Shown here: positions 1 through 64,000 of the stretch, in pieces | Layout of the letters: the number at the start of each line of letters is the position of its first letter | Position numbering within the stretch: the first letter of the stretch is position 1 | Assembly (NCBI GenBank): GCA_030432565.1 | Contig: JAUIGV010000010.1 | Span: forward strand, 62,001 to 126,000 | Source of the DNA: Verrucomicrobiia bacterium | Lineage (GTDB): Bacteria > Verrucomicrobiota > Verrucomicrobiia > Verrucomicrobiales > Akkermansiaceae | Direction of reading: 5' to 3' | DNA length: 64,000 nt | The notes under the pieces: generated by a model | Told to the model about the DNA's origin: nothing | The model's input: only the letters and a program-made list of their open reading frames with translations | Databases searched by the model: none | Translations under genes and position numbers: made by a program

Positions 1-1
1 G

Positions 2-298
2 TTTAAGAAGGACATCACAGTTATCCTGCTACTGGCCTCTGCCAACCGGGACGAGCAAGCGTTCCCGGACCCTGCCCGCTTCGATATCACGCGATCACCA
101 AACCCACATCTATCGTTTGGCCGCGGCAAGCATTCCTGCCTGGGCTCCAACCTGGTGGAACTCGAACTTGCCGCGATTCTTACCGCTCTTCGCAAAAAGT
201 TCTCAGGCTTTGAACTGATTGGTGAAATCAAGTGGCAAAATCGCACCGGACACCGTTGGATGGAGGAAGCCAGGTTCCGGGCCCAGCTGACAGAGTGA
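2..298 (+). CDS. Cytochrome P450, C-terminal fragment (5' end outside window)
   Basis: The reading frame is open from the first bases and ends in TGA at 296-298. It encodes the last 98 residues of a cytochrome P450. The heme-binding loop FGRGKHSCLG is present, with the conserved Cys as axial thiolate ligand. Before it lies the segment NRDEQAFPDPARFDI, matching the family pattern NRDP..F.dPd.Fdi that precedes the heme loop. The C-terminal beta-rich tail is complete. P450s are heme monooxygenases using O2 and electrons from a redox partner. The substrate cannot be told from this fragment, and no redox partner gene follows it. The family is certain; the subfamily is unknown. Confidence 0.9.
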   Translation, partial: FKKDITVILLLASANRDEQAFPDPARFDITRSPNPHLSFGRGKHSCLGSNLVELELAAILTALRKKFSGFELIGEIKWQNRTGHRWMEEARFRAQLTE

Positions 299-338
299 GC
301 CGTGTGGCGATAGATCCAAGACCCCCTATTGGATTGAA

Positions 339-1250
339 TCAAATCCCAATCACCGCGGCGCGGCTCATCAAGTCAACCTCCCTGCAACGAGGTTCGCAGT
401 AACGACCCGTTGCGCTCTCGCACTCCTCACAAAGAAGAACCTGGGCATTGCAAGGCATCCAGGCACAGTTGCGATATCGGATGCTCGGAACTCCGCAGCG
501 ACGGCATTTCGAGACAATTTTTGCTCCCTCCGTTCGGTTCACCGGAACGCTCAAGCGCTCATCAAAAACGTAGCACTCGCCCTCATAGCCCTCTCCCCGA
601 ACCTCTTCGTCCTTACCATAGGTCACAATGCCCCCATCCAGCTGGAAAACATTATCAAACCCCTCATTGAGAAGGAACCCACTAAACTTCTCACATCGGA
701 TCCCACCGGTGCAATATGTCAGGATCTTCTTCCCCTCCAATTCAGCACGATGATCCCGGATCCACTTCGGGAGATCTTTGAAACTTGGGACCTCCGGGAG
801 AATTGCCCCCTCAAACCGTCCAATCTCCCATTCGTAGTCATTCCGGGCATCAAGCAGAACGACGTTATCTTCCTTCATCGCCTCCCGCCATTCCGAGGGC
901 TTGAGATGGGTCGCCGTTAAATCAGCGGGATTGAAATCCTCATCGCCCAACTCAAGAGTCACCACCTCATCGCGAACTTTGATCGAAAGCTTGGGAAAAA
1001 CATGTCCGGTCCCGGAATCAATCTTCCACGCGATTCCAGCTGTGAGCGGGTCGTTATCAAGAACCTCCCGATACTTTGCACAATTCTCCCTCGTTCCTGA
1101 AACCGTTCCGTTGATGCCCTCGGCTGCGATCAGGATCCGGCCGCGGAGCCCCAATTCCCGGCATAAACGACGGTGATCAGCCGCAAAACCATCCGGATCA
1201 TCCAAGTGGGCGTATTTGTAGTAAAGAAGAACCTCGTAGGGAGCACTCAT
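339..1250 (-). CDS. trhO: tRNA uridine(34) hydroxylase TrhO (rhodanese-domain protein, YceA family)
   Basis: This 303-residue protein has the TrhO/YceA architecture: an N-terminal acylphosphatase-like domain starting YEVLLYYKY with the family motif AEGINGTVSG, a central rhodanese domain (DARNDYEWEIGRF) whose catalytic loop is YCTGGIRCEK with Cys180 as the likely active residue, and a Cys-rich C-terminal tail (CRRCG, LCEEC, CEPRC). TrhO enzymes hydroxylate U34 in tRNA anticodons, giving ho5U. The frame could begin 37 codons upstream, but those residues do not resemble the family. The ATG at 1248-1250, preceded by an AGG-containing stretch, matches the normal start. The gene is monocistronic, divergent from the MoxR operon. 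Confidence 0.93.
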   Translation of the reverse strand: MSAPYEVLLYYKYAHLDDPDGFAADHRRLCRELGLRGRILIAAEGINGTVSGTRENCAKYREVLDNDPLTAGIAWKIDSGTGHVFPKLSIKVRDEVVTLELGDEDFNPADLTATHLKPSEWREAMKEDNVVLLDARNDYEWEIGRFEGAILPEVPSFKDLPKWIRDHRAELEGKKILTYCTGGIRCEKFSGFLLNEGFDNVFQLDGGIVTYGKDEEVRGEGYEGECYVFDERLSVPVNRTEGAKIVSKCRRCGVPSIRYRNCAWMPCNAQVLLCEECESATGRYCEPRCREVDLMSRAAVIGI

Positions 1251-1488
1251 TGCCTGAAGGAGCTTTGCAAAACCATGACTAAAAAGCCAGCTCAGCCCGC
1301 GACCTTTTTCCTGAAAATGAGACAGACAAATTGAAGCGGTCCATACGCTTGCCAAAGGCAATCAGGAATGTAGTGTCTTCGGAAACCTAAATTAGGGGAT
1401 AAAACTGCGACTTGGCGAAGGAAGCTCCGCCTGCTTTACGTTTCATTCCAGAACATTCGACTTCATCCTCTTCACCCTTGCCGACCAA
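1251..1488. other. Divergent intergenic region between trhO and the MoxR operon
   Basis: About 240 bases with no supported gene. It must hold promoters for both divergent units, but no convincing -35/-10 pair stands out. A short palindrome, CCTAA-A-TTAGG, lies at 1386-1396. Confidence 0.4.
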
Positions 1489-3111
1489 ATGACGAACGAC
1501 AAAAAGCCACGGCGTTCAGCCAAGAAAAAGACCGCCAAAAAATCAGCGTCCAAAAAAACGGTCGCAAAAAAGAAGATCGTTAAAAAAACCGCAAAAAGGA
1601 AGGTAGCTGGCAAGAAAACCGCTACGAAGAAAGTGGCGGCAAGGAAAGTCGCAAAGAAAGCGACCCCCAAGAAAAAGGCCGCCAAGAAAGCAGCGAGTAA
1701 AAAACAAGATACGTGGAAGCCGGCACACAAGTTTGCCCGGAGAAAAGTTACTCCCCCAAAGCCCCTTGCTGAAAAACAGGCCAACGCAAAAAAAGCAGCC
1801 CCCAAGAAGAAGGTGGCAAAGAAAGCATCTCCCAAGAAATCGATTCCTAAAAAAACCGTGCCCACTAAATACGTTCCGACTACCCCGCCGACTCCGCGTA
1901 AGATCAATCCGAAACTGGTCCACTATATCGTCAATCTGCCTCCGATCGTCCCTCCTGTTGAGATGCCGCGTGACGAGCCGATTGTCGCAGCCGTCTCTTC
2001 CCCGGCTCCAGCCGCAGAAACGACAGCCCCGGCAACCGCTGAAAAAACCTCGACTCCAGCTCCTGCAAAGATTGCCGCAGACTCAGCCGCTGCCAGTAAT
2101 CCGGCAAACAGCTCCCTAACCTCGGATGATGTCGCTTCAGTCGACGAACTCGGTCGCAAGTATCAGGAACTTAAGACAGAGCTTGGCAAGGTCATTATCG
2201 GTCAGGAGGACGTCATTGAACAACTCGCGATCTGTCTCTTTGCCCGTGGCCACGGCCTTCTCATGGGGGTTCCCGGCCTTGCAAAAACCTTGTTGGTTTC
2301 CTCGATTGCCGAAACCTTGCACCTCGGTTTCAACCGAATTCAGTTCACACCAGACCTCATGCCGGCCGACATTTCCGGAACTGACATTATTCAGGAGCAC
2401 GGTGAGACGGGCAAACGGGAGTTTGAGTTTGTGAAAGGCCCGGTCTTCTCCAACATCGTCCTTGCGGATGAGATTAACCGCGCCCCTGCGAAGACCCAAT
2501 CCGCCATGCTCGAGGCCATGCAGGAACGTCACGTGACCGTTCTCGGACGGACCTACACTCTCGATGCTCCATTTTTTGTCCTCGCGACCCAGAACCCTGT
2601 CGAACAGGAAGGAACCTACCCTCTTCCAGAAGCACAGCTTGACCGCTTCATGTTCCTCATCGACGTGGAGTATCCGACCGCCGCTGAAGAAAAACGGATT
2701 GCCCGTGAAACAACAGGCGTGGACAAAGAGCCACTCAGAGCCCTTCTCACCGGAGAAGAAGTTCTCCGGTTCCAAAGTCTTGTTCGCCGCGTTCCGGTCC
2801 CCGACCACATTTACGACTACGCCGTCGAAATCGTGCGCCGAACCCGCCCCGACGGTCCCGATGCTCCCGAGTGGATCAAGGAATACGTCGGCTGGGGAGC
2901 CGGCCCACGGGCAGTTCAGTACCTCATCCTCGGTTGTAAGGCCCGCGCCGCCCTGCGCGGAACCTACATGGCCTCTCTTGAGGACATTGAGGCGGTCGCC
3001 AGCCCGGTGCTCAGCCACCGTGTCCTGACCAATTTTGCCGCCGAATCCCAGGGGATGACCGCTAAAAAGATCGTCGCCCGTCTCGTCGAAGAGATGCGCG
3101 ACGACGTCTAG
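1489..3111 (+). CDS. MoxR-family AAA+ ATPase with histone-H1-like lysine-rich N-terminal tail
   Basis: This 540-residue protein has three parts. Residues 1 to about 130 are almost entirely Lys, Ala, Thr, Pro and Val in KKxAKK-type repeats, like the tails of histone H1 and bacterial/chlamydial H1-like proteins. Residues about 130-215 form a Pro/Ala-rich linker. From about 217 there is a complete MoxR AAA+ module: Walker A GVPGLAKT (Lys266), Walker B LADEINRAP (Asp327-Glu328), sensor region ATQNPVEQEGTYPLPEAQLDRF-like in two short motifs, and a C-terminal lid. MoxR ATPases act as chaperone-like partners of VWA proteins, and a DUF58 protein and two VWA-like proteins follow. MoxR proteins are usually about 320-340 residues, so the tail is an addition. 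It is continuous in frame with no start codon at the AAA boundary. Confidence 0.93.
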   Translation: MTNDKKPRRSAKKKTAKKSASKKTVAKKKIVKKTAKRKVAGKKTATKKVAARKVAKKATPKKKAAKKAASKKQDTWKPAHKFARRKVTPPKPLAEKQANAKKAAPKKKVAKKASPKKSIPKKTVPTKYVPTTPPTPRKINPKLVHYIVNLPPIVPPVEMPRDEPIVAAVSSPAPAAETTAPATAEKTSTPAPAKIAADSAAASNPANSSLTSDDVASVDELGRKYQELKTELGKVIIGQEDVIEQLAICLFARGHGLLMGVPGLAKTLLVSSIAETLHLGFNRIQFTPDLMPADISGTDIIQEHGETGKREFEFVKGPVFSNIVLADEINRAPAKTQSAMLEAMQERHVTVLGRTYTLDAPFFVLATQNPVEQEGTYPLPEAQLDRFMFLIDVEYPTAAEEKRIARETTGVDKEPLRALLTGEEVLRFQSLVRRVPVPDHIYDYAVEIVRRTRPDGPDAPEWIKEYVGWGAGPRAVQYLILGCKARAALRGTYMASLEDIEAVASPVLSHRVLTNFAAESQGMTAKKIVARLVEEMRDDV

Positions 3112-3131
3112 GCTGTCATGCAAACGTCTTG

Positions 3132-3188
3132 AATTTGCGGAATGTCCCGGGAGCTCAATGGCACTAAACCACGGGACTCCCGCAAATT
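3132..3188 (+). repeat. Long intergenic hairpin between MoxR and DUF58 genes
   Basis: An inverted repeat pairs AATTTGCGG (3132-3140) with CCGCAAATT (3180-3188), and inside it GTCCCG (3144-3149) with CGGGAC (3172-3177). This leaves a 3/2 internal loop and a 22-base apical loop, which can add a TGG/CCA pairing. No T-run follows, so it is not an ordinary terminator. It may be an mRNA-processing or stability element between operon genes, or a dispersed palindromic repeat. Confidence 0.7.
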
Positions 3189-3237
3189 GCCCGGCCGTTT
3201 CCAATCATAATTGTTTACCACTTAAAGGATTCCCCCC

Positions 3238-4131
3238 ATGAAATACGACTTTCTCGACACCGAAGTGCTCGCCCGACTCGGCGCGATTCCACTCGAGTCC
3301 CGCACTCCCATGATCGGGAACGTCGCCGGGCGGCACCGCTCACCCCACCGCGGTTCATCGGTGGAATTTGCGGAATACCGAAAATACGTGCCGGGCGATG
3401 ACACCCGTCGTCTTGACTGGAAGGCCTACGCGCGCTCGGACCGCTTCTACATTAAGGAATTCGAGGCTGACACCAACCTGCGAGCTTATTTCGTGGTCGA
3501 TTCATCAGGATCGATGAATTTCTCATCCGGCGACCACCCGACGAAGATCGACTTCGCCCGAAAGGTCGCAGCCACCCTCTCCTATCTCATCGTCAACCAA
3601 GGTGATTCAGCGGGATTGAGCTGCTGCAATGACAAGATCCACCTGGAAATTCCACCCAGCCGCCGGGCCGCGCAGCTTCAGGCAATTTTCGATTCCCTCC
3701 AAAACCTTGAGCCCACCGGTGATACCGGCCTCGTCGACGCTCTCCACCAAATTGCCGAGAAAATCCAGCAACGCGCTCTCGTCATTATCCTTTCGGACCT
3801 TTTTTGCGACACCGAGGAACTGGGCGACGCCCTTCAGCACCTCCGCTTCCGAAAGCACGACATCGCGGTTTTCCACCTCCTTGATCCCCAGGAGGTCGAA
3901 TTTCACTTCGAGCGCCCGCACCGTTTTGTCGACCTTGAGGATAGCACCACCGTGATCGCAGAACCGAATCTCATTGCTGACGAATATCACGCCGCCTTGC
4001 GCGAGTTTCTTGAGAAGGTCGAGGGCAAGTGTCACGACGTGCATGCCGATTACCATCTCTTTCAGACGAGTGCCAACTATGAGGAGATTGTTTCCAATTT
4101 CATCACCACTCGTCTTAATTCCAAACGCTAG
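3238..4131 (+). CDS. DUF58 family protein (VWA-like, Bat/MoxR cluster)
   Basis: A 297-residue soluble protein of the DUF58 family. The family signature is clear: VEFAEYRKYVPGDDTRRLDW with KAYARSDRFYIKEFE after it. A VWA-like fold follows, with metal-site motif DSSGSM (Asp88) and a later LSDLF strand. DUF58 proteins work with MoxR ATPases in Bat-type clusters linked to envelope stress or respiratory-complex maturation; the exact role is not known. It lies about 125 bases after the MoxR gene, separated by a long hairpin, and nine bases before the next gene. The ATG at 3238 fits the family start (KYDFLDTEVLARLGAIPL). Confidence 0.92.
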   Translation: MKYDFLDTEVLARLGAIPLESRTPMIGNVAGRHRSPHRGSSVEFAEYRKYVPGDDTRRLDWKAYARSDRFYIKEFEADTNLRAYFVVDSSGSMNFSSGDHPTKIDFARKVAATLSYLIVNQGDSAGLSCCNDKIHLEIPPSRRAAQLQAIFDSLQNLEPTGDTGLVDALHQIAEKIQQRALVIILSDLFCDTEELGDALQHLRFRKHDIAVFHLLDPQEVEFHFERPHRFVDLEDSTTVIAEPNLIADEYHAALREFLEKVEGKCHDVHADYHLFQTSANYEEIVSNFITTRLNSKR

Positions 4132-4140
4132 AATCACACC

Positions 4141-6144
4141 TTGAGTATTAGCTTTCTTTCACAAACGATTCTTTGGGGGCTGTTCGCGGCTTCCATCCCG
4201 GTGATCATCCACCTGCTAAATCGACGTCGCTTCCGCATCGTCGATTGGGCGGCCACAACTTTTTTGCTCAAGGCTTCCCGCGAGTCACGTGGTAAGAAAA
4301 AGCTCAAGCACATCCTCATCCTGATCTGCCGTACCCTGGCAATCGCCGCCCTTATTTTCGCGGTAGCCAGACCGCTTCTTGGTGGATTTCTCGGTTCAGG
4401 AAGCGGATCGGTTGGCACCGTGGTTCTTGTGCTCGATCGCTCTGCCAGCATGGAAACCAAACCTGAAAGCGGCGCTCCATCGTATCGTGAGGCTGTCATC
4501 TCCCAGGTGTGGGAAGCTGTCGAAAAAATGGGCTCACCCCGCTTGGTTCTCATCGATAGCGCCACCGGCGACATCCAGGAGGTTCCTTCACCCGATGCTC
4601 TGCCCGAACTCTCCACCACCTTTGCCACGGATACCCAGGCTGACATTCCGACCTTGCTGACCAAAGCCATCGATTACATCGACGAAACAAATCCCGGCCA
4701 GACTGAAATCTGGCTTGCCTCCGATATGCAGCGTGGGGATTGGCGACCCACTGATTCCCGATGGAATGCCGTTCGCGCCGGAATCGAAAGCCTTCCCACC
4801 AAAACCAAGCTAAGAGTTCTCTCTTCAGGCAGCGAACCCGTGGAAAACGTCGCCATTGAACTCATCGCTTCCCGCAGGGTTGAAGACAACCTGTTTCTGG
4901 ATCTCAGATTGACGCGAAGCAAGGGTGACGGCAACGCCACCGTCCCAATCACCTATTCCCTGCAGGGAGCACGCTCAGCCGAACGCGTGACCATGAACGG
5001 TCAGGAACTTCGCTTTCAAAAACGACTTCCGCTCAGCGCTGCCGACACCGAGGGCAGCGGTTGGGTCGGAATTCCCTCAGACAACAATCCCCGCGACAAC
5101 AGCGTCTTCTTCGCCTTCGGAGGCAAAGAGCCTGTCAGATCATGGATCGTTTCGGAGGACCCCTCGGGCAATACCGCAAACTACCTTCGCAAGGCCGCCG
5201 CACCCGATGGGTTCGACCGCTACAGTTCTGAAATCGTGGCTCCAACCCAGACTACCAAAATTGATTGGACCACAGCCTCACTCATCGTTTGGCAGGCTCC
5301 GATTCCAACCGGAGCGGTTGCTGCACAACTCAATGATTTCGCCGCATCCGGTGGTTCGATCCTTTTTTTCCCACCTGAAAAGCCATCCGAAAATGTCATC
5401 TTCGGAACTTCCTGGGGAGTCATTGAAGATGCTCCGGCAGACGAATATTTCATCAACGGTTCCTGGATCAAGGATGATGGACCCTGGCGGAACAGCATGA
5501 GCGACCAAAACATGCCGGTCGACCAGATCCGCGGAGTCAAGCGCTGCAGCATCCAGGGTGATGGTTCCTCACTCGCGGAATGGCGCGACGGTTCTCCTCT
5601 TCTTTACCGCCAACTGGAAGGTCTCGGCACCGCAATTTTCATTAACACCCTTCCTGACGACCGCTGGTCCAATCTGGAATTCGTGGCCCTTCACCTGGTG
5701 GCCATTCAACGCCTCCTGGAGAAAGGGACTGACCGCCTTCATGCCGGCTATCGCGCTATTGCAGGGGACGAGAAAGCCCGGCTTCGTGGCGACGAAGTAC
5801 GAGAGCGTCTGGATTCATTCGAGGACTACGAACCCGCTCTTGGGGCCTACCGCGCCGGAGTCTATCGTCTTGGCGAACGCGTCGTCGCGGTGAATCGACC
5901 TGCTGCCGAAAATTCGCCTCTCCGTCTTGATAATGAAGCTCTCGATACCCTTCTCGAGGGAACATCCTACTCACTCTTTGAAAGCACGAAAGATGATGAC
6001 AATCTTGTGTCCCCCGTCTGGTGGGCCTTCCTCATCGCCGTTCTCTTTTTCCTGCTTGCCGAGGCCATCCTCTGCCTGCAGCCCAAATTAACCGGACCGC
6101 CTGCCCTTAGCAAAGCATCCACAAAAACGTTCCCCGCCTCGTGA
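4141..6144 (+). CDS. BatA-domain membrane protein with VWA-like domain
   Basis: A 667-residue protein that starts with TTG at 4141, the only start fitting the family N-terminus SFLSQTILWGLFAASIPVIIH-type hydrophobic segment and LLNRRRFR basic motif typical of BatA N-terminal domains (PF07584). A second transmembrane segment lies at about residues 57-77, then a VWA-like domain with LVLDRSASMETK as metal-site strand. A large extracytoplasmic region follows, and a C-terminal transmembrane helix sits near residues 625-645. Similar long proteins accompany MoxR and DUF58 genes in planctomycetes and verrucomicrobia. The stop overlaps the next start (GTGA), so the two are probably translationally coupled. 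Confidence 0.85.
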   Translation: MSISFLSQTILWGLFAASIPVIIHLLNRRRFRIVDWAATTFLLKASRESRGKKKLKHILILICRTLAIAALIFAVARPLLGGFLGSGSGSVGTVVLVLDRSASMETKPESGAPSYREAVISQVWEAVEKMGSPRLVLIDSATGDIQEVPSPDALPELSTTFATDTQADIPTLLTKAIDYIDETNPGQTEIWLASDMQRGDWRPTDSRWNAVRAGIESLPTKTKLRVLSSGSEPVENVAIELIASRRVEDNLFLDLRLTRSKGDGNATVPITYSLQGARSAERVTMNGQELRFQKRLPLSAADTEGSGWVGIPSDNNPRDNSVFFAFGGKEPVRSWIVSEDPSGNTANYLRKAAAPDGFDRYSSEIVAPTQTTKIDWTTASLIVWQAPIPTGAVAAQLNDFAASGGSILFFPPEKPSENVIFGTSWGVIEDAPADEYFINGSWIKDDGPWRNSMSDQNMPVDQIRGVKRCSIQGDGSSLAEWRDGSPLLYRQLEGLGTAIFINTLPDDRWSNLEFVALHLVAIQRLLEKGTDRLHAGYRAIAGDEKARLRGDEVRERLDSFEDYEPALGAYRAGVYRLGERVVAVNRPAAENSPLRLDNEALDTLLEGTSYSLFESTKDDDNLVSPVWWAFLIAVLFFLLAEAILCLQPKLTGPPALSKASTKTFPAS

Positions 6145-8378
6145 ATCACTTCAATCTCGGCCCCCTCCACTTCCAGGCACAAACCTGGGTGATCGTCTTG
6201 GTGGTGATCGTCCTCATTGCGACGATTGCCCTGGGAATCATGGCAGTGCGACGCTCTGCCCGCCCCAAACGCACCGGCACCCTGGAAGGCCTCCGACTTC
6301 TCTGTGTGCTCTTTGTTTGTGCAATGTTGCTTGGGCCGGAATGGCGTACGGTGCAGCAATCAGACCTGCAGCCCGAAATCGCCATTATCTGGGATGAATC
6401 GATCTCCATGGACACCGAGGACGCCAAGCGCCCGGAATCGATGGCCGGGTCCGAAACCATTCTGACCCGCCGCGAGTTGGTCAAACGGATGGTCGATTCC
6501 AAATTCTGGGAGAGTTTTGAAGCAGACGGAAAAAACCGGGTCACGACCGACTCCTTCGGTGCGCCTTCACCCGATGCTGATCAGATCGAGCTCGCAATGA
6601 GCGGGACCGACATCAATGAGGCCCTTGCGAAAGCTCTGTCGAATGGACAGAATCTAAGAGCCGCTATTTTCGTGGGAGATGGCGATTGGAACGTTGGCAC
6701 ATCGCCTGTCAGTGCCTCCCAGCAATTCCGTCTCAAAGGTGTTCCAATTTACACCCTCGCAACGGGAAGTAAAAAGCGGGTTCCTGATCTGGAGCTCACC
6801 TCGGTCAATGCTCCGACCTATGGCATCATTGGTGAAAACGCCCAAATCCCCTTCACCATCGAGTCATCCCTCGCCCGTGACGTTCGCACCCAGGTCCGCA
6901 TCAAAAGCGACACCGGAGCAGAACGCTACAAGGACATCACCATTCGCGCCAACAGCACCCATTATGACTCCATTCTTTGGCGGGTCGAAAAAGAAGGGGC
7001 CTCAACTCTTTCAATCTCCCTTCCCGTCGCGAACGGGGAACTCATCGAGAACAACAATTCGCGCGATTTTGTCATCAGCGGAAAGCCGGAATCGATTCGG
7101 GTCCTCGTGATTGAGACCCTTCCACGTTGGGAGTATCGCTTCATCCGCAACGCGCTCTCGCGCGACCCAGGCGTCAAGGTTGATTGCCTCCTCCTTCATC
7201 CCGATTTAGGAATGGGTGATGGCCCCGATTACATTCAGGAATTCCCGGAAAAGCTCGAGGACCTGCAAAAGTATGACGTTGTTTTCATAGGCGATGTCGG
7301 CATTGGAGAAGGCCAACTTACCATCGAGCAAGCCAACCTGATCAATGGTCTCGTCAAGAGCCAGGCCAGCGGAGTCGTTTTCATCCCGGGAGCCAAGGGC
7401 AACCAATTCAGCCTCTCCAAGTCGGATCTTGGCGATCTCATTCCCGTCATGCTGGACGAGGATAAAAAAGAGGGCCTCTCCGAGTCCATCGAAACGACGA
7501 TGCGACTCACTCCCGAAGGCGAAGAATCCCTTCTCACCATGTTGGGAGACAGCGAAGCACAAAACGAAACGATCTGGAGAAACCTTCCAGGCTTTTACTG
7601 GCAGGCTCCCGTGATCCGGGCAAAGGCGGGCTCCACAATTCTTGCCGAAAACGAGGCTCGTCGAAACGCCTACGGACGCCTTCCCATCATTGTTACCTCA
7701 AGAGCCGGATCAGGAAAAGTCCTCTACATGGCGATCGATTCCGCGTGGCGATGGCGCCGCGGCGTTGAGGACCTCTACCACTACCGCTTTTGGGGACAAG
7801 TGGCACGCTGGATGTCGTACCAGCGAAACATGGCAGCGGGCGAACGAATCCGGCTTTTCTACACCCCGGAACGTCCGAAGCCCGGCGATTTCGTCTCTCT
7901 TTCCGCCAATGCTTTCGACGCAAATGGCGCTCCCCTCAGCGATGGAGTTCTTCAAATCGACCTGACCGCGCCGGACGGTCAGATCAAGCGAATCGAACTT
8001 GTGAAAGAAGAAGGCGCGTGGGGAAGCTTCTCGGGACGCTTCAAAATCTCCCAACCCGGTGAATGGAATCTGAACACCTTCATTCCCGAAGAACCTTCCG
8101 CCGCGGTCGAAGCGAAAATCATTTCTCAAACCGATGCCATCGAAAAGACCGGTCGCCCGGCTCGTTTTGAGGTTTTGCAGGAAATGTCCAAGGTTTCCCG
8201 TGGACGCATGGTCACTCCGGAGAAGCTCGACGAGTTGGTAAAGGAAATCAATGCCCTCCCGGAACCTCAGCCCTTGGTCGATTCGATTAAGCTATGGGCC
8301 CACTGGCTTGCTCCTGTGATACTCATCACACTCCTTTCTCTCTTCTGGATCGGTCGGAAGCTCAACGGCACCTTCTAA
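6141..8378 (+). CDS. Large membrane protein with VWA-like and glutamine-amidotransferase-like domains
   Basis: A 745-residue protein that begins at a GTG overlapping the previous stop. Two N-terminal transmembrane helices (about 15-37 and 52-68) are followed by a degenerate VWA strand (IIWDESISMDT) and a later FVGDGDWNVG motif. A middle region, starting near ESIRVLVIETLPRWEYRF, resembles the class-I GATase-like domain found in this family but lacks an obvious catalytic triad. A C-terminal helix (about 720-738) ends in a short basic tail. It closes the four-gene cluster, and a strong hairpin lies directly downstream. It is probably the membrane partner of the MoxR/DUF58 pair; the biochemical role is unknown. 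Confidence 0.82.
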   Translation: MNHFNLGPLHFQAQTWVIVLVVIVLIATIALGIMAVRRSARPKRTGTLEGLRLLCVLFVCAMLLGPEWRTVQQSDLQPEIAIIWDESISMDTEDAKRPESMAGSETILTRRELVKRMVDSKFWESFEADGKNRVTTDSFGAPSPDADQIELAMSGTDINEALAKALSNGQNLRAAIFVGDGDWNVGTSPVSASQQFRLKGVPIYTLATGSKKRVPDLELTSVNAPTYGIIGENAQIPFTIESSLARDVRTQVRIKSDTGAERYKDITIRANSTHYDSILWRVEKEGASTLSISLPVANGELIENNNSRDFVISGKPESIRVLVIETLPRWEYRFIRNALSRDPGVKVDCLLLHPDLGMGDGPDYIQEFPEKLEDLQKYDVVFIGDVGIGEGQLTIEQANLINGLVKSQASGVVFIPGAKGNQFSLSKSDLGDLIPVMLDEDKKEGLSESIETTMRLTPEGEESLLTMLGDSEAQNETIWRNLPGFYWQAPVIRAKAGSTILAENEARRNAYGRLPIIVTSRAGSGKVLYMAIDSAWRWRRGVEDLYHYRFWGQVARWMSYQRNMAAGERIRLFYTPERPKPGDFVSLSANAFDANGAPLSDGVLQIDLTAPDGQIKRIELVKEEGAWGSFSGRFKISQPGEWNLNTFIPEEPSAAVEAKIISQTDAIEKTGRPARFEVLQEMSKVSRGRMVTPEKLDELVKEINALPEPQPLVDSIKLWAHWLAPVILITLLSLFWIGRKLNGTF

Positions 8379-8380
8379 AA

Positions 8381-8410
8381 AAAAGCGCGGGCTTTGAGCG
8401 CCCGCGCTTT
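8381..8410. terminator. Rho-independent terminator between convergent operons
   Basis: A perfect 11-bp stem, AAAGCGCGGGC (8382-8392) with GCCCGCGCTTT (8400-8410), has a 7-base loop. On the minus strand it is followed by eight Ts, so it best serves clpB. It can also stop plus-strand transcripts of the Bat-like operon. Confidence 0.9.
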
Positions 8411-8433
8411 AAGAACACCGGATTAGACTTCCT

Positions 8434-10989
8434 TTAGGTGGCAAAGCTAAGTTCGCCATTGTTGCTGGCAACTTTCACGGTGTCACCCTCAACGAACTTC
8501 CCTTCCAGAATGTCCAGGCTTAGCGGGTCCAGCAATAGATGCTGAATCGCACGCTTCAGCGGGCGGGCTCCATAGGTTGGGTCGTATCCGTGATTTCCTA
8601 TCAACTCGACTGCGTCGTCAGTCAATTCCAGATGAATCCCCTGCTTCTCCAATCTGACTTTCACCCGCTCGAGTTGAAGTGCTACAATTCCCGCAAGCTC
8701 GGCGCGATCCAGTCGATCAAAGATGACCGTTTCATCAATCCGGTTTAAAAACTCCGGACGGAAATGCCCTCGTAAAGCCTCACGGACCTTTGCCTCCCGT
8801 TGTTCGGGATTGGACTCATCCATGATGTATTGACTACCGATGTTCGAAGTCATGATTAACACCGTATTTCGGAAATCAACCGTCCGTCCCTGACCATCGG
8901 TAATGCGGCCATCATCGAGAACCTGCAACAGAACATTGAAGACATCCGGGTGCGCCTTTTCAACCTCGTCGAAAAGGACCACCGAGTATGGCTTCCTCCT
9001 GACATGCTCGCTGAGTTGTCCTCCCTGATCATATCCGACGTAGCCCGGAGGAGCTCCAATCAAGCGGGAAACAGCGTGCTTCTCCATGTATTCCGACATG
9101 TCGATCCGCACCATCGCCCCGTCATCATCAAAGAGAAACTCAGCAAGGGCTTTCGAGAGCTCGGTCTTACCCACTCCGGTTGGCCCCAGAAACAGGAAAG
9201 AACCAATTGGGCGATTCTCATCCTGCAAGCCCGCACGCGCACGGCGAACCGCGTTTGAAACCGCGCTCACCGCCTGACGCTGCCCAACCACACGGGCTCC
9301 AAGCCTTTCCTCCATTTTGACGAGCTTTGAACGCTCGCCTTCCTGAAGACGACTTACCGGAATCCCCGTCCACGTTGCCACGACCTTCGCCACATCTTCT
9401 TCCGTCACTTCTTCGCGAAGAAGGCGGGAAGCATCCTGATTCTTCTCGAGATTCTTCAAGGCCTGTTCCGCTTCCGGAAGTCTTCCATAATTGATTTCAG
9501 AGGCTCGTCCCAGATTTCCCAGTCGTTGAGCTTGTTCGGCTTCCGTACGCAAGCCATCAATTTCTTCCTGCAAGGCCCGCACCTCATCAATGCTTTCCTT
9601 CTCGGTTCTCCACTGCGCCATGAGTCCGGACGATTCTTCCTTAAGATTCGCCATTTCCTCTTTGACGGTTGCCAATCGCTTGATGGAGCCTTCGTCCGAC
9701 TCCTTCTCAAGCGCCTGCCTCTCCATCTCCAACTGCATGACCTGCCGTTCGATCTGATCGATCTCGGTCGGAAGTGAATCCAGCTCGATCTTGAGTCGTG
9801 ATGCGGCTTCGTCGATCAAGTCGACCGCCTTGTCAGGAAGGAATCGATCGGAAATGTAGCGATCACTAAGGGAAGCCGCAGCGAGGATAGCACTATCTTT
9901 GATCCGGACCCCATGGTGGACCTCATAGCGATCCTTCAATCCGCGAAGAATAGCCACCGTATCTTCAACGCTTGGCTCGCCGACCTTAACCGGTTGGAAG
10001 CGACGCTCGAGCGCGGCGTCCTTTTCAACATACTTGCGATATTCATCCAGAGTTGTGGCTCCAATCGTCCTCAGTTCGCCACGGGCCAACTGAGGCTTCA
10101 AAAGGTTGGAAGCATCTACCGCCCCCTCGCTCGCTCCTGCACCGACAATGGTGTGAAGCTCATCGATGAAGAGAATGATTTCACCATCGGAATCCGTCAC
10201 CTCCTTAAGAAAGGCCTTCAGTCGATCCTCGAATTCCCCCCGGTATTTCGCACCAGCGATCATGCCTCCCAGATCCAGAGAAATCAGTCGCTTGTTCTTC
10301 ATCGAGTCGGGAACATCCCCACTTACAATCCGGCGTGCCAATCCTTCCACAATCGCAGTTTTACCAACTCCCGGCTCTCCAATGAGAACAGGGTTGTTTT
10401 TGGTCCGCCGGGAAAGCACCTGAAGAACGCGGCGGATTTCCTCGTCACGTCCGATCACGGGATCAATTTTTCCCTCGCGGGCCTTCGCGGTCAGATCCTG
10501 CCCGTATTTCTCCAGCGTCTGGTATTTCCCTTCCGGATCCTCATCGGTGACTTTCTGTGACCCACGAATCTCTTTCAGCGCTTCTTCGAAGACTTTGGCG
10601 GTCAGACCTTCCTTCTCCAGCAATTTGCCAGCAGGAGAATCATCTTTCAGGATACCGAGGACGGCATGCTCCACGCTCAAAAAGTCGTCCCCCATTTCCT
10701 CCCGGATTTGATCCGCCTTATCAAGTGCGCTTCTCAGGCCATAGCTCATTTGAGGTTGGGAACCCGCGCCTTCAACACGGGGCTCGCCATCCAAAGCTGA
10801 CACGACCGCTGCTTTCAATGAAGTGGGATTACCTCCCGCTTTTTCCACCAAGGGCGTCATCAATCCCCCATCCTGTTGCAATAAAGCTAACAAAAGGTGG
10901 GTTCCACGAAGCTCCGGGTGGGCTGAACGCAAGGCGATTTGCTGGGCACTTTGCAGGGCCTCCTGTAATTTTGTTGTTAATTTGTTCAT
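8434..10989 (-). CDS. clpB: ATP-dependent disaggregase ClpB
   Basis: An 851-residue Hsp100 disaggregase, close to the usual length of about 860. The N-terminal Clp repeat domain begins [18 protein letters not shown]. The first AAA+ domain carries GEPGVGKT near residue 200. A long coiled-coil middle domain (about 400-530) distinguishes ClpB from ClpA and ClpC. The second AAA+ domain carries GPTGVGKT near residue 600 and [11 protein letters not shown] as Walker B. ClpB works with DnaK to resolubilise aggregated protein. It is monocistronic and ends before a strong terminator. No clear heat-shock operator (such as CIRCE) is visible upstream. Confidence 0.98.
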
Positions 10990-11112
10990 TTTCTAACTCT
11001 ATGACGAATCATAACATATTTTTGTTCACTAAAAAAGAGAGGGATTTGAACTTTCTTTTTCCGTTTCAAAAACTGGCCGTTGTAACCAATCCCGTGCAAC
11101 TTTCCTCGCGCA
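10990..11112. promoter_or_regulatory. Divergent promoter region of clpB and the subtilase operon
   Basis: This A+T-rich stretch separates the two divergent units. On the minus strand a TATGAT hexamer about 20 bases upstream of the clpB start could be a -10 box, without a good -35. On the far side there is a TTGAAA hexamer. Neither is decisive, and no CIRCE-type inverted repeat is present. Confidence 0.3.
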
Positions 11113-11142
11113 ATGGGGTTTTATGAACTAACCTTCCCCAAG

Positions 11143-12753
11143 ATGTCGCCCCGCTTTTTTATTGCTTTCCTCACTTTGGTTATCGGACTTCTCTCCAGTT
11201 GGTTCCTGTTTCAAACACCGGAAAGCCCAAAGGAAGCCAAGACAACAAAGCCCGTGACCAAAAAGGTCCCGGAATACATTCCCTCAAATCCTGCAAGCAA
11301 CCGGAAGAAGAATACAGCCGGTTCAAATCGAAATCCCGATTTCGATCCCAATGCAATCCCTTATGAACGGGTCATCGCATTTTCCAGCGAGGAAGCCTAT
11401 CGGAATTTTCTCAAGAAACTGGGAGACTCGAGGGTTCGCAACAAGGGCACAATCGACGCTCTGCGCGCTGTCCGCATCGCCTTTGATTCTCCAGCTGATT
11501 TCGAGTCGCTGGGGCTCGATCCTGACGACGTTCAATTCAACTACACGGTTTCCATCCCCGAACTTCGCGAAGTGCCCCCGCAACCGGGGGCGGTAGGGTT
11601 CGGGACTACCGCTTTGGAATACCTCGGAATCAACCGGGACAACTCGGAATGGGGACGCGGTGTCAAAATCGCAGTCATCGATACCGGGATCGAACCCCAC
11701 CTCGCGCTTGGGGGTAATATTAAGCACATCAACCTTGTCGAACTCGCTGAAGGGTCAAGTCCGAACAGTCACGGCACATCAGTCGCCTCCCTCATTGCCG
11801 GACAGCACCCCAACATGCGCGGAGTGGCCCCTCAAGCTGAGTTGATCTCAGTTCGGGTCGCTGACGAATCCGGCATTTCCAACTCCTTCCTCCTCGCCCA
11901 GGGCATCACCGCCGCTGCAGACGCCGGGGCGCAGCTTATCAATATTTCGATGGGGTCTTCCAGTGACAGCAACCTGGTGCGCCAAGCAGTCGACTACGCC
12001 ATTGAACAAGGAGCCGTGATTTTCGCTTCTTCAGGAAATGACGGAACGGCCTATTCTTCCTATCCGGCAGCGGATCCCGATGTCTACTCCGTGGGAGCAA
12101 TTGACGCCAACGGGACTCACCTGAATTTCTCAAACACCGATGACAATCTCGCCTTTACCGCACCTGGACTTGAAGTTCAGGCCGCCTACCCGGGTGATAA
12201 CGTCACTTCTTTTACTGGAACCTCGGGGGCCGTCGCTTTCCCGGTGGGAGCGGTCGCCGCAATCATGTCGGAAAGCAATCAAACAATTTCCGCCCAACAA
12301 GCGGTTCAAATCCTGCAAGATCACAGCAACGAAGCCGGTCTTCCGGGAGCTGACAACCAGTTCGGGATCGGAATCGTCGACGTCGGCCGGGCCATCGACC
12401 GTAACACCAGCGGGATTGTTGACGTCGCCGTCGCATCCCAAAACTATCTCCTCCCGACCTCCAGCAGTTCGGCATCCGGGCTTCAAGTCAGCATCGAAAA
12501 CCGCGGCACTGAAACGGTCTACCAGTCCACCGTAGATATCCAAATTGGAAATGACTACTTCCCTTACACCCTCCAAAAACTTAGCCCCAATGAACGAACC
12601 GTGGTCACCATTCCATCGGGTCTTGGGCAACTTAGGGCTGAAGGGCAGCTTGAGGTTTCGGCGAAGATCAACCTGTCGGAAGGACAAATCGATGTGAAGC
12701 CTGCCAATGACCAGCGAAAGGAAATCGTGACAATCCCTGCGAATGATCGCTAG
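11143..12753 (+). CDS. Membrane-anchored subtilisin-like serine protease (S8 family)
   Basis: A 536-residue protease counted from the ATG at 11143. An upstream in-frame ATG at 11113 would add ten residues before the signal anchor. A hydrophobic segment (FFIAFLTLVIGLLSSWFLF) lies at the N-terminus, then a Lys/Pro-rich linker and a propeptide-like region. The catalytic triad is visible: Asp180 in AVIDTGIEPH, His210 in SHGTSVASLIAG and Ser361 in TGTSGAVAFPVGAVAA. The oxyanion Asn lies in ASSGNDGT. Methionine after the catalytic Ser in the usual GTSMA is replaced by Gly (GTSGA). A beta-rich C-terminal domain (about residues 420-536) follows the protease core. The 3' end overlaps the next gene by 11 bases. 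Confidence 0.92.
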   Translation: MSPRFFIAFLTLVIGLLSSWFLFQTPESPKEAKTTKPVTKKVPEYIPSNPASNRKKNTAGSNRNPDFDPNAIPYERVIAFSSEEAYRNFLKKLGDSRVRNKGTIDALRAVRIAFDSPADFESLGLDPDDVQFNYTVSIPELREVPPQPGAVGFGTTALEYLGINRDNSEWGRGVKIAVIDTGIEPHLALGGNIKHINLVELAEGSSPNSHGTSVASLIAGQHPNMRGVAPQAELISVRVADESGISNSFLLAQGITAAADAGAQLINISMGSSSDSNLVRQAVDYAIEQGAVIFASSGNDGTAYSSYPAADPDVYSVGAIDANGTHLNFSNTDDNLAFTAPGLEVQAAYPGDNVTSFTGTSGAVAFPVGAVAAIMSESNQTISAQQAVQILQDHSNEAGLPGADNQFGIGIVDVGRAIDRNTSGIVDVAVASQNYLLPTSSSSASGLQVSIENRGTETVYQSTVDIQIGNDYFPYTLQKLSPNERTVVTIPSGLGQLRAEGQLEVSAKINLSEGQIDVKPANDQRKEIVTIPANDR

Positions 12754-13528
12754 AGCTTTCCTCCTTCTCATTTCCTCTCTTGGAGCAATCGCTGCCCCGG
12801 TCTGGCTCTCTGCTCCGGTTGCCGACGCCCCCCCGGCCAACCAACTCCGCGTCGACGGCAATGCCTGTGGCCCCGCCTGCCTGCTGGACGCATTCCGTGC
12901 CGGCAGCGAGAAATGGCGCAAATCAATCTCCAGGATCGAAGGCAAGTCGGACTCCGCAAAGATCCGTAGAATCATCTTTGACTACGCACGTCGCCCATCC
13001 GCGCTCGACCCCAGGAAAGCGCGATGGAATCGACGCTTCGGGATCGCAAGTCCGGACCTCGTGGCCATGGCCAACGAACTCCGCAATGAACGGTGGATGG
13101 GCACCGTGAAACAGGAGATCTTTTTCAAAAAGTCGCGGGAAAGCGAGTCCGAGCTCTTGTCAAAGGTGCATCGAACCCTTTCCAAATCCCTCAAAAAGGG
13201 ACTTCCACCCATTCTAAGAATCCGCAGAGTTGCATGGCGCGCGCCAAAAGGATCCTCCAACAAAAGCTGGCTGATGATCAAACCTCATTTCATCGTCCTC
13301 ACCGGAATCCCGGAAAAAATCACAAGAGGCGCGACCTCTTTTCAGGTCACGTATCACGATCCCTGGGGTGGCAAAAAGCTCTCGGGAACAATTCAGGTCC
13401 CCGATGGCAAAACGGCCGGAATGACCACCTTAATTGCAAATTTCCCGGGATCGGATATTGGAAAGAAACTCGTCCGTCGAAACGAACCAACCTGCCTCTC
13501 GCTCTCTTCAGCGATTGGACTCTTTTGA
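12743..13528 (+). CDS. Predicted secreted papain-like (C39-like) cysteine peptidase
   Basis: A 261-residue protein with a cleavable signal peptide (about residues 1-18, ending IAA). The mature part shows the layout of C39/NlpC-like papain-fold peptidases: Cys42 in NACGPACLLDAF (the CGPA motif), His182 in KPHFIVLTGI and Asp206 in YHDPWGG. These match the Cys-His-Asp order of the C39-like family (PF13529). It overlaps the subtilase gene by 11 bases, so both are almost surely co-expressed and exported. The substrate is unknown; double-glycine leader cleavage is unlikely because there is no ABC transporter. Its 3' end also overlaps the convergent helicase gene by 21 bases. Confidence 0.72.
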   Translation: MIARAFLLLISSLGAIAAPVWLSAPVADAPPANQLRVDGNACGPACLLDAFRAGSEKWRKSISRIEGKSDSAKIRRIIFDYARRPSALDPRKARWNRRFGIASPDLVAMANELRNERWMGTVKQEIFFKKSRESESELLSKVHRTLSKSLKKGLPPILRIRRVAWRAPKGSSNKSWLMIKPHFIVLTGIPEKITRGATSFQVTYHDPWGGKKLSGTIQVPDGKTAGMTTLIANFPGSDIGKKLVRRNEPTCLSLSSAIGLF

Positions 13529-16228
13529 TTCCGGACCGAATTGCTTCAAGAACACCAGCACCTCGGCACGACGATGAATCCATTCATCGATTCTGATCGG
13601 AACCAGCGGCACTCCAGACCGCATTAGGATCAACGACTTGGCAACCGGAACCGCCTCACCTTCCTCTCCTCCCGTGCCCACCAGGTCGATGGCCAACATC
13701 GAGTCGCCATTTTTGAGAAGTAAATCGACCGGAACTCCTGCGAGTCTCCTTTGCGAAACCGGCTCCCACCCCAACCCTTGCAGGGTAGGAATGAGATCAA
13801 GAAGGGAAGGATCATTCATCCCGCCGCCAACCCGTCCGGTTGGCTGACGAAGATACGCTCGCAGCATCGATTTGGGCGGCAACTTTTCAACATCGAAACT
13901 ATGGCAAACAGTCATCCAATGGCGCGCCCGGGTGACCGCAACATTGAAAACATCCGCTCGCTCTATAAATCGCAAGGCTCCGGCAGGACAATCCGGAGTC
14001 ACACCAAGGGAAATGATCATGCCATCCCTTTCATCGCCTTGGAACGAATGGCCGGTTCCTGCAATCAATTGATTCCGTTTCAGCAGAACCGAAAGTTCGT
14101 TCGGAGTCAGTTTTTCGCGAAGAGCCTGCGTGAATGCGTCCACCTGCGCTCGGAAAGGCGATAAGAACCCCAGGCTACCCGTCGATTGTCCCTTCACAAG
14201 TCGGCGAAGAAGTGCAATCGCCGCTTCGATCTCGGCAGCATTCACTCCTCGCACATCACGTTCTCCCATCACTGGCATGAAGCGCAACACCTCATCATCT
14301 TTTCGGAAGATTTCGGGCTCCCGCATCATATGAAGCTCCCCGTTGTAAAAGGTCTCGTTGCTAAAACGAATTAAGTCCGGGAGGGACCGAAAATGCTCGT
14401 TGAGCAGAACATAGGATGTCGTCCCCATCGTCTCCTCAAGCGCACGATCAATGGCCGAGACTTTGCGGTAGTGAAAAATTTCGCGCTCCCTCGGCGTCAG
14501 CTGGTGTTGATCTGCCAGCTGCTCATGGCGGTCTTCCGACAGAAAAGAGATGTGTCGTAATTGCTTCGGATCACCGGTGATCAAAGCCCGCTTTGCCCGA
14601 TACAGCACGGGAAGGATCGAGGGCAAATCGCATTGGGTGGCCTCGTCCATGATCGCGAGATCAAACAACCCGGGCTTGAGCGGGAGGACACGGTGCAGGT
14701 CATCAGTCGTCGTGATCCAGACCGGAAACACCTTCAGAAGTTGTCTTGGATCAATTGCGTGAAGAGCCTTTTCCTGATCGCTGGCATAACGATGACCCAG
14801 GGCTTTTTGATAGGCTCTCAGCGCTTTCCTGACCTCCTTGTCGTCAAGAGCACGGGCAAGATTCTTACGATGAAGTGACCGGTGAAATTCGCGGGCTTTC
14901 TCGTAACGTTTCCGATGAAGTTCGCGAAATGTCTCAGACACCTGTGCCAGCAGCGGGCCTTGCGAAATCTTCTTCAAGTGAATCCACTTGCGGACTTTCA
15001 CCCACCAGGATTCCGGGGGGCACTGAAACCACTCTCCCTTTTCGAGGGCATCATCGATCTCCGCGCGAAGCCACTCCTCCTGCCGATAGATCCCTTCCAC
15101 CGCCTCCTTGATTTGAGACTTCAAGCGGCCGTGCTGATATCGGCCCGGCGACTGCACGATCGAGGAAACAAGCTTCGCCACCATGCCACGCAGCCTCCGC
15201 AAATGTTTCTTCCGTCCGGCCCTGACAATTTGCTGTGACGAAGGCACCATTGCACCCAGTTTAACCTGTAAGACATCGGCAGCTTCATTGCTCCGACAAC
15301 AGATCAGCACCGAACGACCACGAAGAATTTGTTCTGTCGTCGCGGCCGCAATTGAAAATGACTTCCCGGTTCCCGGAGGCCCTTGGCACGCCGTGATGGT
15401 TGAGTTATTGATCGAGTCGATGAGCGAAAGCTGCGAATCGGAAAGCATCGCTGGAATGAATTCCGGTTGCCCCTTGCCGCCTTCATCCTGGCTACCTTCA
15501 TCATCAGGATTTAAAAACGTCCGCAGAGGAGGCGACATCACCCCATCCCTGGTTTGGGCAAGAATTTCAAGTTCCTGAAGCAGGCCGGCAACGTTCTTGG
15601 ATCTTTCGGTGAGAACCACCGCCGACGACGGATGAATCCCGACTACCGAGCTCGTGTCGGTTTCCCGGAGTTTGCTCGAACCTTTGAGATTCGGGAATTG
15701 GTCCAAACCAGTGAAATCCAGCCCAGGAAGATAATTGGCCAACTCCTTTGCAAGGAGAACCGGTGAGACAGGTCCCAAAACACCATTGGGAATGAGATCG
15801 AGGAAAGATGATTCTGCGGAAGTAGGAACTCCGAACACGGTAAATACCGCGGGATTGATCCGAACCTGATCAAGAGAAAGAAACAGCTCGTCGTCGGAAA
15901 TCCTGATTGGGTAAAGCAAGAGCGGGCAGCAAATCTTCCGACCGTCTTTCTCCGCTGTTATCGGAAGGGTAACATACAGAAACTCGGTATCCCTTCGTAG
16001 AAGCTGGGATTTGTTGATGAGTGTCTCTTTGGTCTTTGAAGGAAGCTCGACGGAAATGAACTCATCGCAGGTTGCCGACTCAACGCCTCTCAAAAAGGCA
16101 CGATTGAGAACGCGGCTGGCAAAAATGTTTTCGATTCCCGCCCGCGAACGTTCTTCGCGCAAGCAGTCCCGAAAAAATGAAATCAGCGGCTTCAGTCGAT
16201 TCATTGTAATGAGAAGCCTAGCGGTCAC
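13508..16228 (-). CDS. Superfamily 1 DNA/RNA helicase with C-terminal nuclease-like domain
   Basis: A 906-residue protein beginning at a GTG that overlaps the upstream stop (GTGA); an ATG at 16204 is an alternative. SF1 (UPF1/Dna2-like) motifs are in order: Walker A GPPGTGKS (Lys289), motif II IMDEATQCD (Glu529), motif III GDPKQLRHI, motif V GDERDGMIIS and motif VI NVAVTRARHWM. The last about 100 residues (LGWEPVSQRRLAGVPVDLLL, then LAIDLVGTGG) resemble the MTES_1575/Vsr-like restriction-nuclease domain often fused to such helicases, but the expected catalytic acid/Lys spacing is not clear. It is the third gene of an overlapping chain with a SpoU methyltransferase and a phosphoesterase. Confidence 0.85.
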   Translation of the reverse strand: MTARLLITMNRLKPLISFFRDCLREERSRAGIENIFASRVLNRAFLRGVESATCDEFISVELPSKTKETLINKSQLLRRDTEFLYVTLPITAEKDGRKICCPLLLYPIRISDDELFLSLDQVRINPAVFTVFGVPTSAESSFLDLIPNGVLGPVSPVLLAKELANYLPGLDFTGLDQFPNLKGSSKLRETDTSSVVGIHPSSAVVLTERSKNVAGLLQELEILAQTRDGVMSPPLRTFLNPDDEGSQDEGGKGQPEFIPAMLSDSQLSLIDSINNSTITACQGPPGTGKSFSIAAATTEQILRGRSVLICCRSNEAADVLQVKLGAMVPSSQQIVRAGRKKHLRRLRGMVAKLVSSIVQSPGRYQHGRLKSQIKEAVEGIYRQEEWLRAEIDDALEKGEWFQCPPESWWVKVRKWIHLKKISQGPLLAQVSETFRELHRKRYEKAREFHRSLHRKNLARALDDKEVRKALRAYQKALGHRYASDQEKALHAIDPRQLLKVFPVWITTTDDLHRVLPLKPGLFDLAIMDEATQCDLPSILPVLYRAKRALITGDPKQLRHISFLSEDRHEQLADQHQLTPREREIFHYRKVSAIDRALEETMGTTSYVLLNEHFRSLPDLIRFSNETFYNGELHMMREPEIFRKDDEVLRFMPVMGERDVRGVNAAEIEAAIALLRRLVKGQSTGSLGFLSPFRAQVDAFTQALREKLTPNELSVLLKRNQLIAGTGHSFQGDERDGMIISLGVTPDCPAGALRFIERADVFNVAVTRARHWMTVCHSFDVEKLPPKSMLRAYLRQPTGRVGGGMNDPSLLDLIPTLQGLGWEPVSQRRLAGVPVDLLLKNGDSMLAIDLVGTGGEEGEAVPVAKSLILMRSGVPLVPIRIDEWIHRRAEVLVFLKQFGPESKESNR

Positions 16229-17025
16229 TGCCGGACAAGCCAGCGACCTTTTACCGGACCCAATTGAAAGCGACCACCACCGAGGACGAGCTCTCTTGCC
16301 GTCAATTTTTCACCATTCACATCGACGGCCCATGGTCGACTTCCTTTCATAAACGCTCCTGTATTGATCATGACCTTGCCATCGGCTTCCCAAATCCCGG
16401 ATCGATGAAAATGACCGCATACCAAAACGCAGGCGCCTTCACCCGAATGATCCAAAAAACGAAGACCCTGGTCTCCCATGCCCTGCCAAACCCGGAGCAT
16501 TTCAAATGACCGGCTTGGCGGCCACAACGCGGTGGCGAAAAAATCAAGCGGAGACGGAAGCTTCGGCAAAGGAACGACTTGCAAAGTCAGGGCAATCTCG
16601 CGGGCCCGCTCGGCACAAGCTTCGGCACGATGGCTTTCAGAGGCATACTTCTGAATGATTGCGTCAACCTCTTCACGATATTTTCCAATCTCACGCGACC
16701 ACGGGGTGGCATCTTCATAAACCGCATCTCCATGGGTGACCAAAACAGAGCGATCGACCAACCAAGTAATCCCTTTCCCGCTGTCGGGATCGTGATTCCC
16801 CCTGAGGACTTCCACAACAACCCCGCGAATTCTCGCGAGTGAGAGGAGTTCGTCGAACATGTGTGCGGCCCCCTCACACACACCCCCGAATTTTCGCTGC
16901 TGCCAGACGTCACCGGCCAGGACAAGGTGGTCGATATCATCAAAAACGGGCTCCAACATAGCCACGCTTCTTAATCGGGAGGCTGTGTGTCCCAGATGAA
17001 GATCAGAGAGGATTCGCGTTCTCAC
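16225..17025 (-). CDS. Calcineurin-like metallophosphoesterase
   Basis: A 266-residue protein with all five metal-binding blocks of the metallophosphoesterase superfamily: SDLHLGH at the N-terminus, [20 protein letters not shown] and VCGHFHRSG. The order and size resemble LpxH-like or YkuE-like enzymes, but the LpxH-specific context is missing, so the substrate is unknown. The start is GTG at 17023-17025, overlapping the rRNA methyltransferase stop. Its own stop overlaps the start of the helicase. This three-gene translational coupling suggests a shared nucleic-acid role, though that is inference. Confidence 0.88.
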
Positions 17026-17591
17026 TCTTCGCGTTGTCTCACCGCTTCATAAAGACAAACGCCGGCCGAAACACTCACGTTCAAACAATCGACAGTGCCC
17101 TTCATTGGAAAGTTCACTAAAAAGTCGCACTCTTTTTCCGTCAATTGCCGCATCCCTTCCCCCTCGCGCCCCATCACAATGGCAATCGGACCTTTTAAAT
17201 CAGTCTTGTAGAGCGACTGGGAAGCCTGATCGGAAGTTCCGACAATCCAAATCCCACGTTCCTTCAGATCCCGCATGGTCCGGGCCAAATTGGTAACTTT
17301 CACAAAGGGCACACTCTCGGCGGCACCTACCGCAACCCTCCTCACAGTGTCGGTCAAGCCAACGGCCTTGTCCTTCGGCGCGATTACAGCATCCACTCCG
17401 GCACCATCAGCGGTCCTCAGGATTGCTCCCAAATTGTTGGGATCCTGAACGCAATCAAGAATCAACAAAAGAGGCTTCTCCTTTCCATCGAGAATCTCAA
17501 CCAGATCACCTTCGCCCCGCGGCCTCGCTTCTCTTTCGCCGCGCGGCCGGGCATGACGATTGTCCCGTGCTTCCCCTGCTCGTTTTCGCAT
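17022..17591 (-). CDS. SpoU/TrmH-family RNA 2'-O-methyltransferase, RlmB-like, lacking the N-terminal domain
   Basis: A 189-residue SPOUT methyltransferase. The three family motifs are present: [15 protein letters not shown] (motif 1), [10 protein letters not shown] (motif 2) and [16 protein letters not shown] (motif 3), which together form the knotted SAM site. RlmB proteins are usually about 245 residues with an N-terminal L30e-like substrate-binding domain. Here that domain is replaced by about 35 Arg/Glu-rich residues with repeated PRGE. It probably methylates ribose in rRNA or tRNA; the target cannot be assigned. It is the first gene of the minus-strand chain leading to the helicase. Confidence 0.87.
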
Positions 17592-17662
17592 GTCGCAGTC
17601 TTATGTCCGACATCTTGAAATTCAAAGTTCAATTCCCGCGCCGACCTGCATACAGTCTCATC

Positions 17663-19129
17663 ATGAAATTGATTGTGTCTCTCCTTGCAACCGCGACTTT
17701 GGTCGCCGCGGACTCCCGGAAGCCGAATATCGTGTTCATTCTTGCCGATGATCTCGGCTATGGCGAACTGGGTTGCTACGGTCAGGAAAAAATCAAGACA
17801 CCTAATCTCGATCGTCTGGCCAGCGAAGGGATCAAATTCACCCACCACTACACCGGAGCCCCGGTCTGCGCACCGGCCCGCTGCGTTCTTTTGACGGGAC
17901 GGCACCTTGGCCATGCCGAAATTCGAAGTAACGGTGATTCAAAAAACGGGCGGGAATTCCCGGGCCAGTGGCCTATCACCGGCGAAGCCATCACCATTGC
18001 TGAAGTTCTCAGGCAAGGCGGCTACATCAGCGGAGGCTTTGGCAAATGGGGACTGGGTCCCACCGACACTTCGGGTTCACCCATCAAGCAAGGCTTCAAT
18101 CGCTTTTACGGTTACAACTGCCAGCGGAACGCCCACTCGTTTTTCCCTCCGTTTCTCGATGACAACGAAGGAGAAGAGACCATCAACGAAAACCCCATCC
18201 CCGGTCACCAGAGAAAGTCACAAGGTGAGGTCAAGGCTGACGACTACCGGGCCGAGACTTACGCGCCCGACCGGATCCTCGAGGAAGCTCTCGAATTCCT
18301 CGACGAGAATAAGGATCAGCCCTTCTTCCTTTATCTTCCTTTCGTGGAACCCCACGTCGCAATGCATCCCCCTCAGGAGTGGATTGATCGATATCCAAAA
18401 GAGTGGGATGAAGAAAAAGGTCCTTATCGCGGACAGAACGGCTATCTGCCTCATCCGCGCCCCCGGGCCGGATATGCCGCCATGATTTCAGACCTCGACG
18501 AACACGTAGGTTCCATCCTTGCGCGCCTCAAAAAGCATGGTCTCGATGACAACACCATCGTCGTCTTCACTTCCGACAACGGAACCACTCATCCCGGTCG
18601 CGATCCCAGGTTTCACATTGGTGGTGTGGATGCCCCGTTCTTCAATTCAACCGCCGGACTCCGGGGCTGGAAAGGTTCGGTCAATGAAGGGGGGATCCGT
18701 GTTCCAGCCATCGTTCGCTGGCCGGGCAAGATTGAGGCCGGCTCCACAACCTCTGCACCGTCCTACTTTCCGGACTGGTTCCCAACCCTTTGTCAAGCCG
18801 CTGGAGTCGATGCTCCCGCTAAACTGGATGGGAGCGACCTCACCCCTGCTTTGACCGGGAAATCTTTCGAACGAAGCAAACCCATGATTTGGGAATTCCA
18901 CGGCTACGGCGGTCAACTCGCCGTCATTGATTTCCCATGGAAGGCCGTTCGCCAAAAAGCAAAGAGCAAAAAACCGGGAGCCTGGGAGCTCTACAACCTC
19001 AAAAAAGATCCGGCCGAGGCCATTGATCTGGCGAAGAAACACCCAAAAATCCTATCCCGTCTCGAGACTGTCTTCAAAGAGGATCGCAGCCCAAATCCCA
19101 GGGCAAGACTCCCATTATACGATCAATAG
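17663..19129 (+). CDS. Secreted arylsulfatase-family sulfatase
   Basis: A 488-residue secreted sulfatase. A short signal peptide (KLIVSLLATATLVAA) precedes the family start RKPNIVFILADDLGYGELGCYG, whose Asp pair binds calcium. The formylglycine signature CAPAR is at residues 69-73 (Cys69), inside APVCAPARCVLLTGR. It needs an FGly-generating enzyme encoded elsewhere. The later VFTSDNGTTHPG motif supplies the other metal ligands. Such enzymes release sulfate from algal polysaccharides and are abundant in marine Verrucomicrobiota. The frame is open 80 codons further upstream, but that part lies antisense to the methyltransferase gene; the ATG at 17663 gives a proper signal peptide. Confidence 0.95.
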   Translation: MKLIVSLLATATLVAADSRKPNIVFILADDLGYGELGCYGQEKIKTPNLDRLASEGIKFTHHYTGAPVCAPARCVLLTGRHLGHAEIRSNGDSKNGREFPGQWPITGEAITIAEVLRQGGYISGGFGKWGLGPTDTSGSPIKQGFNRFYGYNCQRNAHSFFPPFLDDNEGEETINENPIPGHQRKSQGEVKADDYRAETYAPDRILEEALEFLDENKDQPFFLYLPFVEPHVAMHPPQEWIDRYPKEWDEEKGPYRGQNGYLPHPRPRAGYAAMISDLDEHVGSILARLKKHGLDDNTIVVFTSDNGTTHPGRDPRFHIGGVDAPFFNSTAGLRGWKGSVNEGGIRVPAIVRWPGKIEAGSTTSAPSYFPDWFPTLCQAAGVDAPAKLDGSDLTPALTGKSFERSKPMIWEFHGYGGQLAVIDFPWKAVRQKAKSKKPGAWELYNLKKDPAEAIDLAKKHPKILSRLETVFKEDRSPNPRARLPLYDQ

Positions 19130-19391
19130 CGATAGCGCCCAAACTCGGCTCCGGCTCTCGAAGACAGGAATGGCCTGAGAATGGCGACTTCGAGGTTTCG
19201 CTTGGGAACGTTGTTCGTCAACATTCCCCGCAAAATCGAGGAAACCGGTCCGGACCACCAACACCCGGGCGGCAGAAGCTAAAACTCCGCTCATTTTTCA
19301 AAATGATTGATAATCTACGCTGATAATTCCTTGACTGCCTCGCTCCAAATCCCTATTCCCCGCGCTCCCGATAACCCTTTCCTTTAAATCC
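19130..19391. other. Intergenic region between sulfatase and rplI
   Basis: About 260 bases without a supported gene. It holds an inverted repeat at 19204-19228 and a possible rplI promoter: TTGACT at 19331-19336, 17 bases, then TATTCC. The promoter call is weak because the -10 box is poor. Confidence 0.4.
19204..19228. repeat. Inverted repeat downstream of the sulfatase gene
   Basis: GGGAACGTTG (19204-19213) and CAACATTCCC (19219-19228) pair over ten positions with one mismatch around a five-base TTCGT loop. No T-run follows. It could be a weak terminator for the sulfatase or an operator for rplI. Confidence 0.5.
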
Positions 19392-19862
19392 ATGGCCCTG
19401 ACTGAAGTAATCCTCCGCGAAAAAATCGACAACCTTGGCGCTGAAGCTGACGTCGTCAAAGTGAAAGCTGGCTTTGCCCGCAATTTCCTCATCCCGGCCG
19501 GCAAGGCCTATGAGGCAACCAAAGGCAATTTGCGCCAGATCGAGAACCTTCAGGTCGCCCGTGCCAAACGCGAGACCGAGGAACTCAATGAAGCCCAGGA
19601 ATTGGCCAGCAAGATCTCCCGTATGAAGCCGAAATTCACCCTCGACGTGGGTAAAAATGGCAAGGCTTTCGGATCTGTCACCACCATCGACATTCACAAG
19701 GCACTCGAGGACAAGGGCATTTCCATCGACCGGACGGCAATCCAGCTCGACAAGCCCATTAAATCGACTGGCAAGAGCGATGTTGAGGTGAAGCTTCACG
19801 CTGACGTGACCACTTCTCTCACGATCACCGTCGAGGCGACTGAAGCAGCCGCTGCCGAGTAA
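19392..19862 (+). CDS. rplI: 50S ribosomal protein L9
   Basis: A 156-residue L9 protein. The N-terminal rRNA-binding domain shows the family pattern VILREKIDNLGAEADVVKVK and GFARNFLIPAGKAYEAT. The long connecting helix follows (about residues 40-75), and the C-terminal domain has FGSVTTIDI and IQLDKPIKSTG. The last ten residues are an Ala/Glu-rich extension. It stands alone instead of in the common rpsF-ssb-rpsR-rplI order. A terminator lies 28 bases after the stop. Confidence 0.98.
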   Translation: MALTEVILREKIDNLGAEADVVKVKAGFARNFLIPAGKAYEATKGNLRQIENLQVARAKRETEELNEAQELASKISRMKPKFTLDVGKNGKAFGSVTTIDIHKALEDKGISIDRTAIQLDKPIKSTGKSDVEVKLHADVTTSLTITVEATEAAAAE

Positions 19863-19889
19863 GGCATCATCGCTTTCTGGTTTTTCAAG

Positions 19890-19917
19890 AGTCCGGTCGT
19901 GATGACCGGGCTTTTTT
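19890..19917 (+). terminator. Rho-independent terminator of rplI
   Basis: A 9-bp stem, AGTCCGGTC (19890-19898) with GACCGGGCT (19904-19912) including one G-T pair, has a five-base loop and a six-T tract ending at 19917. Confidence 0.9.
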
Positions 19918-19957
19918 GTCGTTTGCACTCACGCATTTCATCGGCAAACTCCCGGAA

Positions 19958-20725
19958 GTGATCGGCATTCTTGATTCCGGCGTTGGCGGCTTATCCGTCA
20001 TGCGGGAAATCCGCGCCCAGCTCCCCGAGCAACCACTCACCTACATCGGCGACACCGCCTGGTGCCCCTATGGAAACAAGGATTTCTCCGAGATTCGTGA
20101 TCGAACTTTCATTCTGACCGACTCCCTGATCGAAGCTGGAGCGGAGGTCATTGTGGTCGCCTGCAACTCTGCGACCATCGTCGCGATTGAGGCCCTTCGA
20201 TCCCAATACCCCATCCCTTTTGTGGGCATGGAACCGGGCGTGAAACCGGCTGCCAGCCTGACCAAAACGGGCACAATCGGGGTTCTTGCGACCGAGGCTT
20301 CCCTCGCCGGCGAAAAGTTCCACCGCCTCGTTGCAACCCATGCCCGGGATCTTCGGGTAATTACCCAACCCTGCCCAAAGTTCGTGGAGCTCGTAGAGCG
20401 TGGGATCCTTACAGGTGCCGAAGTTGAAGAGGCGATTGATGAATACACATCCGCGATTTTGAAAGCTGATGCTGATGTCTTCATTCTCGGCTGCAGCCAC
20501 TATCCATTCCTTCGCCCGACGCTTGAGGCCAGCCTCCCCGATCACATTCAGTTCATCGATACCGGAAGCGCGATTGCCCGGAGGGTCAAGCAACAGCTCT
20601 TGTCTTCCCCCACTCACAACAAGGTCAAGGTTCTGACGACGGGCAATCCCGAACAATTTTCACAACTCTGCGAAATCCTGATTCCAGAATTCCAAATCAA
20701 GTGCCAAGCTCTCAAACTTCCATGA
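19958..20725 (+). CDS. murI: Glutamate racemase
   Basis: A 255-residue cofactor-independent racemase supplying D-glutamate for peptidoglycan. The N-terminus VIGILDSGVGGLSVM holds the conserved Asp-Ser. The two catalytic Cys are Cys69 in VACNSATI and Cys179 in LGCSHYPFL. The frame stays open to a TTG at 19916, but that codon lies in the T-run of the rplI terminator. The GTG at 19958 lines up with the normal MurI start, so I chose it. The stop overlaps the start of the next gene (ATGA), beginning a four-gene overlapping chain. Confidence 0.95.
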   Translation: MIGILDSGVGGLSVMREIRAQLPEQPLTYIGDTAWCPYGNKDFSEIRDRTFILTDSLIEAGAEVIVVACNSATIVAIEALRSQYPIPFVGMEPGVKPAASLTKTGTIGVLATEASLAGEKFHRLVATHARDLRVITQPCPKFVELVERGILTGAEVEEAIDEYTSAILKADADVFILGCSHYPFLRPTLEASLPDHIQFIDTGSAIARRVKQQLLSSPTHNKVKVLTTGNPEQFSQLCEILIPEFQIKCQALKLP

Positions 20726-21549
20726 AAAAACTTCCCCTTATTGCGATTCTAATAGTCGCTGCCAGCCTCATATACTGGGCCTTCACCAGGATCCCGCCGA
20801 AGTCCGAAAAAAGCGGAGAACCCGAAGTGGAAATCGAAGATTCCTCGGAATACTGGGAATCTGTCACCAGCGTGGAACAGACTCCCTCCTACCAACCACC
20901 TCCACCGGAACACAACTTCTACTCCGACGGGCCCAAAACCCGCGATGGTATCGGCAAATATTACCAGGGACGCGAAATTGCCTATGTCATGGGCCACCCT
21001 GCCATTCAATGGTTGGAGAGACCGGAACGAGAAAAAGAGGAAGCACCCACCAAAGCCCTCGACCTCATCAAGCTGGCTCCGGGCGAAGTCCTCGCCGACA
21101 TCGGTGCTGGCTCCGGATACTACAGCCTTCGGATTGCCATGACCCACCCCAACTCGAGAGTAGTTTCCGTAGACATCCAACCAGAGATGATCGACTTCCT
21201 GAAGGGACGGACCGATAAACTTGGCATCGCCAACGTGTCGCCTCACCTCGGCAAAATCGATGGGATCGGGCTGCCTGATGAATCCATCGATGCCGCGCTT
21301 ATGATCGACGCCTATCATGAGTTCTCCCATCCTTACGAAATGATGAAGTCGATCGCTTCGGCCCTTAGACCAGGCGGTCGGGTCTACCTTTTGGAATACC
21401 GGGAGGAAGACCCCGATGTCCCCATCAAACCACTTCATAAAATGAGCCAGGAGCAGGCAAAAAAGGAAATGGCGCTTGTTGGTCTTGAGTGGGACACAAC
21501 CATTGATGATCTTCCTTGGCAGCACTTTATGGTCTTTAAAAAGCCATGA
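20722..21549 (+). CDS. Membrane-anchored SAM-dependent methyltransferase
   Basis: A 275-residue class-I methyltransferase. Residues 1-25 (KKLPLIAILIVAASLIYWAF) form an uncleaved signal anchor or signal peptide, followed by an acidic and Pro-rich linker. The catalytic domain starts near residue 90 with GREIAYVMGHPAIQWLER. SAM motif I is VLADIGAGSGYYSLRIA, then an acidic VVSVDIQPEM loop and the later DAYHEFSHPYEMM region. Similar periplasmic-looking methyltransferases occur in several phyla, but their substrates are unknown. The ATG at 20722 overlaps the murI stop and its own stop overlaps tilS. Confidence 0.85.
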   Translation: MKKLPLIAILIVAASLIYWAFTRIPPKSEKSGEPEVEIEDSSEYWESVTSVEQTPSYQPPPPEHNFYSDGPKTRDGIGKYYQGREIAYVMGHPAIQWLERPEREKEEAPTKALDLIKLAPGEVLADIGAGSGYYSLRIAMTHPNSRVVSVDIQPEMIDFLKGRTDKLGIANVSPHLGKIDGIGLPDESIDAALMIDAYHEFSHPYEMMKSIASALRPGGRVYLLEYREEDPDVPIKPLHKMSQEQAKKEMALVGLEWDTTIDDLPWQHFMVFKKP

Positions 21550-22463
21550 TCCCGCCTCCTGATTGGCTTGATCCGAAGGAGCGCTATTTGGTCGGCATTT
21601 CCGGCGGACGGGATTCTATCGCCTTGCACCACTGGCTCGTCGAAAATCATTTTAAAAAAATCATCTATTGCCACCTGAACCACGGACTTCGTGGGGAGGA
21701 GTCCGATGGCGACGAACAGTTCCTTCTCGAACTCCTGGGCAGGGACCTCATCACAAGCCGCTCCGATGTGCACAAGCTAGCTGATCGCGAGCATCTCTCT
21801 CTTGAAACCGCAGCAAGAAAAGCACGGCATCGTTTTTTTGAAGAATGCGCTACTCGAACCGGAGTCACCCGCATCCTCCTCGCGCACCATGCCGACGACC
21901 AGGCCGAGACCATTCTCTTTAATCTTCTCCGGGGCACTGCCGGACTGAAGGGAATGAAGCCACGACAAAGAATAGGTTCGCTCACTTTTCTGCGACCATT
22001 TTTGGATGTGCGCAGAAACGTCATTGATCGATATCTCGCATCCCGCAAATTTCCCTTCCGGGATGATTCCTCCAATCGAGAGCCTTTCGCGACCCGCAAC
22101 CGTCTGAGGAACGAAGCAATCCCTCTTCTCACTGAAATTATGAAGCGGGATGTGACCCCGAATATTCTCCGCGCATCCAAGCATCACCAGGAGCTGGAGC
22201 GTTCTGCTGATTCGTATCTCTCGGAGATTGAGATCCTCGATCCCCAGGGCCGGATCCACCTGCCAACCTTTCGAAATCTTCCGAGGGCCCTCCAAAAAAG
22301 ATCAATCCACCAGTTTCTCCGCTCTCACAAAATCCCTGAGCTGTCCTCGGCCCACATCGATGAAGCTCTAGAGATCGCGCACCCCGACTCCCCGCCGTCC
22401 ATGAATTTACCCGGGGGACAACGCTTGCGCCGGAAGGAATCCCGACTCTTTATCAGCCTATGA
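21546..22463 (+). CDS. tilS: tRNA(Ile)-lysidine synthase
   Basis: A 305-residue PP-loop ATPase that changes C34 of the AUA-reading tRNA-Ile to lysidine. The PP-loop signature SGGRDS is at about residues 19-24, followed by HLNHGLRGEESDGDE and LLAHHADDQAET, both typical of TilS. The length matches the short TilS forms, which lack the C-terminal domains of the E. coli enzyme (about 430 residues). It overlaps both neighbours by four bases. Confidence 0.95.
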   Translation: MIPPPDWLDPKERYLVGISGGRDSIALHHWLVENHFKKIIYCHLNHGLRGEESDGDEQFLLELLGRDLITSRSDVHKLADREHLSLETAARKARHRFFEECATRTGVTRILLAHHADDQAETILFNLLRGTAGLKGMKPRQRIGSLTFLRPFLDVRRNVIDRYLASRKFPFRDDSSNREPFATRNRLRNEAIPLLTEIMKRDVTPNILRASKHHQELERSADSYLSEIEILDPQGRIHLPTFRNLPRALQKRSIHQFLRSHKIPELSSAHIDEALEIAHPDSPPSMNLPGGQRLRRKESRLFISL

Positions 22464-22918
22464 AAATTCTCCTTCTTCTTTCCTTTCTACTCATCTCCTG
22501 TGGCAACAAAACCGAGCCCGATGAACAAAAGGAGGCCAAAAAAAACAAAGGCCCGGATCAAATGATCGTCGGGCGTATTGCTTCGGTCTCCGCGCGTGGT
22601 CAATTTGTCCTCATTCAAAAAATTGGAACAGGAACCCTGCCCAAAGGAATCATCTATCAATCAAGAGGACCCGATGGTCGCACAGCATCATTACGCCCCT
22701 CAGGAGAGCGGGTCCGCGACTTCTTTGCCGCCGATCTGCTCAGTGGCGAAGCCAAGAAGGGGGACGCCGTGATTGCTTATAGAAATTCGGGTAAAAAAGA
22801 GGACGAGGAGGAAGAAAACGTCGAACCCGGAAACGAAACCGAAACAGAAACAGAAAAAAAATCCGATGGTGACGGGTTGCCCGAAGACGATCAAGAACCC
22901 CAAACTATCAGGGATTAA
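22460..22918 (+). CDS. Predicted lipoprotein with acidic C-terminal tail
   Basis: A 152-residue protein with a lipoprotein signal (KILLLLSFLLISC, lipobox LISC) whose Cys would carry the lipid. The middle (about residues 35-105) looks like a small beta-rich domain, including IVGRIASVSARGQFVLIQ. The tail is strongly acidic, with Glu, Asp and Thr repeats. I do not recognise the family. It is the last gene of the murI-methyltransferase-tilS chain, overlapping tilS by four bases. Confidence 0.75.
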   Translation: MKILLLLSFLLISCGNKTEPDEQKEAKKNKGPDQMIVGRIASVSARGQFVLIQKIGTGTLPKGIIYQSRGPDGRTASLRPSGERVRDFFAADLLSGEAKKGDAVIAYRNSGKKEDEEEENVEPGNETETETEKKSDGDGLPEDDQEPQTIRD

Positions 22919-23073
22919 GGCTAGTTGCCGTCCCTTTATTGTGAGTGCTACTCGGTTTATTTAAAAAAATTAGTGTTTATCGCTTGAATGTAGTTCATTT
23001 TTCTTGGCAATATCCCTTTCGAAGCTGCTGGGTTATCCTAAATACCCAAATAATTCAAAAAAGCCGATACACC

Positions 23074-23535
23074 ATGAAATCAAGCACTCTCAACTCTTCG
23101 AGCCCCGGAAAAGTGGATCCAAACCGCTTGGCCGACTTTGTGATGATGACCCAGCGGTCGTGCATCCTGAATCTTTCGAGCGAACTGAACCGCGGAAACA
23201 TTTCTTTTCCTCAGTTTTTCCTCCTCACCTACCTTTCCAGCGAAGATTATCTCACCATGTCGGCCATCGCCAAGAAAATGGGCCACTCCACCGCAGCAGC
23301 CACCGGCCTTGTTGATCGCCTTGAGAAGCTTGGCTTCGTCGAGCGGGTTCACGCTGCCGAGGACCGCCGTAAGATCATGGTTCGAATCACCAGCAGTGGT
23401 TCCGAGATCGTCTCAACCATGCGCCAGCACATCGCCTCCGAGCTCGCAAACATCATGGAAGATCTCGACGACGATGACGCTTCCTCGGTTGCGGCAGCCA
23501 ACCAAGCCATCGAAGGTAAGAATCTTGATTCGTAG
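23074..23535 (+). CDS. MarR-family transcriptional regulator
   Basis: A 153-residue winged-helix regulator. The recognition region reads LTMSAIAKKMGHSTAAATGLVDRLEKLGFV, and the wing contains EDRRKIMVRITSSG, both typical of MarR. The frame stays open for 43 codons upstream, but that part has no family similarity and the ATG at 23074 gives a normal MarR length. Before the start, TGGGT and ACCCA half-sites are separated by ten bases (23029-23048 region) and might be an autoregulatory operator. The ligand and target genes are unknown. Confidence 0.9.
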   Translation: MKSSTLNSSSPGKVDPNRLADFVMMTQRSCILNLSSELNRGNISFPQFFLLTYLSSEDYLTMSAIAKKMGHSTAAATGLVDRLEKLGFVERVHAAEDRRKIMVRITSSGSEIVSTMRQHIASELANIMEDLDDDDASSVAAANQAIEGKNLDS

Positions 23536-23550
23536 CATTCCCCCAACCAA

Positions 23551-24258
23551 ATGTTCGTGAAGGAAACTTTGCGGACAAGCGACGCTTCCTCTATGCTCCC
23601 GGGCGTGAAGGAAGCGTCTTTCTTTTTGTCCCCGATTCTGGAATCCAGGGACCACTGTGCTGATTTTGTGGAGCGTATCCCCGGAGTCGCGACATGCACC
23701 AACAAGGAAGAAACCTTGACCCGCCTTGCCCCACACCATACCGCGGCAGCTCGATCGTTGGGATTCAACAAAACCTACCACGCCGAGCAGGTTCACGGAT
23801 CTGGAATAGCGCTGATCACAAAGGAATCGCCTTTCATGTCTCCGGGAGTTGACGCCCTGATCACAGCCGGAAATGTCCTCCTCGGAATCCATGTTGCTGA
23901 TTGCGGAGCCCTCTACCTCCTCGATCGCAAAACCGGGGCAATTGGACTACTTCACTCCGGAAAAAAAGGAACCGAACTCAACATCACCGGAAAGGTGATC
24001 GAAGCGATGACCCGGAATTTCAACACCCGTCCCGGGGATCTGGTGGCCGTTCTTGCACCCTGTATCCGGCCTCCCCACTACGAAGTCGACTTTGCGGCAA
24101 GCATCCGGGAGCAAGCCCTCGCCTCCGGAATCCTGCCGGAGAACTACCACGATTGCGGGCTTTGCACAGCCTCTGATCTCGGACGATTCTATTCCTACCG
24201 CCGCGAGAAAGGAAACACCGGGCGACTTCTCGCCCTTCTTGGCCACCAACCATCATGA
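23551..24258 (+). CDS. YfiH/PgeF-family purine nucleoside phosphorylase-like (laccase-domain) protein
   Basis: A 235-residue protein of the DUF152/YfiH family. The zinc-binding triad is visible: His in AEQVHGSG, Cys in VADCGALYLLD and His in GLLHSGKKG. Family members act as purine nucleoside phosphorylases/adenosine deaminases or in editing peptidoglycan precursors (PgeF). The block that usually reads HAGWRG is HSGKKG here, losing the Trp, and GPCIGPxxYEV reads APCIRPPHYEV. It therefore looks like a diverged member. It starts 15 bases after the MarR gene and overlaps ispE by four bases. Confidence 0.82.
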   Translation: MFVKETLRTSDASSMLPGVKEASFFLSPILESRDHCADFVERIPGVATCTNKEETLTRLAPHHTAAARSLGFNKTYHAEQVHGSGIALITKESPFMSPGVDALITAGNVLLGIHVADCGALYLLDRKTGAIGLLHSGKKGTELNITGKVIEAMTRNFNTRPGDLVAVLAPCIRPPHYEVDFAASIREQALASGILPENYHDCGLCTASDLGRFYSYRREKGNTGRLLALLGHQPS

Positions 24259-25088
24259 GCTCCCTCACCGTCAGGCCTCCCGCCAAAATCAACCTCTCGC
24301 TGAAGATCACTCGCAAACGTGACGATGGCTTCCACGAATTGGAGACTCTTGTCCTCCCCTTGCCCGGCTTGACGGATGAACTTCACTTCGAAAATGCTGA
24401 GAAATTCAGCCTGCATTGTGAGGCCCCTGGCGTCCCCACCGATGAATCCAACCTCGTGTCCCGCGCCGTCCACCTTTTCGAAAAACATACCGGCAAAGAG
24501 GCGCCATTCCGGATCACCCTGACCAAACATATCCCACATGGTGCGGGACTCGGTGGCGGGAGCGCGGACGCCGCACACACCTTTCTGGCGCTCAATGAAC
24601 TGACCGGGGCATCGGTTCCGTTGGAATATCTTGCAGAATGGGCCGGCGAGCTTGGTTCCGACATCCCTCTTTTCATTTATGAATCACCCTGTTGGTGCCG
24701 GGGACGTGGGGAAGTGATCGAGCCAGTCAATCTGGAATGGAATCACCCCATTCTCCTATTCAAACCAAGCTTCTCGATCCCAACCCCCTGGGCCTACTCA
24801 CGCTGGAAGCACTCGCAGGAAATTCCCGATATTTCCTACAAACCCACCCGGGTTGGAGAAATCGAGCTCTTCAATGATCTCGAACGTCCCGTTTTTGAAA
24901 AACATCGCTTTCTGGCCGAACTCAAACAATTCCTGCTTGAGCAGCCCGAAACACAGACTGCAATGATGTCGGGGTCAGGCTCCACCGTTTTTGCGATTCT
25001 TCATGACAAAATGGACGCAGATTCGCTTGGCCGGCGCACCCTAAAGGAGCTTGACCCAACTCTCTGGAGTCACCTCGCGATCTTTTAA
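24255..25088 (+). CDS. ispE: 4-diphosphocytidyl-2-C-methyl-D-erythritol kinase (MEP pathway)
   Basis: A 277-residue GHMP kinase catalysing the ATP-dependent step of the MEP isoprenoid pathway. The family start [20 protein letters not shown] is followed by the ATP loop [14 protein letters not shown] and the C-terminal [12 protein letters not shown]. Length and motif order match IspE. It overlaps the YfiH-family gene (ATGA). Together with ispF near 59 kb it shows the organism uses the MEP pathway, which makes the HMG-CoA reductase near 41 kb notable. Confidence 0.96.
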
Positions 25089-25159
25089 TTAATCAGGCGA
25101 CACCGCTCCCCCAAGGTGCTACGCTTTCACCAACAAAGCCGTCAACTCTTTCTCATTTC

Positions 25160-26431
25160 ATGGCCCGCGCAAACAACCTCACCATGTGCTCCTTCTGTGG
25201 CAAAAGTCATTCGGAGGTCAAGAAGCTCATCGCCGGACCCGGCGTCTACATTTGTAACGAATGTATCGACGTCTGCTCCACCATCCTTCGCAAGGAACTT
25301 GCCGGTCAATCAAAGCCCACCGAAGACTCCTCGGGATTGCTTGAAGACGGAGTTCCTACACCCGCAGAACTCCTGCAACACCTCAATGACTTCGTAATCG
25401 GACAAGAAGAAGCCAAGAAAGTACTCTCGGTTGCCGTCTACAATCACTACCAACGACTCCGCCAGCACGAGAATGCCGACGAGAAATATGCCGACGTCGA
25501 GATTGAAAAATCGAATGTCCTCCTTCTTGGACCCACCGGCTCCGGAAAAACGCTGCTTGCAAAAACTCTCGCGCGCCTCCTCGATGTTCCGTTCTGCATT
25601 GTCGACGCCACCACCCTGACGGAAGCGGGTTATGTAGGTGAAGACGTCGAGAACATTATCCTGCGGCTTCTGCAGTCGGCTGACTTCGATGTCGAGCGCG
25701 CGGAACGAGGCATCATTTATGTCGACGAGATCGATAAGATCGGGCGCAAAACCGAGAATGTATCCATCACCCGGGATGTCTCCGGCGAAGGAGTTCAGCA
25801 AGCTCTCTTAAAAATTCTCGAGGGATCGGTTTGCAACGTCCCCCCCCAAGGTGGGCGCAAGCACCCGCAACAGGAATACATTCAGGTGAACACCGAGAAG
25901 ATCCTTTTTATCTGCGGTGGAGCCTTTGTCGGAATGGAGGACATCGTCCGCCGCCGGCTTGGCAAACGGGTCCTCGGATTCAATGCAGTGGAATCCGAAG
26001 AGACTGAAGAGGCCGAGGAAATAGCACTCCTCAAACAAGTCCGGGCCGAGGATCTTTTGCACTTTGGCTTGATCCCTGAATTCATCGGGCGTCTGCCTGT
26101 CCTCACCTCCCTTCGCAAACTCACTGAAGAGGAGTTGGTCCGGATCGTGACCGAGCCCAAAAACGCCCTGCTAAAGCAGTATCAAAAGCAGCTTTCCATG
26201 AACAATGTTCAGCTGAAAGTCACCAAGGATGGGCTCACCGAGATGGCCAAACAGGCAATTGACCGGGGCACCGGTGCACGGGCCCTGCGCTCCATTTTCG
26301 AAGCCCTTATGCTCGATGTCATGTTCGAGGTGCCATCGCGCGAAGACATTGATACCGTGACCATCAATGCGGCCGTGGTGAGAGGCGAAAAGCCACCCAC
26401 GATGAAGAAACGTCGCTCAAATGCGGCTTAG
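25160..26431 (+). CDS. clpX: ATP-dependent Clp protease ATP-binding subunit ClpX
   Basis: A 423-residue unfoldase. The N-terminal zinc-binding domain has [11 protein letters not shown] and CNECIDVC as its two Cys pairs. The AAA+ module holds Walker A GPTGSGKT, Walker [12 protein letters not shown] and the pore-loop region [10 protein letters not shown]. The sensor-2 region is [10 protein letters not shown]. ClpX delivers substrates to ClpP, which is not encoded next to it. The coding region starts at the ATG at 25160 after a 71-base gap from ispE. Confidence 0.98.
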
Positions 26432-26439
26432 ATAAGGGT

Positions 26440-26451
26440 CGATGATCATCG
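26440..26451. repeat. Perfect 12-base palindrome after clpX
   Basis: CGATGATCATCG lies nine bases after the clpX stop and just before the small frameshifted gene. It is too short to terminate, but it could be an operator for the gene at 26458. Confidence 0.35.
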
Positions 26452-26457
26452 CAAACT

Positions 26458-26840
26458 ATGGCTCTGTCTAGAAAACGACGCAGAAGTATTACAGTTCGAA
26501 ACTTGAACTTCCACTGGACCCTCAGATGTATCGAGGAGGGCGACTCGCTATTTCACATCAGACAAGATACAGATTCACTGGCACGTCTTAACGTTGGGTT
26601 CTACTATCCGCGCGGAGAAAAAAATATTTCCCGATGGCGAAGCGCCCCCGAAACATTGAGAAAGGTCGCTACTATGATCATGCAGCCTTAGCCTTCACTC
26701 TCAAAGTTCTGGAGATCGTAATTACCTGGGCTCTCGACAATGGATGGGAGTCCGCAACTTCCAGACTGATTCGCGCTGAGTTTGACAACGGTTTCTGGTG
26801 GATCGGCAAGCATGCAATCCGCATCGATAGACCTGACTGA
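26458..26840 (+). pseudogene. Small hypothetical gene interrupted by a frameshift
   Basis: Two overlapping frames look like two halves of one protein of about 120 residues. The first (26458-26691) encodes a basic start, then HWTLRCIEEGDSLFHI and VGFYYPRG-type strands. The second (open from before 26634 to 26840) encodes FTLKVLEIVITWALDNGW and a final DNGFWWIGKH. Small bacterial proteins of unknown function often end in exactly this pattern, a hydrophobic helix followed by ALxxGW. A -1 change near the seven-A run at about 26621-26627 or the five-C run at about 26643-26647 would join them. It could be a true pseudogene or a sequencing error. Confidence 0.45.
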
Positions 26841-26913
26841 TTCAAACGACTTCCCATTTTTCGACGGAACCTGCCCACAGCACTTAAGAATTTTCGAAGA
26901 ACCTACGGTCACG

Positions 26914-26946
26914 AAAAAAAGGCGCACCGTTTCCGGCGCGCCTTTT
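26914..26946 (-). terminator. Rho-independent terminator of fusA
   Basis: AAAAGGCGC (26917-26925) pairs with GCGCCTTTT (26938-26946), with two more G-C pairs inside after one mismatch. On the minus strand the stem is followed by a seven-T run. Confidence 0.88.
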
Positions 26947-26969
26947 GAAATGATTTGAACTGGGAAGAA

Positions 26970-29060
26970 TTACTTCTTCTTCGCTTCTTCGCGCTCTTTG
27001 GCATCAGCGACAACCTGGTCGGCCACGTTCTTCGGACATGGGGCGTAGTGCTCGAATTCCATCGAGAACTGACCACGACCGGAAGTCATGGTGCGAAGGT
27101 CACCAATGTATCCGAACATTTCGGAGAGAGGAGCCTGAGCCTTGATGCGAATACCACCGGAAGCAGTGTCCTGGGACTGAATCATGCCACGACGACGGTT
27201 CAGGTCACCAATGACGTCGCCGACGTGATCTTCAGGAGTGAAGACGTCGAGCTTCATGATAGGCTCAAGAATCTGAGCACCAGCCTTGGGAACGGTCTGA
27301 CGATAAGCTGCACGGGAAGCAATCTCGAAAGCAACAGCCGAGGAGTCAACCGCGTGGAAACCACCATCGGTAAGAGTCACTTTGAAGTCCAAGCAAGGAT
27401 ACCCCGCAAGGACACCTTTCTCGAGAGAGGTTTTGAACCCCTTCTCGACTGCGGACCAGTATTCCTTGGGAACATTACCACCGACCACGGTCGACTCAAA
27501 CTGGAAGCCTTCACCTGGCTCGAGAGGAGTGAGGGTGTAATCGATCTTCGCAAACTGACCGGACCCACCGGACTGCTTCTTGTGAGTGTAGCTGTCGGAA
27601 GTCTCCTTGGTGATGGTCTCGCGGTAGGCCACCTGTGGAGCACCAACTTCGACCTCCACCTTGTGAGTCCGCTTGAGGATATCGACTTTAATATCGAGGT
27701 GAAGCTCACCCATTCCCTTAAGAATGGTCTCGCCGGAATCAAGATCGGTCTCAACACGGAAGGAAGGATCTTCCTGAATCATCTTGCCAAGTGCCACGCC
27801 AAGTTTCTCGGCGTTAGCCTTGTCCTTGGGAGCAACGGCAAGCGAGATCACGGGATCCGGGAAAACCATCGGCTCAAGAGTGGCTGGATCGTCTTTGGAG
27901 CAAAGGGTGTGTCCGGTTTGGACGTTCTTGAGCCCGACGAGGGCAATGATGTCACCTGCCTGGGCACTATCGAGTTCGGTCCGGTCATTGGCGTGCATCT
28001 CAACGAGACGGCCAACGCGCTCGGTTTTTCCGGTGAAGGTATTCAAAATGGTATCGCCCTTCTTCATTGTTCCCGAATAAATACGGGTGAAAGTCAGAGC
28101 GCCAAACTGATCGTCCATGATCTTGAAGGCAAGTGCACGGAGAGGTCCGTTCGGATCAACCTTTGCAAACTTTCCGGTCAGTTCACCTTCGTCGTCAAAC
28201 TCAGGCTCGGGTTCCACCTCGAGAGGAGATGGAAGGTAATCAACAACTCCATTGAGCACGTTTTGAACCCCCTTGTTCTTGAAGGCCGAGCCACAGAAAG
28301 CCGGGAAGAAGTCAAGAGCAATGGTGCCCTTGCGGATGCACTTCTTGATGGTGGCAATGTCAGGAACATTACCTTCAAGGTAGGCTTCCATCACTTCGTC
28401 ATCCTGCTCAACCGCAGTTTCGATGAGTTCGTCGTGATACTGGTTGCACTTGTCAACGAGATCTTCGGGAACTTCCTTAACTTCAAAATTCTCAGGAAGA
28501 CCGGAATCGTCCCAAACATAGGCCTTCTTTTCGAGAACGTCGACCACTCCGACAAAGGAGTCCTCGAAACCGATCGGAATCGTCATAACAAGAGGCTTCG
28601 CTCCAAGGACATCCTTGGTTTGCTGAATAACGCGATAGAAATCAGCGCCAATCCGGTCGAGCTTGTTGACAAAAATGATACGGGCGACTTCAGAGTCGTT
28701 GGCGTAACGCCAGTTGGTCTCGGACTGGGGCTCTACGCCACCCGATCCACAAAAAACACCGACACCGCCGTCAAGAACCTTGAGGGAACGGTAAACCTCA
28801 ATTGTGAAGTCAACGTGTCCCGGAGTATCAATGATGTTCATGCGGTGATCGTTCCAGAAACAGGTCGTGGCCGCCGACTGAATGGTAATTCCACGCTCGG
28901 CTTCCTGTTCCATGAAGTCGGTGGTGGACTCACCATCGTGGACCTCACCCGTTTTGTGAATTTTACCGGTGAGCTTGAGGATCCGCTCGGTGGTCGTGGT
29001 CTTGCCGGCATCAACGTGTGCGAAGATGCCAATGTTACGGTATTTACTGAGGTCAATCAT
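26970..29060 (-). CDS. fusA: Translation elongation factor G
   Basis: A 696-residue EF-G, the GTPase that drives ribosomal translocation. The N-terminal G1 motif [15 protein letters not shown] is followed by the G2/G3 regions ([12 protein letters not shown] and DTPGHVDFT) and [10 protein letters not shown] as G4. Domains II-V follow, ending in the typical [20 protein letters not shown]. It is separate from rpsL, rpsG and tuf, which suggests one of several EF-G copies or a rearranged str operon. The antisense strand shows a long artefactual frame with no protein signature. Confidence 0.97.
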
Positions 29061-29109
29061 GGGAACTTTTCTCGTGAAGTGGCGGGGTCTTAATCACCAC
29101 AGGACCCTT

Positions 29110-29138
29110 TTGTCGAGTCTGGACCGAGACTTTTTATA
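29110..29138 (+). promoter_or_regulatory. Possible sigma-70 promoter before the zinc-ribbon gene
   Basis: TTGTCG (29110-29115), 17 bases, then TTTATA (29133-29138), about 55 bases upstream of the small gene at 29196. This is a plausible but not a strong match. The divergent fusA promoter must overlap this region. Confidence 0.3.
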
Positions 29139-29195
29139 CATTAAGCCCCTTAAGATTCGGCCTTACTCGAAAGTTAGCCCGGACCAAGATTAATG

Positions 29196-29533
29196 ATGAA
29201 GATTTGCCCGGGGTGCCAAAATGAGATCGGAGATCAGGCTACATGTCAGATCTGCTCCGCATTGAAAGTGCCCAAACCCCGCGCCGAGGGCCCAAAGATC
29301 AGGCGCTGTAGCAAGCTGAGCTTCACTTGCCTTTTGGCCGCACAAGTCTTCATACCTATTTTTTAATCATCTTCGTAATTTTTAGCATCTTTGACCTCCT
29401 CGACGGCAATTTCGGCCAACTCTGCTTCCTCCCGATCTTCACTTTGTTTTCAATTGTTCAATTCGTGCTGATTGGCTTGGCCATCGACTATGCCGAAGGG
29501 CGCAAATTTCCGGACCAAGATCGCGATTCTTAG
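29196..29533 (+). pseudogene. Small zinc-ribbon membrane protein gene split by a frameshift at a T6 run
   Basis: The first frame begins at ATG 29196 (or 29193) with a zinc ribbon CPGCQNEIGDQATCQIC (two CxxC knuckles), then a basic linker and the start of a hydrophobic helix (LSFTCLLAAQVFIPIF). It stops at TAA 29364-29366, directly after six Ts (29359-29364). The -1 frame continues with LIIFVIFSIFDLLDG and a second helix (LFSIVQFVLIGLAIDYAEG) to 29533. Joined, this is a sensible protein of about 112 residues with a zinc ribbon and two membrane helices. Real decay, a sequencing indel in the homopolymer, or slippage at the T-run are all possible. Confidence 0.6.
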
Positions 29534-29612
29534 CGTCCCGAACCGATTCTTCGTTTACAAATCTCGGTTTCCTGACATTCAGGCCCCGTCAAATCGACTT
29601 TTTCCCTAACAA

Positions 29613-31088
29613 ATGAGCACGAATTACTTCAACACTCTCCCGCTTCGTCGCCAGCTTGACGAGCTTGGCACCTGCCGTTTCATGGACGCGTCTGAATTCG
29701 CCAATGGCGTCAACGCCGCTAAAGGACTCAAGATCGTGATCGTGGGCTGTGGCGCCCAGGGCCTCAACCAAGGCCTCAACATGCGCGATTCCGGCCTCGA
29801 CGTCTCTTACACCCTCCGCGCCGAAGCCATTCAGGAAAAGCGTCAGTCCTATCTCAATGCCACCGAAAACGGATTTGCCGTCGGAACCTACGAGGAAATG
29901 CTCCCGACCGCGGACATCGTGATGAACCTCGCTCCTGACAAGCAGCACACCAAGGTTGTCGAAACCGTTGTTCCTCACATGAAGGAGGGCGCGACCTTTT
30001 CCTACGCCCACGGCTTCAACATCGTGGAAGAAGGCACCCAGATCCGCAAAGACCTCACCGTGATTATGGTCGCGCCAAAATCACCGGGTTCGGAGGTCCG
30101 CGAGGAATACAAGCGTGGCTTCGGCGTTCCCACCCTCATTGCCTGCCATGCTGAAAACGATCCATCCGGCGAAGGCATTGAGCTCGCCAAAGCGCTCGCA
30201 GTCGCGCAAGGCGGCGACAAGGCCGGAGTTCTCGAGTCCTCTTTCGTCGCCGAGGTTAAGTCCGATCTCATGGGAGAGCAGACCATTCTCTGCGGACTTC
30301 TCCAGGCCGGCTCCATTCTCTGCTTCGAAAAAATGAAGGCCGAGGGCATCGACCCCAAGTGGGCCGTCAAGTTCATCCAGAACGGTTGGGAAGTAACGAC
30401 CGAGGCCCTCAAGCACGGAGGCATTACCAACATGATGGACCGCCTTTCAAACCCGGCCAAGATTGAAGCCTTCAAGCTTTCGGAAGAGCTTAAGGACATC
30501 ATGCGCGATCTTTTCTACAAGCACATGGACGACATCATTTCGGGTGAATTTTCCAGCACCATGATGGCCGACTGGGCCAACGACGACGTCAAGCTCCTTG
30601 GCTGGCGCAAGGAAACTGGTGAAACCGAGTTCGAACAGACTGAAGGTGAAGGTGAGATCTCCGAGCAGGAATACTTCGACAAGGGCATTCTGATGGTTGC
30701 CATGGTTCGGGCGGGTGTGGAACTCGCGTTCGAAGCCATGGTCGAGGCCGGTATCGAACCTGAGTCCGCCTACTACGAGTCTCTCCACGAAACTCCTCTT
30801 ATTGCAAATACCATCGCACGCAAGAAGCTTTACGAGATGAACCGCGTCATTTCCGACACCGCCGAGTATGGTTGCTACCTCTTCAGCCATGCCGCAGTCC
30901 CCCTTCTGCAGGACTTTATGTCCAAGGTTGATAGCAGCGTCATCGGAAAAGGCCTGGCTGCTTCCGATAACAGCGTCGACAACCAAACCCTGGTTCAAGT
31001 CAATGCCGTCATCCGGGATCACGAGGTCGAGGAAATCGGCATCTACCTCCGTGAAGCCATGGGTGCAATGAAGCCCATCTCTGCGTAA
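29613..31088 (+). CDS. ilvC: Ketol-acid reductoisomerase, class II (long form)
   Basis: A 491-residue enzyme of valine/isoleucine synthesis that isomerises and reduces acetolactate with NADPH and Mg2+. The cofactor loop [18 protein letters not shown] is at the N-terminal Rossmann fold. The length and the duplicated knotted C-terminal domain are those of class II KARI (E. coli IlvC is also 491), not the short class I form of about 330 residues common in many bacteria. It stands alone; ilvD is partly present at the window's right end. Confidence 0.97.
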
Positions 31089-31109
31089 AGCGATTAAAGC
31101 TCATTCGAA

Positions 31110-31142
31110 AAGCCCGGTGCCTTCCAAAAAAGGCCCGGGCTT
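31110..31142 (+). terminator. Terminator-like hairpin after ilvC
   Basis: AAGCCCGG (31110-31117) pairs with CCGGGCTT (31135-31142), and an inner GCCTT/AAGGC pairing extends it. The T-run after it is poor, so termination strength is uncertain. Confidence 0.55.
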
Positions 31143-31184
31143 GCTACTTTGTTACCCCGAACACTTAACTCCCACCGAAAACCA

Positions 31185-32567
31185 ATGATCAAATCCCTTT
31201 TAGCCTTGAGCGCTGGTGCGCTGGTCCTGCCGTGCGTGTATGCGCAGGAAAATGAAAAACCGGATCTGACCGCCACTTGGCTTGATGCCGCATTGGCCGG
31301 GGAGGAGGCCGTAGTTCATGAAAAGACCACCCCCCTTGCGGCCGGTGACGTTGAAGCGGAACAAACCAGACTTTGGAAAGCGTATACCGAAGCCGCCAGG
31401 CGAGCCGGATGGGACAAAGAGCTTCTTCCCGTTCCCGAGACCATTGGGAAAATGACCGAGGGAGGAAAAAGACCTCAACTCAAGGCAGGGAGCCTGAAAT
31501 CCGGCGAACACGAAATGCCCTACCTCTTTATGGCCAAAGGGGAAAAGCCCGCCACCGGCTGGCCGATGTTCATTTGCCTCCATGGAGGCGGACAACACAA
31601 GGTCGAGGAAGCTCATGGCTGGGACGTTAATACCCGCGAGTGGCAGGCGCAGATGAGTCTCACCGCTCGCGTCTACAAACCAACAGGCCTCTATTTCATC
31701 CCGCGTATGGCCGACGATCGTCTGGGACGGTGGTGGCACAAACACAACATCGATATCTTCACCCGCGTGATTCGTTACGCCATCCTCTTCAATGACGTCG
31801 ATCCCAACAAAATCTATATCATGGGCATTTCCCAGGGTGGTTATGGAAGTTGTCACCTCGCGCCCTTCATGGCCGATCTATTCGCAGCAGCCGGCCCCAT
31901 GGCTGGAGGTATGATGACGGTAACTGAAAATCTCAGAAACCTACCCTTTCGATCCGATATTGGAGAAAAAGACACGATGTTTAAGCGCATCGAATACGCC
32001 CAACAACTGCACGAAGCCATTGACGCACACAAGGCCAAGGATCCGGAAGGATACAAAAATGTCCTGGCCATCCAAAAAGGACGTGGCCATGGCATCGAGT
32101 ACAGCCTCTCTCCAACCTGGCTTGCCACCCACACCCGCGATCCGCACCCGGAACGAATCGTCTGGCGCTGCCACAACAAACACGGAATCTACCGTGACAG
32201 TTTCTACTGGCTCTCTCTGACCAACACTCCGGAAAAAGGCGAGTTTGAGATTGTCGCCAGCCTCGATAAGGAGAACAACCTCGTCACCATCACAGCCGAG
32301 GAGGTGATCCCGGCAAAAGAAAAAGGTGGAGAGCCAAGCCGCAAACCACTCACCGCATCTCAAATCGTGGTGCATCTCAATGATGCAATGCTTGACCTTG
32401 AAAAAGAGATCACCATCGAGCTCAACGGCAAGCAAGCGTTCAAGGGAATGGTCAAGCGCAGCCACGGAACCATTTTGCAAAACCTTGTCGAACGCGGTGA
32501 CATCAACTACGCCTTCCCTGCTGAAATCAAGGTGGGGGAACCCGCAAAGATCGGTTCACCCGAATAA
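31185..32567 (+). CDS. Secreted alpha/beta-hydrolase (esterase/prolyl-oligopeptidase-like)
   Basis: A 460-residue exported protein with a signal peptide ending near VYAQ. The hydrolase core has an oxyanion loop ICLHGGGQHK and nucleophile elbow GISQGGYG (Ser216). A candidate catalytic His is in QKGRGHGIEY. A C-terminal beta-rich part (about residues 340-450) follows. The family looks like the dienelactone-hydrolase/PHB-depolymerase-like esterases of Verrucomicrobiota; the substrate is unknown. The frame extends to a TTG at 31149, but the ATG at 31185 starts the signal peptide. The next gene begins eight bases after its stop. Confidence 0.82.
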   Translation: MIKSLLALSAGALVLPCVYAQENEKPDLTATWLDAALAGEEAVVHEKTTPLAAGDVEAEQTRLWKAYTEAARRAGWDKELLPVPETIGKMTEGGKRPQLKAGSLKSGEHEMPYLFMAKGEKPATGWPMFICLHGGGQHKVEEAHGWDVNTREWQAQMSLTARVYKPTGLYFIPRMADDRLGRWWHKHNIDIFTRVIRYAILFNDVDPNKIYIMGISQGGYGSCHLAPFMADLFAAAGPMAGGMMTVTENLRNLPFRSDIGEKDTMFKRIEYAQQLHEAIDAHKAKDPEGYKNVLAIQKGRGHGIEYSLSPTWLATHTRDPHPERIVWRCHNKHGIYRDSFYWLSLTNTPEKGEFEIVASLDKENNLVTITAEEVIPAKEKGGEPSRKPLTASQIVVHLNDAMLDLEKEITIELNGKQAFKGMVKRSHGTILQNLVERGDINYAFPAEIKVGEPAKIGSPE

Positions 32568-32575
32568 TCGATGAG

Positions 32576-35170
32576 ATGACAAATTTGGCTTTGATTGCCA
32601 TCCTCTTGCGGCTTTTGGCATCCTGTCTCACGGCCGAAGAAACCTCCCAGGGCTCCCTAATTGCGCAGTGGGACCAAGCTTCTTTGAAACGCGGAGAAGA
32701 ACGCTACGCCCAAACCTGTCAGATTTGTCACGGAACCGTCGCTGAGGTCGGGCAATTCCCAGATGCCCTGCGTTTTAGCCAGGGAAAATTTAAAAACGGC
32801 GCGGCTCCGCACGAGATGTTTCAGACTATCAAGCATGGATTCGGACAGTTCATGCCGGCGCACCCTTCGATGTCGAATCAGGAGATTTACGACGTGATTC
32901 ACTTCTTACGTGAGCGTTTTGTGAAGCCACACAACCCTTCGCAATATGTCAAAATCGATGAGACCTATCTCGCCAAGGCTTCAACAATGAAGCTGGTGGC
33001 GCAGCAGAACAAACTCCCGCCATGGCTCATGATGGACTACGGCCCGACCATGAGTGCCACCTACAATCTTGGAGCTTACTCAGTCATGAAAGGCATCGCG
33101 GTCAGACTCGATCCGGGCCACGGCGGAGTCACCAAAGGAAGGTCATGGATCCTCTTTGACCAAGACACCCTGCAACCGGCCGCCGGTTGGGAAGGTGTTT
33201 TTTCCGATTATAAAATCATTTCACTTGCGGGAAACCGCGTTCCTGATGACCAGCACCAGCGGCTCTCAAACATCCGCTTTGCCATGCCCAACGAACCTGC
33301 ATGGGCGAACCCGGCCACCGGGGATTTTAAAGATCTTCGTTTCGTGGGCCGGGACCAGAAACGTTACGGCCCGCTCCCTCTCGCTTGGGGGCGATTTGTC
33401 GGCGTTCACTATCAGCAGGACCGTCCCATCATTGAATACCGGATTGCAAAACGTCGAATTCTGGAACGATACACATCATCAGAGCCAGGAGTCTTTCAGC
33501 GCACGCTCCACATCTCCGAAGGGCCACATCCACTTAAGCACCGACTTGCTCCGATTGAGATCGCGGTGGCATACTCAGCAGATTCGGACATCAAAATCAG
33601 CACCGAAAACGGGTTTCACATTCTCAATATTCCAGCCGGTGAGGAGATTCGGTTTCACTGCCACCTCAGCCCGGGAAAGCCACAAGGTTTGACCAAACTT
33701 GAAGCAGCTTCATCGATCCCAAACCTCAAGAGTTTGGCAGCTTCCCCCAAGGCACCCCGGTGGAAGGCCGTGATCAAAAAGAAGGTGCAACCCCATGAAG
33801 ACAACGCTCCCTACGTCGTCGACGAATTAACCCAGCCCAAGCCAAACCCGTGGAATTGCCGGACCCGTTTGGGGGGGCTCGATTTCTTCAATGATCCGAA
33901 CAAGGCCGCAGTTTGCACCTGGGATGGCGACGTTTGGTTGATCGATGACATCACCACCAGTGAAATTTCATGGCGTCGTATTTGCACCGGCCTCTTTCAA
34001 CCTCTTGGGCTCAGAATCATCAACGGGGAGATCTATGTGACGTGCCGGGACCAGATTGCCCGCCTAGTCGATCGGAACAACGACCGGGAAATTGACTTCG
34101 TGGAGGCTTTTAACTCGGACCACCAGGTGACCACGCACTGGCACGAATTCACCTCCGGACTGGCAGTCGATCAGAAAGGTTATTTCTACTATGTCAAAGC
34201 AGGTCGTCATGGCAGTCCGGCGCTCGTGGAGCATCACGGCACCGTGATTCAAGTAGACCCCGACGGCAAACACAGTCGGGTCGTGGCAACAGGATTTCGT
34301 GCCACCAACGGCATCAACAACACCCCGGATGGCCGCCTCTTCATGAGCGATCAGGAAGGAACGTGGAATCCCGAAAACAAAATCATCGAGATTCATCCCG
34401 ACGCGCAAAACCCGAAATTTTTCGGCTTTACGCTCGGCTATCATCACCTTGGCGAAAAAGCTGCGGATGACGATTCGGTGACTCACCCCTTCGTTTGGGT
34501 TCACCGCGACGTCGATCGTTCTCCAAGTCAGATCTTGTTTGCCGACAGCAAAAGATGGGGACCAATGAGCCAAAAGATACTCAGCCTATCTTATGGCACC
34601 GGATCAATTTACCACATCATGACCGATGAAGTGAATGGCGTGAAACAAGGGGCGGTGGTGGCGATTGATATGCAGGACCATGGCCGAAACCACGTTTTAA
34701 CCGGCTTGATGCGGGGCAAATTCAACTCAAAGGATGGCCAACTCTACACCTGCGGCCTGGCCGACTGGGCTTCAAGCCGGACCACGGCGGAGGGAATTTA
34801 CCGCGTCCGCTATACCGGAAAGGCGAGCTACACACCGGTGGCTTTGAAAAACTATCAAAACGGAATCCTCCTCGAATTTTCCGCCCCCCTCAAAGGCATA
34901 AACTCGAAGCAGAGTTCCCTTCGCCATTGGCCCATCATCCGCACTCCGAAGTACGGGATGCGTTCGACACCACACGAGAAAACCAACATTCCGGTGAAAG
35001 AATTTCATCTCATTGAAGACCAGCGAGCAGTCTTCATCGAATGCGACATGGTTACCGCCTGGATCAGCGAGCTTCAGCTGGAATTGATTAAGGCCAACGG
35101 CAATCCTCACCGGATCAAGCTGCACAACACCGCCTACCAACTACGAAGTCGCTACGAGCTTACGAAATAG
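32576..35170 (+). CDS. Secreted cytochrome c / DUF6797 multidomain protein
   Basis: An 864-residue exported protein. After a signal peptide (about residues 1-20) comes a cytochrome c domain with heme motif CQICHG (Cys48, Cys51, His52), possible Met ligands in GQFMPAHPSM and the typical LRERF end. The middle (about 130-390) matches the large beta-rich DUF6797-type region. The rest (about 400-730) looks like a beta-propeller of the PVC membrane-bound dehydrogenase type, including FATNGINNTPDG-like and TLGYHHLGEKA segments. Such proteins are characteristic of Verrucomicrobiota and Planctomycetes and probably serve periplasmic oxidation of sugars or related compounds. It is in an operon with the hydrolase. 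Confidence 0.8.
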   Translation: MTNLALIAILLRLLASCLTAEETSQGSLIAQWDQASLKRGEERYAQTCQICHGTVAEVGQFPDALRFSQGKFKNGAAPHEMFQTIKHGFGQFMPAHPSMSNQEIYDVIHFLRERFVKPHNPSQYVKIDETYLAKASTMKLVAQQNKLPPWLMMDYGPTMSATYNLGAYSVMKGIAVRLDPGHGGVTKGRSWILFDQDTLQPAAGWEGVFSDYKIISLAGNRVPDDQHQRLSNIRFAMPNEPAWANPATGDFKDLRFVGRDQKRYGPLPLAWGRFVGVHYQQDRPIIEYRIAKRRILERYTSSEPGVFQRTLHISEGPHPLKHRLAPIEIAVAYSADSDIKISTENGFHILNIPAGEEIRFHCHLSPGKPQGLTKLEAASSIPNLKSLAASPKAPRWKAVIKKKVQPHEDNAPYVVDELTQPKPNPWNCRTRLGGLDFFNDPNKAAVCTWDGDVWLIDDITTSEISWRRICTGLFQPLGLRIINGEIYVTCRDQIARLVDRNNDREIDFVEAFNSDHQVTTHWHEFTSGLAVDQKGYFYYVKAGRHGSPALVEHHGTVIQVDPDGKHSRVVATGFRATNGINNTPDGRLFMSDQEGTWNPENKIIEIHPDAQNPKFFGFTLGYHHLGEKAADDDSVTHPFVWVHRDVDRSPSQILFADSKRWGPMSQKILSLSYGTGSIYHIMTDEVNGVKQGAVVAIDMQDHGRNHVLTGLMRGKFNSKDGQLYTCGLADWASSRTTAEGIYRVRYTGKASYTPVALKNYQNGILLEFSAPLKGINSKQSSLRHWPIIRTPKYGMRSTPHEKTNIPVKEFHLIEDQRAVFIECDMVTAWISELQLELIKANGNPHRIKLHNTAYQLRSRYELTK

Positions 35171-35200
35171 CTTCTGGAATCGGATTTCACCAAGATTAAC

Positions 35201-36010
35201 ATGAACCCGGATCCTTCCCTGGCATCTCACCTGCTCCTCCGGAGTCTTGTCAACGGGCCGGTTCTTGTCGGAGATCTCCCCGAAGCAAAATCGATGCATT
35301 TGGATTTCCTCAGTGTACCCAAAAAAGTCCAACCACTGAACTTCGAACAAAAACTCGGCCACCTTTACGAGGACGCTCTCGCCCAAGTCCTTCAATCTTC
35401 GGAGCACTTCCATCTGCTCGCCCAGGGCATGCAAATTCAAAAGGATATCCACTCCACCGTTGGCGAACTCGATTTCATCATTCGTGATCTTGCTTCGGAA
35501 CAGCTCATCCACCTCGAACTCGCAACCAAATTCTACCTCGCGGTCGATACACCAAAAGGCATGACTCTCCCTGGCCCCGATGCCCGCGACAACTATTTCA
35601 AAAAAATTGCACATCTTCGTGAACATCAACTTCAGCTTCCGGTCCACTACCAAAATTTTCTCCCGGAGCGCTATCGCAAGGAGCCCATTGTCACGCAGCA
35701 ACTGATCTACGGATGTCTCTTTGACCACATCGATTCCCCCGCACCGGCAAAGCCTGATTTCCTGAATCCCGGGTGTCGCCGAGGAAAGTGGCTTCATCAA
35801 AAGGAGATCCCCCGCCACTTTGCCCGCAACGATTCTTTTCAGATCATTCCAAAATCACTTTGGCCCGTTTCACTCAACTTTCTCCACGAACTTCAATTTG
35901 ATTCCTGGGACCACAACGAACACCTGCAGCGATGCCTGATGGTTCGAAGCGGGGACGACCCCACACCCTACTTCCTCGCCCCTGATTCGTATGGACCAGT
36001 TGCAAACTAA
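35201..36010 (+). CDS. DUF1853 family protein (nuclease-fold-like)
   Basis: A 269-residue protein of the DUF1853 family. The defining block is TVGELDFIIRD followed by LIHLELATKFYLAV, whose Asp and Glu-x-x-Lys pattern resembles the PD-(D/E)XK nuclease core. A second conserved region is LPGPDARDNYFKKIAHLREHQ. The C-terminal part holds GCRRGKWLHQKE. Function is unknown in the literature I recall. It follows the DUF6797 gene by 30 bases and converges with rapA. Confidence 0.82.
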   Translation: MNPDPSLASHLLLRSLVNGPVLVGDLPEAKSMHLDFLSVPKKVQPLNFEQKLGHLYEDALAQVLQSSEHFHLLAQGMQIQKDIHSTVGELDFIIRDLASEQLIHLELATKFYLAVDTPKGMTLPGPDARDNYFKKIAHLREHQLQLPVHYQNFLPERYRKEPIVTQQLIYGCLFDHIDSPAPAKPDFLNPGCRRGKWLHQKEIPRHFARNDSFQIIPKSLWPVSLNFLHELQFDSWDHNEHLQRCLMVRSGDDPTPYFLAPDSYGPVAN

Positions 36011-36034
36011 AAGACCAGAAGGTCCCACACCTTC

Positions 36035-38719
36035 CTACGAGACCGGCATCCGGTAAATCAACCTCAATGAGTCCAGCCTGAGTCGGGCTCCCCCCAGCGC
36101 AGACTCCAATGCCGCGCGATGACTTTCGAGCTGCTTCAACTCCTCTTGACCGATCATGGGATTCACTTGTGCCAAGTCCACGAGACGGGCTTTCTCGTCA
36201 TCGAGCGCCTGCCTCATTGCCTTGAGAGAGGTGGCGACGACCTTTACCCGGCGTTGGCCGGCAAGGGCGTGCAAACTTTTCAACATCGCAGGAATCATTT
36301 CCCGGGTCACTTTGGGTTGTTCCAAAAGCTTGCGATGATTTCCCCTTCTAAGTACCGCTTTCATCAGAGCTGAATCAGCGGTGAGATTCCGCCCCTGGTG
36401 ATCGACCGCGACCCGAACCGGGACCGCCGGCAAGAAGTGGTCGGTTTGCAAAGACGCCGGCGCCACACATTCCACGAGGTAAAAGGCTTCCAAAATCACC
36501 GATTTCGGCCCCGGGGATTCCCAAACTCCGAAGGCACTATTCCCCGCCTCGCTGGAAAGCAGCAGATCGATGGCATTGCGCACCATGGGATGATCGGCAG
36601 ACATCAGCCCGATTTCTTCGCGGCCCAGAGCACGCTCCCGGTCAAAAGTCACCCCCACCCCGTCCTCCGGAACACTGGGAAAGGCATCGGTCACAACATG
36701 ACCTTGCTTGAGCAGATAACCACGTGAATCAAGCTCCTCCACGGCGAGACCAAAATGATCAAAGAGCCTCAAAGTCCAGTCTTCAAACTCACGATCACCA
36801 TCCCACGAATCGATCAGCTCCAGCGTCCCATCGATCTCTCCATCACCCTGCGATGAAAGCGCCAACAAACGATCCGGCCCCCGCTCCATCTGAATCTCCG
36901 TTTCAGCCCGAAGCTTCTTCGACTCGCTTATGAAATCAGTCAGAGTCTCCGCCTGAATTTGCTGCAGTCGCTTCACCAGGAGTTGCGCGCCTTGCAAATT
37001 TTTTTCAAAAGCATTCAAACCCTCGTGATACCAACGGGCATACCTCTCACCGGGGTCACCCTTCACAAAGGGAACATGAATATGGATCGTCCTTTTTTGA
37101 CCGATACGATCAAGCCGCCCTATCCTCTGCTCCAGGAGCTCGGGATTTTCAGGGAGATCAATCAGAACAAGATGACGGGCAAATTGGAAGTTGCGACCTT
37201 CACTCCCGATTTCGGAACAGATCAACAGGTCCGCACCATCTTCCTCCGAAAAGTAGGCCGCATTCCGGTCCCGCTGCAATAACGTCAACTCCTCGTGAAA
37301 CTGCGCAATCTTCATATTGACCCGCTCAAGCAACGCCTCGGTCAGATCTTCAACCAACTCGATCGTTTTCCCAATTAGGAGCACCTTTTGAGACGCGTGT
37401 TTCTTCAAGAAACCAACCAACCAATCCACCTTCACTACAAAAGCATCTTCCCCATCCAATTCAATGAGATGAGCCTTCCGCTCCGGGAAACCGGTCAATT
37501 GCTTCCGGGTATTTCGGAACATCACGCGACCGGTTCCAAATGAGTCCAGTAAATCGCGGATCACCCGGGAACGCGAACCCGGCTCATTTAGCCTTGTCAA
37601 CCCATCGGCAATGCGCGGCGAACGCCCCGCAAACAGCGAAGCGTCGGGCTGGCCACCGTTTTGGATCAAATCGATGGCATCAGCCACCTGTTCATAATAC
37701 CCGAACTCTTCCAAAAATGCCTCCAGATCACTGTAGCGATGTGGATCAAGAAGCTGGAGTCGGGCAAAGTGACCCTCCGCACCAAGCTGTTGGGGAGTCG
37801 CCGTGAGCAAGAGGACCGAAGGAGTTTCAGCAGCAAGCGCCTGCACCAGTTCATAGCCTTCACTGGACTCTTCAGGGCTCCACTCCAGGTGATGGGCCTC
37901 ATCCACAACCAGCAAATCCCAGCCAGCCTCGATCACTTGAGGAATGCGCTCGGGATGATCCAAAAGAAAATCCTGTGAACAGAGAATCAGTTGATTTTCT
38001 TCAAAAGGATTTCCTTCGGGAATGGAGCGACAACGATCCTCGTCAAAGATTGCAAACAAAAGATTAAATCGCCGAAGGAGTTCGACAAACCACTGGTGAA
38101 CCAATGGCTCAGGCAGAAGAATGAGCGCGCGATCAGCCCGACCTGTCAGATTGAGTCGATGCAGAATCAGACAAGCTTCGATGGTTTTACCCAGCCCAAC
38201 CTCGTCCGCAAGGAGCACGCGCGGGGACAGCCTAGAACATACCTCTTTCGCAATGGCAATTTGATGAGGGATGAGATCAATCCGCCCACCCAGAAAACCG
38301 CGAACCGGAGATTGACGAATTTTCGAGGATCGAAACAAGGATTCGATCCGCAGATTGAAAGTTCGCAGATCATCAACCTGCCCGCCGACGAGGCGGTCCT
38401 CAGGCTTGGAAAAACTGATCGAGTCATCCAACTCACCTTCTTGGAATGCCTGGTCGCCCTCATGATAAACCAAAAGCCCGCCTTCCTCCTCAACCCGATC
38501 AATCCGAATCATCTTTCCGGTGTGGATCAAAACCTCATCCCCCACTTTAAAGCGCACTCTCAGGATAGGAGCCGAATCGATTGCGAACGTTCTTTTCTCA
38601 TTCGCCACGGCAAACAAGATGGTCACCCTGTTTCCGCCCGACTCCAACAAAACACCAAGTCCGAGTTCCGGCTCACTGGTGCTGACCCATCGCTGTCCCG
38701 CTACAATATTTTCGCGCAT
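36035..38719 (-). CDS. rapA: RNA polymerase-associated SWI2/SNF2 ATPase RapA (HepA)
   Basis: An 894-residue Snf2-type ATPase. Its N-terminus (AGQRWVSTSEPELGLGVLLE) and following Tudor-like domains match E. coli RapA, which begins GQRWISDTESELGLG. The helicase core has LADEVGLGKT (Lys178), VVDEAHHLEW, LLTATPQQLG, then SEGRNFQFA and QRIGRLDRIGQ. The C-terminal RapA domain is present, so this is RapA proper and not a general Snf2 helicase. RapA binds RNA polymerase and helps recycle it after termination. It is divergent from the kinase-phosphatase gene across a region with direct repeats. Confidence 0.94.
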   Translation of the reverse strand: MRENIVAGQRWVSTSEPELGLGVLLESGGNRVTILFAVANEKRTFAIDSAPILRVRFKVGDEVLIHTGKMIRIDRVEEEGGLLVYHEGDQAFQEGELDDSISFSKPEDRLVGGQVDDLRTFNLRIESLFRSSKIRQSPVRGFLGGRIDLIPHQIAIAKEVCSRLSPRVLLADEVGLGKTIEACLILHRLNLTGRADRALILLPEPLVHQWFVELLRRFNLLFAIFDEDRCRSIPEGNPFEENQLILCSQDFLLDHPERIPQVIEAGWDLLVVDEAHHLEWSPEESSEGYELVQALAAETPSVLLLTATPQQLGAEGHFARLQLLDPHRYSDLEAFLEEFGYYEQVADAIDLIQNGGQPDASLFAGRSPRIADGLTRLNEPGSRSRVIRDLLDSFGTGRVMFRNTRKQLTGFPERKAHLIELDGEDAFVVKVDWLVGFLKKHASQKVLLIGKTIELVEDLTEALLERVNMKIAQFHEELTLLQRDRNAAYFSEEDGADLLICSEIGSEGRNFQFARHLVLIDLPENPELLEQRIGRLDRIGQKRTIHIHVPFVKGDPGERYARWYHEGLNAFEKNLQGAQLLVKRLQQIQAETLTDFISESKKLRAETEIQMERGPDRLLALSSQGDGEIDGTLELIDSWDGDREFEDWTLRLFDHFGLAVEELDSRGYLLKQGHVVTDAFPSVPEDGVGVTFDRERALGREEIGLMSADHPMVRNAIDLLLSSEAGNSAFGVWESPGPKSVILEAFYLVECVAPASLQTDHFLPAVPVRVAVDHQGRNLTADSALMKAVLRRGNHRKLLEQPKVTREMIPAMLKSLHALAGQRRVKVVATSLKAMRQALDDEKARLVDLAQVNPMIGQEELKQLESHRAALESALGGARLRLDSLRLIYRMPVS

Positions 38720-38738
38720 CCACCGCGATGCATAGCGG

Positions 38739-38808
38739 GGATGACCGCCGTTTAAAATCGCGAATCAATAAGAATTTAAAAGTCGCTAATCAGCTTGGAT
38801 GACCGCCG
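38739..38808. repeat. Paired direct repeats in the rapA/kinase-phosphatase divergent region
   Basis: GGATGACCGCCG occurs exactly at 38739-38750 and 38797-38808. Between them a second, imperfect repeat pair occurs: TTTAAAATCGCGAATCA (38751-38767) and TTTAAAAGTCGCTAATCA (38775-38792). The nested order A-B-B'-A lies 20 bases upstream of the rapA start and ends 25 bases before the other gene's start. It could be a regulator-binding array or the trace of a small duplication. Confidence 0.6.
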
Positions 38809-38833
38809 GAGGATGCTAGCCTCGGCAACGAAG

Positions 38834-40042
38834 ATGAAGGAACTAAAAGACGGGCTCAGATCACTCGTTCGAATCGACTTCCAGGGACATGTTCACAAGC
38901 AATTCCGCGGGACAGATGCCGACAAACGATTCGAAAATGAAGTGGCTGTTTTGAAGGCACTTGAGGATCGGGGCGCCCCAAATGTGCCCCGTTTGGTTGG
39001 ACATGATCCTGAAACTCTCACTCTCATCACCACGAATTGCGGTTCCCCGGCCCCCCTCATCACGGAAGAAAAGGCGCGAGCACTTTTTCAGGAACTGGAA
39101 GAGAAATACGGGATCAAACATGATGACCCCGAACCTCGCAATGTCACCTACTCCCCCCATCTCGGTAAATTTTGCCTGATCGATTTTGAACTCTCCGAAA
39201 TTCTTCCAATGCCGTCGGACCTCGAAACCGGCAGGACCAACGTCCTCAGGGCCGGATGGGCCGCTTCCAGCATTAAGGGCCGAAAACACCTCGCAAACGA
39301 TGACGCGTTACTCGTCCTCACGGTCAACCCTCAATCGACCGACCCACTTCCCAACTCGGGTGAAATCCTCCTCGACCCCTCCCACCTCGTGCTCGCTGTT
39401 TCCGATGGCATGGGTGGACAGGACGCCGGAGAATTTGCATCCCGGCTTCTCATGTCCCGGATTCGCAAGGAAGCCGACGAACTCTACAACCATCTAGGGA
39501 CCGAAGATGATGCACAATCCGCCCTCGACGCCCTCCTCCGGCAATGCCACCACGACGTCACCGAACTCGCGGAGCAAAACGGAAACACCAAGGGCATGGG
39601 GGCCACCCTCACCATGGCCTGGATCAGCCATGAGCGTCTTTTCTGGGCGCACATCGGCGATTCCCGGCTCTACCTCATCAACGACGAAGGAGTCCAACAA
39701 CTCACCCAGGACGACTGCCGGGCATGGCACCAGTGGCAACGGGGCGAAATTACGGAGTATGCCTATCGAAACCACCCTCGAAAATCTGTCTTAAGCGACG
39801 TCCTCGGCGGCAGCCCCCACGAACCCTACCCAAAGACCGGCTCTCTGCCACTGAAAGACACACAGCGCCTCATGATTTGCTCGGACGGAATCATGGATGG
39901 TCTCTGGGAAAAAAGCATCCGCGAGATGCTCGCCGAGGATAAGCCAGTCTCCGAAATCATGCAAAATCTCTCCAGAAAAGCCATCGAGAACGACGATCGT
40001 GATGACACGACTCTGATCGTCGCGGAAATCTCCCATATTTAG
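38834..40042 (+). CDS. Fusion of kinase-like domain and PP2C protein phosphatase
   Basis: A 402-residue protein. The N-terminal part (about 1-130) is a compact kinase-like fold: Lys22 in HKQFRG, FENEVAVLKAL as helix C, catalytic-loop-like HDDPEPRN (His96, Asn103) and IDFELSE (Asp117) in place of DFG. The C-terminal part (about 150-402) is a complete PP2C: VSDGMGGQDAGEFA (Asp191), AHIGDSRLYL, ICSDGIMDGL and DDRDDTTLIV. A linked kinase and phosphatase suggests a self-contained phospho-switch. The N-lobe lacks a clear Gly-rich loop. The frame opens at a TTG (38795); the ATG at 38834 fits the first strand best. The GSII sigma-54 promoter begins three bases after its stop. Confidence 0.82.
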   Translation: MKELKDGLRSLVRIDFQGHVHKQFRGTDADKRFENEVAVLKALEDRGAPNVPRLVGHDPETLTLITTNCGSPAPLITEEKARALFQELEEKYGIKHDDPEPRNVTYSPHLGKFCLIDFELSEILPMPSDLETGRTNVLRAGWAASSIKGRKHLANDDALLVLTVNPQSTDPLPNSGEILLDPSHLVLAVSDGMGGQDAGEFASRLLMSRIRKEADELYNHLGTEDDAQSALDALLRQCHHDVTELAEQNGNTKGMGATLTMAWISHERLFWAHIGDSRLYLINDEGVQQLTQDDCRAWHQWQRGEITEYAYRNHPRKSVLSDVLGGSPHEPYPKTGSLPLKDTQRLMICSDGIMDGLWEKSIREMLAEDKPVSEIMQNLSRKAIENDDRDDTTLIVAEISHI

Positions 40043-40044
40043 AG

Positions 40045-40062
40045 TTGGCACACCAATTGCTT
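40045..40062 (+). promoter_or_regulatory. Sigma-54 (RpoN) promoter of glutamine synthetase
   Basis: TTGGCAC-N5-TTGCTT matches the RpoN consensus almost perfectly. The invariant GG (-24) is at 40047-40048 and GC (-12) at 40059-40060, with the required ten bases between. Transcription should start near 40072, about 85 bases before the gene's ATG. It implies an enhancer-binding activator (NtrC-like) acting from sites inside or upstream of the kinase-phosphatase gene. Confidence 0.85.
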
Positions 40063-40156
40063 GCCTGATGATGGAGTTGCGTCGGGGCCGATTTTCGTAA
40101 AACCTCGGCGCGATTCAAATCCGGGACTTTGTATTCCGGACAAACAAATCAGACCA

Positions 40157-41170
40157 ATGGCAAAATACCGACTCGATTACATCTGGCTGGACGGCTACAC
40201 GCCCGTTCCAAATCTTCGCACCAAGTGCTGCATCAAGGAATTTGATGAGTTTCCAACCCTCGAGCAGCTTCCTGAGTGGGGCTTCGACGGTTCCTCAACC
40301 CAACAGGCTGAAGGTGGTGACTCCGATTGTGTCCTGAAGCCCGTGGCAATCTACCCTGACGGAACCCGTGAAAATGGCGCTCTTGTCATGTGCGAAGTCA
40401 TGCTTCCAGACGGAAGTCCCCACCCATCGAACGCCCGCGCGACCATCCTCGACGACGAGAATGCATGGTTCGGCTTCGAACAGGAATACTTCTTCGAGAA
40501 GGACGGCAACATCCTTGGTTTCCCCAAAGGTGGTTATCCCGAGCCCCAAGGCGGATACTACTGTGGCGTTGGTTACAAGAATGTGGGTGACATCGGTCGC
40601 GCAATCGCAGACGAGCACCTCGACCTTTGTCTCTATGCAGGAATCAACCACGAGGGCATCAACGCCGAAGTGGCCATGGGCCAATGGGAGTTTCAGGTCT
40701 TCGGGAAAGGCTCGAAGCGCGCCGCCGACCAGATCTGGGTTGCCCGTTTCCTCCTCGAGCGCCTCGGCGAAGAGTATGGCGTCGACATCAACTACCACTG
40801 CAAGCCTCTCAAAGGCGACTGGAATGGCTCCGGAATGCACTGTAACTTCTCCACCAAGAAAATGCGTGAAGAAGGTGGCAAAGAATACTTTGACAAGCTT
40901 ATGGCCTCCTTCGAGAAGAACTGCATGGAGCACATCGCCGTCTACGGCCCGGACAATGATCAGCGCCTCACCGGCCTCCACGAGACCCAGTCGATCGACA
41001 AGTTCTCATGGGGAATCGCCGACCGCGGAGCTTCGATCCGGGTTCCGCACTCGTTCGCCAAGAACGACTGGAAAGGTTACCTCGAGGACCGTCGCCCGAA
41101 CTCACAGGGTGATCCTTACGCCATCGCCAGCCGCGTTCTGAAGACGATCGCCGAAGCTGACGAAGCTTAA
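40157..41170 (+). CDS. Glutamine synthetase type II (eukaryotic-like GSII)
   Basis: A 337-residue GSII, shorter than the bacterial GSI form (about 470). The beta-grasp start AKYRLDYIWLDGYTPVPNLR and WGFDGSSTQQAEG match the eukaryotic/rhizobial GlnII family. Catalytic regions GFEQEYFF, AGINHEGINAEVAMGQWEFQ, LKGDWNGSGMHCNFST and ASIRVPHS are intact. It converts glutamate and ammonia to glutamine with ATP. The Tyr adenylylation loop of GSI is absent, as expected, so control is by transcription, fitting the sigma-54 promoter. Upstream in-frame codons to 40061 lie around the predicted transcription start, so the ATG at 40157 is the start. Confidence 0.95.
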   Translation: MAKYRLDYIWLDGYTPVPNLRTKCCIKEFDEFPTLEQLPEWGFDGSSTQQAEGGDSDCVLKPVAIYPDGTRENGALVMCEVMLPDGSPHPSNARATILDDENAWFGFEQEYFFEKDGNILGFPKGGYPEPQGGYYCGVGYKNVGDIGRAIADEHLDLCLYAGINHEGINAEVAMGQWEFQVFGKGSKRAADQIWVARFLLERLGEEYGVDINYHCKPLKGDWNGSGMHCNFSTKKMREEGGKEYFDKLMASFEKNCMEHIAVYGPDNDQRLTGLHETQSIDKFSWGIADRGASIRVPHSFAKNDWKGYLEDRRPNSQGDPYAIASRVLKTIAEADEA

Positions 41171-41193
41171 TTCCTTTTCAGGGACAACTTTCA

Positions 41194-41228
41194 ACGGCCA
41201 CCGGATTTTTCCGGGGGCCGTTTTTTTT
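41194..41228 (+). terminator. Rho-independent terminator of GSII
   Basis: ACGGCC-A-CCGGA pairs with TCCGG-G-GGCCGT around a short T-rich loop (41194-41221), followed by eight Ts. It separates GSII from the HMG-CoA reductase operon. Confidence 0.92.
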
Positions 41229-41301
41229 GCGGCCACACCCAATCAGAGAAAATTGGTTCCGTGCTCGCGTCGTTAGCACAGAAAGTGCAGATTTTCAGGC
41301 A

Positions 41302-42588
41302 ATGTCGGGAAAGCACGATCTCACCACCAGGCACATCAGGAATGTTCTTCGCGGGCGCAGCGTCAACGAGATCGTCGAACAAATGAAGCCCGACTTGAAT
41401 TCCCTGCCAACCAAAATTCCCGTCAGCGCCAAAACAACCTTGGAGCGGGTCGAAAAAACCTGGCAGCACATCCCAAATCCTACTCTCAAAGATATCCTGC
41501 TGAACCCGGATGACGTATCAGATTATCAGGGAAATATCGAGAATCTAATCGGCACTCTCAGAGTTCCCCTGGGCATCGCGGGACCACTCCGGGTCAACGG
41601 GATATTTGCCAAAGGCGACTACCTTGTCCCCATGGCAACAACCGAAGCCGCGCTCGTTGCCAGCTACCACCGGGGCTCCTCGCTCATTTCCGAAGCCGGG
41701 GGATGCACCTCCATGGTTCTTATTGAGTCCGTCAATCGCGCTCCCTCCTTTTGCTTCCCCGATATGGCTGCGGCCGGCCAGTTCGTGATGTGGGCCATCG
41801 CTGAAATGGAGGTGTTCCAAAAAGTAGCCGCCACCACCACCAGCCACGGACAATTGGTCGATATCGGAACGACCATTGAAGGAAACCACGTCTATCTGAA
41901 TTTCGATTTCCACACCGCCGATGCCTCCGGCCAAAACATGGTCACCATTGCCACCCAGGCCATCTGCGACCACATCCTAAAACACTCTCCGGTCAAGCCG
42001 TCCCAAGCCTATGTAGAGGCCAACCTTTCCGGCGATAAAAAGGCAAGCGCCCGCTCATTTACCACCGCTCGTGGCAAAAAGGTAACCGCCGAGGTTCACC
42101 TGGCCGCAGACCTTGTCAAAAAACGCCTTCACTGCACTGTTGATGAAATGTGTGATTACTGGCGAACTTCCGCCATAGGAGGGGTGCTCAGCGGAACGAT
42201 GGGCATTCAAGGTCACTTCGCCAATGGGCTCGCCGCTCTCTACCTTGCCACCGGCCAGGATGTCGCCTGCGTTGCCGAGTCGGCAGTCGGCGTGACCCGA
42301 TTCGAAAAGAGCGGTAATGGTGACCTTTACGCTGCCGTCACTCTTCCCGGAATCATGGTTGGTACGGTCGGCGGCGGAACCGGCCTTCCGACCCAAAATG
42401 CCTGCCTTCAAATTATGAATCTGGCCGGACCGGATAAATCCCGCGCCCTCGCCGAAGTGACGGCCGGATTGATCCTTGCAGGAGAGCTCTCGATCATTGG
42501 AGCTCTCGCTGCCGGACACTTCTCCCGAGCCCACCGGAACCTCGCTAGAGGCAAAAAACCAATCATCGACAAGAATGATGTTAGGTAA
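41302..42588 (+). CDS. Hydroxymethylglutaryl-CoA reductase
   Basis: A 428-residue HMG-CoA reductase, which makes mevalonate from HMG-CoA with NAD(P)H. Catalytic residues are intact: Glu80 in ENLIGTLRVPLGIAGPL, Lys246/247 in SGDKKAS, Asp320 in ATGQDVA, and His406/His411 in AGHFSRAHRN. MATTEAALVAS and GTVGGGTGLPTQ are also typical. The length and DKK motif resemble the catalytic domain of the eukaryotic/archaeal class more than the mvaA-type class II enzyme. The frame opens at a TTG (41227) in the preceding terminator; the ATG at 41302 follows an AGG. It leads a seven-gene cluster, 48 bases before the UbiA-family gene. No other mevalonate-pathway gene is in the window. Confidence 0.94.
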   Translation: MSGKHDLTTRHIRNVLRGRSVNEIVEQMKPDLNSLPTKIPVSAKTTLERVEKTWQHIPNPTLKDILLNPDDVSDYQGNIENLIGTLRVPLGIAGPLRVNGIFAKGDYLVPMATTEAALVASYHRGSSLISEAGGCTSMVLIESVNRAPSFCFPDMAAAGQFVMWAIAEMEVFQKVAATTTSHGQLVDIGTTIEGNHVYLNFDFHTADASGQNMVTIATQAICDHILKHSPVKPSQAYVEANLSGDKKASARSFTTARGKKVTAEVHLAADLVKKRLHCTVDEMCDYWRTSAIGGVLSGTMGIQGHFANGLAALYLATGQDVACVAESAVGVTRFEKSGNGDLYAAVTLPGIMVGTVGGGTGLPTQNACLQIMNLAGPDKSRALAEVTAGLILAGELSIIGALAAGHFSRAHRNLARGKKPIIDKNDVR

Positions 42589-42636
42589 TCTTTATTCGAT
42601 TTCCTCAATTTCGGAACCTGCTCTTTATTGATCCCC

Positions 42637-43503
42637 ATGCGCTGGTGGACCTACCAAAAAGAACGATTTCCGATTTTCGCCAATGGGCTTTTGATTGCGG
42701 CATTTAGTTCCTGCGCCGTCTTTTACTCATCATTTCTCTCCGGGGGAAGCCCCCCCAACATTGGCATGTTCGCAGTCGCGTTTGTCACCTGCTTCATCTT
42801 TTTTCTGCAACTTCGGATTGCCGATGAATTTAAAGATGCCGGGGAAGACGCGCAATTTCGACCCTACCGCCCCGTTCCACGTGGCCTCATTAAACTGCGT
42901 GAACTTGGAATCATTTTTGTCGTCGGATCCCTGATTCAACTCGCTCTGGCATTATGGTTTTCACCCAAACTTCTCTGGATCCTACTTTTCGGATGGATCT
43001 ATCTCTCCCTGATGAGCGCCGAGTTTTTTTGCCGGGATTGGCTCAAGGCGCGCCCCATCACCTACCTTTGGACCCACATGTTGATCATGCCTATCGTCGA
43101 TCTTTACGCGACAGCATGTTATTGGTTCCCCGATCTCGACGCCCCGCCGCAAGGACTCATTTGGTTTCTTGCAGCAAGCTTCACCAACGGTCTCGTCATC
43201 GAGCTCGGTCGCAAGATCCGCTTTCCTGACGAGGAAGAAGAAGGTGTCCCCACTTACAGCAAACTCTGGGGAACACATCGAGCCGCCTGGATTTGGGTGG
43301 GATGCCTCGCGACGACTTTTCTCTTTGCCTTCATCGCCTCCTGCCAAATAGGAACACACTTCGAAACCACCCTTGTTCTTGGGGCGGCATTCGGACTCTC
43401 CGCCTTACTCTGGCAACCCGGAAAGCGAATCGAACTGCTCTCCGCCCTCTGGACGCTCACCCTCTACCTTAGCCTCGGAATTCTTCCCCTTTTCTTATCA
43501 TGA
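42637..43503 (+). CDS. UbiA-family membrane prenyltransferase
   Basis: A 288-residue protein with about eight transmembrane helices. Two acidic motifs mark the UbiA family: RIADEFKDAGED with RPYRPVPRGLI after it (first Asp-rich loop), and ELGRKIRFPDEEEEG with VPTYSKLWG (second loop). They bind Mg2+ and the prenyl diphosphate. UbiA enzymes attach isoprenoid chains to aromatic or glycerol-phosphate acceptors, or in some members act on chlorophyll or heme. The acceptor here is unknown. The ATG at 42637 is chosen over an earlier TTG. Its stop overlaps the dikinase start (ATGA). Confidence 0.88.
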   Translation: MRWWTYQKERFPIFANGLLIAAFSSCAVFYSSFLSGGSPPNIGMFAVAFVTCFIFFLQLRIADEFKDAGEDAQFRPYRPVPRGLIKLRELGIIFVVGSLIQLALALWFSPKLLWILLFGWIYLSLMSAEFFCRDWLKARPITYLWTHMLIMPIVDLYATACYWFPDLDAPPQGLIWFLAASFTNGLVIELGRKIRFPDEEEEGVPTYSKLWGTHRAAWIWVGCLATTFLFAFIASCQIGTHFETTLVLGAAFGLSALLWQPGKRIELLSALWTLTLYLSLGILPLFLS

Positions 43504-45830
43504 TCATTGAACCACTTGATTGCAGAACCGAAGATCCCGTTGGTGGAAAGGCCCGCTCATTGGCTTCCCTCACCCAGGCTGGTTTCGAAATACCGGACTG
43601 GTTTATCGTCACTCCGGATGACTATCAACTTCCACCACTCAACGGACTCCATGCCGTCCGCTCTTCCGCCATGAGCGAAGACGGTTCGGAGAATTCCTTT
43701 GCCGGACAGTTCGACAGCTTCCTTAATATCTCTCCGGACGATGTGGAAGTTCATATCGAAAAAGTCCGCCAATCCGGAACATCGTCACATCTCGAAACCT
43801 ACGCCAGGACCCGCGAGGTTGAGATGAAAGGTCGGGTCTCGGTGATCGTTCAAAAAATGGTCGACGCAAAATTTGCGGGGGTGGCTTTCGGTGCAGATCC
43901 TATCACCGGCGAGCGAGCGATCACCATCGTCTCTGCAATCGAAGGTCTTGGCGAAGCACTCGTGTCCGGTGAAATCGACTCTGAAAACTGGCGGATATCC
44001 CCCACTGGAGAAATTGAGGGTGCAAGCAAACTTCTAACAAAAGAGCAAATCGTCGAAGTCAGTCATCTTTGCCGCCGCTGCAACGCTCACTTTGGATGCC
44101 CGCAAGACATCGAATGGGCCATCGATCAGAAGGGTCGGCTTTGGCTACTCCAAAGTCGCCCCATCACGACACTCGCAAAGCTCCCCGACCCTTCCGATGC
44201 ACTCACAGTCTGGGATAACAGCAATATCGCGGAATCCTACGGCGGCGTGACAAGCCCGCTCACCTTTTCATTTGCCTCCCGTATCTACGAACACGTCTAT
44301 CGCGAATTTTGCAAACTCCTAAAGGTTCCCAGGTGGAAGATTGAAGGACACAATCAAGTTTTCCCCCAAATGCTCGGACATATCAATGGGCGGGTTTACT
44401 ATAATCTTGTCAGTTGGTATCAAGTCCTCGCGCTATTGCCCGGCTTCACGATAAACCGGACTTTTATGGAGAAGATGATGGGAGTGAAACAGCCTCTCCC
44501 CGATGAAATCATCGACCAAATCATCGCTAACAACTCAACATCCAGATGGCGGGATGGAATTGCCCTGTTCAAAACAACCCTGGGGCTTGTTTACAGTTAT
44601 TTCAAACTCCCCCGACAAATCAAGGGATTTCAGCACCGTCTCAATGATGCTCTGCGAGTCAAAGTGCCACTTTCTAGATTCAGCCGGAGCGAGCTGATCT
44701 CGCACTACCGCGAACTCGAAGACAAATTACTTCATCGCTGGGATGCGCCCCTCGTCAATGACTTCTTCGCCATGATTTTCTACGGCCTGTTGGCAAAGAA
44801 TACCGATGACCCCAATGCATTTTTGCGCGACACCGGTGACATCATCTCGGCCCGCCCTCCACGACTCATCAAGGAAATGGCCGCCCTCGTCCGCCCGCAC
44901 CCTCAACTCACCCAAACCCTCCTGTCTGACACTCCGGTCGCAAGAAAACTCTCGGAAGTACGAGAGCACCCCGAGTTAAACAAAAAACTACAATCCTACC
45001 TTGAGGAATTCGGGGATCGTTGCCTCGAGGAGCTCAAACTGGAAAGTCCCACCGTACTGGATGACCCCGGATCGCTTCTCCAATCGATTGGAACTTTTGC
45101 GGCTCACCCGCCAAAGGAAACGGTCAAGGAGCCTTCTCCAAAGCCCAGGGGTTTTTCACAAAGATTCCTCGCTTCCAAAGCCCGCCTTCTCATCAGAAAT
45201 CGCGAAAACCTTCGCTTCGAGCGAACCCGGGTTTTCGGACGTGTCCGCAATATCGTCCGTGAACTTGGCAATCGCCTCGTTGCCGACCGACAACTGGAAT
45301 CGTCCGATGATGTCTTTTATCTCACTCTCGATGAGATACTCGATAGCGGAGTTACACGAGACCTCACATCACTGGCCTCACTGCGCAAAAAGGAATTTTA
45401 CAACCACCATCAATCCTCCTCTCCACCCGATCGGTTCAATACACGAGGCCCCCTTTATCGACATCGGGAATTTCTTCCCGAAGAATCCCACGAAGATACG
45501 AAAGGAGACCTAAAGGGAATTGGAGCCTGTGCCGGAATTGTCCGTGGCCCTGTCAGAGTAGTGACCAACCCCAGGGAGGCCACCCTGCAGCCCGGGGAAA
45601 TTCTTGTCGCAACCCAAACCGATCCAGGTTGGGTCGTCCTCTTTCCCGCCGCAGCCGGACTGCTGGTTGAACGCGGAAGCCTCCTCTCCCACTCCGCGAT
45701 TGTTGCCAGGGAACTAGACCTTCCCTGTGTCGTCTCCCTCACCAACATTACCACCACGCTCAAAACCGGAGACCTCGTTGAAATGAATGGTAAAACAGGT
45801 GAGGTCACCCTCCTTAACGATGAAAACTGA
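43500..45830 (+). CDS. Rifampicin-phosphotransferase/PEP-synthase-like dikinase
   Basis: A 776-residue protein. The N-terminal ATP-grasp region (about 1-240) contains GGKARSLASLTQAGFEIPDWF, AVRSSAMSEDG and SRPITTLAKLPDP, all typical of PEP synthase and Rph. The middle (about 240-640) begins SYGGVTSPLTFSFA, as in Rph-type enzymes, and serves as acceptor-binding part. The C-terminal swivelling domain has LLSHSAIVARELDLPCV with the phospho-His at 731. Members transfer phosphate from ATP through this His to a hydroxyl group. Rph inactivates rifampicin, but the operon context suggests a biosynthetic alcohol substrate. The start overlaps the UbiA stop; the 3' end overlaps the next gene by 11 bases. 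Confidence 0.88.
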   Translation: MIIEPLDCRTEDPVGGKARSLASLTQAGFEIPDWFIVTPDDYQLPPLNGLHAVRSSAMSEDGSENSFAGQFDSFLNISPDDVEVHIEKVRQSGTSSHLETYARTREVEMKGRVSVIVQKMVDAKFAGVAFGADPITGERAITIVSAIEGLGEALVSGEIDSENWRISPTGEIEGASKLLTKEQIVEVSHLCRRCNAHFGCPQDIEWAIDQKGRLWLLQSRPITTLAKLPDPSDALTVWDNSNIAESYGGVTSPLTFSFASRIYEHVYREFCKLLKVPRWKIEGHNQVFPQMLGHINGRVYYNLVSWYQVLALLPGFTINRTFMEKMMGVKQPLPDEIIDQIIANNSTSRWRDGIALFKTTLGLVYSYFKLPRQIKGFQHRLNDALRVKVPLSRFSRSELISHYRELEDKLLHRWDAPLVNDFFAMIFYGLLAKNTDDPNAFLRDTGDIISARPPRLIKEMAALVRPHPQLTQTLLSDTPVARKLSEVREHPELNKKLQSYLEEFGDRCLEELKLESPTVLDDPGSLLQSIGTFAAHPPKETVKEPSPKPRGFSQRFLASKARLLIRNRENLRFERTRVFGRVRNIVRELGNRLVADRQLESSDDVFYLTLDEILDSGVTRDLTSLASLRKKEFYNHHQSSSPPDRFNTRGPLYRHREFLPEESHEDTKGDLKGIGACAGIVRGPVRVVTNPREATLQPGEILVATQTDPGWVVLFPAAAGLLVERGSLLSHSAIVARELDLPCVVSLTNITTTLKTGDLVEMNGKTGEVTLLNDEN

Positions 45831-46815
45831 AATCCAAAATCGAGCCGATTTCTCCGCTGTCCGCTATGGTCAATGTTGGGAAGACGCCGACATCCTCATC
45901 GAAGGCCTCAGGGTCCATGAAGGCCGGCGTTGCCTGTCAATTGGCTCGGCCGGAGACAACTCTTTTGCTCTCCTCGCAGCCGGGGCCAGGCATGTCACTG
46001 CGGTCGAAATGAACCCGGCACAGATTGCCTGTATCGAACTTCGCCGAAAAGCCTACCTGGAACTGGACTACCCCGACTTTTTGAAAACAGTCACCGCATC
46101 GACTGGAAAATTTGAACGCTATTTCAGGATGTTCCGGACCATGATTCTGCCTCTGGCACACTCTGGAAAACGTATCGACCAACTCCTCGAATCAAAGCCC
46201 CGGAAACAGCGGGAACAATTTTATGACTCGGTCTGGAACAACCGTCGGTGGCGACTTCTCTTCCACGCTTTTTTCTCAAGATTCGCGATGGGCCGGCTTG
46301 GTCGTGACCCTGCATTTTTTGACTACGTTGAGGGATCAGTCGCTGAGCGCATCCTCGAGCGCACCCACTATGCTCTCACCGAGCTAGACCCATCTCAAAA
46401 CCCATATCTACATTGGATCCTGAAGGGTTATTTTGGTGAGACCCTGCCTCTGGCACTTCAGGAGAAATCCTATTTGAAAATCCGCGCCGCACTTCAGGAG
46501 AATCGCTTCGACGTAATTCACGCCCCCCTTGAAAAGGCCCTGAACAGTCAGCTCTTCGACGCATTCAACCTGAGCGACATTTTCGAATACATGAGCGAAG
46601 AGTCCACTCAGAAGTTGCTGGATCAAATCGCCGACCACAGTACCCCCGGCGCCCGGCTCGCCTATTGGAATATGCTGGCTCCACGGCAATCCAACTCCTC
46701 CCGAATTCGCTCCCTTCCCGAACTATCCAAGCAACTCTTTCACCAAGACCGGGCTTTCTTCTACTCCCGTTTCATCGTTGAGGAGGTCATCGATCCGCCC
46801 TCTCCGAATTCCTAA
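45820..46815 (+). CDS. DUF3419 family, BtaA-like 3-amino-3-carboxypropyltransferase
   Basis: A 331-residue protein of the DUF3419 family, whose known member BtaA moves the 3-amino-3-carboxypropyl group of SAM to diacylglycerol in betaine lipid synthesis. The SAM site reads LSIGSAGDNSFALLAAG, then AVEMNPAQIACIELR, as in BtaA. The FSAVRYGQCWEDADILIEG start is the family signature. A BtaB-type N-methyltransferase does not follow, so the product may be a homoserine-type lipid without trimethylation, or another acceptor is used. The ATG at 45820 lies inside the dikinase gene's last codons, giving an 11-base overlap. Confidence 0.87.
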   Translation: MKTEIQNRADFSAVRYGQCWEDADILIEGLRVHEGRRCLSIGSAGDNSFALLAAGARHVTAVEMNPAQIACIELRRKAYLELDYPDFLKTVTASTGKFERYFRMFRTMILPLAHSGKRIDQLLESKPRKQREQFYDSVWNNRRWRLLFHAFFSRFAMGRLGRDPAFFDYVEGSVAERILERTHYALTELDPSQNPYLHWILKGYFGETLPLALQEKSYLKIRAALQENRFDVIHAPLEKALNSQLFDAFNLSDIFEYMSEESTQKLLDQIADHSTPGARLAYWNMLAPRQSNSSRIRSLPELSKQLFHQDRAFFYSRFIVEEVIDPPSPNS

Positions 46816-46823
46816 TACTGGCA

Positions 46824-48032
46824 ATGCCCGGAATCTCCATCGTTATCGTCTCCCTCGTGACACTCATGGTAGTTGTCCACAGGTTTTCGCTCGCCGCCGA
46901 GACAAGCCGGAAGGCCATTCACGTTGGAATGGGTGTCATATGCCTCGCTTTCCCGTGGCTCTTTTCCAACTCCCGGAGTGTCGATCTTCTCGCAGTTCTC
47001 GCTGTTACCACTCTGCTCGTCATTCGCTGGCGAAAACCGGCCCTCGGGGACGTTCTCCACCGAATCGAACGACTATCGATTGGAGAACTCCTTTTCCCCA
47101 TTGGTGTTGCCATCGTCTTCCGCCTGTCCGACGGCGATCCGCGAACCTACCTCCCGTCCATTGCCATCCTCACCTTTGCCGACACGGCCGGAGCAATCGT
47201 GGGTCGGCGTTTTGGAAAGACCCTCTACCGAACGAACGCAGGTCAAAAATCAGTGGAAGGCTCTCTGGCTGTTTTTTTGGTAAGCTTTTTGATTGTCATC
47301 GTCTCTGGAATCAGCAGCGACCCTCTGACTAATTTTCTGATCGCCGTTGTCGTTTCTCTTGTCGCAACGATGGCCGAAGGAATCCTGGGCGCTGGTACTG
47401 ACAACCTGGTTCTGCCAATCGCAGTCTTCGCGCTGATTTTCATCCTTCAAAATCATATTTGGCCCGACCTTTTGGCCAGAATCGCCCTGATTGCCGGAAC
47501 AGGGCTCTTCCTTTTCTGTGTCCGAAAATTAACCAGTCTAAACGGAGGCGGACTTTTGAGTGCGACCGTCTTTGCCTACCTTTCCTTTGCACTGGGAGGT
47601 CCTCGTTTTTTGATCGCTCCTTGCCTTCTCTTTATTATTCACCTCGCTACCACTTACCGGTTTCAGGAACTTTCACAAATGGAGCACAGCGCCGATAGCA
47701 TTTCGGCGGTTGCCATTCCTGGCCTTATATGGGTCACCCTCGGCGTGACCACAAATATCCCGCACCAGCAATGCTACCATGGCTTCTGCCTTACAATGAT
47801 GGCCCAGGCTTGCTTCCTACATTCCGCCACGAGAAAATTCCTCGGAAAGCAATCCGGAGTTCTCGTCGGCGCAATCAAGGTGCTCGCAGTCGGAGCCGCC
47901 TGTGATTTATGGTGGTTCGCTGGGGTAGCTGCCATCGTCTTGATTCCCGTCATTCCGATCTCCGGGAATCTGACCCGCCCATCTCAAGCCATCCTCGCCT
48001 TTTTATTCTCACTCATCGCTCTCATCCTGTGA
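46824..48032 (+). CDS. Dolichol/phytol-kinase-like integral membrane protein with extra C-terminal membrane domain
   Basis: A 402-residue protein with about twelve transmembrane helices. The N-terminal half carries the polyprenol/phytol kinase (SEC59/VTE5/DGK1) signature: ETSRKAIHVGMG, then FADTAGAIVGRRFGKT and GQKSVEGSLAVF. These are CTP- or ATP-dependent lipid-alcohol kinases related to CDP-diglyceride synthase. The C-terminal half (about 215-402), with SLNGGGLLSATVFAYLSF, looks like a DUF92-type domain, the family of phytyl-phosphate kinase VTE6; that assignment is tentative. If right, one protein would turn a prenol into its diphosphate. It lies eight bases after the DUF3419 gene and its stop overlaps the next start (GTGA). 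Confidence 0.78.
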   Translation: MPGISIVIVSLVTLMVVVHRFSLAAETSRKAIHVGMGVICLAFPWLFSNSRSVDLLAVLAVTTLLVIRWRKPALGDVLHRIERLSIGELLFPIGVAIVFRLSDGDPRTYLPSIAILTFADTAGAIVGRRFGKTLYRTNAGQKSVEGSLAVFLVSFLIVIVSGISSDPLTNFLIAVVVSLVATMAEGILGAGTDNLVLPIAVFALIFILQNHIWPDLLARIALIAGTGLFLFCVRKLTSLNGGGLLSATVFAYLSFALGGPRFLIAPCLLFIIHLATTYRFQELSQMEHSADSISAVAIPGLIWVTLGVTTNIPHQQCYHGFCLTMMAQACFLHSATRKFLGKQSGVLVGAIKVLAVGAACDLWWFAGVAAIVLIPVIPISGNLTRPSQAILAFLFSLIALIL

Positions 48033-48850
48033 AAACCGCCAACTTGATAACTTCAGAACAACTCGGACTTTGGTGGACCTCCACCCCGTCCTATCAAAAT
48101 CACAAAGTTGGGTGTTTCAGCACGCCTCAAACAATGGAGGCTTTGCGTGACGCCGGCTCGGAACTCCGCCGACGCGGCTGCACCATTGCCATTGGACCAA
48201 TGGAGGGGAATACCTGGCGCACGCACCGGGCGGTAATCGAATCAGACGGGTCGCGCCCCTTTCCTTTGGAGCCGGTTACTCCGCTAGAGCTAGTCGATCT
48301 TCTCGAACAGGAAGGCTATGAGACCATTGCGAGATACTCTTCTTCGAAGGTCGATCTCACCAGCCAATCTCCGGATCTTTCACGTTTGCGAGAACGATTG
48401 CATCAAGTGAAGATACGCCCGCTGAATCTCCTGCAACTCGAGGACGAGCTCCGGGCCATCTATCGGCTCTCAGCCCGGGCTTTTCGTGACAACTTCCTCT
48501 ACACTGATATTTCCGAGGCTGAATTCATCACCCAATATGAAGCATTCAGATCCCATCTCAACTCCAACTCCGCCTTCCTTGCTGAACGTTCCGGAAGGCT
48601 CGTCGGATTTGTTTTTGGTTACCCGGATCAGGATCGTTTCGTCGTGAAGACTGTGGCAGTTCTTCCGATGCGAGCTTATGCGGGGCTGGGCACTGTCTTG
48701 GTCGACAAGATTCAATCAAGCGCACGAAAGGAAGGCTTCATCTCGGCTATTCACGCCCTTCAGCGAGAAGACAATCAGTCGTTGCGCATCAGCAAACGAT
48801 TTCAAGCGACCGTCTTTCGCCGCTATGCCCTCTTTGCTAAAACACTATGA
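48029..48850 (+). CDS. GNAT-family N-acetyltransferase-like protein
   Basis: A 273-residue protein. The C-terminal half (about 130-265) is a GNAT fold: strand FLAERSGRLVGFVFGYPD, then VKTVAVLPMRAYAGLGTVLVDK, where the RxxGxG-type acetyl-CoA loop reads RAYAGLG. The N-terminal half (KVGCFSTPQTMEALRDAG, then GPMEGNTWRTHR) also resembles a GNAT-like lobe seen in larger acyltransferases. The start is the GTG overlapping the preceding stop; the longer frame upstream is antisense-like filler. Its stop overlaps the next ATG. It could acylate the amino group added by the DUF3419 enzyme, but this is inference. Confidence 0.8.
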   Translation: MKTANLITSEQLGLWWTSTPSYQNHKVGCFSTPQTMEALRDAGSELRRRGCTIAIGPMEGNTWRTHRAVIESDGSRPFPLEPVTPLELVDLLEQEGYETIARYSSSKVDLTSQSPDLSRLRERLHQVKIRPLNLLQLEDELRAIYRLSARAFRDNFLYTDISEAEFITQYEAFRSHLNSNSAFLAERSGRLVGFVFGYPDQDRFVVKTVAVLPMRAYAGLGTVLVDKIQSSARKEGFISAIHALQREDNQSLRISKRFQATVFRRYALFAKTL

Positions 48851-50217
48851 ATCTTGTTGAAAAACTCTCCGCCCAGCCACCGGAGCAAACCGCCATCATC
48901 GATCGCAAGGGCTCGATTACCTTCGGTGAGCTCAACAAACGGGTTCAGGGTGGAGCCTCCTTCCTGGGCCGGCAGAACTTGAAACCCGGCGATTACGTCC
49001 TCGTTCTCCACCCCATCACGATTGAGTTATATGAGATTCTCCTAAGTTGTTTTCATGCCGGCATCGTTGTGATTTTGGTTGATCCGGCAAAAGGATCCGA
49101 CTTCCTGAAACAGTGTCTCAACTGGCTACCTCCCAAAGCACTGATCGGGAGCCCAAAGGCACAACTCTTACGAATGCGGTACCGACAGCTCAAGCAAGGA
49201 ATCTCCACCGGCCCTTGGTTGCCATTCACCACAAAATGGGCTCCCAACAGCACTCCCTGCATCCCGGCCGAAGTTCCACCCGATCATCCCGCCTTGATCA
49301 CCTTCACCAGCGGGAGCACGGGATTCCCAAAGGCAGTTGTTCGCTCTCACGCCTTCCTCCTCGCCCAGGATGAAACACTGTCCAGGAGTATCAACCTCGA
49401 GCCCGGAGAAGTCGATCTAGTCACCCTTCCGGTATTTCTCCTCTCAAACCTATCGCACGGAGTTACCAGCATTATCGCGGACACCGACCTCACCAGACCG
49501 GGTTTTCCAGAAGTTCCAAAGATCCTGGATCAGGTGAAGCGTCACGATATCACTCGATGCACCGCATCTCCGGCCTTCTTTGAAAAAATGCCGGATCGTT
49601 TTTTCAGTCCCCTGAAAAAAATCTACACAGGAGGAGCTCCGGTCTTTCCTGAACTGCTCAAGCGATTCCCCTCAAAGATCCATTCTGTTTACGGCTCCTC
49701 TGAAGCTGAGCCCATCGCACACTTCAACGCTGCCAATTTCACTCGCTCGGTCGCACAAATGATCGCAGATGGCAATGGACTTCCTGCTGGAAAGCCCGTT
49801 TCCGGGATTGATCTTCGAATTGTTGACGACGAAATCCTCGTCACCGGCAACCACGTCCTGAAAGGTTACTTCCAAGGACGTGGTGACCAAGAAACCAAAG
49901 TCAAAATTGATGGCCAGATATGGCATCGCACCGGAGATGCCGGACGCTTGGACGGGGATGGCAACCTCTGGCTGCTTGGCCGGCACTCGCAAAAGTGGAA
50001 GCAGTTTTACCCTCTTCAAATCGAAGCGGCAGTCCACATTCTCTTCCCGGCGATTCGATGTGCCTTTCTCGATGGGACACTCTATCTTGAAGAGTTTCAG
50101 GAAATCAATCTTCCGTGGGTTACTATCGATCAGGTCGAAGTGATGGAAAAAATCCCCATGGATTCAAGGCACAACGCAAAGGTTGATTACCGAGCGCTCC
50201 GGAAGAACCGGGATTGA
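48847..50217 (+). CDS. AMP-forming acyl-CoA synthetase/ligase, OleC-like
   Basis: A 456-residue ANL-family enzyme. The P-loop TFTSGSTGFPKAVVRSH, the adenine motif VYGSSEAEP, HRTGDAGRLDGDGNLWLLGR and a shortened C-terminal domain ending with a Lys-containing segment are present. The block LVTLPVFLLSNLSHGVTS with DTDLTRPGF matches the OleC/beta-lactone-synthetase branch, which activates beta-hydroxy acids. No OleA or OleD lies in the window. As the last of seven coupled genes it probably activates the acid part of the product. HMG or a hydroxy fatty acid are candidates only by reasoning. Confidence 0.87.
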   Translation: MNLVEKLSAQPPEQTAIIDRKGSITFGELNKRVQGGASFLGRQNLKPGDYVLVLHPITIELYEILLSCFHAGIVVILVDPAKGSDFLKQCLNWLPPKALIGSPKAQLLRMRYRQLKQGISTGPWLPFTTKWAPNSTPCIPAEVPPDHPALITFTSGSTGFPKAVVRSHAFLLAQDETLSRSINLEPGEVDLVTLPVFLLSNLSHGVTSIIADTDLTRPGFPEVPKILDQVKRHDITRCTASPAFFEKMPDRFFSPLKKIYTGGAPVFPELLKRFPSKIHSVYGSSEAEPIAHFNAANFTRSVAQMIADGNGLPAGKPVSGIDLRIVDDEILVTGNHVLKGYFQGRGDQETKVKIDGQIWHRTGDAGRLDGDGNLWLLGRHSQKWKQFYPLQIEAAVHILFPAIRCAFLDGTLYLEEFQEINLPWVTIDQVEVMEKIPMDSRHNAKVDYRALRKNRD

Positions 50218-50218
50218 A

Positions 50219-51382
50219 TCATTTCAGCAGATCCCAGTCCTCTTTGGTTTTTTCACTTTTTTGAAACTCCATTAAAATTTTCCAGTCATTGCCCTCTTTG
50301 ACCAGGAGCGCTTCCATTTCGATGTAGGCAACTGTCTCCTGACCTCCCTTTGGCTGACTTGCGTAACGAAACATCCCTGTCTCGTGAGCTGTGGCATTGT
50401 CGCCCCAGCGTTGTCCAAAACGGAAGTCGACACTCGCCTTCATTTTGCCCGACTTTGTGTCGTCGAATTCTTTTTTCCACTTCTTCAGGGCAGAAGCCAG
50501 CGGATAACTCCTTTGCTTCTTGCCCGAAACCAAGACTCCGGCGGGATGGCAGGTGGCAGCATATCCTGCAAAATCGCCTTCACCAACTGCCCTGGAAACT
50601 TCCGCCCAATAGGAATCAAGCTCCTTCAACCGATCGGCTTCCAGGTCCAGTTCTTTGACCTTGAGACCACGCCAAACAACCTTCCCCCGCTTTGCCTTAT
50701 GAACCTGGAGGCCAAAGTATCCGGATTGAAAACTGCCATCGCCCTTCCAATGAGCTGCCGGAACTCCATTGAGCCACGTCTTCACCGTCTCTCCCCTCGC
50801 CATCACCGTCACCCGGTTCCAGCCCTCTTTATTTAGGGAGCCTCGTACTTCCGCGTGCTCTTCCAACCAAAGAGGATACCAGTAGCCGCCACAGCTTTGA
50901 CCATAAACCCCACCGGACCAGCCACGGTCATTTTTAACCCCCTCCATCTCGACCTGAGGCCCGAAAACGGCTCTCGTCTTTTCGCTCTTCGCACGAAACA
51001 TGACCCCCGAGTTTAGATCTTCCTCCCATCGCATCTCGCAAGTAAAAATGAAGTCGCTGTAGTCGGATCTCTTAGTACAGAGATAGGTGCTGGCCTCTCC
51101 TGCAACACAAGTCCCGATCACCATTCCGTTCCGATACTCGAAGATCGACTTCCCGCCTTTGAGCTCCCAATTGGAAAGATCCTTGCCATTCAACAAAGAG
51201 ACAAAGCCATTCTCAAGCGCAGGCTCCTTGTCGGTATTGAGCAACATTTCGCCGGGCGCCGGAGCGTTCTCCTGCTTGCGGTATTTTGTGAACCATTTCT
51301 TCTGGGAAGGATCCAATTTACCGGCGAAACCCTGCGCACAGGCTGCAACCAGAACGACAACAACAAATTCTCTCAAGTTCAC
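50219..51382 (-). CDS. Secreted DUF1080 (LamG-like) protein with NTF2-like C-terminal domain
   Basis: A 387-residue exported protein starting at a GTG and carrying a signal peptide (FVVVVLVAACAQGFAG). The DUF1080 domain (about 55-245) shows FVSLLNGKDLSNWELKG, NSGVMFRAKS and GVYGQSCGGYWYP, typical of the 3-keto-disaccharide hydrolase/LamG-like fold abundant in Planctomycetes and Verrucomicrobiota. The C-terminal part (about 255-385) is an NTF2/SnoaL-like domain: AEVSRAVGEGDFAGYAATCH. It is probably a periplasmic sugar-binding or sugar-modifying protein. It converges with the lipid operon, ending one base after it. Confidence 0.83.
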   Translation of the reverse strand: MNLREFVVVVLVAACAQGFAGKLDPSQKKWFTKYRKQENAPAPGEMLLNTDKEPALENGFVSLLNGKDLSNWELKGGKSIFEYRNGMVIGTCVAGEASTYLCTKRSDYSDFIFTCEMRWEEDLNSGVMFRAKSEKTRAVFGPQVEMEGVKNDRGWSGGVYGQSCGGYWYPLWLEEHAEVRGSLNKEGWNRVTVMARGETVKTWLNGVPAAHWKGDGSFQSGYFGLQVHKAKRGKVVWRGLKVKELDLEADRLKELDSYWAEVSRAVGEGDFAGYAATCHPAGVLVSGKKQRSYPLASALKKWKKEFDDTKSGKMKASVDFRFGQRWGDNATAHETGMFRYASQPKGGQETVAYIEMEALLVKEGNDWKILMEFQKSEKTKEDWDLLK

Positions 51383-51412
51383 ACAAAAAGATGTATCAGA
51401 GCTGGAGTGCCA

Positions 51413-53698
51413 CTACCAGCGCTCAGCAACAACCCGAAGGTATCTCATTTCGGCGGAGCCAATATCATCCACCAAACAGACCAGGAATTCTTCGATGCCA
51501 TCGTCACGCACCACCCGCTCCACCTCCTCGATTTCTCCGGGGCCGAGTTCGATCCAAGTGTGCATATCAGCCGACCCTTCAAATCTGAGTCGGGCATCAA
51601 CTGCAGCAGTCGCGATCCGACAACGGAGCCCGAGATGCTTGTTGCCGTCATCTCCATCGATCAATTCAGGGCGTGGATCTCCTTCGTGATCGTCCGACGA
51701 ATCAGCAGGGTCTGTCCCCACACAATATTCCCAAAAGCGGCGGTGATCCGCCAAGCCAACCTCGCGGCCCGCCCAGTCGTTCCAAAAATCGAACAGGTCC
51801 CCGTTGGTGTTGGGGCGATCCGGATCGACCTCAATGAGTCTTGCCTTGGCGAAGTGGCCCAAATTTGAATTTAGACAAACCAACCAGCGACCACCCGAGA
51901 TTGGACCCAGATCGTAGTCATGCTCGACCCACATTCCAGCCCCGGTGGTGTCTGATGGTGGAACCAATTCTATTTCCTCGTTGGATCCGGCCCGGACAAA
52001 TCTTGGCTGGAGAAAGAAAGAAGGTCCCCGTGGACGAACCTCCCCCCAATCAACAGACCAATCATCTCGAACTGCCAAATTCTCAGGGACAAAGAGCCTT
52101 GCCGAGGCCGTCCATCGTCCGATCAATTCGTCCTTTCCAAGTGCAAGTTCGGTATTGTGCGTTGGAGTCGGATCGTCCGGCTCTATTTCAACGGTAAGGT
52201 ATCCGATGAAAGGATCCACCAATGAGTTCCCCTGAAGGTCCCTTACCAATTCCGGCTCGCTCAGGAGAAGGCGATAGCGGCCCCGATCTTCGTCATTCCA
52301 CGATCCGCCGGGAGGCTCCATGCGATAGGTGGCGATCGCCCCGACGGCCATATCCGCCGTGAAACTCAGACTCGTCCGTTCCAGCTCCACCACTTCGCCC
52401 TGACGATTCATCACCGAAAGCACCTGCGCTTCAATTCCATCAAAAGCCAATTCCCCGTCATCAAAGAACTCCACCGTAAACTCCAATGGCTCATCACTCG
52501 TCTCGGTCACCGAAGCTCCTCGAATCGTAACTTTCGGGGGCGTAAAATCTCCCTGTGGACCAGAAACAGAAATAAGCGCATGACCAATCACTTCCTTTAA
52601 AGAGCTTAGCTGATATCGATAATCGCCAGGGAAAAACATTCCCAGCCCTATCTGATGCTCAATGACCATGGGAGCCAAAATCCGGACCCTTGGATCAATC
52701 CATGCCGTCATTTCAGACTCCACAAGATTCTCCCGACGGCTCACTTCACCCCAGTCAACGTGGTCGACATATTGGCCGAAGGTCATTCTGATATGGGCGG
52801 CGAAATTTGGATACAAACCCCGGGTTGGAAGCCGCACAATGTCAATTTCCACTTCCGATGGCAGTCCCTTCAAAAGGTCGCTATTACCATCACCACCACT
52901 CACGGAAAATTGATCCCGCCCGAGGGTTTCGCGGCCTGTTTTAAGAGTCACGGAATAGTCGCCCGCTCCAAACATCCCAAGTTCGACCCGATGAGTGTAG
53001 GTTGTCACGACCTGGGGCACAAAATCACCTGTTCGATACCCCTCGACCTCCACACAAAAGCTACCGTTTGCAGTTTGGGTGACCTCCCCCCAATTGACTT
53101 CCACGGGAAAAGGAAACGTGACCGCAAAGGTTGCAACAGCCAATTCGGAAACCTCTCCTCCCGGAACTCCGGGCGTCGGGAACATTTCCACTGTGACTTC
53201 GCCCGCCATCGCCTGCACAAGCTCCTTCTCCTCCTCAATGGCAACCTCAAACGCCCCGGCGAGCGTCATCCCGAAAGAGGTGCCGTCGCTCTTGAAAACC
53301 TCACCACCGGCCAGCATCACGGCGTACTCACCGTTGTGCTCCCCGGTCCAGCCCCCTTCCGGAGCCGCCATTTCATACAGCACGGCATGAAGATTCGTCG
53401 CCGGAATTTCCCCATCAGGATCAGGGTGGGGAACCAAGGTGTTAAATTCCACAAAAGAAACTTGAGAATAAAATCCTTTGGCGTTGGTCACCCAAAGGTC
53501 GCCATCATCAAAGCTTTGGGTGGAAACACCCCCCTGACTCTGGTAGGAGACGACAATTCTCAAAGGAGCATCCCCTGTTCCGGTGACATCGGAAACATCG
53601 GCAGCGACATCATCCCAATCGATTGGCTCATCGCCCGGAGCAGACAAGGCCGAAAGACAGAAGACCATCGAGATGAGAGTTTTGATTGTTCGTTTCAT
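51413..53698 (-). CDS. Large secreted protein with Ig-like repeats
   Basis: A 761-residue protein with a signal peptide (MVFCLSALSAPGD region). The body has at least three copies of a beta-rich repeat ending in motifs like APEGGWTGEHNGEYAVML and EPPGGSWNDEDRGRYRLLL, plus two copies of a GLGMFFPGDYRYQL/ELGMFGAGDYSVTL unit. The C-terminus (RFWEYCVGTDPADSSD, then RLRFEGSADMHTWIELG) matches a module common at the end of secreted verrucomicrobial proteins. It is rich in Asp and Glu and has few Cys. Probably an extracellular adhesin or matrix protein; no catalytic domain is visible. Confidence 0.75.
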   Translation of the reverse strand: MKRTIKTLISMVFCLSALSAPGDEPIDWDDVAADVSDVTGTGDAPLRIVVSYQSQGGVSTQSFDDGDLWVTNAKGFYSQVSFVEFNTLVPHPDPDGEIPATNLHAVLYEMAAPEGGWTGEHNGEYAVMLAGGEVFKSDGTSFGMTLAGAFEVAIEEEKELVQAMAGEVTVEMFPTPGVPGGEVSELAVATFAVTFPFPVEVNWGEVTQTANGSFCVEVEGYRTGDFVPQVVTTYTHRVELGMFGAGDYSVTLKTGRETLGRDQFSVSGGDGNSDLLKGLPSEVEIDIVRLPTRGLYPNFAAHIRMTFGQYVDHVDWGEVSRRENLVESEMTAWIDPRVRILAPMVIEHQIGLGMFFPGDYRYQLSSLKEVIGHALISVSGPQGDFTPPKVTIRGASVTETSDEPLEFTVEFFDDGELAFDGIEAQVLSVMNRQGEVVELERTSLSFTADMAVGAIATYRMEPPGGSWNDEDRGRYRLLLSEPELVRDLQGNSLVDPFIGYLTVEIEPDDPTPTHNTELALGKDELIGRWTASARLFVPENLAVRDDWSVDWGEVRPRGPSFFLQPRFVRAGSNEEIELVPPSDTTGAGMWVEHDYDLGPISGGRWLVCLNSNLGHFAKARLIEVDPDRPNTNGDLFDFWNDWAGREVGLADHRRFWEYCVGTDPADSSDDHEGDPRPELIDGDDGNKHLGLRCRIATAAVDARLRFEGSADMHTWIELGPGEIEEVERVVRDDGIEEFLVCLVDDIGSAEMRYLRVVAERW

Positions 53699-53758
53699 CG
53701 GCTTTTACTTCGGATCTCTAACAGGATCCATCTTCCGAAACAACGGCAAACTCAGCTA

Positions 53759-54397
53759 TCAAGCCTCCACATCGGAAGACTGCAGCCGTTTCACGGTTCC
53801 TTGAACCGTTACGTGGAAATGCCATTCGCCCGCGAACTCCCGGATCGCCAGCATCTCCAATTTCGCCAGAAGATAGATTTCGGTCTCGTAGCTGGAAAAA
53901 TCCTTCATCGGCACCCATGAATCCCGGGCCGCAAAGTGCTGTCTGAGAGTCTCAAGTTCACCTGCCACTTCATCGCTTGAGGGGATCATCGTTTTCCATT
54001 CATCACCTATCCGTCCAATCCACCCCGGCCCTGCCAGTATCAAGGCGCAGAGCCCCTGCCCGATTTGTCCATATTCCTGATTGCTCATTCGGGCCAAGCG
54101 CATACCGGGCTTTCGGTCCGGCTTCTGGGCAATGCGCTCCCAATCCCGTGGACCATGTTTTTTAAGATAGCGATGTCCGAGCAAAAATACCGTGAGCGCC
54201 ACCAAGGTGGAAAAAATAAGGATTGGCAGCGTCAAAATACGGTGACCGGCGAAAAGACTCGCGATCACCCACGCAAACAAGAAGACAACCAGAAAAACTG
54301 CCGAGGAGCCAAGCGCCCATAAGAGGATCCGTGCAAGGCAACGTTGGTTGTGACGCCGGATCAACTTCGGCGTGATGATCACAGGGAAACTCGACAT
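53759..54397 (-). CDS. Hypothetical membrane protein
   Basis: A 212-residue protein with a short cytoplasmic start, two transmembrane helices (about residues 25-47 and 55-73) and a soluble C-terminal part of about 130 residues. The latter ends in a strand-like EFAGEWHFHVTVQGTVKRL. I do not recognise the family. It starts just after the terminator of the lipid-kinase gene, so it has its own promoter or depends on read-through. Confidence 0.7.
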   Translation of the reverse strand: MSSFPVIITPKLIRRHNQRCLARILLWALGSSAVFLVVFLFAWVIASLFAGHRILTLPILIFSTLVALTVFLLGHRYLKKHGPRDWERIAQKPDRKPGMRLARMSNQEYGQIGQGLCALILAGPGWIGRIGDEWKTMIPSSDEVAGELETLRQHFAARDSWVPMKDFSSYETEIYLLAKLEMLAIREFAGEWHFHVTVQGTVKRLQSSDVEA

Positions 54398-54403
54398 GAC
54401 TCC

Positions 54404-54430
54404 AAAAAAATAACGGATCCAAACCGTTAA
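54404..54430 (-). terminator. Rho-independent terminator of the lipid-kinase gene
   Basis: TAACGG (54411-54416) and CCGTTA (54424-54429) form a perfect stem around seven bases, followed on the minus strand by seven Ts (54404-54410). It lies a few bases after the stop at 54434. Confidence 0.8.
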
Positions 54431-54433
54431 TCC

Positions 54434-55378
54434 TTAGTCTCGCCACGGAGAAAGGATCTTCAACAGGGCATACCGGAATTTCACCTTGGACTCCAAAGGA
54501 GCGAAAACCTTCAAAGTTTTGCCGGTTGGCGAAAAATCAATCTCGGAAGAGCGCCCCCAAAGCTCCCCATCGACCTCAACCGGTACCTCTTCCCCGCTGG
54601 TGACCTTGAGGGCTGCTGCCTGAAGGTATTCCACTGAATCGCCGTGCGAATGAGGGTCAATCCCCCCCTTAACCAATCCCCTGAGCGAATCCTTCAAAAA
54701 TTGGTAACCGGCTTCTTTAAAAACCACCACGTCCAACAGGCTATCCGAGTTTGAGGCATTCTTAAAAAGAGGAAACTGGCCGCCATAAAGAGAACCGTTG
54801 CCCACCAACATCGCAACCCCTTCGACCTCGCGTCCATCGGAACAAGTCACGGTAAACTCGGGAGGCTTGGCGCGAAGTACTTTCGTAGCGGCGAAGAGAT
54901 AGGCAAACGGCCCCAACCGTTTTTTGCTCTCCCATGTCGTTTCCTCAATCACCTGGGCGTCGAAACCAACTCCGGCCATTTGCACGAAAGGCGCCCCGTT
55001 CATCGCAAATAGATCCACCTCCTGACTATGGCCACCATCAATCACCTCCATGGCATTTTCAAGCTTGTCGTATGGGATCCCCATCTCGCGGGCAAAGACA
55101 TTCATTGTTCCGGTCGGAAAGACGCCAAGAGCCGTTTTGGAACCCGCCAAGCCTTCAACAACCGCATTCAGGGTTCCGTCACCACCGGCCGCAATTACCA
55201 GTTCCTCACCATCGCGGACGAACTTGCGGGACAAATCAATGGCCTCTTCCCGGCTCCGCGTTGCGTAAATCGTGAAGCGGGTCGCATTCTCCATGATGAA
55301 TTTCAAGGCACGACGCCCCTTCTCGCTCTTGGCCTTGGGGTTCAAGATGAGAGGATATCTAGGAGGCAATTCACTCAT
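54434..55378 (-). CDS. Diacylglycerol/lipid kinase family protein (YegS/DagK-like)
   Basis: A 314-residue lipid kinase. The ATP-binding region holds YPLILNPKAKSEKG and the catalytic signature AAGGDGTLNAVVEG, followed by LGVFPTGTMNVFAREMGIP. The C-terminal region has VPVEVDGELWG, as in DagK-type proteins. It phosphorylates diacylglycerol or a related lipid alcohol. Its ATG overlaps the stop of maf by four bases, so the two form an operon with the tRNA upstream. Confidence 0.9.
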   Translation of the reverse strand: MSELPPRYPLILNPKAKSEKGRRALKFIMENATRFTIYATRSREEAIDLSRKFVRDGEELVIAAGGDGTLNAVVEGLAGSKTALGVFPTGTMNVFAREMGIPYDKLENAMEVIDGGHSQEVDLFAMNGAPFVQMAGVGFDAQVIEETTWESKKRLGPFAYLFAATKVLRAKPPEFTVTCSDGREVEGVAMLVGNGSLYGGQFPLFKNASNSDSLLDVVVFKEAGYQFLKDSLRGLVKGGIDPHSHGDSVEYLQAAALKVTSGEEVPVEVDGELWGRSSEIDFSPTGKTLKVFAPLESKVKFRYALLKILSPWRD

Positions 55379-55983
55379 GATTCCTGTGCGGGAACAGGAA
55401 ACCCCATCTTGTCCATTTGGTCGAGAACCAAGGAAACCGGGAGTCCAATGATATTCTGATAGTCGCCCTCGAATTTCTCAATGATGAGCTCACGGTGCTC
55501 CTGGGCGGCATATCCACCCGCTTTGTCGAGAACATAGACCTTCGAAAGGTAATCTTCGATATCGAGCTCACGCAGATCCCTGAATTTCACAAAGGAAGTG
55601 CTCACAAACTCAGACCGCTGGTCTCCGCACGACAAAACAACTCCGGTGAGCACCTCGTGAACGCGGCCGCTGAAATCCCGTAAATTTTGAGCCGCTTCTT
55701 CAAGATCCAGCGGCTTGCCATAAATCCTTCCATCAAGCGCCACCACCGTATCCGCTCCGATTACCATTGCTTCCGGCCTCGCCAGTGAGACCGCCATACA
55801 CTTGAGCCGTGCGTTGGTGAGAGCCAAATCCCTGGGGGCGCACTGATCACCGGATAATTCTTCTACGTCGGGAGAAATAATTTGAAACGAAAGCCCTGCC
55901 TCGCTGAGGAGTTCGCGCCTTCGTGGTGAACCGGACGCAAGAATGAGTTCCCAGTTGGTCGATCCCTCGGTTAAGCCAATCAC
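55375..55983 (-). CDS. maf: Maf/YhdE-family nucleoside triphosphate pyrophosphatase
   Basis: A 202-residue house-cleaning pyrophosphatase that hydrolyses dTTP/UTP or modified nucleotides. The active-site start LILASGSPRRRELLSEAG is intact. The second block VIGADTVVALDGRIYGKP and the third GYAAQEHRELIIEKFEGDYQ complete the Maf signature. It starts with GTG at 55981-55983, 33 bases after the tRNA-Leu gene on the same strand. Confidence 0.95.
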   Translation of the reverse strand: MIGLTEGSTNWELILASGSPRRRELLSEAGLSFQIISPDVEELSGDQCAPRDLALTNARLKCMAVSLARPEAMVIGADTVVALDGRIYGKPLDLEEAAQNLRDFSGRVHEVLTGVVLSCGDQRSEFVSTSFVKFRDLRELDIEDYLSKVYVLDKAGGYAAQEHRELIIEKFEGDYQNIIGLPVSLVLDQMDKMGFPVPAQES

Positions 55984-56016
55984 ATCGATGCCCCGGAGCC
56001 CCGGGTAAAAAAATTA

Positions 56017-56103
56017 TGGTGCGCGCGAGAGGAATCGAACCTCCACGGGGTTGCCCCCACATGAACCTGAATCATGCGCGTCTACCAATTCCGCCACGCG
56101 CGC
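56017..56103 (-). tRNA. tRNA-Leu (anticodon CAG)
   Basis: The 87-base minus-strand sequence folds into a full class II tRNA: acceptor stem GCGCGCG/CGCGCGC, D-arm GCG/CGC, anticodon arm CATGA-TTCAGGT-TCATG with anticodon CAG, a long variable arm (GGGG CAA CCCC), T-arm with loop TTCGATT, and an encoded CCA end. The long variable arm fits leucine tRNA. Confidence 0.96.
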
Positions 56104-56219
56104 GACGGCGGAAAGAAATCACCCCCTCCCTAAATTGGCAATCAAATTTCGTGAAGGAAATGACTCTCTTTTGGTGAATGGTTTGGAATTTCCCACCCCT
56201 TGGTGTCTCATAGGTCCAC

Positions 56220-56882
56220 ATGAAGGTCCTCATCACTGCCGGCCCAACCGTGGAGCCCATCGATCCGGTCCGCTATCTCACCAATCGCTCCTCCGGCAAA
56301 ATGGGTTACGCGCTCGCAGCAGCGGCGGCAAAACGCGGGCATTCCGTTCTTCTCATCTCCGGCCCAACCACTCTCGAAATCCCGGAAGGAGTCGACTATC
56401 TCCCGATCGAAAGCGCCACCGAAATGTATCAAGCGGTGGAGTCTCAAATTGGCCGACACGATCTCGCTATTTTTGCCGCCGCCGTCGCCGATTACACTCC
56501 TGCTGAAATTGCAGAACAAAAGCTCAAGAAGCTTGGTGCTGAAATGACCCTCACCCTCAAGCGTACCAAGGACATTCTTGGTTCGGCGCGTAAAGTCATG
56601 GGCTTCAAGGGCACCTTGGTTGGCTTCGCTGCCGAAACCGAAAATGTCGTCGAAAACGCCCGCGGTAAATGCCTGCGAAAGGATTGCGACCTCGTCATTG
56701 CAAACGACGTTTCGCGTCGGGATATCGGCTTCGACTCCTCTGAAAACGAAGTCACCCTCGTCTATCCCGATCGCTCGGAACCCCTGCCCCAAGATAGTAA
56801 GGAGCATCTGGCTTTTCACCTGATCGAGATTTTCGAGGGCATCCATTCCCAGCCTTCGGGGAATCTTGACAACCATGATTGA
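56220..56882 (+). CDS. coaB: Phosphopantothenate-cysteine ligase (standalone CoaB)
   Basis: A 220-residue CoaB domain. The start KVLITAGPTVEPIDPVRYLTN, then NRSSGKMGYALA and AAVADYTP, are the CoaB signature. LKRTKDILG and FAAETENVVENA, with KDCDLVIANDVS, form the nucleotide-binding part. In most bacteria CoaB is fused to the decarboxylase CoaC; here CoaB is alone and CoaC must be elsewhere. The enzyme joins cysteine to phosphopantothenate in coenzyme A synthesis. It is divergent from the tRNA-Leu gene. Confidence 0.95.
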   Translation: MKVLITAGPTVEPIDPVRYLTNRSSGKMGYALAAAAAKRGHSVLLISGPTTLEIPEGVDYLPIESATEMYQAVESQIGRHDLAIFAAAVADYTPAEIAEQKLKKLGAEMTLTLKRTKDILGSARKVMGFKGTLVGFAAETENVVENARGKCLRKDCDLVIANDVSRRDIGFDSSENEVTLVYPDRSEPLPQDSKEHLAFHLIEIFEGIHSQPSGNLDNHD

Positions 56883-57564
56883 TTGTGGTCCCGGCGACCA
56901 TGCTTCCATCATTCTACCTAATGTAAAAATTTGCCCTGCTCTGCTTCATCTTCGCCCTATCCTCCCGAGTCAGGCACCTTCCAAAGGACAATCACGACAC
57001 CGTTCAAAGGTAAAAGGAGAGGGTCCTAAAAGTGGGCCTGGAACAATTTAAATGTATTTTCCCGCCACCCACGAAGCACCAACCTAGGGAGTAGCTATTG
57101 AAGTCCGTCTGGCTTGACAATGAGAACGAACCGCCGACCGAGGTCTTCGTCCCATCCATATTTCTTCGAGCGGATCTCACTCGATCAAGGCGAACTCATT
57201 ATCAATTCATGAAAAAAAGATCCCCTGAAGTTTGATATCACCATGAATGCAATTTTAAAAAAGGAATGAACTCATGGGTGATTGACGCCGAAAACAGCCA
57301 GCTGGTTCAGTTTTTCGGAGTGCCTCTTTATCAGCATTCTTCTACAATTTTGATTGCTCCTGACAATTTCAGAGTCAGGTGTTCCATCGAAATGCGCCTG
57401 AAAACCGCGGACAAAATCGGTCAGATGGCCTTTGTTGACACCAACGACAACGGTAGTTTTCTTTATTCCGGAAAATGGTGAGTGGCCATCGCGATCGGGA
57501 CAGGTTCCCAAACTTTCCATTTTACTTGATCGTGCCCATCGGCAGCGATTAGCTCCGCCAATCC
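56883..57564 (+). other. Gene-poor stretch with fragments of possible decayed genes
   Basis: About 680 bases without a confident gene. It holds a signal-peptide-like run (KFALLCFIFALSS, about 56930-56970) without a start codon in frame, and a frame of 45 codons from TTG near 57098 (KSVWLDNENEPPTEVFV). It also has a short frame ending in FDITMNAILKKE and the small frame at 57266-57481. The pieces lie in different frames, as in a decayed gene. No strong terminator or RNA structure was seen. Confidence 0.35.
57266..57481 (+). CDS. Possible small hypothetical protein
   Basis: A 71-codon frame starting at ATG 57266. A purine-rich AAAAAAGGA stretch lies immediately upstream, but with almost no spacing. 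The product (STILIAPDNFRVRC, ending GSFLYSGKW) has an alternating hydrophobic pattern that could be a small beta-rich domain. There is no family match I recognise, and it may be a remnant of a longer gene. Confidence 0.25.
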   Translation: MNSWVIDAENSQLVQFFGVPLYQHSSTILIAPDNFRVRCSIEMRLKTADKIGQMAFVDTNDNGSFLYSGKW

Positions 57565-58113
57565 ATGAACGAAAACCCCTATGCCGCGCCATCCGAGTAT
57601 TCCCTGCCCGGCACCCAACCCTCGGAAGACGAACGAATTCGCCGCAACCATCTCAATGCGGAATCAAATATCAAAGGGATAGGACTTCTTTATTTTCTCG
57701 GAGGAATCCTCACCATTGTCAGCCTCCTGGCAACGAATAGGAATGCCAGCCAGCTTCCCCCGGGATCAGCTGAAGCCACCGGATACCTCATCGGAACCGC
57801 ACTCGTTCCACTCACCTTTTTAATTCTTGGCTACGGACTCAGAAAACTGAACACCTTCGCACGAATTATTGCAGGAATCCTCAGCACATTCGGTCTTTTG
57901 GGGTTTCCGATCGGGACCGTCATCAGCATCTTCTTCCTTTATTTTCTTTTCTCTAAAAAAGGACGATTCGTCACAACTGCAGGCTACAAAGAAGTCATCG
58001 CAAGGACTCCGCACATCAAACGAAAAACATCCGTTGTCGTGTGGGTTTTTCTGGCTCTTCTCATCATCTTCTTTGTCTTTGGCTTCGTATTCGTCTTAAT
58101 GCGTCAACACTAA
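57565..58113 (+). CDS. Small multi-pass membrane protein with NPYAAP start
   Basis: A 182-residue protein. It begins NENPYAAPSEY, the N-terminal tag seen on many small membrane proteins of Planctomycetes and Verrucomicrobiota. Four transmembrane helices follow, at about residues 37-55, 70-92, 98-127 and 152-177, with a short basic loop before the last. No catalytic motif is visible and the function is unknown. Confidence 0.75.
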   Translation: MNENPYAAPSEYSLPGTQPSEDERIRRNHLNAESNIKGIGLLYFLGGILTIVSLLATNRNASQLPPGSAEATGYLIGTALVPLTFLILGYGLRKLNTFARIIAGILSTFGLLGFPIGTVISIFFLYFLFSKKGRFVTTAGYKEVIARTPHIKRKTSVVVWVFLALLIIFFVFGFVFVLMRQH

Positions 58114-58164
58114 GGCATCCGACAAAATCATCGCTTCTCATTCCGATTTCGTCATTCTCTTCCC

Positions 58165-58914
58165 GTGACCGAACTCGAAACAGCCGTCCACGCCGCCAAG
58201 GAAGCGGGCAAACTCCTCCGTGCCAATTTCCACGGACCCAAGCATGTTGATGAAGCCCTCCATCACGATCTTAAACTCGCTCTCGACAAGGAATCCCAGG
58301 ATCTAATCACCGGGATCATTCTCGACCAGCACCCCGGACACGCCATCTACGGTGAGGAAGGATTGGCCGGAGATCAATCTTCCGCTCATCAATGGATCGT
58401 CGACCCCATCGATGGCACCGTCAACTTTTTCTACGGAATTCCGCATTTCTGCATTTCCATCGCCAAACGAGTCGACGGTGAGCTCGTTTTGGGGGTCATT
58501 TACGATCCCATGGTCAACGAGCTTTGGACGATCGAAAAAGGGGGGCAACCTCTGCTCAATGGCAATCCGGTCACCGTGAGCAACCGCGAAAAACTGGAAG
58601 AATCCATTCTCTTCGTTGGCTGCGGCAAGGATGAAGAAGCACTCGCCACCGGCCTTACCCGCTTCAAGAAAGGGTCTCTCAAAGCACGTAAAATGCGCAT
58701 GATGGGATCGGCCGCTCTAGGAATGGCCTACATCGCCTGCGGGCGGCTTGATGCTTACATCGAGTCACGCATCTCGCTTTGGGACATTGCAGCCGGCCAG
58801 TTGATGATTGAAGCCACAGGTGGGAGCGTCAAGCTCGTCCCTCACGAGAATAATCCTGATGTTTACTCGATCGTTGCAAGCAACGGAAAAATCCCTATCG
58901 AACAAATCCTATGA
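58165..58914 (+). CDS. Inositol monophosphatase-family phosphatase
   Basis: A 249-residue Mg2+-dependent phosphatase starting with GTG at 58165. The metal-binding blocks are GEEGLAGD, WIVDPIDGTVNFFYGIP and LWDIAAGQLMIEATGG, in the order of IMPase/SuhB/CysQ enzymes. The IPHFCISIA segment after the second block is IMPase-like. Substrates could be inositol phosphate, another sugar phosphate or PAP. It overlaps ispF by four bases. Confidence 0.93.
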   Translation: MTELETAVHAAKEAGKLLRANFHGPKHVDEALHHDLKLALDKESQDLITGIILDQHPGHAIYGEEGLAGDQSSAHQWIVDPIDGTVNFFYGIPHFCISIAKRVDGELVLGVIYDPMVNELWTIEKGGQPLLNGNPVTVSNREKLEESILFVGCGKDEEALATGLTRFKKGSLKARKMRMMGSAALGMAYIACGRLDAYIESRISLWDIAAGQLMIEATGGSVKLVPHENNPDVYSIVASNGKIPIEQIL

Positions 58915-59399
58915 TTCGCTCAGGCATTGGATACGACGTCCACCAATTTGCAGAAGGCCGCCCGTTGATTTTGGGTGGCGTTGAAATCCCACACACCCAT
59001 GGGCTTGACGGCCACTCGGATGCCGATGTCCTCAGTCATGCCATTGCCGATGCCATCCTTGGTGCACTCGGCCTCCCCGATATTGGTTACTATTTCCCGC
59101 CGGGCGACGATTCCTGCAAAGACATCTGCTCGCTGCGCATCCTCGAAAAGTGCGCATCCTTGTGCGAGGAATACGATTACAAATTGATGAATGTCGATTC
59201 TTCCCTGGTTGCCGAGGCTCCCAGGGTCCTGCCCCATGCTCCCGCGATGAAAGAAAACATCGCCAGGTCGCTGGGACTGACGCCTGCTGAAATTGGGATT
59301 AAAGCGACAACCAACGAGACGATGGGATTCGTCGGGCGCCGCGAAGGGATGGCGGCATTTGCCACCGCCTTGGTTGTCAAAAAAGACTTCTTGAAATAA
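58911..59399 (+). CDS. ispF: 2-C-methyl-D-erythritol 2,4-cyclodiphosphate synthase (MEP pathway)
   Basis: A 162-residue enzyme forming the cyclic diphosphate of the MEP pathway. The Zn site GYDVHQFAEG (Asp and His) and GHSDADVLSHAIADAILGA are intact, as are PDIGYYFPPGD and IKATTNETMGFVGR. Its start overlaps the phosphatase stop. Often ispF is next to ispD; here it is not. With ispE near 24 kb it shows a MEP-based isoprenoid supply. Confidence 0.96.
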   Translation: MIRSGIGYDVHQFAEGRPLILGGVEIPHTHGLDGHSDADVLSHAIADAILGALGLPDIGYYFPPGDDSCKDICSLRILEKCASLCEEYDYKLMNVDSSLVAEAPRVLPHAPAMKENIARSLGLTPAEIGIKATTNETMGFVGRREGMAAFATALVVKKDFLK

Positions 59400-59408
59400 G
59401 CGACTCAA

Positions 59409-61337
59409 TTAGAGGGCAAGGTCATAGCTACGCCCGATCCTTCCCTCCCGCCAATCCATGAAGGCGCGGTTGGCAACGGAAACTCCCCCGATCGTAGGAT
59501 AATTTCCGGTGAAATACCAATCACCGGATTCCTCGGCAATGATCGACTTGTGAAGGTTTTCGACAGTCTGGTAAATCACCTCCACCTCACCGTGCCAGTC
59601 AATATCTTCCGGATAAACGATCTGCGCAATCTCTGCAGAAATCTCCTCGTCGGTGAATCCCAAATAGAGTTTTTGAACGGCATTGATTCGCTCCTCGCAG
59701 GGCTTTTCCATCTCCGCTTTACAGTCTTGATAGACCTCCTCAATGAGAGCAGATTTCCCGGAACGCTTGATCAAATTGATCGTCGCCTGAAATGCGATAA
59801 ATTTCCCCATTTCCGACATATCGATACCGTAGCAATCCGGATATCGAATCTGCGGCGCAGTTGAGCAAATCACAATTTTGCCGGGCTTCGTCCGGGCCAA
59901 TATTTTGAGAATTGACTGTTTCAAAGTTGTCCCCCGAACAATTGAATCATCAAGCACAACGAGGTTTCCACCCTCGGGAACGATCCCGTAAGTGATGTCG
60001 TAGACGTGTGAAACCAGCTGATTACGACCGCTTTCCTGGGAAATAAAGGTTCGTAACTTGATGTCCTTATGTGCGATTTTTTCGCCCACAGGCCAATTTC
60101 GCATGACAAGCTCATCAAGCTTTCCCTCATCCAGTTCGCCCGCTTTCAAGGCGCTTAACATATCGGCATGCACCATTTTACGACGATAAAGTCGCAAGCC
60201 ATCCATCAAACCGTAGTAAGCGGTCTCAGCGGTATTTGGGACAAACGAGAAAACTGAATTCTTAAAATCATGATCGATGGACTCGACAATCTGCTCCACC
60301 AGAGCAGAGCCCATGGCTTTACGTTCACGATAAATCTCAGGATCATTTCCACGTGAGAAGTAGATCCGCTCGAACGAACAGGGCTGGGGCTTGATCTCAT
60401 CCGCAAAACGCTCGGACTGGTAATCACCATTATTCTTGACCGTCATCACCGTGCCAGGGGGCAGCTCGGTCACTTCCTCCTGTTCGGCCTCAAAGACAGT
60501 CATGAGAGGCACCCGCTCGCTGGCGAACGCAATAACTTCATCTGTCTCGTAATAATAACAGGGTCGAATCCCGTGGGGATCCCGCATCACAAACAAGTCA
60601 CCATTCCCGACAACTCCCGAAATACAATATCCGCCATCCCAGCCCTTCGCCGATTCCGCGACGATGTTAGCAAGATTGAGCCTCGCGGAAATTTTTTCGG
60701 CCGTATGATCTCCGGGGATTCCTTCGTCTCTCAGCTCGTGATAAATATCAGTATGAGCTTCATCAAGATGGAATCCGATCTCCTCAAGCACGGTTTGGGT
60801 ATCTGTTCCAAAAACCGGATGCTGACCCCGATCCATCATGCGCTCGTTCAGCTCATTGGTATTGGTCATATTGAAGTTGCCCATCACCATCAGGGTCCGG
60901 GTGGGCCAGTTGCTGCGTCGCAGGTAAGGATGGCATGAGCCATTGTCGAACTGCCCTGATGTACCGTAACGCAGGTGGCCCATGTAAACATCCCCCGCAA
61001 AGTCAAAGCGCCGTCGAAGATCCTCCGGATTATTCTCGTCAAGCTCTCCTTTCCGGTGCTTTTTACTCAAGCTCTTCAATTCGGATCGAAAGAGCTTTGC
61101 GAGTGAGTCCTTCTTCGAATCCCGACGCCGGAAAATGTAAGGTTGTCCGGCCGGCATCCCAATCTTCGCGCAACCAATCCCAACTCCATCCTGGCCGCGA
61201 TTGTGCTGCTTCTCCATGAGAAGAAAGAGCTTATTAAAGCCCCAAAGAGCGGAGCCATACTTGTCCTGATAGAAGGCCAACGGCTTTTTGAGGCGAACCA
61301 CGGCAATGCCGCATTCGTGGGTGAGACGGTCACTCAT
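59409..61337 (-). CDS. purF: Amidophosphoribosyltransferase (long form)
   Basis: A 642-residue enzyme that commits PRPP to purine synthesis. The catalytic Cys is exposed after an eight-residue propeptide (SDRLTHECGIAVV). The N-terminal Ntn glutaminase has QHNRGQDGVGI, and the phosphoribosyltransferase PRPP loop reads VVLDDSIVRGTTLKQS. The protein is about 140 residues longer than the E. coli enzyme, partly through an insert (about residues 75-110) rich in Lys and Asp. This long form is known in some Bacteroidota and Verrucomicrobiota relatives. It follows purM by 19 bases on the same strand. Confidence 0.93.
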   Translation of the reverse strand: MSDRLTHECGIAVVRLKKPLAFYQDKYGSALWGFNKLFLLMEKQHNRGQDGVGIGCAKIGMPAGQPYIFRRRDSKKDSLAKLFRSELKSLSKKHRKGELDENNPEDLRRRFDFAGDVYMGHLRYGTSGQFDNGSCHPYLRRSNWPTRTLMVMGNFNMTNTNELNERMMDRGQHPVFGTDTQTVLEEIGFHLDEAHTDIYHELRDEGIPGDHTAEKISARLNLANIVAESAKGWDGGYCISGVVGNGDLFVMRDPHGIRPCYYYETDEVIAFASERVPLMTVFEAEQEEVTELPPGTVMTVKNNGDYQSERFADEIKPQPCSFERIYFSRGNDPEIYRERKAMGSALVEQIVESIDHDFKNSVFSFVPNTAETAYYGLMDGLRLYRRKMVHADMLSALKAGELDEGKLDELVMRNWPVGEKIAHKDIKLRTFISQESGRNQLVSHVYDITYGIVPEGGNLVVLDDSIVRGTTLKQSILKILARTKPGKIVICSTAPQIRYPDCYGIDMSEMGKFIAFQATINLIKRSGKSALIEEVYQDCKAEMEKPCEERINAVQKLYLGFTDEEISAEIAQIVYPEDIDWHGEVEVIYQTVENLHKSIIAEESGDWYFTGNYPTIGGVSVANRAFMDWREGRIGRSYDLAL

Positions 61338-61356
61338 GATTTATTCGGGGCTAGGG

Positions 61357-62349
61357 CTAGGATTTTACCTCAACGGTGACACCATCACCTGAACGGATCT
61401 TGCCAAGGACCTGACCTCCCGGACCGGCGGAACAGGCCGCGTCAACACTCTCAGGACCCACGATGGCCACCCACCCGATTCCCATGTTGAAGGCGTTGAA
61501 TCGATCCTCCGGATCTGTGTGAGCGAGCAATTTCTGCACCGGCTCGTTCTCCCAAAATGGGATCGTGAGATCGGCACCCATTCCACGAAAGAGACGCTCA
61601 AGGTTTTCAGGAAGTCCGCCGCCCGTGATATGAGCGAAGGCTTTGGCCCTGGGACCATCACCCTTAAAAGCGTTGGTCACGTCGTGGTAAAGTCGTGTGG
61701 GGGCGAGCATCGCCCTGATCTCGTCCTTGCTAAACTCAGAACCGTGCTCCGCAAGAATCCTGCGGCAAAGGCTCCAGCCGTTTGCATGAAAACCATCGGA
61801 CGCGTAGCCGATTAAAACATCACCTTCTTGAATCGTTTCAGGTTGGATCAAATCCTCTTTCTCAACCGCTCCGATACAGAATCCCGAAAGTTCCACCACA
61901 TCGGGCGGAACAAGGCCGGGCATTTCAGCGGTCTCACCTCCGGCCAAAATACAACCACAGTCTTCGAGGTAGTCACACATCCCTGAGATTAATCGCTTGA
62001 TGCGTTCGGGGTGAAGCTTCTCGATCCCGATATAATCAAGGAAGAGCAGCGGGTCTCCACCAGTCGTGATGATGTCGTTCACACTCATCGCAATCAGATC
62101 TTTCCCGGCCTCGGCTTCCATCCCGTGCTCGAGAAGAAGCTCCAGCTTCGTTCCAACTCCGTCGCATCCCGTCACAATAACCGGATTCTTATAATCACTC
62201 AGGTCAAATGCCGCAGCGAAAAGACCAAACGAGTTATAAAGCTGACGTTGCTTTTGAGTGCGGGAGACATCCGCCTTAATTTCGTTGACCAAAGCCGCAG
62301 CGGCCCGAGTATCAACTCCTGCTTCCTGGTAAGTAACCTTTTTACCCAT
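61357..62349 (-). CDS. purM: Phosphoribosylformylglycinamidine cyclo-ligase
   Basis: A 330-residue AIR synthetase of purine synthesis. The N-terminal YQEAGVDTRAAAALVNEIK is the family start. VTGCDGVGTKLELLLEHG and AMSVNDIITTGGDPLLFLDY follow, then GGETAEMPG and the glycine-rich THITGGGLPENLER-type region. The ATG at 62347-62349 has an AAGGG ten bases upstream. Two earlier starts (62376 ATG, 62388 GTG) would add residues absent from the family. It heads the purM-purF operon. Confidence 0.95.
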   Translation of the reverse strand: MGKKVTYQEAGVDTRAAAALVNEIKADVSRTQKQRQLYNSFGLFAAAFDLSDYKNPVIVTGCDGVGTKLELLLEHGMEAEAGKDLIAMSVNDIITTGGDPLLFLDYIGIEKLHPERIKRLISGMCDYLEDCGCILAGGETAEMPGLVPPDVVELSGFCIGAVEKEDLIQPETIQEGDVLIGYASDGFHANGWSLCRRILAEHGSEFSKDEIRAMLAPTRLYHDVTNAFKGDGPRAKAFAHITGGGLPENLERLFRGMGADLTIPFWENEPVQKLLAHTDPEDRFNAFNMGIGWVAIVGPESVDAACSAGPGGQVLGKIRSGDGVTVEVKS

Positions 62350-62463
62350 GCGCTGGGACCCTTGTAATCTCCCCATCTCAATCGTCACGCCTTTTTCCTC
62401 GTCATTTCACCGATCCGTTCGGATTTTGAATGAAACCACGCCGTTTGGCGTCCTAAACTGAAG

Positions 62464-63252
62464 ATGAAAACCTTGATTTTATCGATAGCCCTGGCCCTTT
62501 CGGCTGCTGCAGAGCCCGCTTGGCTGGAAGACGTCAATATACCGCAAAAAAGTGCTCTCAGGGAGATCTCACCCACCAACCTCGCCTACTCGATGACTTG
62601 GGATGGTCGGGTCAAAGCCGGTAGCTTCAACATCCTGTTTGGAGAAAAAGACCCCCGCTACCCCAAGCATTTTCTTGTCAGAGCTTACGGAGGAAGCACC
62701 GGGTGGGCGCATGCGCTCTTTCCCTACAAATTCAACTACACCAGCTTCCTCAATCCCAAAACCTTGCGTCCCATCATGTTTGTAGGGACCGAAAAGGAAC
62801 GTACGAAGCTGGACACGCTGAGCTACCGCTTCAATTCCAAAGGGGTTACCGGAACCCAGAAAAAGACCCGGGACGGCAAAGTGGAAAGCGATGCATCCTC
62901 TTTTCCCTATCCCTACTCCCTCGATCTTTTTAGCGGGCTCCTGCAGATCCGGAGCATGCCGCTCAAGAACGGCGATGAAGTGGTCATGCCATTTCATCCT
63001 GTTGCCACCCCCTATCTCGCCAGGATCCAAGTGCTGGGCCGGGAAACCCACATGGGCCGGAGATGCATCAAGCTTAACGTGGGCCTCCAGAAAATTGACG
63101 ACGATATGTCCCTTAAGCACTACAAAAAGCTCAAGACCGCGACAGTCTGGCTATCTGATGACGAGTGGCGGGTTCCTGTCGAAATCAACGCCAAGGTCTT
63201 TGTGGGACACGTGAGAGTCTTCCTGACCAAACACGAAAATCTCGAGCGGTAA
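62464..63252 (+). CDS. Exported DUF3108 domain protein
   Basis: A 262-residue protein with a signal peptide (KTLILSIALALSAAAEP). The mature part is beta-rich and fits DUF3108: LAYSMTWDGRVKAGSFNILF at the start, and TATVWLSDDEWRVPVEINAKVFVGHVRV near the end, split here as two short family motifs. DUF3108 proteins are periplasmic, may bind lipids, and have no settled function. It is divergent from purM. Confidence 0.82.
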   Translation: MKTLILSIALALSAAAEPAWLEDVNIPQKSALREISPTNLAYSMTWDGRVKAGSFNILFGEKDPRYPKHFLVRAYGGSTGWAHALFPYKFNYTSFLNPKTLRPIMFVGTEKERTKLDTLSYRFNSKGVTGTQKKTRDGKVESDASSFPYPYSLDLFSGLLQIRSMPLKNGDEVVMPFHPVATPYLARIQVLGRETHMGRRCIKLNVGLQKIDDDMSLKHYKKLKTATVWLSDDEWRVPVEINAKVFVGHVRVFLTKHENLER

Positions 63253-63274
63253 AACTTGATCCGGCGGATAGACT

Positions 63275-64000
63275 CTACTTGTCAGTGACCGCTCCCTCGC
63301 TCGCGCTGGTTACCAACTTGGCATATTTCGCCAGCACTCCGCGGGTGTAGCGCGGCTCGGGCTGCACCCATTTCGAGCGGCGGGATTCGAGATCGGCGTC
63401 AGTAAATATTTCGTTATTTTCGGCATCAATGGTAATGGTGTCGCCTTCTTCGAGAAGACCGATGGGACCGCCTTCGAATGCTTCCGGCGTTATGTGGCCG
63501 ACCACGAATCCGTGACTACCTCCTGAAAATCGCCCATCGGTGATCAGGGCGACCTTATCTCCAAGACCGCGGCCCATGACGGCGGCGGTTGGTCCAAGCA
63601 TTTCGCGCATGCCCGGTCCGCCTTTTGGACCTTCGCGACGAATCACAATAACATCGCCGGCCTCGATCTTTCCGCTCAAAATAGCTCCCATGCCTTCTTC
63701 CTCGGACTCGAAGACGCGGGCACGGCCCGTGAAGGAAAGTCCTTCTTTGCCCGAAATTTTAGCAACCGAACCAGTGGGGGCAAGGTTGCCATAAAGAATC
63801 CGCAGGTGGCTGTCTTTTTTGACCGGGTTATCAATGGAGCGGACAACATCTTGTCCCTCCGGAAACTCAAGCGGTGAATTGGCGAGGTTCTCTGCGACGG
63901 TTTTGCCCGTCACCGTCAGGCAATCTCCGTGCAAAAGCCCTTCCTTGAGAAGCAACTTCATCAAAGGGATCAATCCTCCGATTTTCACCATCTCGGCCAT
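63275..64000 (-). CDS. ilvD: Dihydroxy-acid dehydratase, C-terminal part (gene runs off the window)
   Basis: At least 241 residues of the C-terminal half of IlvD, an iron-sulfur dehydratase of branched-chain amino acid synthesis. The blocks [39 protein letters not shown] and [13 protein letters not shown] are intact. The ATG at the very edge is internal to the protein, in the [13 protein letters not shown] segment. The N-terminal half with the cluster Cys residues lies beyond 64000. It ends 22 bases after the convergent DUF3108 gene. Confidence 0.95.

Follow-up and report, generated by a model that had tools for sequence, protein, structure and literature searches.

The gene directly ahead of glnII in this Verrucomicrobiia genome raises the question of why a kinase-like domain and a phosphatase should be encoded in one chain at that position, and on what they would act. 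In the window (the whole stretch of 64,000 nucleotides that was analysed), the gene is an uninterrupted open frame of 402 codons, ATG to stop, at 38834-40042 on the forward strand, and ATG 38834 corresponds to the conserved start, M1 being nearly invariant in an alignment of 49 relatives. A sequence-only reading of this DNA had proposed a compact kinase-like domain joined to an intact PP2C, considered such a combination rare in bacteria, and asked whether the protein senses nitrogen or polymerase state. The two-domain architecture was borne out by the single frame, the invariant catalytic residues and the Pfam cut-offs passed, while rarity of the fusion was not the key point, since the same family also has the two domains as separate neighbouring genes. 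The two domains probably form a couple dedicated to switching nitrogen assimilation by phosphorylation.

A minimal kinase-like domain and its PP2C partner

The mini-kinase domain (KIN, about 129 aa) spans 38834-39220 (+) and was identified from invariant residues, an AlphaFold2 model, fold matches and weak profile matches. The residues quoted in the sequence-only reading (K22, HDDPEPRN and IDFE) were all present, together with the alpha-C Glu36, and the catalytic ones were invariant across the family. The corresponding codons on the forward strand lie at 38897-38899 (K22), 38939-38941 (E36), 39125-39127 (D98, of HDD), 39140-39142 (N103) and 39182-39184 (D117, of IDFE). Among the 49 relatives, most of them 43-66% identical, K22, R32, E36, H96, D98, R102, N103, T105, Y106, I116, D117, F118 and E119 were invariant, and the residue set of the protein-kinase-like (PKL) superfamily was complete (beta3 Lys, alphaC Glu, HxD Asp, Asn and DFx Asp).

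Structure prediction, the check suggested for the N-terminal domain, supported a kinase-like fold. The AlphaFold2 model, built with 14 sequences (pLDDT 90.3, pTM 0.83), displayed the order beta1-beta2-beta3(K22)-alphaC(E36)-beta4-beta5-alphaE-catalytic loop-DFE, and obtained 415 PDB matches at E<=0.001, with hundreds of kinase chains. Foldseek placed ArkI, an archaeal RNA kinase, first (8yv4/8yv5, E 7e-7, 26-27% identity) and CK2 next, and VIA-align matched RIO2, PRPK/Bud32, CDKL1 and DAPK (Z about 12-13). Profile matches were weak and mostly near or below their cut-offs (APH, Kdo, choline kinase, ABC1, Pkinase), the NCBIfam Bud32 profile TIGR03724 scoring far below its own, so that KIN stands as an orphan within the kinase superfamily and, from residues and model, appears to be a previously unclassified kinase family inside the protein-kinase-like superfamily. 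The domain terminates just after DFE and a short segment, without the peptide-binding C-lobe of ordinary protein kinases, and is therefore very short; standalone copies commonly form open frames of 137-150 aa (about 140 aa). ATP binding is putative, as judged from residues and fold, and KIN would presumably have ATP-dependent kinase activity. KIN may thus count among the smallest kinase domains in nature and define a new family.

The top Foldseek match points to a different substrate class, in which KIN would modify RNA (tRNA or the glnII transcript) as ArkI does, and PP2C would be a separate protein phosphatase regulating the kinase or the type II glutamine synthetase (GSII). ArkI (AQ578 family) displays DFE in place of DFG, an HGQ catalytic loop and an alpha7/YKR helix (PMC9095486). 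The small kinase-like fold, the DFE motif, invariant in KIN as IDFE, and the missing peptide-binding subdomain VIII are common to both. However, KIN keeps an invariant HxD where ArkI has HGQ, lacks the C-terminal RNA-binding alpha7/YKR helix, and is linked to PP2C and glnII, while the eraser of ArkI is KptA and not a PP2C; fusion to a protein phosphatase suits a phosphoprotein better, and RIO2 and PRPK/Bud32 score equally by VIA-align. Modification of RNA was consequently considered improbable, at about one chance in ten.

The PP2C Ser/Thr phosphatase domain (39233-40042, +), joined in frame to KIN by a short linker, was assigned from Pfam, PDB matches and motif conservation. The metal-ligand motifs SDGMGG, GDSR, SDG and DDTT were intact in the window protein, and N..D, SDGMGG, GATL, GDSR, SDG and D(D/N).T were invariant in the family. 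Pfam PP2C_2 matched with E 2.3e-15 (57.1 bits, cut-off 24), and the nearest solved structures by sequence were PstP-type bacterial phosphatases (PDB, E about 1e-25). The score against the Stp1/IreP equivalog NF033484 was below cut-off (159.7 versus 230 bits), which places the domain, by sequence, in the same superfamily and outside that equivalog. Both parts were under purifying selection, with dN/dS of 0.02-0.04 for the kinase part (where computable) and 0.06-0.09 for PP2C.

Association of the couple with GlnII

The glnII gene, encoding GSII, lies at 40157-41170 (+) and was recognized by the Pfam Gln-synt N and C domains and by its identity to rhizobial GSII (72-79% over the full length); its score against the NCBIfam GlnII equivalog (377.8) was below the cut-off of 500. 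Occurrence of the mini-kinase was associated with GlnII far beyond chance. Within 288 genomes of the phylum, KIN was found in 52 and GlnII in 58, comprising all 52 of these and six more from another class, in which GlnII was divergent (only 58-62% identical); Fisher's test gave p 6e-51, a statistic that ignores kinship. Among 384 class members with a completeness of 90% or more, 218 matched the kinase profile and 224 had GlnII; both were present in 215 and neither in 157, and 12 were discordant, the two lists being compared by eye. Discordant genomes had KIN only in three cases (one doubtful, 3e-4) and GlnII only in nine, in seven of which GlnII was divergent, partial or low-scoring, so that KIN accompanied a full orthologous GlnII in 215 of 217 genomes. 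Holders of the kinase were spread over many families, and the co-occurrence held even when KIN was located elsewhere in the genome. In genus g3, from the window's own family, kinase and GlnII were absent in all members seen, and PII was likewise absent in the three tested. A second, divergent GlnII type (57-62% identical) without mini-kinase was found in another class (loci L149, L150 and L151, from G071, G240 and G115).

Gene order displayed the same association in several forms. In most genomes glnII adjoins the kinase, in one of three arrangements: it diverges from the kinase gene, follows the phosphatase gene or precedes the kinase gene. Of 52 genomes that carry both, taken as a fixed sample, 43 had the pair within 5 kb (37 divergent and 6 tandem), and in the remaining nine the kinase was apart from glnII. 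No other conserved neighbour was found across about 70 loci: the next commonest family was present at 8 of them, rapA at 7, and neighbour cluster c2 consisted of antisense shadow frames. Where the kinase lay away from glnII, its neighbours had no common theme. The neighbourhood check thus confirmed that the position ahead of the GSII promoter is meaningful, as the linkage to glnII is conserved across the class. That this linkage is inherited gene order devoid of functional meaning would be in line with all members belonging to one class, in which related genomes share synteny. The order nevertheless differs between genomes (divergent, tandem upstream and tandem downstream), the other neighbours all change, and the co-occurrence persists when the genes are far apart, which leaves mere inheritance a very slim chance. 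A functional link of the kinase/PP2C couple to GSII is accordingly held with high confidence.

The full rapA gene (36035-38719, -; NCBIfam PRK04914, 966 bits), encoding the RNA polymerase recycling helicase, is divergent from the kinase gene, as the sequence-only reading had stated. All seven rapA-bearing loci belonged to the window's own genus, so the idea of a response to polymerase state was unsupported, and a link to RapA was rejected. Downstream of glnII, at 41227-45830, the window encodes an HMG-CoA reductase, then a UbiA-like integral membrane protein and a PEP-synthase-like protein, the latter two named by eye only; this gene set was not retained in close relatives (e.g., L062-L071). 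PADLOC gave no match to a defence system, and Rfam gave only sub-threshold matches to RNA elements near glnII.

The kinase is fused to PP2C in the window's genus, while in many other genera a separate kinase gene is followed by a separate PP2C gene, sometimes overlapping. On a quick tree, supported branches carried three or more changes between the fused and the split state, and by these sequences fusion or fission of KIN and PP2C appears to have happened at least three times; the family thereby displays a kinase and its opposing phosphatase shifting between separate genes and one chain. In three of the nine genomes with kinase and glnII apart (G035, G032 and G325), the kinase was relocated while PP2C had kept its divergent place, 224-259 bp from glnII. 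Fusion in several lineages, and the persistence of PP2C rather than KIN beside glnII in these three genomes, could indicate that KIN serves chiefly as an ATP sensor or a regulatory domain: it would phosphorylate itself and its state would switch PP2C, within the chain or at the operon level, and PP2C would deliver the output, on GSII or on other proteins. Such a role fits poorly with the invariance of every catalytic residue of KIN and with its co-occurrence with GlnII even from a distant genome position; it was judged unlikely, at roughly one chance in eight.

Some loci departed from the common layout. An NtrC-type sigma-54 response regulator lay near the kinase in L085, and in L079 and L084 the kinase had no PP2C neighbour and followed a same-strand gene, by eye an MgtE-type magnesium transporter. 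In L159 (IMGVR_UViG_3300017658_000249, 3383-6257), which is listed among viral contigs and is probably bacterial or the flank of a prophage, glnII, mini-kinase and PP2C stood in a row on the same strand. Plasmid and phage collections gave no kinase match by tblastn. A scan of 84,980 species with six peptide patterns, all taken from the window's own sequence such that distant relatives could escape, returned matches in Verrucomicrobiota only, and the kinase family has so far been seen only in this phylum.

Promoters and the nitrogen-control setting

The sigma-54 (-24/-12) promoter site of glnII, TTGGCACACCAATTGCT at 40045-40061 (+), begins 3 bases past the PP2C stop and conforms to the pattern TGGCAY-N6-TGCT. 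Of 59 glnII loci, 49 had the pattern 75-130 bp ahead of the gene, where shuffled sequences would give 0.06; it was kept in two of the three divergent-GlnII loci that were read. The same scan found no site upstream of KIN (0 of 63 loci) or of PP2C (0 of 64), and sigma-54 control of the kinase gene was rejected. With a site ahead of glnII and none found ahead of the couple, it appears that nitrogen control can induce glnII and that the kinase/PP2C couple is expressed from another promoter.

The genome encodes RpoN, a GlnD of 902 aa (one PF08335 domain, and ACT domains) and a PII whose T-loop has Ser49 and Tyr51. GSII was the sole glutamine synthetase detected (a single PF00120 match), and no GlnE was found in the genome, nor any GlnE adenylyltransferase domain in the kinase-PP2C protein; the classical control of the type I enzyme (GSI) by adenylylation is thus missing.

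This setting offers other substrates. The couple could have its target elsewhere in nitrogen control, in PII, an NtrC-type regulator or a partner of GSII, and affect GSII only indirectly, for instance through phosphorylation of PII at Ser49 as in cyanobacteria. In its favour, the PII of this genome has both T-loop residues, and PphA, a PP2C, dephosphorylates the cyanobacterial PII, for which the kinase is unidentified (PMC4285133). However, many genomes of the class without KIN, often with several PII genes, had a T-loop identical to that of carriers; the occurrence of the kinase is thus tied to GlnII and not to PII. GlnD, moreover, is present for uridylylation, and KIN has no other conserved neighbour family. 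PII Ser49 was not favoured as the reason for the couple, and an indirect action of this kind was given about one chance in five.

A candidate switch for GSII and its relation to known systems

The reading that the couple is a dedicated kinase/phosphatase for type II glutamine synthetase, reversibly phosphorylating GSII or a protein that functions alongside it, was moderately favoured, at slightly better than even odds. It best explains the intact and conserved domains, the kinase fold, the near-obligate co-occurrence with GSII, the clustering with glnII in several orders, the repeated fusion and fission, the sigma-54 site ahead of glnII and not of the couple, and the absence of GlnE and of a second synthetase. 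In the proposed sequence of events, glnII would first be switched on through sigma-54, the mini-kinase would add phosphate to a Ser or Thr of GSII or of a direct partner protein, and PP2C would take it off again, so that GSII activity would be set after induction. GSII itself was given an even chance of being the substrate. Sensing of nitrogen by the couple, as the sequence-only reading had asked, is plausible; the signal (glutamine, 2-oxoglutarate or energy state) and the direction of the effect on GSII are at this stage conjectural.

Several points were counted against this explanation: the lack of a peptide-binding C-lobe, ArkI as top Foldseek match, the non-independence of genomes as data points, the kinase standing away from glnII in nine of the 52 pairs, and the failure to find a target in GlnII. 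Regarding the latter, no convincing lineage-specific Ser/Thr was found among the sequences of the class as a phosphorylation target: the only differences from the divergent GlnII of Verrucomicrobiota were T233 and S186, and S279 was distinct in the comparison with Rhizobium alone. No kinase/PP2C system or dedicated modifying enzyme for bacterial GSII was found in the open-access literature searched, many subscription papers lying outside this scope. The couple is a direct, testable candidate for modification of GSII and, if it does modify the enzyme, would exert a control of a kind not known for bacterial GSII.

Among known systems, AceK, the isocitrate dehydrogenase kinase/phosphatase, likewise combines kinase and phosphatase activities on one metabolic enzyme in one chain. 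AceK differs in having a single active site for both activities, whereas the present protein has two separate domains, one of them a PP2C, and the AceK profile gave no match to the window protein at E<=1 (Pfam). RIO and Bud32/PRPK kinases share the minimal kinase core (VIA-align Z about 11-12) but are only 14-22% identical, and KIN appears to lack the remaining C-lobe helices and has neither a KEOPS nor a ribosome context. Hanks-type kinase/PP2C pairs such as PrkC/PrpC resemble the couple as a kinase and PP2C gene pair; their kinases are large ePKs of broad specificity, and to our knowledge none has a dedicated link to GSII. GlnA is listed among the substrates of Hanks kinases in a review (PMC6213207). 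PphA is also a PP2C in nitrogen control but acts on PII. The parallel in proposed function is GlnE, the textbook case, for GSI, of reversible covalent control of glutamine synthetase, in which one protein with two opposing activities sets the enzyme as is proposed here. GlnE adenylylates GSI and differs in chemistry, fold and enzyme type, while here a kinase and a PP2C stand beside GSII. It is possible, with a probability slightly short of even, that the couple is the phosphorylation counterpart of GlnE: a dedicated GSII kinase/phosphatase built on a new, minimal family of kinases (about 130 residues) and present across the GSII-bearing lineages of a single Verrucomicrobiota class.

Follow-up and report, generated by a model that had tools for sequence, protein, structure and literature searches.

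A probable FcrA-type acyl-CoA reductase, homologous to HMG-CoA reductase, heads a conserved seven-gene operon in Verrucomicrobiota

The window analysed here is a stretch of 64,000 nucleotides from the genome of a Verrucomicrobiia bacterium of the family Akkermansiaceae (order Verrucomicrobiales; contig JAUIGV010000010.1, assembly GCA_030432565.1). It contains a tight operon on the + strand which begins with a homologue of HMG-CoA reductase (HMGR) and runs up to position 50217, with overlaps or gaps between genes of at most 39 bases, the start of the GNAT gene being uncertain. A type II glutamine synthetase gene lies 131 bases upstream of the reductase. The seven genes, referred to below as the cassette, are:

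41302-42588, + strand: FcrA-like (class I HMGR-family) reductase, 428 aa
42628-43503, + strand: UbiA-superfamily prenyltransferase-like membrane protein (Pfam UbiA, 5.7e-14)
43500-45830, + strand: PEP-synthase/rifampin-phosphotransferase-like enzyme (ATP-grasp domain, unknown middle domain, C-terminal phosphohistidine domain with the motif LSHSAIV.RE)
45787-46815, + strand: DUF3419 protein of the SAM-dependent BtaA betaine-lipid synthase family (Pfam DUF3419, 9e-50; alternative start 45820)
46824-48032, + strand: polytopic membrane protein, polyprenol-kinase-like by motifs and a weak fold match
47993-48850, + strand: GNAT acyltransferase-like protein (Pfam Acetyltransf_1, 8.7e-08; start uncertain, with 47909, 48029 or 48044 as alternatives)
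48847-50217, + strand: AMP-binding acyl-CoA ligase, PRK09274/OleC-like (Pfam AMP-binding, 8.2e-45; NCBIfam match and motifs)

The reductase gene reads through 428 codons without an internal stop and its product contains a full Pfam HMG-CoA_red domain (E=1.1e-109). The product scores 318 bits with the NCBIfam class I model TIGR00533 against 58 bits with the class II model TIGR00532, both below the respective cut-offs, which rules out a class II (mvaA-type) identity. The TIGR00533 equivalog cut-off of 441.8 bits failed its control as a discriminator of enzyme types, as three partial HMGRs with canonical substrate-binding residues (the S/K/L type defined below) also score only 309–324 bits. Among solved structures, that of the Methanothermococcus enzyme (6hr7) is closest (1.4e-81), and the catalytic residues are present as E115, K246, D320, and H411. 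The sequence-only reading had described a complete, catalytically intact enzyme at the head of the operon, closer to the eukaryotic/archaeal class than to mvaA, and both descriptions hold. In VIA structural comparison, a model of the enzyme (pLDDT 79) matches class I HMGRs with Z scores of 24–26 at 32–40% identity, with rmsd values of 12–14 Å reflecting domains that are poorly placed relative to each other. Model confidence is weak around residues 239–256 and 293–303, hence pocket geometry is not argued from the model.

The enzyme is the only HMGR in the source genome (5,927,505 bases, 5.93 Mb; 97.3% complete). Isoprenoid synthesis there is of the MEP type, as proposed from the window: ispE (24255-25085) and ispF (58911-59396) score above their TIGR cut-offs, and Dxr and IspH were found above cut-off elsewhere in the genome. 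There are two IspH matches above cut-off, at C70:133699-134727 and C41:55386-56210. HMG-CoA synthase was found neither in the whole genome nor in 57 relatives, and the whole-genome search also returned no mevalonate-PP decarboxylase and no mevalonate kinase match above cut-off. The sub-cut-off kinase matches include the ispE of the window and one on contig C35; the best of them lies in an ORF that reads by eye as a galactokinase. The absence of HMG-CoA synthase, mevalonate kinase, and decarboxylase first noted within the window thus extends to the genome at these thresholds, with no mevalonate pathway found, and a housekeeping role for the reductase in such a pathway is rejected. Lone HmgR genes beside a complete MEP pathway have been noted in Streptomyces, where a 2026 review poses them as an open question (PMC13001223).

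The substrate pocket differs from that of canonical HMGRs. Numbering follows the human enzyme, with the human, Arabidopsis, and Methanothermococcus enzymes as references. The window reductase has E239 in place of Ser684, T289 in place of Lys735, and F407 in place of Leu862. This Lys salt-bridges the HMG carboxylate in the human and plant enzymes, where Ser684 provides a polar contact (PMC9500038). The HMGRs listed by the genome searches of the phylum were compared together with that of a Planctomycetota MAG locus (L002); the count leaves out two divergent enzymes (L053, L061) as well as the remnants found in L003, L004, and L067. It covers 49 rows with Glu684, namely the window enzyme, that of L002, and those of the cassette-type loci, and 63 others. 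All 63 others carry Ser684, Lys735, and Leu862 together (S/K/L type). In the Glu684 rows, position 735 is always uncharged (T, M, V, L, or I) and position 862 is always Phe (49/49 each). The three positions therefore separate the two enzyme types of the phylum cleanly; as the rows were grouped by residue 684, the independent agreements are those at 735 and 862. Catalytic Lys691, Asp767, and His866 are retained in 49/49 of these rows and Glu559 in 47, the remaining two being gapped there; Arg590, Asp690, Lys692, and Asn755 are also kept.

Beside position 735 the cassette proteins have one residue fewer. A check for an alignment shift hiding the Lys showed that neither candidate position has a fixed basic residue: R occupies the adjoining position in 32 rows, with Q (10), K (3), E (2), C (1), and H (1) in the others. 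Going by the alignment, the adjoining Arg (32/49; Lys in 3/49) could partly substitute for Lys735.

The presence of HMG-CoA synthase follows the same division. It was found in 56/57 genomes of the phylum with the S/K/L type alone and in all six genomes carrying both reductase types, but in only 1/24 genomes with the cassette type alone and in neither of the two with divergent types. The 24 cassette-only genomes span several families, with 19 carriers from the order and five from outside it, including one Planctomycetota genome (G734). The single exception with a synthase is G699, which is 89% complete. Comparison of 1/24 with 56/57 gives a Fisher p of 6e-18, uncorrected for relatedness, which overstates certainty as the genomes are related.

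These data bear on the suggestion of the sequence-only reading that mevalonate feeds a special product or serves as a building block itself. Under such a scheme, a genuine HMGR would reduce HMG-CoA obtained from elsewhere, for example from leucine breakdown, and the mevalonate would be built into a special product. The class I fold with its catalytic residues intact would fit, as would the retained Arg590, Asp690, Lys692, and Asn755 and the presence of biosynthetic enzymes in the operon. However, the salt-bridging Lys735 is replaced and an acidic Glu stands in for Ser684 in every one of the 49 rows, 23 of the 24 cassette-only genomes lack HMG-CoA synthase, and the source genome has no mevalonate kinase or decarboxylase above cut-off. 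Together with the match to a different enzyme family described below, this makes use of mevalonate improbable, and the suggestion was not upheld.

The family in question is FcrA, a class I HMGR homologue of haloarchaea and many bacteria (Grossi et al. 2025, PMC11948995). FcrA uses NADPH to turn long-chain acyl-CoA into fatty alcohol. HMG-CoA is not reduced, and simvastatin does not inhibit the enzyme. This chemistry was shown in a bacterial homologue other than that of the window, and the assayed FcrA acts in vitro on chains of C14 or more (PMC11948995). Its published marks are replacement of Ser684 by Glu, loss of the salt-bridging Lys, and a bulky residue in place of Leu862. The Lys is printed there as Lys795, but human residue 795 is Cys in the sequence used here, hence it is read as Lys735. 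According to the same paper, bacteria with the HMGR-like form alone lack the rest of the mevalonate pathway. The changes at 684 and 735 and the anticorrelation with HMG-CoA synthase had been found before the comparison with this paper was made; position 862 was checked afterwards, and it holds.

The window enzyme shares with FcrA the class I fold, the catalytic Glu559, Lys691, Asp767, and His866, Glu at 684 (E239), the loss of Lys735 (T289), a bulky residue at 862, and a genome without a mevalonate pathway. It differs in having Phe at 862, as do all 49 Glu684 rows, where the archaeal FcrA of PMC11948995 have Trp. It also lacks the N-terminal Lad/ACP carrier domain, with ~116 residues preceding the catalytic Glu in most rows, although this domain occurs in only certain FcrA (PMC11948995) and is not a defining feature. 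Furthermore, the gene stands in a seven-gene operon and not beside a wax ester synthase; the published work proposes that some FcrA serve ether-lipid rather than wax-ester synthesis. Canonical class I HMGRs (human 1dq8, Arabidopsis 8ecg, Methanothermococcus 6hr7) have the same fold and catalytic residues, but in the window enzyme the HMG-carboxylate contacts S684 and K735, as well as L862, are replaced and the genome is without HMG-CoA synthase. A further contrast is provided by a Streptomyces plasmid cluster of the mevalonate pathway (L208), in which mvk, mvaD, phosphomevalonate kinase, fni, and HMG-CoA synthase accompany an HMGR of the same family that, unlike the window enzyme, keeps S/K/L.

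In an HMGR phylogeny, all S/K/L HMGRs fall on one side of a branch with SH-aLRT 95 and all other enzymes, including that of the window, fall on the opposite side. The alignments and tree were built from sequences other than experimentally characterised FcrA, and FcrA membership rests on the published residues together with this tree. The cassette enzymes do not form an exclusive clade, as stand-alone Vibrionaceae enzymes and the enzyme of L053 fall among them. The former come from Vibrio/Photobacterium plasmid records (L205, L206, L207), are 54–55% identical to the window enzyme, and have Asp684, Met735, and Phe862. In the annotated record L205 the gene is labelled hydroxymethylglutaryl-CoA reductase and no other cassette gene is listed nearby.

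Several other homologues show further variation at these positions. L053:3810-5105, from G036 of the same order, encodes a cassette-derived enzyme without the cassette, with Glu690, Arg692, and Leu862; from its sequence, its function has perhaps changed once more. L166:1495-3042, from G808 of the Planctomycetota draw, is an FcrA-like enzyme with an N-terminal extension and Trp862, near the archaeal FcrA pattern, and lies on the non-S/K/L side of the tree. An Alteromonas macleodii plasmid (L209:1-6029) carries an HMGR-annotated gene with Ala684, Tyr735, and Trp862, near genes for an AMP-binding protein, an SDR, and an iron-containing redox enzyme. Lastly, L061:1398-12138, from G180 of the same order, contains a divergent HMGR homologue with Arg at position 735 and Ile at 590. 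Its neighbours are two ketoacyl synthases and flavin amine-oxidase-like, halogenase-like, and RPE65-like genes, and the homologue is perhaps another recruited thioester reductase.

Among 31 homologues of the UbiA-like protein, at least 95% keep the motif RIADEFKD...D, and partner motifs in general are conserved. The nearest solved relatives of the PEP-synthase-like protein are 5fbs (5.7e-56) and 5hv1, whose records are named phosphoenolpyruvate synthase and which are rifampin phosphotransferases; that family is also among the NCBIfam matches of the window protein. Betaine-lipid synthases transfer an aminocarboxypropyl group from SAM. DUF3419 is the betaine-lipid synthase family (PMC10685587). 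A PDB sequence search with the DUF3419 and UbiA proteins gave no useful match.

The membrane protein at 46824-48032 is tentatively placed in the CdsA/dolichol-kinase/phytol-kinase superfamily, probably as a CTP-dependent kinase acting on a lipid alcohol. A 28-member alignment shows invariant RK..H..MG, D120, K142, EG, and DN...P, motifs which resemble those of CTP-dependent lipid kinases. CTP_transf_1 was detected in 2/28 family members. Foldseek ranked CdsA top for the structure model, but with nothing below E 0.001, and VIA also placed CdsA first, with Z 8.0 and an rmsd of 4.9–7.2 over 167–173 residues. This Z score may reflect only the common arrangement of helical proteins.

The replaced HMG pocket, the anticorrelation with HMG-CoA synthase, and the match to the FcrA pattern mean that the orphan HMGR is very probably an enzyme of a known kind. 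Judged on sequence, we are confident in reading it as an FcrA-type fatty acyl-CoA reductase that would feed an alcohol to the lipid pathway of the operon. It would keep the HMGR fold and the four-electron NADPH chemistry, reducing a thioester to a primary alcohol with release of CoA, with HMG recognition lost. The AMP-binding ligase would supply the acyl-CoA, which the reductase would turn into a fatty or other long-chain alcohol. Phosphorylation of the alcohol would fall to the kinase-like membrane protein, the PEP-synthase-like enzyme, or both, and the UbiA, DUF3419 (BtaA-like) transferase, and GNAT proteins would then build a membrane lipid or lipid conjugate. Which substrate the source organism uses, how the steps follow one another, and what they yield are inferred; the product is probably a fatty-alcohol-derived lipid.

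A narrower form of the FcrA reading differs on the substrate: the enzyme may reduce a special acyl-CoA (branched, isoprenoid, or hydroxylated) confined to its own pathway. The linked genes for UbiA and a phytol/dolichol-kinase-like protein give a hint of isoprenoid substrates, the cassette proteins fall in a clade of their own within the FcrA-like group (with the Vibrionaceae enzymes and L053 inside it), and residue 862 is Phe rather than Trp. Set against these points is the use of C14 and longer acyl chains by the assayed FcrA (PMC11948995), leaving a special substrate possible but rather doubtful. Published modelling found pockets too small for C14 in 12/59 putative FcrA (PMC11948995), so a shorter substrate is possible for the window enzyme. 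The ebo operon (PMC5133447) is another uncharacterised but widespread bacterial operon with a UbiA-superfamily enzyme; the other five gene families described for it differ from those here and none is HMGR-like.

Within the order, HMGR occurs in 43/386 genomes and 16/50 genera. The DNA around the gene was covered for all 43, as the window, 40 further stretches, and two short contigs. A UbiA gene directly follows HMGR in 37 of the 43, and all seven cassette genes were seen in 26. Of the six without UbiA, one (G004) has a deletion remnant, two (G036, G180) have divergent enzymes and no cassette, and in three (G024, G039, G359) the contig ends nearby. In other Verrucomicrobiota families the cassette genes recur in altered orders. 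L109 and L110 have HMGR, DUF3419, membrane protein, GNAT, ligase, UbiA, and PEP-synthase-like genes in that order, L111 has the same with inserted genes, and L116 has ligase, UbiA, PEP-synthase-like, HMGR, DUF3419, and membrane protein genes. The Planctomycetota MAG locus L002 has all seven genes ordered as in the window, and a second Planctomycetota genome (L175) has ligase, HMGR, and UbiA within a short locus.

Loss is evident closer to the source organism. Among 27 genomes of the genus, five have a full-length copy, three have remnants, and 19 show no match. In L004, a match to window positions 41100-41501 (88.6%) is followed directly by a match to 49782-50591 (91.1%). The missing block corresponds to window positions 41502-49781 (~8.3 kb) and takes in the bulk of HMGR, the genes between, and the bulk of the ligase, leaving an end of HMGR and of the ligase as remnants. 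L003 retains HMGR residues 1–156 and pieces of the ligase. The cassette is thus dispensable and its genes are lost together as a unit. Such losses would also be expected of a non-functional pathway retained by chance, but the window copy is intact with its catalytic residues, and the cassette is conserved over many genera along with its partner motifs, making a mere remnant highly improbable.

The puzzle of the lone HMGR is largely solved by the published FcrA family; what is new is the cassette of seven genes conserved around the enzyme. The main text of PMC11948995 names neither Verrucomicrobia, Planctomycetes, nor UbiA, and no description of the operon was found in open-licence full-text literature on HMGR clusters, DUF3419/BtaA, UbiA partners, and Verrucomicrobia. 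Tentatively, the cassette may represent a lipid pathway new to bacteria that has spread between Verrucomicrobiota and Planctomycetota. In it, a long-chain alcohol from an HMGR-derived reductase would be phosphorylated, after which a UbiA-type enzyme and a BtaA-like aminocarboxypropyl transferase would incorporate it into a membrane lipid of ether type or bearing an amino acid. More broadly, FcrA-type enzymes annotated as HMGR would account for a lone HMG-CoA reductase in bacteria that use the MEP pathway, and this label can mislead surveys of isoprenoid pathways. A second outcome is a conserved operon with a product that is not described in the literature searched.
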